Source of the DNA: a candidate division SR1 bacterium
Lineage (GTDB): Bacteria > Patescibacteriota > Gracilibacteria > Absconditabacterales > Absconditicoccaceae
Assembly (NCBI GenBank): GCA_025997135.1
Contig: BNUE01000011.1
Span: 1-28,129 of the forward strand
Direction: 5' to 3'
DNA length: 28,129 nucleotides
This document shows, piece after piece, positions 1-28,129 of this stretch (the first letter of the stretch is position 1; every line of letters begins with the position of its first letter). The notes beneath the pieces were generated by a model, which saw only the letters and a program-made list of their open reading frames with translations, was not told where the DNA came from and made no database searches. Both the position numbers and the translations under genes were made by a program.

Positions 1-1194
1 ATCTGAGATATTCATATCAATTCAAAAATTCAAGATCGTTTGTTTTCCAAGCTGAAGTCTCGAGTTTTATCCCAAGAATCAGAAAAAAATCTGATTTTTT
101 TGGGTGATTTTGTCTATCATTTTTCATACGATCGTAAGGCACTTTTAGCTTTATTTGACTGGTTTGTGGAGCTGTATCAGCAGGGGAAATCTCTATATAT
201 TTTAGCAGGAAATCATGATTGGTTAGGTCAGCATTTTGTTTTCTCTGAGGGTCAGAAAATTTTAGAGTCTTTCAAATCAGCTATTCATACTCAGGGTGAT
301 AATGTTTTTCGTTTCATAACATCTCCAGAGTTTCATGAAATCGAAGGTGAGAAATTTCTCTTTCTGCCGTATATGTTGGAGATTGATCAGATTTGAGATA
401 TTCAGACTTGAGTGATAAATCAGCAGGGGAACAATAAAAATGAGCAATTTTCTATGTATCTAAACCAGTTTCTGAAAGAGGCTGTGCAAAAATATCATAA
501 ATTTACTCTCGTACATCATTATTATATTGCTGATACTGTTTTTCCAGGTCAAAAGTCTAAATTCATGTATCGCGATCGTAGTCTAGATTCAGCATTACTC
601 GATAATCCAGATATTTCGCTCATTTCAGGTCATCTTCACAAAGCTTTTATTTACAAAAATTATCTGTGTACTGGCTCTACTTGGTCTACTTCCCCTCTTG
701 AAGAAAACCAGATAAAAGGAGCTTGGAAGCTTACTAACCATCAGCGAGAATTCTATGAACTAGGCGTGAATTACTATATTTCGATGGATGCGAATACTGA
801 TGTGAATATACCGCTTACTGGAGAGGATATTCAGTCTTTTTATTCTGTTTTAACTAAAAACTTTCAAGATAATTGTTCGTGAATTGTCTCGCATTTCTTA
901 TGATCTCTTGATCTCCAAAATGTATCTTTATCGTTGAGAGTCCCACAACTTGATTATACTCAGTTAGATGCTTTTGTGGCTCCAGAATTGCAAAAATCAC
1001 TTTTGGACTTAAAATTAAGAAAAAATCAGATTAAAATTGATGATCTGCTTTCACAAATCGTTAGACCTGAGGATTCACTTTTGAGAGAATGATTTGGTGG
1101 ATGGACGAATTTACTCAGAGACCTTTTGAAAAAAAAGTACCCAGATAATTATCCTGCATATGAAGCTATGTTATATGATATGAAATTGCTTTAG
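1..1194 (+). CDS. Metallophosphoesterase (5'-truncated)
   Basis: A calcineurin-like phosphoesterase that opens upstream of the window; about 397 residues are visible in code 25. The metal-site blocks occur in order: GDIH at the very start (its Gly is TGA), GDFVYH near residue 34, GNHD near residue 70, LVHHYY near residue 170 and GHLHK near residue 205. Only a few N-terminal residues should be missing, because GDIH normally sits within the first ten. The family includes Mre11/SbcD nucleases and small phosphodiesterases; nothing visible decides the substrate, and no SbcC-like ATPase lies next to it. The C-terminal ~120 residues are charged, with no motif I recognise. In-frame TGAs occur, for example at 394, 409 and 880; the gene ends TAG. 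In the standard code this would appear as several unrelated fragments. Confidence 0.85.
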
Positions 1195-1198
1195 CTGG

Positions 1199-1218
1199 AT
1201 TTAAGGTTATTTTAAGGT
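1199..1218 (+). promoter_or_regulatory. TTTAAG-N5-TTTAAG direct repeat upstream of the ABC ATPase
   Basis: ATTTAAGGTTATTTTAAGGT holds two TTTAAG half-sites 11 bp apart, one helical turn. A candidate -10 (TATACT, 1226-1231) lies just downstream, so the repeat occupies the place of the -35 box, as in promoters activated by OmpR/PhoB-family regulators. TTTAAG-N5-TTTAAG is also the known recognition sequence of the streptococcal regulator CiaR. The identical 20-mer recurs at 21550-21569 upstream of the membrane fusion protein gene. Binding is inferred; no regulator gene is visible here. Confidence 0.55.
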
Positions 1219-1267
1219 TGATCAGTATACTGGAAGAATGTTTTTAACTTTTACTTAATTGCAACTT

Positions 1268-1940
<673 letters not shown>

Positions 1941-1951
<11 letters not shown>

Positions 1952-2117
1952 TTTTGTGCTGTACTTCTTTTTTTAGTTCGTCTAATCAGAGTTTTACGAA
2001 ATTTCTAACGCTATCTACAGAGCTATTCTCAGTATTATTACCGTTAATCTGTTTGATGTATTTTTTTCAAAACATGATTTTGAGGAAGAAAGTATTTATT
2101 TTGCGTTCTAGTCACAT
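1941..2117 (-). CDS. Possible small protein, 58 aa
   Basis: In code 25 the minus strand here encodes 58 residues with three TGA-encoded glycines, ending TAA. It begins MGLERKINTFFLKIMFGKKY and has a charged, helix-prone C-terminus (VRNFVKLGLDELKKEVQHK). It starts 40 nt after the glycosyltransferase stop in the same direction and its 3' end overlaps the ABC ATPase end by 11 nt. The plausible composition argues for a real gene; its length means it may be chance. I do not recognise a family. A TTG-initiated reading frame exists on the opposite strand (1954-2154) and looks less protein-like. Confidence 0.4.
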
Positions 2118-2156
2118 AAAATGGAGAAAAAAAAGAGATAAAAAGTTGAATTGATT

Positions 2157-2972
2157 TTAACGGGCAAATGGCAAAGAGAATAGATGTGGAGCTCATTTTG
2201 CGGTATTTAAGATTTTCTGAAAATTTCTCTTTGGGTTAGATATAAATCTTCGTAATCGTTCTAACTTGGCTTTTCTGACCAGTATTGGGGCTCTTTTTTG
2301 ATCTCAGCTTCGCCAGTCAAATAATCAGCCGACGTTTAATAAAATTAGCTGGTTTTTTTGGATATTTTCCCGGTTTTCATCAGTCCAAAGCTCTTGTAAT
2401 GGCTTGGTTGGAGTAGATCTTCACTGGAGCATAATAAATACTTCTTTGTCTGACTCTTTTATGGCTTTATGTGCTGTTTTCCAGTCAAATTCACTAAATC
2501 ACTCTTGGGCATATATGACATCAAAACCTAATCATCATAGGTAATAACAAGCTTTCTCTAAGTTTTCTTCACGGGCTCAGTAGCAAATCAAACCGAGTTT
2601 GTGTTTTCAGATTTTTTTTTCTATTTCTACTAAAAAGTATGGCGTAAAATCTGTTCAATTTAGATTATTCAGATGAGCAGTGGGAGAGTCTATTTTTTTG
2701 AGTTTCACTGCACAGAAATAATAAATTTGTAAAGCTATCCCATCAGGCAATAAAAATGCCGATCTTAAGATAGTTTTACGATACTTTTTTTCCATTAAAC
2801 TCATACTTTTTTCATTTTCAAACTGATGAAACCCGATAATCTGAGGATAATATAAAAAATTGATAACGCAGTATTTGCTTTTAAGATAGAAATCCCAAAT
2901 TTCATCTACGATATCTTGTCTATTCCCAGTGTAAAATTTCTTTAATAGTTTTTGGACTGATTCTAAATACAT
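2157..2972 (-). CDS. WecG/TagA/CpsF family glycosyltransferase (GT26)
   Basis: A 271-residue glycosyltransferase of the family that transfers N-acetylmannosamine or related sugars onto undecaprenyl-linked GlcNAc in synthesis of wall teichoic acid, enterobacterial common antigen or capsule. Family landmarks occur in order: LLPDGIAL (about residues 74-81), NGTDF (105-109), GFDVIYAQ near the middle, LNVGGLFDW and KRAP toward the C-terminus, then a basic RLRRF...NPKRNF tail. About ten glycines, including those in NGTD and GGLFDW, are TGA. It is divergent from the pilus operon and shares the 2973-3089 intergenic region. In an organism with SLH-type surface proteins such an enzyme would fit synthesis of the wall polymer that anchors them; that link is inference. 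Confidence 0.88.
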
Positions 2973-3034
2973 AAATATATATTATCATTTTTCGTGAAAA
3001 AAACAAGTTAAATTCTATTTTAAACTTTAAAAAT

Positions 3035-3063
3035 TTGCTTTTATTGGCTTAAAAGCTTATAAT
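3035..3063 (+). promoter_or_regulatory. Promoter of the pilus operon
   Basis: TTGCTT (3035-3040), a 17-nt spacer and TATAAT (3058-3063) lie 27 nt before the first pilus gene ATG, in the AT-rich divergent intergenic region. The short distance leaves a leader of about 20 nt with no Shine-Dalgarno. Confidence 0.7.
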
Positions 3064-3089
3064 ATAATAATTTATTTGTACAAAACAAA

Positions 3090-3653
3090 ATGAAAGGACA
3101 ATCATGACCTAAAACCCCTATAGAAAAGCATCTTTTCGTCATTTGCTTTCTAGTATTGATCGTTTTGATCGGATGGATGGCTTTTTTATTTGTAAATACA
3201 AAAATTACTCAGAGACTGATAATAGAGGAACAAAAAGATATTGTTCAGCTAAATAAAAATTTGGCTAGTTTCTCAGATATTCCAGGTTTTGATAACTTAA
3301 AAATAATTATAAATCTAGAAAATTCGCTCAAACAAATACCACGATCTAGACATATTCAGCAGGTGAGTACTATTTTTGAAGATATTCTCAGTACAGATAA
3401 GTCAGAGACAAGTAATATTATACTCTCAGATTTTCAGATTACGCTAGACTCCATCAGTGTAAATGGATATGTTAGTGATCTGAGAATCTTGTATTCTTCG
3501 CCAGATCCTGAGAAAAGACCATCTTTTATTCAGAGATTTGAAAATCTATCGTTTTTGGATGAAATAAAAATTCAGAATTATACTAGATCAGATGATGGTT
3601 TAGGATATGACTTCTCTTTAACTGCTAAAGTAATCAATAATGACGATGAATAA
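3090..3653 (+). CDS. PilN-like type IV pilus assembly membrane protein
   Basis: 187 residues: a short cytoplasmic N-terminus, one transmembrane helix (about residues 14-37, LFVICFLVLIVLIGWMAFLF), then an extracytoplasmic helix and an alpha/beta domain. This is the PilN/GspL layout: TM, short coiled coil beginning QRLIIEEQKDIVQLNKNLAS, ferredoxin-like domain ending in a strand (GYDFSLTAKV). Sequence identity to a named family is not obvious to me, so the call rests on architecture plus position: first gene of an operon with PilO-like, PilC and prepilin genes. The ATG at 3090 follows the promoter closely and the N-terminus contains one TGA glycine. PilN normally pairs with PilO in the inner alignment complex. 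The PilM partner is not visible. Confidence 0.65.
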
Positions 3654-4746
3654 TGAAATATTGGAAAAGCTGATGTGAGCGAAAGCTGTTGGCTGACAAA
3701 CTATAGATTGACCAGAAGTGAATTATCATGATACTGTTCATGAAACTTCTGGAGATTCTCCTGTTGTCGATCCAGTCACTGAATGAGAAAAAGTAAGCTG
3801 AGAACTGTCTGTCTCTCAGGAGAGTAATGATTGAGTTGTTTCCTCAGATATGTTTATGTCTACTGAAAATACTAAAGTCAATATGGTCTCAAATGTCCGC
3901 ATTGTAACTGCTAGATATAAGATTTATCTGTGTGTGGTTATCGCGATAGGTCTTATCCTCTGAACTTCTTATTATCCAAGTGTTAATAGAAATTACAATT
4001 CTACAAATGACTCGTATAAATCGGTGCAGAACCAGGAAATCCAGCTGAGTAAGACTTTGGCTGAATATGAACAAACTGCAGAATATTTATTAGAAATTGA
4101 AAATGCACAAGACAATATTAAAACCTGTATCAATCAGTGAAATCTATCTGTATGTCAGTTATTATCTGGAGATATGACTAATTATCCACGTCTAAAAATT
4201 CAATTTGACCAATTACAAGAGAAATCAAAAAGCTGAGTACTTACTGATGATGAAACTAGGAAATTTACAAGACTAGATGGTTGTCTCAATAAGAACTCGT
4301 TTGATGAGTGTAATTTATTGGGTTTATGGATGAAATGAGCTAATATTCCGATTGCTTTTCTTGCTTTTCAGAGTTTGTATAGTCAGAAAATGCAAGTAAA
4401 TGAACAAAAAGTCCTTAAAAATCTGAATGAATACCTAATTAGAGACTGAGTGTCTACGTGATCTAGAGTTATCAACTGAAATATCTCTTCTATTACTATA
4501 GGAGATCCGAAGCTAGTTAATACTACTCCTAATTTTTATCAGGTACCGATTATGTTCACTATCGAGTTTCCTACTCTTCCAGAACTTATCGCATTTGTCC
4601 AAAATGTGGAAAGAAAACTGATAAATAACCCTCAAGATCGTATTCTCTATAAAATCAATGAAATTTGATATGATATTATCGCTGCAAATAAGCCTCAGAC
4701 GACCGATATTTCGATGACTGCATATTATTATAATTCACCAAATTAA
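3640..4746 (+). CDS. PilO-like type IV pilus alignment protein
   Basis: 368 residues, overlapping the end of the upstream gene (ATG at 3640 or 3646). The first ~90 residues are acidic, Ser/Gly-rich and probably disordered in the cytoplasm. A single transmembrane helix follows (about 93-113, YKIYLCVVIAIGLILGTSYY), then a coiled-coil stretch and a C-terminal domain with FTIEFPTLPELIAFVQNVE...RILYKINEIGYD, which resembles the PilO/GspM pattern of a strand plus an amphipathic helix. The gene is rich in TGA codons (17 or more), so it is almost invisible in the standard code. The long cytoplasmic N-terminus is unusual for PilO. It may replace or recruit another inner platform component; that is speculation. 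Confidence 0.6.
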
Positions 4747-4772
4747 TCTTTAATTCTTAACTATAAATTCTT

Positions 4773-5942
4773 TTGTCTCTGACTGATAACCTATCCAAAG
4801 CTAAAAAAATCTATCAACAAGCTGATAATACTTTGGAAACTAAGTCTAAGTTTATTGATAAATTTATCGAAAAGATTCTCTCTGCCAGTGATGAATGATC
4901 TTTTTCAGCGAGAGAAAAAATACTTTTCTACAAAGAGTTGGTCTATATGATGAAAGGTTGAGTAGCTCTGATGGATGCTATGGAGATTCTGGCTACATCT
5001 GGGGATAATTTTGCTATTAAAAATGTTGCTGCTGAGATACAGTGGTATTTAAAACAAGGAAAGTCGCTTTCATACGCTATTTCTAGATTGCCTAAATTTT
5101 TCGATGACTGAGATGCTGCAATTATTAGAACAGGGGAAACATCAGGTAATTTGCCAGCGGTACTTCAGTCTCTATCAGAAGAATATGCTTATCTCAAAGA
5201 AATTAAATCTAAATATGTATGAGCGATGATTTATCCGTGTGCGTTGATTATTATCTCATTCGCAGCGGTGATTTACCTGTTCGCATTTGTATTGCCTGGA
5301 ATTTTCGATATGATTGCAGGATGAGTTTCTGAGATGCCACCAGTTACGGCGTTTCTCAAGTGAATGACGGACTTTTTTGTAAATAATTGGAAAATTATTA
5401 TAATCAGCGTTTTTTGTCTGATTTTACTGATTGTCGCATATTCTATGACAGAAAAAGGAAAAAAACAACTCTGAATTCTACTCCTGAATCTTCCGCTCAT
5501 CTGAGATATGTCTAAATCATATTATCTTATCAAATGGGCTAGATATATGCGTCTGATGATCGCTTCTGGTATGGATTATGTGGAGACTTTCAGACTCTTG
5601 CGTGATATTCTCAAGGTTCCAATGTATCAAGATATGATTGAGCAGGTATTAGCTGATATCTCTATGTGAAAGACTCTGTATGAACCTTTGTCTGAGTGGA
5701 GAATTATCATCCCATCAAATGTGTCAGTGCTTATAAAGGTCTGAGAACAAACGGCAAATCTAGAGCACGCTCTATCGAATGTCATCGAAATGTATCAAGA
5801 AGAGCTAGATAATTCTATTAAAAACTTTGCGAAAGCTATTGAACCAGCGATTCTCGTCGTCGTATGAGCCGTTGTGATGTTGATCGCCCTCTGAGTATTT
5901 GGGCTTATTTTCGCCGTGATGGATAATGTATCTGTCGGCTAA
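4773..5942 (+). CDS. pilC: PilC/GspF-type pilus platform protein
   Basis: 389 residues, close to the usual ~400 for PilC. It is the polytopic inner-membrane platform on which the assembly ATPase acts. The sequence shows the two T2SSF repeats: repeat 1 around FYKELVYMMKGGVALMDAME...RTGETSGNLPAVLQSL, repeat 2 around ARYMRLMIASGMDYVETF...KVGEQTANLEHALSNV. Transmembrane segments lie after each repeat, ending with AIEPAILVVVGAVVMLIALG and a short tail. No ATG precedes the conserved N-terminus in frame; a TAA lies at 4764, so the TTG at 4773 (or an ATT just before) must serve as start. Many glycines are TGA. It lies between the PilO-like gene and the prepilins; its ATPase is encoded separately at 17506-19098. 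Confidence 0.92.
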
Positions 5943-5956
5943 AAATAGTTTTTCCC

Positions 5957-5984
5957 TTGCAAATAAACCAAAAAAGCCTATAAA
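5957..5984 (+). promoter_or_regulatory. Internal promoter before the prepilin genes
   Basis: TTGCAA (5957-5962), 16-nt spacer, TATAAA (5979-5984), ahead of the first prepilin ATG at 6012. It would allow pilin production in excess of the platform proteins. Confidence 0.5.
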
Positions 5985-6011
5985 ATCAGCGTTTTATTTC
6001 TTTTTTTTGGT

Positions 6012-6566
6012 ATGAAAAAGGCTTTTACGTTGGTAGAAATGGTGATAGTGATCGTTATCGTAGGTATAATCGCTCTTTTTTCTATCAGTAGTATTAGCTC
6101 TCAGATATACAAATTACAAGGCAAGATAACCAGAGAATCATTTTTGTCGGCTTATCAAAATATTTATTCTCATAATCTCACTTCTTCATTGGTGAATAAT
6201 GATGTTTATACAGGTCTGAATGTGGAATTTATGTCAGGTGGAAATTGATTTTCAGTTAAATATGATTGAGAAAAAAGTGCAAACTTAGCTAAACAAGATT
6301 TTATCTATTTTGATCAGAATTTTAGGATTATTTCTATTCATAAATTTTCTCCAAATCAGTATAATGGTGAAATTATAAACAAGACAGATATACCTCAGTT
6401 ATCAGTACTGTTGAAGCCATATTCTATCAAGTGCCAACTTCCAGAGTTAGAAAATATTGAAACTATAGTTATTGTCTCTGAGATTAGAAAACGTAATGTC
6501 GCTTGTTTTAGGATTCAGACAAATCTGTGCAGACTGATAGAGATACCTTGTCCAGTTTTAGATTAA
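6012..6566 (+). CDS. Type IV prepilin / pseudopilin 1
   Basis: 184 residues with a class III signal: short basic leader MKKA, then FTLVEMVIVIVIVGIIALFS with Glu at mature position +5, which is the N-methylated hydrophobic spine helix of pilins. The rest is a small globular domain with several cysteines (SIKCQ, VACF, TNLC, EIPC) near the C-terminus that could form disulfides. The residue before the cleavage point is Ala rather than the usual Gly (codon GCT). Two TGA codons follow at 6247 and 6265. The gene is 10 nt from the next prepilin and belongs to the same transcript. Confidence 0.9.
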
Positions 6567-6576
6567 TTTTATTTAG

Positions 6577-7218
6577 ATGAAAAAAGCCTTTACTCTCGTC
6601 GAAATGCTCTTAGTTATCGTCGTTTTCGGTGTTGGGATTTTGACGGTGCTGTACGGAATCACTCAGACTCTCAGAATCCAAGATAGTACGGAGATGATGA
6701 TCGATTCTTCGTTTTTTGCTAGAGAGGGGATTGAACTGATGTATGCACTCAGAGATGCTAATTATGCTAAATCACAACCACGAAATTGTGTTTTTAAAGA
6801 TGTTAATATTGAGAATACTACTACTCTTAATCAGAAAGATGAAAAAAATCCTTATTGTTCAGCTTTTTTTACATGAGGAGATGTGCTAAAACTATCTCTA
6901 CCACCAAAAGATGATTCTACATATATTGTGGCTAGTGTTTGACCAGCTTTGACTGATTTTGAAACGAATTTTAATAATTATCAATTGGTATATTGTATAT
7001 GAGTGTCTGACTTTTATTATGGTTATTCTGGAGATAATGTAGATAATAAAAATTGTCAAACGACGCGATATGCTAGATATATATTGATCAAATCGTTGAA
7101 AGATGGTCAAACTATCCTTCCGAGTGATAATATTCTAAAGATAGAATCTCATGTATTGTACCGTAAGTGAGGATTCACCTGAGAATCCATTATGGAAAGC
7201 TTTATCTGAAATTATTAA
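6577..7218 (+). CDS. Type IV prepilin / pseudopilin 2
   Basis: 213 residues: leader MKKA and FTLVEMLLVIVVFGVGILTV, then REGIELMYALRDANY, the arrangement seen in minor pseudopilins of the PilV/GspI-like class. Cysteines are scattered (RNCVF, NPYCS, VYCIG, NKNCQ). The 3' third contains several TGA glycines (for example CIGVSD and RKGGFTGES) and ends TAA. It begins 10 nt after pseudopilin 1 and ends 3 nt before pseudopilin 3, implying translational coupling. The cleavage site is again Ala-Phe. Confidence 0.88.
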
Positions 7219-7221
7219 GAT

Positions 7222-7917
7222 ATGAAAAAAGCATTTACTCTCCTCGAGATGATCATAGTCCTGATCATAATTAGTGTGTTATCTGGCTGTATTATTCAGT
7301 CTTATTTGACTATTTCTGGGATTGCTTTTCGTATTGATCAAAAGAAAAATCTGACAGAGGAGGCTCTATCTATTACTCAAATTATAGACACAATTGCCTC
7401 AGATGCAACTATTGACTATACTAAATACTGTACAAAACAGAATTGTTCAGACTTAGCTGATTTAGCTGATGTAAACTGATACGCTGATGTACTTTATCTC
7501 ACTGGAGAACTATGGTCTGGGGCGTCTATTTATACGACCTGAACTTGTCTGCCACTGGAATGATGAGGTGAATATAATGATGGTGAGAGGTGAAACTTTG
7601 ATATGTATAATTATTCTGGTTGTAACCTGATACTCGAACAAAATGGTATAAAGACACCACTTATCGCTACAAATAATGATGATTTCAAAAAAATTATAGT
7701 TTCGAAGGCTAAATTTAGGATTATTCCTTTTCATTCAAATGAGCGATATTATGATAATGGAGATGTGAATATTACAAATAACTTATGAAAACCGTCATTT
7801 CGACTGTTTATCCATTTTTATTCCCCATATTATCAGTCGATCTGAAAAAATCAGATAGATCAGCCTTTACAACTTTTTTTCAACTTAAATGCACCAGTTC
7901 CAGACCCATTCTCATAA
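7222..7917 (+). CDS. Type IV prepilin / pseudopilin 3
   Basis: 231 residues: MKKA, then FTLLEMIIVLIIISVLSGCI with Glu +5. Its position third in the row and larger size suit a GspJ/PilW-like minor pseudopilin. The middle is rich in Cys and Gly (YCTKQNCSDL, a GTCLPLEGGGEYND stretch with three TGAs, YSGCNL). The end reads FNLNAPVPDPFS and stops TAA. Its last 29 nt overlap the start of the next gene in another frame. The cleavage site is Ala-Phe. Confidence 0.87.
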
Positions 7918-8764
7918 AAAAGCTAACATCTCTATTCTCGTGATTTTCGTATTGCTGGCATCTGCACTTTTTTCGCTACTCGCGATTATTCAGTTGAGAA
8001 CTCTGATGACGTATGGCTCTACTGTACATAATTTTTTCAGAGCTTATTATCTCTCAAAAGGCGGTTTAGAATTAGCATTAACGGAGGTGAGTATTCGCTA
8101 TCCGTGATTTGAAATAAAGTCTGTGACTAGCTGATCCCTGATTGTGCAGTCTAATTTATTGTCTGGTTTCAAGGCTCGAGAACCATCATGGGGATGGACT
8201 ATGAAAGCCACAACGACAAAACTAGAAAAAGACTTAATTCCTGGAGAAAGTATAACTATACCTATGTATATTGATAATGAAAAAAGTCATATATGAGCAT
8301 TGGGAAATCAAATGAATAATATAAAATATTTTACGGATGTGAATGATAATGTCTCAAAGCTGAATATAAGAATAGAATGATTACAGTCTACTGATACAGA
8401 GAATGATGTTTTATATAGTTTTTACGCTTATTCAGGAGAAAATCTTAGTATTATTGATGAAGTCTCCTTTACTCAGAATGGTACTTTAGATAGTAATTGA
8501 AAATTAGACATATCACAGATAACAGGTAGTTTAGATAAAATAAAAACAATGAATAATAAAAAAATAACAAGTTATTTAGTGATTTTAAATCAATCTAGTG
8601 ATACCTGATATTTAGTCATCACCTGGGATCAACCTTTTGCTCTGTGGGAGACGACTATCGTCTCTCAGTGACATTATGGAGATACAGATGTCTGACTGAA
8701 AGCTACTTTCAATGAGACTCCTCCTGACTGGACAATCTCGAATAATCGATACACTAATAATTAA
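7889..8764 (+). CDS. PilX-like pilus-associated protein
   Basis: 291 residues starting inside pseudopilin 3. The leader ends HSHKKA and is followed by a hydrophobic helix (about 14-35, ISILVIFVLLASALFSLLAI), then FRAYYLSKGGLELALTEV, the signature-like motif of the PilX/GspK family (AyylAeaGle.A). Unlike the three genes before it, it lacks the FTLxE motif, so processing by a prepilin peptidase is doubtful. The remainder is beta-rich and ends PPDWTISNNRYTNN. Glycines are frequently TGA. It most likely joins the tip complex with the three pseudopilins. Its stop overlaps the convergent nuclease gene by 11 nt. Confidence 0.75.
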
Positions 8765-9149
8765 TCCTGAATACTTCGTAACAAATTTTCCCTCTCGAAA
8801 TACATTCTCTGATCGAGGTCTCATTGTGATTTAGTCTGGAGCTTCAGCTTTTTATCTCTAATAATATGATTTGCTGTAAGTTCCCTCTGGATAAGCCGTC
8901 AAATACTAGATAATCAATCCCTTTGCCGATAAATACCATATCTTTGAAGTCGTATGGGAATCATGGGAGTAGAGGAGCGACTTTTTCGTTTACTTCGCCG
9001 AGGATTACAGCTCTGGACTGCTTTCTGGCTTGTTTTCTCGCCTCCAAAATTTCTCATCTGAATGCTAATTTAGCAAATAAAAATCAGATTGTAGCTCATA
9101 TAATGGCTCAAAATATTAGAGATGGTATTTGCTGACTGAGATTGTCCAT
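8754..9149 (-). CDS. Membrane-anchored Holliday-resolvase-like endonuclease (Endonuc_Holl family)
   Basis: 131 residues. An N-terminal transmembrane helix (about residues 7-27, with Gly residues as TGA) is followed by an archaeal-resolvase-like PD-(D/E)xK domain: RKQARKQSRAVILGEVNEK, LLPGFPYDFKDMVFIGKGID, YLVFDGL, then ILLEIKSGSSRLN. The GKGIDYLVFDG aspartate and the E-x-K of LLEIKSG form the nuclease core, and a final ...SIREC...GKICYEVFRI strand matches the family. The membrane anchor plus nuclease layout is typical of this uncharacterised family; its biological role is not established. The adjacent rarA is divergent, so both could relate to recombination or DNA uptake by the nearby pilus, which is inference. 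Confidence 0.82.
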
Positions 9150-9264
9150 GTTTATGTGATTTAGAGTGCTAAAATACTGTATTATTATCCAAAAAAATAT
9201 AAAAATCAAGCTGTTTTTGACTAAAAAGTAAGAAGATATTGCATTTTTTTGCAGTTTTAGTAAA

Positions 9265-10461
9265 ATGATTATTATGTATCAGCCACTTGCGTACTTATTA
9301 CGTCCCATATCTCTAGACAAAATGGTAGGTCAAGACTCAATTCGTCAGACGGTTCAGTCTTTTTTGGATTCTGGAAATTTGCCATCTCTGATCTTTCGAG
9401 GGAGTCCGTGATGCTGAAAAACTACACTTGCACACGTAATCTCACATTCATTAAATTCAGATTTTTTTGAACTTTCTGGTGTAAAATCTAAAAAAGAGGA
9501 TTTAAATCAGGTTTTAGAATTGGCGGAAAAAAATAAATCATACGGAAAAAAAACTATACTTTTTTTGGATGAAATACATCGCTGGAATAAGGCACAGCAG
9601 GATTCACTTTTGCCATCTGTTGAATCTGGACTAATTACGTTGATCGGTGCGACGACTGAAAATCCATCTTTTACTATCATAAATGCACTTCTTTCACGTT
9701 GTAAAGTGCTGATTTTTGAACCACTAAAACAGGAAGATATTGTGCATTTTTTCCAGCAGAATAAATCTAGCATTCCATTTGATGTTTCTGATGATGCTTT
9801 TCAGATTATAGCGTCTCTTTCAAATGGTGATTTGCGTTTTGCCTGTAACTTACTGGAATCTTCTATTTCTATCGCAAAGGACTGAATCATTACTGAAGAA
9901 ATTATCCAGAAAGCCTTTGGACAGCCGATTTATTACGATCGTGATGGAGAAGAACATTATAATATTATATCAGCAGTACATAAATCGCTACGTGATAGCG
10001 ACGGGAATGCTGCGTGTTATCGGATACAACGTATGATCTCATGAGGTGAAGACCCGCGTTATATTGTACGTCGTTTAATTCGTTTTGCCTCAGAGGATAT
10101 TTGACCAGCTGATAATAATGCACTTCTTTTGGCAAATACAGTTTATGAAACAGTAATAAAAATCTGACTGCCTGAGTGCAGGTTAGCTATATTTCAGTTG
10201 GCACTTTACTTGGCGAAAGCTCCTAAAAATAATGTTTTGTATCAGATAGATATTAAAACTCAGCAAGATATAGATAAATATGGAAATTTACCAGTTCCTA
10301 TGGGTATTCGCAATGCTCCTACTAAATTTATGGCTGAGGTATGATATGGTGCAGGTTATCAATATGCTCATAATTTGCCACAAAATCGCAATTCAGATGG
10401 TACTATTTCTACAGATAATCAGCATTTTCCAGATGAACTGAAGGGGAGGAGGTATTTCTAA
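9265..10461 (+). CDS. rarA: RarA/MgsA replication-associated recombination AAA+ ATPase
   Basis: 398 residues. RarA is a clamp-loader-related ATPase that acts at stalled replication forks. Seen: N-terminal RPISLDKMVGQD, Walker A GSPGCGKTT (about residues 46-54, two of its glycines TGA), Walker B ILFLDEIHRWNKAQQD (family usually HRFNK), sensor 1 IGATTENP, arginine-finger region LLSRC, then SLSNGDLRFACNLLE. The C-terminal tetramerisation domain shows YDRDGEEHYNIISAVHKS, RRLIRFASEDIG and NLPVPMGIRNAPTKFM. The length is slightly short of the ~440 of E. coli. ATGs exist at 9265 and 9274; the first is used here. Confidence 0.93.
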
Positions 10462-10468
10462 AAAAAAG

Positions 10469-10497
10469 CACTCCCTTTCAAGAATGCTAGTTTTTAT
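10469..10497 (+). terminator. Probable terminator after rarA
   Basis: An imperfect hairpin (AGCA...TGCT arms with a mismatch) directly after the rarA stop is followed by GTTTTTAT. It lies between two convergent genes. Confidence 0.4.
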
Positions 10498-10510
10498 AGT
10501 AGATGATTAG

Positions 10511-10900
10511 TTATTCTTTCATCAAAACGTTGTTTATAAACCAGAATACTAACGAGACAATTCATCGTGAAATTAGTATGATTACCAGTCAAATGGCAGC
10601 ATTTTTGATTATTCATTGTCATTTTTTGAACTTACTATCATCTCCAGCGGCTGTCATCATCAGAAATCAGGCATATAGACAGATAACTACTGCTATAATA
10701 GACAAGAGTCCAAGAATTCGATTTACGGCTTTTAGTGCCATATTTAGCAATGAGTCATCAATCTTCGGTTCATCGGTTCATGGTACCTTGACTTCACCAA
10801 TATAGTCAGTACCTCAAAAGCCCTCAGCTATGTTCATAGGAGTAAAAATTCATACTAGAGTGAAGATTACTAAAATCCCACTTCCAATCAGCTTTTTCAT
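10511..10900 (-). CDS. VirB2/TrbC-like small membrane pilin (copy 2)
   Basis: 129 residues: an N-terminal signal helix (MKKLIGSGILVIFTLVGIFT), an extracytoplasmic stretch, then two hydrophobic helices around LGLLSIIAVVICLYAGFLMM and AAIGLVIILISRGIVSLVFW, separated by the polar hairpin TAAGDDSKFKKGQG. This layout resembles the two-helix cores of VirB2/TrbC pilins. It is a clear paralogue of the next upstream gene (10933-11331); between helices they share nearly the same motif. Function as a pilin or as another small membrane protein is open, since no VirB4/VirB6-type gene is visible. The two genes are 32 nt apart and likely cotranscribed. Confidence 0.7.
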
Positions 10901-10932
10901 TCTTGTTTTTTTAATGCTAATTAAATAAGTTG

Positions 10933-11331
10933 TTATGCTCCAGTAGAGCCCATACTATTTACGAACCAGAACACGATCGAAACTATAGCTCGAGCTAGGA
11001 GGATTACGGCTAGTCAAATAGCAGCTTGTTTGAGAATACCTTGTCATTTTTTGAATTTAGCATCGTCTCCAGCAGCAGTTACCATCATAAATCCACCATA
11101 AAGACAGATTACTAGAGCTATAATAGATAATAGACCAAGAACCCAGTTGATGGCTTTTACTATCATATCTAGTAGGCTAGAGCTTCCATTGTTGTCTGCA
11201 GTAATTTTGTTATCCCCTATTTCGATAGGAGGTACTGTAGAGGGGTCTTCCCACTGAGCGACAGCAGGTACTATTGATAGACTAGATAATCCGACAATAG
11301 CGATAAGAAACGTAGAAATTAATTTTTTCAT
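10933..11331 (-). CDS. VirB2/TrbC-like small membrane pilin (copy 1)
   Basis: 132 residues with a convincing Sec signal peptide (MKKLISTFLIAIVGLSSLSI...AVA^Q), a ~45-residue polar segment, and two membrane helices (VLGLLSIIALVICLYGGFMM and AAIGLAVILLARAIVSIVFW) joined by TAAGDDAKFKKGQG. The paralogue at 10511-10900 follows directly in the same direction. The glycines at the GQG and AAIG positions are partly TGA, which is why only the first 95 residues appear in a standard-code translation. A promoter with TTGCAA and TATCAT precedes it. Confidence 0.75.
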
Positions 11332-11366
11332 CTAAATATATAAAAAGAAATAAAAATACAACAATA

Positions 11367-11394
11367 ATGATACTAATTTTTTTGTATTTTGCAA
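11367..11394 (-). promoter_or_regulatory. Promoter of the VirB2-like pilin pair
   Basis: On the minus strand, TTGCAA (11389-11394), 16-nt spacer and TATCAT (11367-11372) lie about 35 nt before the ATG. This allows expression separate from the upstream nusA run. Confidence 0.45.
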
Positions 11395-11416
11395 GTTTTT
11401 GTATATGAAATGAGTG

Positions 11417-12289
11417 TTATCATAGATTTTTTTCAGCTTTTTTGAATATTTCGTATCGATATTTAGTTAAAAAAGTCTCGAAAATTCAGTTCATATATAC
11501 TATAATCAGTAATAAAAGTCAGACAATACTCCAAATGATTGCTTCGACCCATCGGTAATCAATTATTCCAGCTTTAACCGCTCCTATCAATAAAAGTACA
11601 GGCACGGCAATTACTACTATGATGGCTAAAAAATACCTCAACATCAGAAGTTGTTCGGTGATAACTCATTTAAAAGTAAGTTTAATATTTCCTAGAGTCA
11701 GCATTACGCTATTTTTCATTGCATCAAAGGGACTATCATTGTCTATAACTATGTAATATTTGAGATATGGTCGGAAAAAAATAGTGAAAAGCGAGCAAAT
11801 AAGCCAGATACCTATGATAGGCTTTATTACAAAACTCTCTAATATTCACATAACCCATAATCTAACGATTACTGTAATAATAGTATAAATCCCTAGGAAA
11901 GAGCTCATACTTCTGTACTCTAGCATACTAAAAAAGTTTTTAAAACCCTGATTTAGAGATTTGGATAGGCTAGATCACTCTTCTTTGATCCCGTGTATGA
12001 GTGTGGCTTCTCCGACTGGATAAATCCAAAAATATCAGACTAAAACTATCAAAACAAATATAATAATCAATCACCATAGATTTAAATTTTGGATAGTATT
12101 GAATAAATATAGAAGAATGCTAGAAGTATCAGCACCTGCATTATATTTTATCCTGACCGCACTATTGAAAAAGTATGCTATTAGATATACATAGGCTACT
12201 GTATGTCAAAATGTCATCAAAAAAGCCACCTTTATTAATTTGGGGCTTTTTGTAATAAATGTTAGAGAGTCTCTGATAAATCATTGCAT
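11417..12289 (-). CDS. Polytopic membrane protein of unknown function
   Basis: 290 residues, five or six predicted membrane segments: around residues 20-40, 62-85, 118-160 (two helices), 205-230 and 245-268. Between helices 2 and 3 lies a cytoplasmic loop with the conserved-looking GIKEEGSSLSKSLNQGFKNF; a second, YYIVIDNDSPFDAMKNSV, sits between the two halves. The organisation as two related halves recalls integral-membrane proteins with a duplicated domain, but I do not recognise the family. It starts 10 nt after the nusA stop and so is probably translated from the same message. The C-terminus (RYEIFKKAEKNLG) is cytoplasmic and charged. Confidence 0.75.
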
Positions 12290-12299
12290 CGTTTTATGA

Positions 12300-13337
12300 C
12301 TAATCTATCAAACTTATTTTCATACCAACTAATTGGCTTACTAATCTGAGATTTGACATTTTGGGACCGAATGCACGTGGCATATCTTCCTTATCTACTT
12401 TTACTACTGCTTCTCAGCGGTCTGCATTGATATTTACGTCAACTATTTTCGCAGGTGCAAATAACTTTTTGATCAGCTCTGGAGTATTGTTATTCATCTC
12501 TACGAAATCAATTTTTTCTCAATCTAGAAGGGATAAAACGGTATGAATTCTATCTCATTTCTGACCTATCATTACTCATACAGGATCTACTTTTTCATCA
12601 TTTGAACTTACGATAACTTTGGTTTTTAGTCCTGCAATTCTTGCGATTTTCTCGATCTGGACGATTCAGCTGGCTAATTCAGGAATGAGCTTTTCTAGAA
12701 TTGCAGAGACATATTCGCTATTTGTCTGAGAAATATCTAGAGTTACACCTCCAGAGTCTTTGGTCATTTTCTTTAGAAATACAAAAATATCACTTCCTGG
12801 TTCGTAATGAGCGTTTGGAAGCTGTCATTCTAGTGGTAAAACTACAGTCGTCTGATCTATATCTAATAATACAGTATCTGCTTGCACTTTTAAAACTTTC
12901 GCTTTTAAGAGTTCTCATTCTTTGTCCTGAAATTTGGAGAAAAACTTCTCTTTTTCCATAGATTTTAGGCTTTGTTTGATAGTTTGAGCAGCTGCTTGTG
13001 CTGCAATTCTAGAAAGTTCCATAGATTTTGGAGTCACATCTTCTAGTAATTTTTCTCAGATTGCTACGTCTTTTCTGATTTTTTTAGCTTCAGATAAAGC
13101 TATCTGGATTTCAGGATCCTCAATGTCTTTTGCAACTTCCATAACTTTGTAAATAGTTACAGCTCCAGAATCAGCAATATCTACCAATAATTCTGATTTT
13201 TTGTATTCTGGATAGTCCTTTTTGAATCAGGTTTTTATCCCTAATTTTGATATTTCTAGTATTTGGTAAGGGTCAAATTTATAATCTTCAACGAGTTGCA
13301 TCATAGCCATTTGGATTGCTTTTCAGTCGAGTTTCAT
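12300..13337 (-). CDS. nusA: Transcription elongation/termination factor NusA
   Basis: 345 residues. NusA binds RNA polymerase and nascent RNA and modulates pausing, termination and antitermination. The N-terminal domain spans about 1-125 (MKLDGKAIQMAMMQLVEDYK...; KKDYPEYKKSELLVDI), the S1 domain about 130-200 (LLKAKVLKVQADTVLLDI...), then KH1 with DPVGVMIGQKGDRIHTVL...LDGEKIDFVEMN and KH2 ending VSQLVGMKISLID. In KH1 the first GxxG loop is intact with two TGA glycines. In KH2 the usual IGrgGQN loop is AFGPKMSN, so the second Gly of GxxG is lost. No C-terminal acidic repeats are present. nusA normally sits with rimP and infB; here it lies between ruvX and a membrane protein. Confidence 0.93.
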
Positions 13338-13384
13338 ACCAGTGAGAGTAAAGAAATAAAAAATATCTTTCAGTCGGAATATTA

Positions 13385-13795
13385 CTAATTATGTTCCTCT
13401 TTTCAAGAGTTTTTCCATCTTTCTAAAATTACCATCGCACTTACTGTATCTGTCGCTTCATTTTTTTTGAAATTTGAGATAATTTCTCAGCTTTCGACTG
13501 TTGAATAGTCTTCATCCATTGTCTCAAGTGTAATTTCGTCTTTTTCAATGATATAATTTAGACTGTTCATAAATTTCATAATTTTTTCTTGGACGTCTTT
13601 TTGTTTTTTTGGTCGTCCAATGATTATAGTCTTCACCCCGTGTCTCTGGATAAGATCGGCAATGTGGAAATACACCATCTGGTCATTTAGCAGGTATCCG
13701 ATAGGAAAAACGACGTCTTCGTCTCTGAGACTATAGGCTAGACCTATGTATTTACTACCTCGATCGATTCATAAGATGGTTGATTTTGTTCTCAT
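13385..13795 (-). CDS. ruvX: RuvX/YqgF family Holliday junction resolvase-like nuclease
   Basis: 136 residues, an RNase H-fold protein of the family that includes YqgF, implicated in pre-16S rRNA processing and in Holliday junction resolution. Visible: strand 1 STILGIDRGSKYIGLAYS with the catalytic Asp and canonical GlyAlaGly-like pattern (one Gly TGA), the second strand KTIIIGRPKKQKD, and a C-terminal helix EATDTVSAMVILERW carrying the last acidic residue. The length is family-typical. The final residues after the helix include a TGA (WKNSGKEEHN) before TAG. It lies 47 nt upstream of nusA in the same direction. Confidence 0.88.
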
Positions 13796-13825
13796 AAATA
13801 ATTGAATTAAATGGGATAAAAATTA

Positions 13826-14458
13826 TTAAATGCTACACTTTTTGCTGGGAGTTATGGTCGGATCTATCATATAATTAGCTGAGAGCTGTTTTGTGGCTTG
13901 TTGATTGAACTGTTCTAAATATTTATCCATTCGAGTTTTGATGTCTGTGTAATTTAGAATCAGACAATCAGATAAAAAATCTGGATAATATTCACGTTCA
14001 GTTGTAATGTCCAAGAATAGCTCATTTTTAAAGATTTTTTTGACAATGATTTCGTTTTGGAGCTGTTCAAATGACATTTGTCAGATTTTTATTTTCTCTT
14101 GGAAATCTCGCAGTCGAATATTGCTTTTCTGACCTATATAAATCACTCAGTATCTAGGAATATCTCAATTATCGTAGGCAAATTGGTATAAATCAGGCTT
14201 GGAAACTGTATAAAAATCTAATGAATTATCAGTCAATGCGTTTAAAAGATTTAAGCATAAGGTTCCAACTCTTAAATTTGTGAATCAGCCTGGTCAGTTT
14301 AGTACTTGGACTTGTGTGAAAGATAGATTTTTGTGTCGCTGTACTAAGTCAATTCATAACTGGTTTTCTATACCATTTCTGGGTAAAAAAAGCTCTTGTC
14401 ATTGGCAAGATAAATATACAAAATCACTAGAAATATCGATAAAAAGAGGGGATTGCAT
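13826..14458 (-). CDS. tsaB: TsaB-like tRNA t6A biosynthesis protein
   Basis: 210 residues. TsaB is the scaffold partner of TsaD in threonylcarbamoyl-adenosine formation on tRNAs that read ANN codons. The N-terminus FIDISSDFVYLSCQG replaces the usual ILaIDTS strand, and VLNGPGGFTNLRVGTLCLN matches the TsaB hallmark GPGSFTGLRIG. The rest is divergent and ends DPTITPSKKCSI. The C-terminal half is short relative to the ~230 residues in E. coli. Alternatives are a degenerate TsaD-like protein; the position of the GPG motif near residue 62 and the overall size favour TsaB. It lies 30 nt before ruvX. Confidence 0.75.
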
Positions 14459-14476
14459 AATGTGAAGAATAGTGAT

Positions 14477-14761
14477 TTAACTGTTAGATTCAAGGTGGTT
14501 TTTGATAATTTCTCTGTCCTGCTGTGAACAGATGATGAATAATTCTTGTGCGGTGGAGCCTTTGGACATAATGCATTTGATGCCTGCTGGTGTGTCGTAT
14601 GATATGGAAAATCTCTGTTGAGAGCTGCCTTTTTGCTGACGAGAAATCCTACCTGGAATCATTCTTTGGATTTCTGGAATTTTATCGAGTTTGGCTAGAA
14701 AATCGTGAAATTCAGGCAATATGTGGTGGACAGTTTTTACTTTTTTGAAACGTGGTTGCAT
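14477..14761 (-). CDS. Small DUF2103-like protein
   Basis: 94 residues from the ATG at 14761 (a TTG at 14782 would add seven). The pattern HHILPEFHDFLAKL...IQRMIPGRISRQQKGSSQQRFSISYDTPAGIKCIMSKGSTAQELFIICSQ resembles DUF2103: a basic IPGRISR motif, a Ser-rich loop and a strand AGIKCI..G.TAQELF. I name the domain from memory of its pattern. The protein contains no TGA codon. Function unknown; DUF2103 has been described only as a predicted metal-binding family. It appears first in the run of minus-strand genes ending with the VirB2-like pilins. Confidence 0.6.
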   Translation of the reverse strand: MQPRFKKVKTVHHILPEFHDFLAKLDKIPEIQRMIPGRISRQQKGSSQQRFSISYDTPAGIKCIMSKGSTAQELFIICSQQDREIIKNHLESNS

Positions 14762-14776
14762 AAAGTGTATTCTCTC

Positions 14777-14804
14777 TTGCAAATAAAATCAGCTTTTTTA
14801 TACT
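14777..14804 (+). promoter_or_regulatory. Promoter of prmC
   Basis: TTGCAA (14777-14782), 16-nt spacer, TATACT (14799-14804), 34 nt before the prmC ATG. It sits immediately in front of the start of the divergent DUF2103-like gene. Confidence 0.5.
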
Positions 14805-14837
14805 GTTTTCTGCTTTAATTTCTAGTAGAAAATGTAA

Positions 14838-15698
14838 ATGACCTTTTGAGAATTATTAAAAAATCCAAAATTTAAGAAAAAATCAGTTTTGGAGGCTTTA
14901 ATTAAAGAATATACAAACCAAAAAAGAGAAGAAATCTGGCTTCATCTGGACGACCAGATAGATAGTGATGTGTTGATTAAGATTTTGAAAGGCTATGGTG
15001 AATATGTAGATGAGAAGAAGCCTCTGGAGTATATTTTGGGGCATGTTGATTTTTTTGGATATCAGTTTTATGTCAATCAATATACGATTATCCCACGTCC
15101 TGAGACGGAATATATGATCGAGGCAATTGATAATTTTGTGAAAGAACAAAAAAAAACTGATTTTGATGATTTCTTTATCTTGTTGGATATTGGAACTGGC
15201 TCAGGAATATTGGGAATTTCTAGTTTATTGCAAAATCCTGATAACTTTAAAGTAGCATTCTTGTCTGATATATCACAAGAGGCTTTGGATGTGGCAAAAA
15301 TAAATTATAATAAATTGATAGAAATTGATAGGTATGATATATCATTTTTGAGGTCTGATTTAGCAGCTTTTGTCGATGATTATCCTATTATTAGGCAAGG
15401 GAGAGTAATTTTAGTGGCTAATCTGCCATATATACCAGATGATACCTTTGATAATAATGCACTGGAAAATGTGCAGAAATGGGAACCAAGACTCGCTTTT
15501 GTATGATGAGATGATGGATTAAATCTGTATAGAATTATGTTCGATCAGGTGAAAACTTATAAAAATATTATAATGTTTCTAGAGATGATGACTTGGCAGG
15601 TTGAAATCTTGAGGCAAGAATTTTGAGATTGGATGGAATTTGAAGAGGTGAAGACTTTTCATTTTAATATTAGAATTGTAAAATGCTGGGTAAAATAA
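14838..15698 (+). CDS. prmC: PrmC/HemK release-factor glutamine methyltransferase
   Basis: 286 residues. PrmC methylates the Gln of the GGQ motif in class I release factors. Start at ATG 14838 gives MTFGELLKNPKFKKK. Then the linker PLEYILGHVDFFGYQFYV, PRPETE (86-91) and motif I LDIGTGSGILGIS around 118. The catalytic NPPY is present as NLPY (195-198): VANLPYIPDDTF. The C-terminus reads KWEPRLAFVGGDDGLNLYR with two consecutive TGA glycines, which is where a standard-code reading stops early. In code-25 organisms RF2 (UGA/UAA reader) is expected to be missing, leaving RF1 as the probable substrate; that is inference. Confidence 0.9.
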
Positions 15699-15795
15699 AA
15701 CATTAGTTTGTCAAGTGTTTTAGAGTTTTTCCACTTGAAATATAGAGAAAAAAAATTAGACTGTAGATTGTCTTTTCACAAAGACTAAACAGGTT

Positions 15796-15836
15796 AAGAA
15801 ATGTTCTCGATTGCCAAGAGAGCATTTCTTTTATTT
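15796..15836 (+). terminator. Strong intrinsic terminator after prmC
   Basis: A 13-bp stem with one G-T wobble (15796-15808 with 15818-15830), 9-nt loop, then TTATTTTG. It separates prmC from the convergent TPR gene. The intergenic 15699-15795 holds no other clear feature. Confidence 0.75.
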
Positions 15837-15846
15837 TGAGAAAAAT

Positions 15847-17370
15847 TTACTCTACTACTTTTTGGAGTAAAGATTTGATTTGGTATCTTTCCTGCTCAGA
15901 ATCGGCTAAACTGATGGCTTTGAGTAGATAATATTTTGCGTTTGTGGGATCATTATGTCTCTGATAATACTCGCCAAGTGCCTGAAATAATACTCACTGA
16001 GGATAATCCTTTATTAACTCTAAAAGGACAGCTTCTAAATCGATATTTGTCTGTTGTAGTAATGAAAGACCTGCTTTTCCGTATGCACATACTGAACTGA
16101 GAGTCTGATCTGAGGCGAGAAATGTTTCACAGCTAGAAATATACTGTTTGGCTAGAGATGGATTGGCTTTATATATGTTTAATTCTCATCATTTGGCGTA
16201 TGGTTTGAAAAAAACTTCAGAAAAATAGGAATAAAAGTCTGAAGCGTTAATTTTTCATGATTGTAATAAATTGTCAAATACTTCATTGGCTTTAGAATAC
16301 TGCTCTAAACTGAGATAATCCAATATTAAATATCTCTGAATATCTGGATAATAAATGCTCGTAGATTTGATTTGGGATAAATAAAGTACAGAATTTGTGT
16401 AGTTTTCGGCTCGATAATGTGCAATTCAGATAAAAAATGTATATTTATCATTAGATTCTGGATCTAAAGATTTGAGTGTCGTGAAGTACTCTATTGCTGC
16501 ATCTCGTGAATTTGAAAAAAAGTTAGAGTATGCTAATACTTGGTATGGTAAAATATATTTTGTATTCTGAGATACTGCATTTAAAGCTAGAACTTTTGCT
16601 GGATAAAATAATCATTGATTGAAAAGTTCTATTGAAATTAAGGCATCTAAATAATAAGACGGCATATCTCCTGGCTGATTGACTTTAGTTTGTATGGAAG
16701 CTATTTTTGCAGAAAATTCTTGATATCTTTGGTTTTTAAATGACCTAGATATGTCAAAAAAATATTGATAATTCTGTTGCATTAGTGCTATGATTCAGCA
16801 ATATCGATTAGCTTCATCTGCTGTTATGCTTTGTGAGGACTTATAATTTTCTATTTTTGTTTGTAAATTAGATATAGCTGAACTAGATGATAACTGAAAT
16901 GTGTTGAAAGTTACCAAAATATCTAAATTTGGATCTATAAAATATTTTTGTTCATTAGTTAATGATTGAATAAACTTTTTGGCAGGTATAAACTGATAAG
17001 TAGAAACTAATTCTTCAACGATTGGATTGATTAGATTTGTATCTTGTGTCTGATTGAAAGCTTGAATTAAGGAATCTATACTGGAAAACTGGGTATTTTC
17101 ATTTACGAAATTCTCCTCAGACATTAAAAGCTTTTCTAAACGCGGATCTAATGGTTCGTTTTTTATTTCAGTTTTTATTTCAGTTCAGCTTTTTATTTCT
17201 AATTTGTTTACTTCTCCAGATAAATATAGTTTTGAAGATGTTTCTGACTGAGTTTGGATACTGTTTTGAGCAAAATTATGACTAAAAGTAGCTGAATCTA
17301 TATAAAAAATAGATCAAATGATAGCGAAAATGGACAAAAGAAAAAGAAATCTGATTGATTTTGGTAGCAT
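15847..17370 (-). CDS. Secreted or membrane-anchored TPR-repeat protein
   Basis: 507 residues. N-terminal hydrophobic segment (about 5-25, SIRFLFLLSIFAIIGSIFYI), a polar linker to about residue 85, then helical repeats to the end. Typical TPR-like helices include LFYPAKVLALNAVSQNTKYI, AIEYFTTLKSLDPESNDKYT, IGIAHYRAENYTNSVLYLSQ, DYLSLEQYSKANEVFDNLLQ and ALGEYYQRHNDPTNAKYYLL. Such proteins serve as scaffolds on the outer face of the membrane; no enzymatic motif is visible. It lies directly downstream of the pilB gene but after a terminator and with its own promoter. A link with pilus or surface assembly is only positional. Confidence 0.8.
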
Positions 17371-17406
17371 AGTTTTGATGGGAAAACACGTAAAATAGCT
17401 GATTTA

Positions 17407-17435
17407 ATTATATTCATTTTTTATCTTATAAACAA
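17407..17435 (-). promoter_or_regulatory. Promoter of the TPR gene
   Basis: Minus strand TTGTTT (17430-17435), 17-nt spacer, TATAAT (17407-17412), 36 nt before the ATG. The -35 box lies in the T-run of the preceding pilB terminator. Confidence 0.6.
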
Positions 17436-17462
17436 AAAAATAAGCCTTTGTGAAGCTTATGT
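17434..17462 (-). terminator. Intrinsic terminator of pilB
   Basis: Minus strand hairpin ATAAGC...GCTTAT (arms 17455-17460 and 17440-17445) followed by a run of seven T, 46 nt after the pilB stop. Confidence 0.65.
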
Positions 17463-17505
17463 TCTTGACTTTTATAGAAATAGAGATTGGCTGTGTTGTT
17501 CTGTA

Positions 17506-19098
17506 TTAAACTACCCTTTGAACTTCTTCAATTGTCGTCATTCAGTTTAATACTTTCAATACTCATTCTTCTTTCATTGTGATAAATCCGTTTTCACGAG
17601 CTTTTCCTAGAATTTCAAAATCTGCACCTCAGTTTTCGATCAGTTTTCTTATCTCTTGCGTTATTTCTAATAATTCTAAAATGGCAATTCTACCAATATA
17701 TCAGGTTTTATTGCATTGTTCACAGCCTGTCGCCTGAATTATCTGACCATCATAGCTTGGAGTTGGCTTATCTTTGAAATACTGTAAATCTGATAGAGTT
17801 TTGAGAACTTGCTGAATATCTGCATCTGCAGCATAACTTGCTTGCACTTTAACTCAACAGTGAGGACAAATTTTACGTACTAACCTCTGACCAATCACTA
17901 ACTGTAATGCAGGAGCCAAAAGATAGGGCTTTACTTCCATAGAAAGAAGCCTGTTAATGGCTGCAACAGCATTATTGGTATGGAGAGTTGTAAAAACTAG
18001 GTGTCCTGTGAGAGATGCATTGATGGAAATGTCTGCTGTCTCGAGAGACCTGGTCTCACCTACTAAAATTACATCAGGATCATGACGCAATACAGCATGT
18101 AGTCATGTCTCATAATCATATCATTTACTATAATCAATCTGAGACTGCTGGATTCAGTTCATAACATATTCAATAGGGTCTTCTAGGGTGATAATTTTGG
18201 TTTCTCAGGTATTGAGAGTATTTAGCATTGTGTAGAGTGTTGTAGTTTTACCAGATCAGGTAGGTCAGGCAACCACGATCAGACCAGTGGTTTTTGCTAG
18301 ATAAGGCTTTAATTTTTCGTAATTTTCGTCTGAAAATCATATATCCTGAAAAGTAGAGACTTGTCTGGTAGAATCTAAAAATCTGATTACAGTAGATTCC
18401 ATTCCTAGTCCAGGCATAAAATTGACTCTGGCATCCACTTTCGTCTGTATTTTATTTGGATTAACTGCTTCAAAGCTAAATCTACCATCCTGTGGTAAAT
18501 AATCTATATTCATCTTTACTCCTGATATGAATTTGAGTTTCTGGAGATATTTGAGAAAATCTTTCAGATCAAAAGTCAGAATATCATGTAAAATTCCATC
18601 TAATCTTAAACGAAGTTCAATCTTGTCTCATTTTGGCTGGAAATGTAGGTCTGATGCCCCAGACTGGAAAGCATATCTAACAATTTGCAAAATAAATTCT
18701 CCAGGGTCAAGGCTGGCTCTTTTATCATATAAATTTTTTAAAACATCAATTGCGGATTGTCATTCTGCTTGTTGTTGCTGAGTTTGTTTCATTTCTTGAG
18801 CTAATTCTTGTTGAGTAATTTGATCATACCATTTTAAGGCTTCCTGAAATCATTCTAGAGAAGTATAAAAAATCTGATATTTCTCTCAGTGGGTATCGAG
18901 TTGTGATGTTATGCTTTTTACTGCGTCTGGATAGGTATTTGTGGTCAATATATGTACTATTTTTTCTGGAGTTTTCTGAAAAATCAAAACTTGGCTATTT
19001 TCGGCAGTTTCTCTAGGAATTCTTTTGATTTGCACAAAATCAGGCTGTAATGCCTGCACATCTGTAAGCTCGAGGATTGACTTTATCAAGTCTGTCAT
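17506..19098 (-). CDS. pilB: PilB/GspE-type pilus assembly ATPase
   Basis: 530 residues. Hexameric secretion ATPase that powers pilus or pseudopilus extension with PilC. An N-terminal domain ([15 protein letters not shown]...) and helical linker precede [18 protein letters not shown] (the conserved SDIH-type motif), Walker A AGPTGSGKTT (277-286, two glycines TGA), the Asp box TLEDPIEY, Walker B-like [13 protein letters not shown] and the His box [15 protein letters not shown] tetracysteine zinc site follows, CPHC (411-414) and CEQC near 456, which is diagnostic of PilB/GspE rather than retraction ATPase PilT. It is the obvious partner of the PilC at 4773-5942 but sits 12 kb away and on the other strand. 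Confidence 0.94.
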
Positions 19099-19121
19099 TT
19101 TGTTTTATAACCATAAATATA

Positions 19122-19137
19122 GACTCTATTTAGAGTC
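19122..19137. promoter_or_regulatory. Inverted repeat at the pilB transcription start
   Basis: GACTCTATTTAGAGTC has two perfect 7-bp arms and a 2-nt centre. It begins about 6 nt downstream of the -10 box, where a repressor would block initiation. It could alternatively fold as a leader hairpin, though a 2-nt loop is too small without opening a pair or two. Confidence 0.45.
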
Positions 19138-19142
19138 ACTAA

Positions 19143-19171
19143 ATTATAGCTATTGTAGATAAAAAATGCAA
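19143..19171 (-). promoter_or_regulatory. Promoter of pilB
   Basis: Minus strand TTGCAT (19166-19171), 17-nt spacer, TATAAT (19143-19148), 45 nt before the ATG. Confidence 0.65.
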
Positions 19172-19194
19172 ATTTATGACTTGGAAATGTAGAC

Positions 19195-19253
19195 CACACT
19201 CGGCAAGCTCGTGTGCGAGGCGGGGCTTCGCCCCGAACCCCCTTTTAAGTGTG
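19195..19253. repeat. 59-nt GC-rich structured repeat, copy A
   Basis: Bounded by inverted ends CACACT and AGTGTG. Inside are CTCG...CGAG (19199-19202 / 19216-19219) and a 6-bp hairpin CGGGGC-TTC-GCCCCG (19221-19235) followed by a run of C. The GC content is far above the surroundings. Copy B at 21580-21638 has the same length and is identical over the first ~47 nt. It lies in the intergenic region between pilB and the 3' end of the membrane fusion protein gene. Confidence 0.8.
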
Positions 19254-19287
19254 AAAGGTATTATTTTTTGGTGAATATTTAAAGTTT

Positions 19288-19305
19288 GACCACTCTCGGC
19301 AAGCT
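19288..19305. repeat. Partial copy of the 59-nt repeat
   Basis: GACCACTCTCGGCAAGCT matches the left end of copies A and B (GACCACACTCGGCAAGCT) with one mismatch and then diverges. It may be a decayed third copy. Confidence 0.5.
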
Positions 19306-19350
19306 TCCCGTAATTTCGTAACATTCTTGTTTGGCGGTTTTGGCGGTTTT

Positions 19351-21474
19351 TTACATTCTAATTGTGGAAGTTGATACTCTACCACCTGCCTGTCCTCATC
19401 ATCTATTTGAATTATTCGCATTGAATTGTTGTACATTGTTTTGCATATTTTGTTGTTGCATAGCTTCAATATCTAATTCTTCTTTCTCGGTGGAGATCCC
19501 AGCTTGTGATAAACCATATTGAGTGATATATATTGCTTTGATTTTGTCGCTGATGGAAAGTCCTTCTGTGATTTGTGTATTGTTTTCATCGGAATCTCAG
19601 ATTTTTACTATCTGATCAATTCGTTGTCAATTTTTGTAGAGGGAAACTATGTTGTCATCTCAGGATCTAGTGATAGATTGGTTTGGTACTAAAAGAACAT
19701 TTTTGGTTTGAGAAGTTATGATTTTTGCATTTCATCACATACCAGCTAGAATTACTTCATCTGGATCGTTCTTCTCGAAAGTTACTGTAACTTCATAAGT
19801 GGCGATACCACCAGCTGATGTAGGTATTGTGTTGATCTCAGTTATGATGCCGTGATATTCTTGTGTCGAGTATGCGTCTAGAAATACTACAACATCCATT
19901 CATGCCTTGAGCTTGATAATATCTACTTGCTCAACATTTAAAACCATTTCCAGAACGTTATTATTTTCTACATAAATATATTTATCAGAGTTTGATTCGA
20001 TATTGTCTCACATCTGCATATCCATCTGAGTAATGACCCCATCAAAATTGGCTTCTAGTAGATAATCATCGTATTTTTTTAGCAGAGCATTTAGTGACTC
20101 TTGTTTCTGTCTGACGCTATTTTTGGCTTGATTGATTTTGGACTGATTTAGAGATTCTCATCCTTTGATTTTGGCAATGTCTCTCTGGATATTAGCTAAA
20201 TTCTGTAGCAAATCAGCTTTTTCTTTTTGCTGAGATACCAAAAGAGAAGAAATAGAAAGCTGATCTTTTTCTAATTGAGTTTCTGCCTGCTGTAGGGCGA
20301 TTTTTGCATTATCGAGTTCGCGTTTTTTGTCAGGAAGAGAGGTGTCATCATCGAGTTTCGCGAGAATATCTACTGTATTTGTATAGGATTGGATATATTG
20401 GATACCTGCAGACTGAGTGTCAGTACCGTAAGTCTTGGCATAAGAATCTAGTTTTGACTGGGGTTGTGCGATGGTGTCGACACTGGATTTGAACATTGTG
20501 TAGTTGTTTTCTCACCAAATCATCATATCAGAACCGATATTTTTGAGAATAATATATGCAGAGAGTAATTCTTCTTTGGAAATGTCAGCTATTGGTGTAG
20601 ATTCTAGATCTCAATAGACTTTTTCTAGTTGAGTAGTGAGCTCATTTAAGCTTTGAAAGGTCTTTTCGGATTGTTCTTTGGTTGAGAGGTCTTTGGCTCA
20701 AATATAGATTTTATCTTGATTGGATGATGAATAACGCATAGTTACACCTACTATTTGATCATATCAATCAAGGGTAGTTTTGATGGAATTTAAAGATGTT
20801 TTAAGCTTGTAGACGGCATCCTGAAACTTAGCATTTCTGTCTCTCATGGTGCTAGAAAGTGCTAGGTCTGCAGTAGCAGATTCAGATCCTGATAAAAGCT
20901 CATTGTAGTCTGCTAAAACGTCATCATAAGATTTTTGTTTTTCTGAAATTGTAACTTTATCTTTTTCGATGGTTTGATTTAGCTGAGATAGCTCTAGAGC
21001 TTGGTCCTGATTTATAGTTTTTTGCTTTAATAAAATTTCATCATATTTCGCCTGAGATAGTGCTAATTCAATCTTCAAATCATATCCTGCTGTCGCATCA
21101 CTCAGAGCCATCTGTGCATCTGATAGATTGAGCTGAGCCTGTTCAACCTGAGTATCTAAGTCATCTGTGGAAATAGCAGCTAATACCTGTCATTTGTAGA
21201 CGGATTCTCCTACTTTTACATTTACAGCAGTGATTTTGCCTTTGTTGATAAAAGTTAATTTCTGTGAGTCTGCAAAAGTAGTAGTTCACTGTAGGGTTAG
21301 AGTAGTCTGTAAATCGCCTGTCTGAACGACGTATTCACGAGATGCAAACGTAGGAGTCAGTGTTCTATTTCTATTTCGAGGGTGCCGTACAAAAACTATA
21401 ATTAATATTATAACTCCTGCGATGATGATGGAAGTTCTTTTGTTGTCGCTAATCCAGCTTTTTGCTCTCTTCAT
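19351..21474 (-). CDS. Membrane fusion (periplasmic adaptor-like) protein, MacA/HlyD type
   Basis: 707 residues, much longer than the usual ~400. N-terminal membrane anchor (about 14-31, TSIIIAGVIILIIVFV), first lipoyl half-motif around 62-100 (GKITAVNVKVGESVYKGQVL), then a long coiled-coil region to about 465 with alternating helical hairpins, interrupted by a segment around DGYDQIVGVTM. The second lipoyl half (YLLEANFDGVITQMDMQMGD) and beta-barrel follow (EMVLNVEQVDIIKLKAGMDV), then VPNQSI and a Gln/Asn/Gly-rich tail. Adaptors of this type couple MacB-like ABC exporters to outer structures. The nearest candidate ATPase, at 1268-1951, shares the upstream control element. The elongated hairpin would reach further through the wall or S-layer; this is inference. 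Confidence 0.88.
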
Positions 21475-21512
21475 AATGATTATGTGAAAAAAATATGTAA
21501 AAAACAGCTTTT

Positions 21513-21541
21513 ATTGTAGGGTTTTGCAATAAAGAAATCAA
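21513..21541 (-). promoter_or_regulatory. Promoter of the membrane fusion protein gene
   Basis: Minus strand TTGATT (21536-21541), 17-nt spacer, TACAAT (21513-21518), 38 nt before the ATG. The TTTAAG element ends 9 nt upstream of the -35 box. Confidence 0.55.
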
Positions 21542-21549
21542 GAGAAAGT

Positions 21550-21569
21550 ATTTAAGGTTATTTTAAGGT
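21550..21569 (+). promoter_or_regulatory. TTTAAG-N5-TTTAAG direct repeat upstream of the fusion protein gene
   Basis: Identical over 20 nt to 1199-1218. It lies just upstream of the -35 box, in inverted orientation relative to the gene it would control. The last ten bases are also the start of a 13-nt repeat flanking the 59-nt element. Confidence 0.55.
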
Positions 21570-21579
21570 AGGGGGTGAC

Positions 21580-21638
21580 CACACTCGGCAAGCTCGTGTG
21601 CGAGGCGGGGCTTCGCCCCGAACCCCATTTTTAGTGTG
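21580..21638. repeat. 59-nt GC-rich structured repeat, copy B
   Basis: Same orientation, length and predicted folding as copy A: outer CACACT/AGTGTG, inner CTCG/CGAG, CGGGGC-TTC-GCCCCG hairpin, then AACCCC and a T-rich stretch. It differs from copy A only in the T-rich part before AGTGTG. It lies between the fusion protein promoter and the 3' end of the polyglycine surface protein gene. It is flanked by the 13-mer TTTAAGGTAGGGG at 21562-21574 and 21663-21675. Confidence 0.8.
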
Positions 21639-21689
21639 AAAAAAAATATATTTTAGCAAGTATTTAAGGTAGGGGAGTATAATGGTAAA

Positions 21690-23975
21690 TTAGGAGAAAG
21701 ATAGACGCCAGAACTGTGAGAAGATTCGTCCACGTTTTTCGTGTAGTTTAGGCTGATCTAGCGTGATAATTCATTGAGATTTTAGGTTTGCAAGGTGCTT
21801 TTCTCGGTAATTGGCTTGAGCTGTATTGTATGTAGAACCATAGAGTAGGCGAGAAAGAGTAGTAGCGAAGTCAGCTCTTGTCACTATTTGAGATGGCATA
21901 AAATCATTGATAGCTTTTCAATCTGTCTGGATTCACATAATTCATAATTGGCATGCCTGAATCATAAAATTATATAGATCAGAAGCTTTATAACTAGCAA
22001 TAGAGGAATAAAAAGCTGAACAGGATTTGGATGTGTCAGGATTTTTTTTCTGAATATTTTTAGCGTATTGAACTAGAATTTTGGCTAATTCTGCTCTGGT
22101 GATATTGTCCCAAGGTCTGGAATCCTGAACATATCAGGCGCTAGAAAGTCAGATAGCGTGCGCATAGTGAAAAGCCTGCTCATCTTCTAGTGAATATGGT
22201 GTATTTCTAAAAACTGGTGATTTGAGATGGTTTCATCGAGAGCTTGAATTTATCGGAATGGATGTTGTATATGGGATTGTACTTCATCCTCATCCCCCTC
22301 ATCCTCATCCTCATCCACCTCATCCTCATCCACCTCATCCTCATCCTCATCCACCTCATCCTCATCAATTATTACTTCATGTGTTGTTATTTCAGGTATT
22401 TAGAGAGGCTAAGACATCTGTAGCTAGGTCAATATAGGCTTTATAACTGATGCAATTGTCTGTTCAGCTGTAGGTGATGGCTCAGCCATTTCAATCTACA
22501 AATCATTGTATAATACATCCATAAATGGCGTTTGCATCAGCAAATTCGGTAGCTTTGGTTCAGGTTTCGAGAAGTGTACGGTTATCGTCCATCTGGTCTG
22601 CAAGCTCGAAAAAAGATATAACGTGGTCGTAATTCAGACTTTTGTGTCTGTCTGTGAAATCTACTCAGAGAGAGATGGCGTAATCTCTATAATAATCAGA
22701 TAGAGTAATGAACTCTTGGACTGCTTGTGCAGAATTTAGGGAATTTAATTTATTGATGGCATTTAGTCGAGATGCAATGAGTCATGCTGGCTCAGATGCT
22801 AAATCTCAAGTTGCGATGGCATTATGAACGGCAGCAGCTGTATTTATTAGGTTAGCAGCAGCGATTTGATAATTATCCGCTCAGGACATATTGTTTCAAG
22901 AAGAATTGCTATTTCATGAAAGTACAAAAATAGCTTTGTCAATGTATGATTGGTAGTCTGAGGCTCAGATTTCTCCTCATTTTCAGTCTACAAAGTCTTG
23001 GATAATCCTGCCATAAATGGCGTTTGCTTCAGCAAATTCAGTCGCCTGAAATCCAGATTGGAGAGTTGCACGGTTATCATCCATTTGGTCAGCGAGAGTG
23101 AAAAAATCAAACACTTTTGTGTAATTGGAATTCATGTGAGAACCCGCAATCTCTACTCAGAATTTGAGAGCAAGTGCTCTGTAATAATTGGAGATGGCGA
23201 TGAGGTTCTGCACGTTATCAGCGGAAGCTAAATTATTTAACTGATGAATTCCTGAATATCGGGTATCAATAAGTACTGTCGGTTCTTGGTCTCAGATAAA
23301 TATATGTGCATTTAGAGCATTGTGGATCGCTCCAGCGGTATTTATGAGTATTCAGGCGGCAGTTTCGTAATCTTCGGCATCGCTTCATCGTGACTGTGTC
23401 TGGAGAGCTGTTGCATTGATGCTCAAGAGTAGAGGTATCGCCTGATTAACGTAATTTTTATAATTATTTAGTCAGATAGATCATCAGTTTCAGTCTACGA
23501 AACCTTGGATTATACTTTTGTGAGTAGCGATCAGATTTGCACCTGTCGTGCCTAATGTTTGCAGATGATTGGCGTCTACTTGCTCAACTATCTTAAAAAA
23601 TTTGATAACAGCGTCATAATTCTGATTTTTGTGTATGCCTGTGATGTCGACATTGTAGATAGTAGCTAGGTTTTTGTACTGATTGGCTAAAGTAAAAAGG
23701 TCGCTAAAATCAGATGGTGTATTGAGAGAATTTCAGCTGAAAGTGATATTTAATTTGTCAATAGCTAAGTGCCGTTTGTCGACTATGTCTGTTGGCTCTG
23801 TATCGCCAGTGAATAGATGTGCATTCAGAGCATTGTGTATCGCTCCAGCGGTGTTTATAGTGAGAGATGCAGCTTCCCATCGAGTGGTGGCATCTGGAGG
23901 GGTCGTCAATGCAAAAGTAGGAGAAACTGACAGTATCAAGCCAAAAACACCTAGTAAAAATCAGCTTTTTTTCAT
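21690..23975 (-). CDS. Large secreted modular protein with 28-Gly linker and SLH-like repeats
   Basis: 761 residues in code 25; the standard code breaks it into more than ten pieces. Signal peptide MKKSGFLLGVFGLILSVSPTFA. Three related modules of about 165 residues follow (about 33-198, 199-362, 363-530). They share INTAGAIHNALNAH or a variant (INTAAAVHNAIA), a helix like FFELADQMDDNR and, at the end, GFVDGNGG or similar. Then TGNNNTGSNN and 28 consecutive glycines (537-564). The C-terminus has two SLH-like repeats: AHAIGLSSAGYV...NITRAELAKILVQYA and ACQLGIMGI...FMPSQIVTRADFATTLSRLL. SLH domains bind wall polymers, so the modules would be displayed on the cell surface through a flexible linker. 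I do not recognise the module family. Confidence 0.85.
22284..22367 (-). repeat. Polyglycine tract of 28 codons, 13 of them UGA
   Basis: The minus strand reads an unbroken series of TGA, GGA, GGT and GGG codons: 13 TGA, 11 GGA, 3 GGT and 1 GGG. The core period is TGAGGA, with GGTGGA inserted at intervals. In the plus orientation it is a CATCCT-type simple repeat. It links the module region to the SLH-like region. Confidence 0.9.
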
Positions 23976-23998
23976 TTTTTCTAATAAAATAGTAAAAG

Positions 23999-24021
23999 AA
24001 ATCTGAATCTTCCGCAGATTT
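23999..24021 (-). terminator. Possible terminator of the 24069-24629 gene
   Basis: Minus strand hairpin AAATCTG...CAGATTT (7 bp, arms 24015-24021 and 23999-24005) followed by CTTTTAC, 48 nt after the stop of the upstream gene. It abuts the -10 box of the next gene, so it might act as a start-site hairpin instead. Confidence 0.35.
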
Positions 24022-24047
24022 TATAGTGGTTTTTGTATGAATTACAA
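24020..24047 (-). promoter_or_regulatory. Promoter of the modular surface protein
   Basis: Minus strand TTGTAA (24042-24047), 16-nt spacer, TATAAA (24020-24025), about 45 nt before the ATG. Confidence 0.5.
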
Positions 24048-24068
24048 GGAATTTTAGAAGAAATTTTA

Positions 24069-24629
24069 TTATTTAAGTTTAGATATGTCTTCTGAATCAT
24101 ATTCAGCTTTTTTTTCTTGTTTTGTATGGGTTAGGCTATTTAATTGGGCAGAGCTTATGCCTAAATTCGCTCATTCTCAGTGGAATTTAGCTGCGATAGT
24201 GTTGTTTTTCTGTAAAGGATGATTTCTTATTTTTAGTAATTTGTAACTATAAGAATTGTCTGTCTTGCCTATCATATTAATAGCTGATCAAATATTATGA
24301 ATACCATTGCCTAAGCTGTCTCTCAGGTGCGAAAAAAGACGAATGCTCGGTGTAGTGATAGCTCTGCCGACCACCTCAACCCCAGTTCCAATAGCCACAA
24401 AAGGGCTGGCTAAGGCTCTGCCGAATTTGCGGTATCGAGTTTTTCATTTTTTTACTGATTTGAATACATTTTGCATGTGTTTTCCAGTTCATAGTAGTGT
24501 TTCTAATATCTCTTTTGGATAATTGAGAGTAGATTTTACTATATTATATCCAGTATTGACGGTGCTGGCGATAGGTCTATGGACTATGCCTCCTGTATTA
24601 ACTAATCGATTTGTGGCTTTATTTCACAT
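24069..24629 (-). CDS. Hypothetical protein, 186 aa
   Basis: An uninterrupted code-25 frame from ATG 24629 (MGNKATNRLVNTGGIVHRPI) to TAA. The composition is protein-like: basic N-terminal two thirds (HMQNVFKSVKKGKTRYRKFG), a moderately hydrophobic stretch RALASPFVAIGTGVEVVGRA that may associate with the membrane, then NIGSAINMIGKTD and a charged C-terminus ending EYDSEDISKLK. No clear signal peptide. I do not recognise a family. Several glycines are TGA. It lies upstream of, and in the same direction as, the modular surface protein. Confidence 0.65.
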
Positions 24630-24697
24630 GTTTTGACTTGTTATTAAATAAATTATGTATTATTATATCTATTTTATATCAAAATGCAAAAAATAAC

Positions 24698-24725
24698 TTG
24701 ACTTTTTGTAAAAAATGATTATAAT
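24698..24725 (+). promoter_or_regulatory. Consensus-like promoter of the 102-aa protein gene
   Basis: TTGACT (24698-24703), 16-nt spacer, TATAAT (24720-24725), one base from consensus. The ATG is at 24826, so the leader is about 95 nt and is mostly AT-rich; nothing else is evident in it. Confidence 0.7.
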
Positions 24726-24825
24726 GAAGAATATATCAGAGTCATACTATCTTGCAGCAGTGCGGAATAGATTATTGGTGTAATATAATAAAAATGAAAT
24801 TATTAATATAAATATAGGTAATACT

Positions 24826-25134
24826 ATGAATAATGCAGCAATAGCACGTATATCGGTAGCTTTGTGGGATGCTAGAAAGAAAGATTATACTTATTTTACA
24901 GTTCCAGTGTATGATCAAGTAACCTTAGATTCTTGTTCTTCTCTTACAAAAGGGATGGAAATCATACTAAAAGAATCTTGTTTTGGAGATTTGAGATATG
25001 AAGTGGATGTTGCTCCGATAACTTTTGGAGCTAAAAGGTATATTGATCGAAAAATAAGTGGTAAAACGTATCGAGTAAGGTTCCGTGAAATGTGCAAAGT
25101 CATTGAACAAGCAGATATTTCTAAGCTTCTTTAG
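24826..25134 (+). CDS. Hypothetical 102-aa protein
   Basis: MNNAAIARISVALWDARKKD... to TAG. A compact alpha/beta composition with several strands (DYTYFTVPVYD, RYEVDVAPITFG, KTYRVRFREM) and no membrane segment. The gene has its own near-consensus promoter and a strong terminator, so it is a single-gene transcript and probably well expressed. It has no TGA codon although it contains five glycines. I do not recognise a family; a small cytoplasmic RNA- or DNA-binding protein is possible but unproven. Confidence 0.75.
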   Translation: MNNAAIARISVALWDARKKDYTYFTVPVYDQVTLDSCSSLTKGMEIILKESCFGDLRYEVDVAPITFGAKRYIDRKISGKTYRVRFREMCKVIEQADISKLL

Positions 25135-25155
25135 AATCTCTACACAAACTATAAG

Positions 25156-25188
25156 GTGATTGTTTATGAGACAGTCACTTTTTTTTTA
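25156..25188 (+). terminator. Strong intrinsic terminator
   Basis: An 8-bp stem GTGATTGT/ACAGTCAC (one T-G wobble; 25156-25163 and 25171-25178), 7-nt loop, then nine T. It ends the single-gene transcript of the 102-aa protein. Confidence 0.85.
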
Positions 25189-25190
25189 AT

Positions 25191-25739
25191 TTAATGATGA
25201 GTAGAGGAGTCTGGGTAGTATCTCAGTACTTGTAGTGCAAACTTGTCGATGAATTTACATCTTTTGTCTCGTTCAGGTTTGGACATATAAACTATGGATA
25301 CATTTTCTATAAAATACTTATGAAAAATTTCAGCGATAGAGTCCTTTAATTGCTGGATTTGATTGACTTCCATGTGCTGGTAGATGACCATCATATCGAA
25401 TTCTAGTGGGATTCAGAATTTTTTTCATCGGAAAGTTCTATCGATCATCACCGAATATGTACTGAATAACTCTAATAAATCTTCTTTTAGTGAGGCTAGA
25501 AAAAACATACGAAATAGTTCGTAATGCGTAGTTAACATCGTGATCGAAAAACCAGCATTATCTTTGTTTATATCTATTATCCCTGACTCTTCGAGTGAGT
25601 CAATTTGTTTTTTGATAGCTGGAAATGTCCGTTCTAATTCGCTCTCTAATGCTCTCATAGAAACTCATTGGCGACGAAAAAGCAGATATTTGAGTATATC
25701 TACCTTAGTTTTGGACCCAAAGAGTTTTTCGAGATTCAT
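25191..25739 (-). CDS. Winged-helix transcriptional regulator-like protein
   Basis: 182 residues. The N-terminus MNLEKLFGSKTKVDILKYLL...GVSMRALESELERTFPAIKKQI followed by DSLEESGIIDINKDNAGF is a winged-helix DNA-binding domain: helix, helix, recognition helix, then the beta wing. The second half (HYELFRMFFLASLKEDLLEL...FGIPLEFDMMVIYQHMEV) resembles the minimal nucleotidyltransferase-like or effector domain often fused to such helices in archaea and CPR bacteria; the pairing is only a suggestion. Two TGA codons lie between the fragments that a standard-code translation would give (at about 25422 and 25660). It is 27 nt downstream of the metallopeptidase gene in the same direction, so it may be cotranscribed and may regulate it. 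Confidence 0.72.
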
Positions 25740-25766
25740 ATCAGGCTGAAATTAAATTAAAATGTG

Positions 25767-26762
25767 TTATTCTATGATTCTAGTGGAATCCCAAGGTCTC
25801 CAGTCGTTATTTACTGTATTCATCGCAAGTTCTGAATCTGAGAAAAATTGTCCTCAATATAATTTATTGAAATAGTCATACTTGGTATGGAGTGAACTGT
25901 TTGTACCTGCTAGAAACTGGAATACATTATGGTGATTTAAAAAGAGGTTGTGACATTCAGCCCAATCTTCGAAAGGGTCGCTCATACCGTATCCTGAGCA
26001 GAAATCTTGCTTTTCGAGTCAGCTTTTCCTGATGCTCTCTGAATCTCGAGAAATCCTATAATAATCAATAGATAAATCGTCAATAGCAAAAGCTTTTTTG
26101 CCGAATTCGGTATAAAGTGCACTTTTTGTCCTGCTAGTTCCATTTAATGCTCCTAAATCCATAATATGTCATATTTCATGTGTGAAAACTTGCCAAAATT
26201 CATTTGCGTATTTCATAGTTCATAGGTTTATGGTCATTTTGGTCCGTCCTGAGCTTCATCTGCGGCTTCATGAGGTAGGATTTATGATGATTTGGGCGAG
26301 GACTTTGGATAATTCGTATCACTGAGTTTTGATGAGGTCTAGACGAGATATAATCTGTATAATCTGGGAAAAATATTCCATTTTTTGGTTGTCAGAGAAT
26401 GCACCGTTGAAATTGGTGTGCTGGCAAATTAGAGAAAAAGAAATACAAAGCTGATTATAATCCAGAGGTACAGCATGAGAATTGTCTCCAGAATTAGCTC
26501 CAGATGCAGCGTGATTTTGTTCTGATTGATCTGTGAATTCTAGAGCCTGACTAATTTGTTTGTCTAGCTCAGATGTGAAATTAGTATTGATTTTGGCGGG
26601 TTTTTTTGACTGAAAATTGAAAAAATTAAGTGCTGAAAAAACTACCACTGTAACTATTAATACTTTTAGCATATCACGTTGATGGCTTTTGAATAGGTGT
26701 TTTAGATGTGAGTATGGTTTTTTAGGTGTCAAAACAAAAAATGTATATAGCTTTTCTATCAC
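25767..26762 (-). CDS. Membrane-anchored HExxH zinc metallopeptidase
   Basis: 331 residues. A short basic cytoplasmic segment, one transmembrane helix (about 31-49, MLKVLIVTVVVFSALNFFNF), a Ser/Asn-rich linker, then a peptidase domain. The active-site helix is FTHEIGHIMDLGAL, with HEIGH at 195-199 (Gly198 is TGA). DPFEDWAECHNLF near 262-274 matches the glutamate that supplies the third zinc ligand in gluzincin-type enzymes (PxEDxAE). The catalytic domain would face outside the membrane, so substrates are surface or environmental proteins. It lies between two SLH-protein genes, making processing of surface proteins an attractive but untested idea. Family name not assigned. Confidence 0.85.
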
Positions 26763-26809
26763 TTTTCAAGCTAAAAAATAACCATTTTATAAAAAAAGTG
26801 ATAAAATAC

Positions 26810-26837
26810 TTGACAAATTAAAAAAAATATGTATAAT
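26810..26837 (+). promoter_or_regulatory. Consensus promoter of the SLH protein gene
   Basis: TTGACA (26810-26815), 16-nt spacer, TATAAT (26832-26837): both hexamers are perfect consensus. The leader to the ATG is about 100 nt. Confidence 0.75.
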
Positions 26838-26890
26838 AGTGTTGTACAAATGTCAAGAAAGGGGGCATCGGTACATAGGGATGTCGACAT

Positions 26891-26926
26891 ATAAATCAGG
26901 TTCTAGCACACAAAGATCTGATTTAT
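26891..26926 (+). other. Leader hairpin before the SLH protein gene
   Basis: A 9-bp perfect stem ATAAATCAG / CTGATTTAT (26891-26899 and 26918-26926), with an extra TCT/AGA pairing inside the loop. No T-run follows, so it is not a terminator. It could stabilise the message or control translation, since the ATG at 26946 lies 19 nt downstream. Confidence 0.45.
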
Positions 26927-26945
26927 CCCCTAATCATTTATCTCC

Positions 26946-28129
26946 ATGCAAAACAAAACTTCTCAGAAATCTAGAAAACCTCTATGATTTCTCAGTGTTG
27001 TGACGTTTCTGATGATCATGGTAGGAGTAGGTTATACTGTATCTAATGCAGTTGCTCAATCTCCAAATTCAGCTTTATCTCCTGTTTTGGCAGAAGATCA
27101 AATAACTGGAACCAGTTCAAATATTTCGCCACAATCACAGGGATGAAGTTTATTATCTTCGCTAGAATCCTCTGTTGCTAATAAAGCCACTACATTTTGG
27201 CAAAGCATCATTGGGAATGCAGTAAGTACAGAAAGCGTATCTATTGACACTGATAATTCAACTCAAAATGAGAAAAATTCAACTTTTTCTTCAGATTTGA
27301 ATGTATCTTTGGCTCCAACATTGCCTCTGCCTGGGGTATATGGCGATATTACATCTAGTAAGTATCGTGATGCTATTCTGGTACTATATTCTCAGGGACT
27401 CTTGCTTAGAGATGATAATTTTCACCCAGACAATTTTGTACGTGTTAGCGATTTCATAAGGGTAGTTATGGACGCGTATCTCGTACAGCAGTGAATAGAT
27501 CCACTTACCCAAAAGGATTACTCGACGAAAACTTATTTTGTCGATGAAAAAATTCCTACAGAGGTGTTAGTGAGAGTAAATCGTGCGTTTGAAGCATGAT
27601 TCCTACAAAATCTTGATGTGTTAGATGAGAACTGAAAATCTCGTTTAACAGAGTTTATTAGTCCCAGTAAAGCACAGGGTATTCTACGACTGATGAGTGC
27701 GAAATCACCATCTATTGTACAGAATCCACCTGATCTAGCTTTTCAGAGCAAAACAATGCTTCGTAAAGATGAGATGGCTAAATTGGTAGTTGACAGCTTA
27801 AATATGAAGCTGAATAGTCGTTCTTTACCAGTGTTTAAGGATATTTATTGATCTAAGTATCAAGAAGCAATTCAGATGCTTGCAGATTATGGAATTGTCG
27901 GTTGAGTAAATGGGAATTTTTTCCCAGATGCCTGACTCGAAAATAAAGATTTCGTAATTATGCTCTCTAGAGTTCTTCTTTTACAGCAAAATAAAACTTT
28001 TGTTCCAATAGATCGTTTTTATTACTTAACCACTATAAAAAATGTCTCAAATCTTGCTCCGTATGCTCCCTATCTTGAGTTTTGCCTTGAGTATGAAATA
28101 TGTAATTCATTACTTTCTCAGGAATCCAC
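26946..28129 (+). CDS. SLH-domain surface protein (3'-truncated)
   Basis: 394 residues are visible; the gene continues past the window. N-terminus MQNKTSQKSRKPLGFLSVVT with a signal peptide ending near VAQ. A Ser/Asn-rich stretch to about residue 120 is followed by SLH repeats: YGDITSSKYRDAILVLYSQG...FHPDNFVRVSDFIRVVMDAYL, a second at FVDEKIPTEVLVRVNRAFEA and a third around VFKDIYGSKYQEAIQMLADY...FFPDAGLENKDFVIMLSRVL. Sites normally reading TRAE are weaker (VRVSD, ENKD). The promoter is perfect consensus, consistent with an abundant S-layer-type protein. Few TGA codons occur in the first 180 residues, then one every 20-40. Confidence 0.85.

Follow-up and report, generated by a model that had tools for sequence, protein, structure and literature searches.

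The polyglycine tract at positions 22284 to 22367 (minus strand) of the window, by which we mean the whole 28,129-nucleotide stretch analysed, is best explained as a linker inside one protein. It is read through as glycine, connects three N-terminal modules to an SLH domain, probably grew by duplication and carries an ordinary share of TGA codons. We put the probability of this reading at about 85%. It draws on a single open frame with its order of domains, the predicted fold of the SLH domain, a tRNA(UCA) gene in a genome with no RF2 match above cut-off, the tandem structure of the tract and the presence of the same design in many relatives.

Layout of the protein and reading of UGA

Under code 25, positions 21690 to 23975 of the minus strand translate as a single frame of 761 residues with 46 TGA codons and zero internal stops. 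The features are as follows.

21690..23975, minus strand: predicted surface protein with C-terminal SLH domain (one ORF, code 25, 761 aa)
23910..23975, minus strand: signal-peptide-like N-terminus, residues 1-22 (by eye from the translation)
23402..23876, minus strand: N-terminal module 1, about residues 34-191 (homology among modules)
22907..23363, minus strand: N-terminal module 2, about residues 205-356 (homology to module 1)
22397..22868, minus strand: N-terminal module 3, about residues 370-526 (homology to module 1)
22284..22367, minus strand: polyglycine linker, residues 537-564, 28 aa (13 TGA, 36-nt tandem structure)
21693..22208, minus strand: C-terminal SLH domain, residues 590-761 (sequence and predicted fold)

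The preliminary description had the tract's coordinates, its 28-residue length and its 13 TGA codons exactly, leaving the minus strand unnamed. It had also proposed that the tract joins surface modules to SLH-like repeats, and the signal-peptide-like start, the three modules, the tract and the SLH domain do lie in one frame. Identity to module 1 is 45% for module 2 and 47% for module 3. Zero Pfam families matched the N-terminal modules at E<=0.01, and a sequence search for related solved structures returned none at E<=1. An AlphaFold model of the whole protein, built from a three-row alignment, reached a pLDDT of only 41.7 and was left out of the analysis as unusable; the N-terminal modules therefore stand without an assigned fold or function.

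The SLH assignment comes from several sources. The whole protein scored 17.7 bits against Pfam SLH (PF00395), below the cut-off of 20.8, while the C-terminal domain alone barely passed at 21.3 bits, a sum of stretches none of which passes by itself. In the aligned family of this domain, 21 of 23 members match Pfam SLH at E<=0.1, and the predicted fold matches the SLH domains of SpaA and Sap. With SLH proteins in general, the window protein shares a signal-peptide-like start, a variable N-terminal part, a linker and the SLH domain. It differs in its pure 28-glycine linker, in a third repeat that appears degenerate by eye and in N-terminal modules outside the Pfam families. The polyglycine would thus be a long linker between the three-module part of a secreted protein and an SLH domain that presumably anchors the protein to the envelope. 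Export, attachment to a cell-wall polymer and flexibility of the linker are inferred.

Separate proteins on the two sides of the tract, each with its own promoter, had been named as the outcome that would overturn the linker proposal. We found no start codon from the tract to residue 671, which is already within the SLH domain, and the flanks thus form one polypeptide. A promoter-like site on the minus strand does end at 22368. However, 14 such sites occur in 2.8 kb, compared to 8.6 (sd 3.1) expected, so this lone site carries no weight. That site, together with the +1 frame of the tract, which encodes Asp-Glu and is the frame used by RF2-bearing relatives (see below), might hint that a true Asp-Glu linker or an intergenic tract was fused to its flanks by frame errors. 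We consider such an artefact most improbable. The sequence on either side of the tract continues the glycine frame, which is open for at least 707 codons versus 49 for Asp-Glu, two compensating errors would be needed, and paralogues carry glycine runs at a like place; the missing start ahead of residue 671 argues in the same direction.

The expectation of a tRNA(UCA) held up. ARAGORN found a 74-nt tRNA with anticodon TCA, which it labelled SeC from the anticodon. The tRNA ends in G1:C72, C2:G71, G3:C70 and U73, glycine identity elements that are given as criteria for assigning such tRNAs to glycine in the available portion of PMC8629427. One such gene was seen, present in three overlapping loci among the 20 of 30 tRNA loci scanned; for 9 of the 39 tRNA matches, a locus was lacking. 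In this draft genome, which is 93.8% complete, no RF2 match exceeded the cut-off. The single match to the prfB model (246.5 bits versus a cut-off of 370) is RF1, with 436 against 400 for NCBIfam NF001859 and 422.5 for TIGR00019, just below 423.25. Residue 681 is glycine in all 23 aligned sequences and is coded by TGA in the window protein. For a BD1-5 bacterium, the excerpted text of PMC4032931 reports that peptides show UGA to be glycine. The TGA at a conserved glycine, the tRNA(UCA) with its glycine identity elements and RF1 without an RF2 match above cut-off are all shared with code 25 (UGA as glycine) of Absconditabacteria (SR1) and Gracilibacteria; in nothing found does the window differ, and it is an ordinary user of the code. 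The ribosome would then pass straight through the tract, with tRNA(UCA) supplying glycine at UGA and GGN codons interspersed, and UGA in the tract would be decoded as glycine in the cell.

Several neighbouring genes in the window are recorded here as observations. A second SLH protein (26946-28127, plus strand; Pfam SLH E 1.5e-6) runs off the window. A WecG/TagA/CpsF-type glycosyltransferase (2157-2972, minus strand) is possibly for the polymer bound by SLH domains. Proteins of the T2SSF and T2SSE families (secretion or type IV pilus) and of HlyD type lie at 4773-5942 (plus), 17506-19098 (minus) and 19351-21474 (minus).

Codons and repeat structure of the tract

The tract consists of 28 consecutive glycine codons: 13 TGA, 11 GGA, 3 GGT and 1 GGG. 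Given the background of the ORF outside the run (51 glycines in 748 residues), a run of this kind would arise at any one position with a chance of about 10^-33. TRF called the array at 22284-22367. Shifted by 36 nt, the tract is identical to itself at 46 of 48 bases (96%), compared to 61 of 78 at the 6-nt shift of the hexamer, and the longest string of codons to recur within it has 10 codons (P=0.0025 versus shuffles). Only one TGA-TGA neighbour pair occurs where codon shuffling predicts 5.6, as TGA alternates with GGN. The picture of a row-like TGA hexamer array is thus correct in its 13 TGA codons, while the TGAs are mostly not adjacent and the best unit is 36 nt and not the hexamer. The tandem structure does keep the frame, as had been predicted, with all units being multiples of 3.

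The alternation of TGA and GGN is a property of this tract's own repeat. A general avoidance of TGA-TGA was considered and rejected: 34 runs hold 54 such pairs versus 66.3 expected, and P is 0.13 once the window tract and one similarly repetitive run (L080) are removed.

An enrichment of TGA in the tract was likewise excluded. TGA makes up 13 of 28 glycine codons in the tract and 213 of 476 outside the run in window ORFs, the latter being mechanically picked, non-overlapping and at least 130 codons long. With the glycine codons of the protein and of the paralogues retrieved for it as background (91 TGA of 229), the probability of 13 or more TGA is 0.29. The many TGAs of the tract follow from the way this sequence ordinarily encodes glycine, and the suggestion that the tract places special demands on decoding is not supported. 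A related idea, that the many UGA codons act as a brake or a control point for the ribosome on its way from the N-terminal part to the SLH domain, would be in keeping with the lone tRNA(UCA) gene seen in the loci scanned. We regard it as very unlikely, since the TGAs alternate with GGN, their share equals the background and TGAGGA tracts also encode the hinge of bL12 in two relatives. In bacteria generally, bL12 is a highly translated protein.

We also weighed whether UGA use is relaxed in long glycine linkers, so that about half of their codons are TGA regardless of the habit of the genome, either as misreading of UGA is harmless there or as TGA interrupts G-rich DNA. For runs of at least 10 glycines, a small sample, the TGA share was 26/60, 57/125 and 25/45 in low-, middle- and high-TGA genomes (0.43-0.56), while isolated glycines spanned 83/616, 315/971 and 733/1175 (0.13-0.62). 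In the low-TGA group, runs of at least 6 have 28/67 TGA versus 16/199 in the rest of the same ORFs (P=2e-9). However, this group amounts to four runs from two genomes, the codons of one run do not count as independent observations, and runs of 4-5 glycines in low-TGA genomes show little (5/27). A second, partly overlapping sample was weaker (16/52 versus 317/1732, P=0.03), with a rank correlation of 0.46 between run share and background (P=0.085). We therefore hold relaxed use to be unlikely, and it is uninformative on the window genome, where tract share and background agree.

The 36-nt tandem structure suggests growth by duplication. On this reading, the linker was probably lengthened via in-frame tandem duplication of a TGA/GGA unit, with slippage or unequal recombination as the presumed route. 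Other runs give a mixed picture. A similar repeat structure is present in L080 of genome G001 (9 codons repeated, P=0.004), a 15-nt unit (TGA TGA TGA GGT GGA) occurs three times within the 17-glycine run of L156, the run of L145 in G068 is built of the plain hexamer, and a standard-code run (L030 of G040) has a 9-nt tandem unit (P=0.001). Of the 12 longest code-25 runs tested, 10 were indistinguishable from shuffles. Among the relatives, a 29-glycine run in G005 has no tandem structure (P=0.54 versus shuffles); duplication is therefore not the sole route to length. Taken together, tandem duplication is likely for the window tract and is neither universal nor bound to the code.

Polyglycine before SLH domains in relatives

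Matches to the C-terminal domain were found in 38 of the 59 genomes searched (own included), with at least 18 in some genomes. We compared 110 ORFs, made up of 30 best-per-genome loci and 80 hand-chosen places among the matches listed, favouring the same genus; L066 is counted in shortened form. The longest glycine run per ORF spans 1-29 residues, reaching at least 4 in 60 ORFs, at least 6 in 37, at least 10 in 17 and at least 20 in 3. The longest, with 13 TGA, is the 29-glycine run of G005. As in the window protein, runs of at least 6 end 142-258 residues before the match end in 36 of 37 cases. Carriers with a name (47 loci) are mostly SR1, Absconditabacteria, Gracilibacteria and unnamed Patescibacteria or uncultured MAGs. 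In a 5.8-billion protein set, at least 2 homologues at E<=0.001 were found among 7995 candidates scored. The best full-length homologue found, P0002, has 38% identity over 52%; it would carry about nine glycines at the equivalent place if W there stands for TGA read as tryptophan.

Three of these 37 runs belong to genomes with RF2 above the cut-off (G038, G039 and G040); they have 6, 12 and 15 glycines made of GGN codons only, with Pfam SLH domains downstream. In the G039 ORF (L029), the domain match falls on the glycine run itself, and its SLH domains were confirmed by a separate search. Since these genomes make the design from GGN, the polyglycine-SLH arrangement is independent of reassignment, contrary to the implication that such linkers need it. 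Thus, the window linker is ordinary in kind, design and codon use and notable for its length and tandem structure.

Three further loci are listed as observations. L008 is one ORF with two SLH-like domains and a glycine run plus a serine run ahead of them. L156:1-1845 (plus strand) is the ORF with the 17-glycine run. L182 has this Absconditabacteria-type domain on a contig that is assigned to an Epulonipiscium genome, perhaps a misplaced contig.

The spread of run lengths bears on the proposal that the tract is a contingency locus, in which slippage expands and contracts the repeat so that linker length and display of the N-terminal modules differ within a population. The near-perfect 36-nt repeat, the range of 1-29 glycines among the 110 related ORFs and the repeat structures of L080, L156 and L145 are consistent with it. 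A hypervariable repeat has been published for a Gracilibacterium surface protein (PMC6851277), and in the portion available the authors expect the array length to vary. That protein shares with ours a low-complexity repeat, a predicted surface location, code 25 and a proposal of repeat-driven change. It differs in that the repeat is Pro-Thr-Asp without TGA and the measured variation is synonymous, whereas the window is known from a single genome; by depth, its authors judged the repeat number probably not highly variable, according to the same excerpt. Interruptions of the units by GGT or GGG should slow slippage, and the run of about nine in P0002 shows evolutionary change only, as one genome per species was compared. 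We consider population-level variation possible but doubtful, and retain the linker that probably grew by duplication as the preferred reading. The literature search found nothing on polyglycine in Gracilibacteria in open-licence PMC text.

The TGAGGA hexamer and the genetic code

A search of code-25 genomes for similar TGA-GGN tracts had been suggested, and such tracts do occur in other genomes of this code. Using the exact 17-nt (TGAGGA) pattern TGAGGATGAGGATGAGG, we found matches in 3 of 49 genomes of the family and 13 of 288 of the class; 6 of these 13 have no prfB match above the cut-off and 7 have one. We scored 19 tracts by the longest sense frame, each match at its own position, counting every tract once and leaving aside places in the list without a locus of their own (e.g., one in G196); for some genomes, the tracts were drawn from the first places among the matches listed. 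In the 6 genomes without an RF2 match, the glycine frame was the longest sense frame in 8 of 8 tracts. In the 7 RF2-bearing genomes, Asp-Glu was the longest in 10 of 11 tracts, two of which (L208 and L214) share one ORF, and the glycine frame in 0 of 11. The exception, L205, is at a contig end, with 59 codons for Asp-Glu versus 63 for the third frame.

The glycine-frame tracts encode varied proteins. One is the tract of the window protein itself, one (L213) belongs to a further SLH protein, which also has a surface Ig-like domain, one (L199) is in an AcrB-type transporter and one (L198) is in a glycine-rich protein. Four others are as follows.

L144:1272-1703, minus strand: bL12 with an 8-glycine hinge of TGAGGA units (G067/G068 pair of relatives)
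L149:1174-1746, plus strand: bL12 with a 6-glycine hinge of TGAGGA units (G067/G068 pair of relatives)
L145:1384-1878, plus strand: short secreted-looking frame with a polyglycine run (final LPETGASL or LPRTGASN)
L197:1323-1673, minus strand: short secreted-looking frame with a polyglycine run (final LPETGASL or LPRTGASN)

We take the LPETGASL and LPRTGASN ends to be a sortase-like LPxTG-like motif, without the usual tail after it. Separately, the Asp-Glu tracts of RF2-bearing G196 (L208:216-310 and L200) lie within long Pro-Thr repeats in large ORFs.

These counts come with limits. An antisense frame exceeds the chosen sense frame in 5 of the 19 tracts: L201 (414 codons) and L209 (385) in the RF2-bearing set and L144 (158), L145 (189) and L197 (151) in the set without an RF2 match. 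The sense frame of L144 was settled by its Pfam bL12 match, and those of L145 and L197 rest on signal-peptide-like starts, judged by eye. A missing RF2 match says less where the genome is incomplete (G067, 75% complete; G068, 83%), and G191 has zero release-factor matches, RF1 included. The 8 glycine-frame tracts are not independent because 3 of the 6 genomes belong to one family and the two bL12 tracts are homologous. Under the standard code, no TGAGGA tract can stay open as glycine, and the RF2-bearing half of the contrast is therefore trivial. What is informative is the other half: genomes with code 25 could read Asp-Glu as well, and their tracts nevertheless use glycine; in lineages without RF2, 0 of 8 tracts showed the Asp-Glu reading. 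For the claim that reassignment made hexamer repeats available as coding DNA, the split of 8/8 versus 0/11 gives narrow support, with its standard-code half following from the code itself.

One tentative reading, to which we give somewhat less than even odds, is that in this bacterial class the meaning of a (TGAGGA)n satellite switches with the code, giving acidic Asp-Glu linkers with RF2 and polyglycine without it, and that reassignment would have turned a slippage-prone repeat from one linker chemistry to another. An idea near that of the preliminary description has already been published for glutamine-rich motifs of ciliates (PMC10942620). Going by the partial text, ciliates with TAA and TAG as glutamine likewise have reassigned stops and homopolymer-rich proteins, with codon choice linked to replication slippage. 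They differ in being eukaryotes with glutamine and an expansion of Q-rich-motif proteins, whereas here there are bacteria and glycine.

Taken together, the tract belongs to a known kind of linker, of which it is a long representative, and the contrast in hexamer frames is the part worth following. It is a countable case of how codon reassignment alters which simple DNA repeats can be coding and what they encode. As lineages differing in RF2 can be set side by side for one and the same repeat, the effect of a code change on low-complexity proteins becomes countable. If the switch in meaning is true, the redirection would reach surface proteins and even the hinge of bL12.
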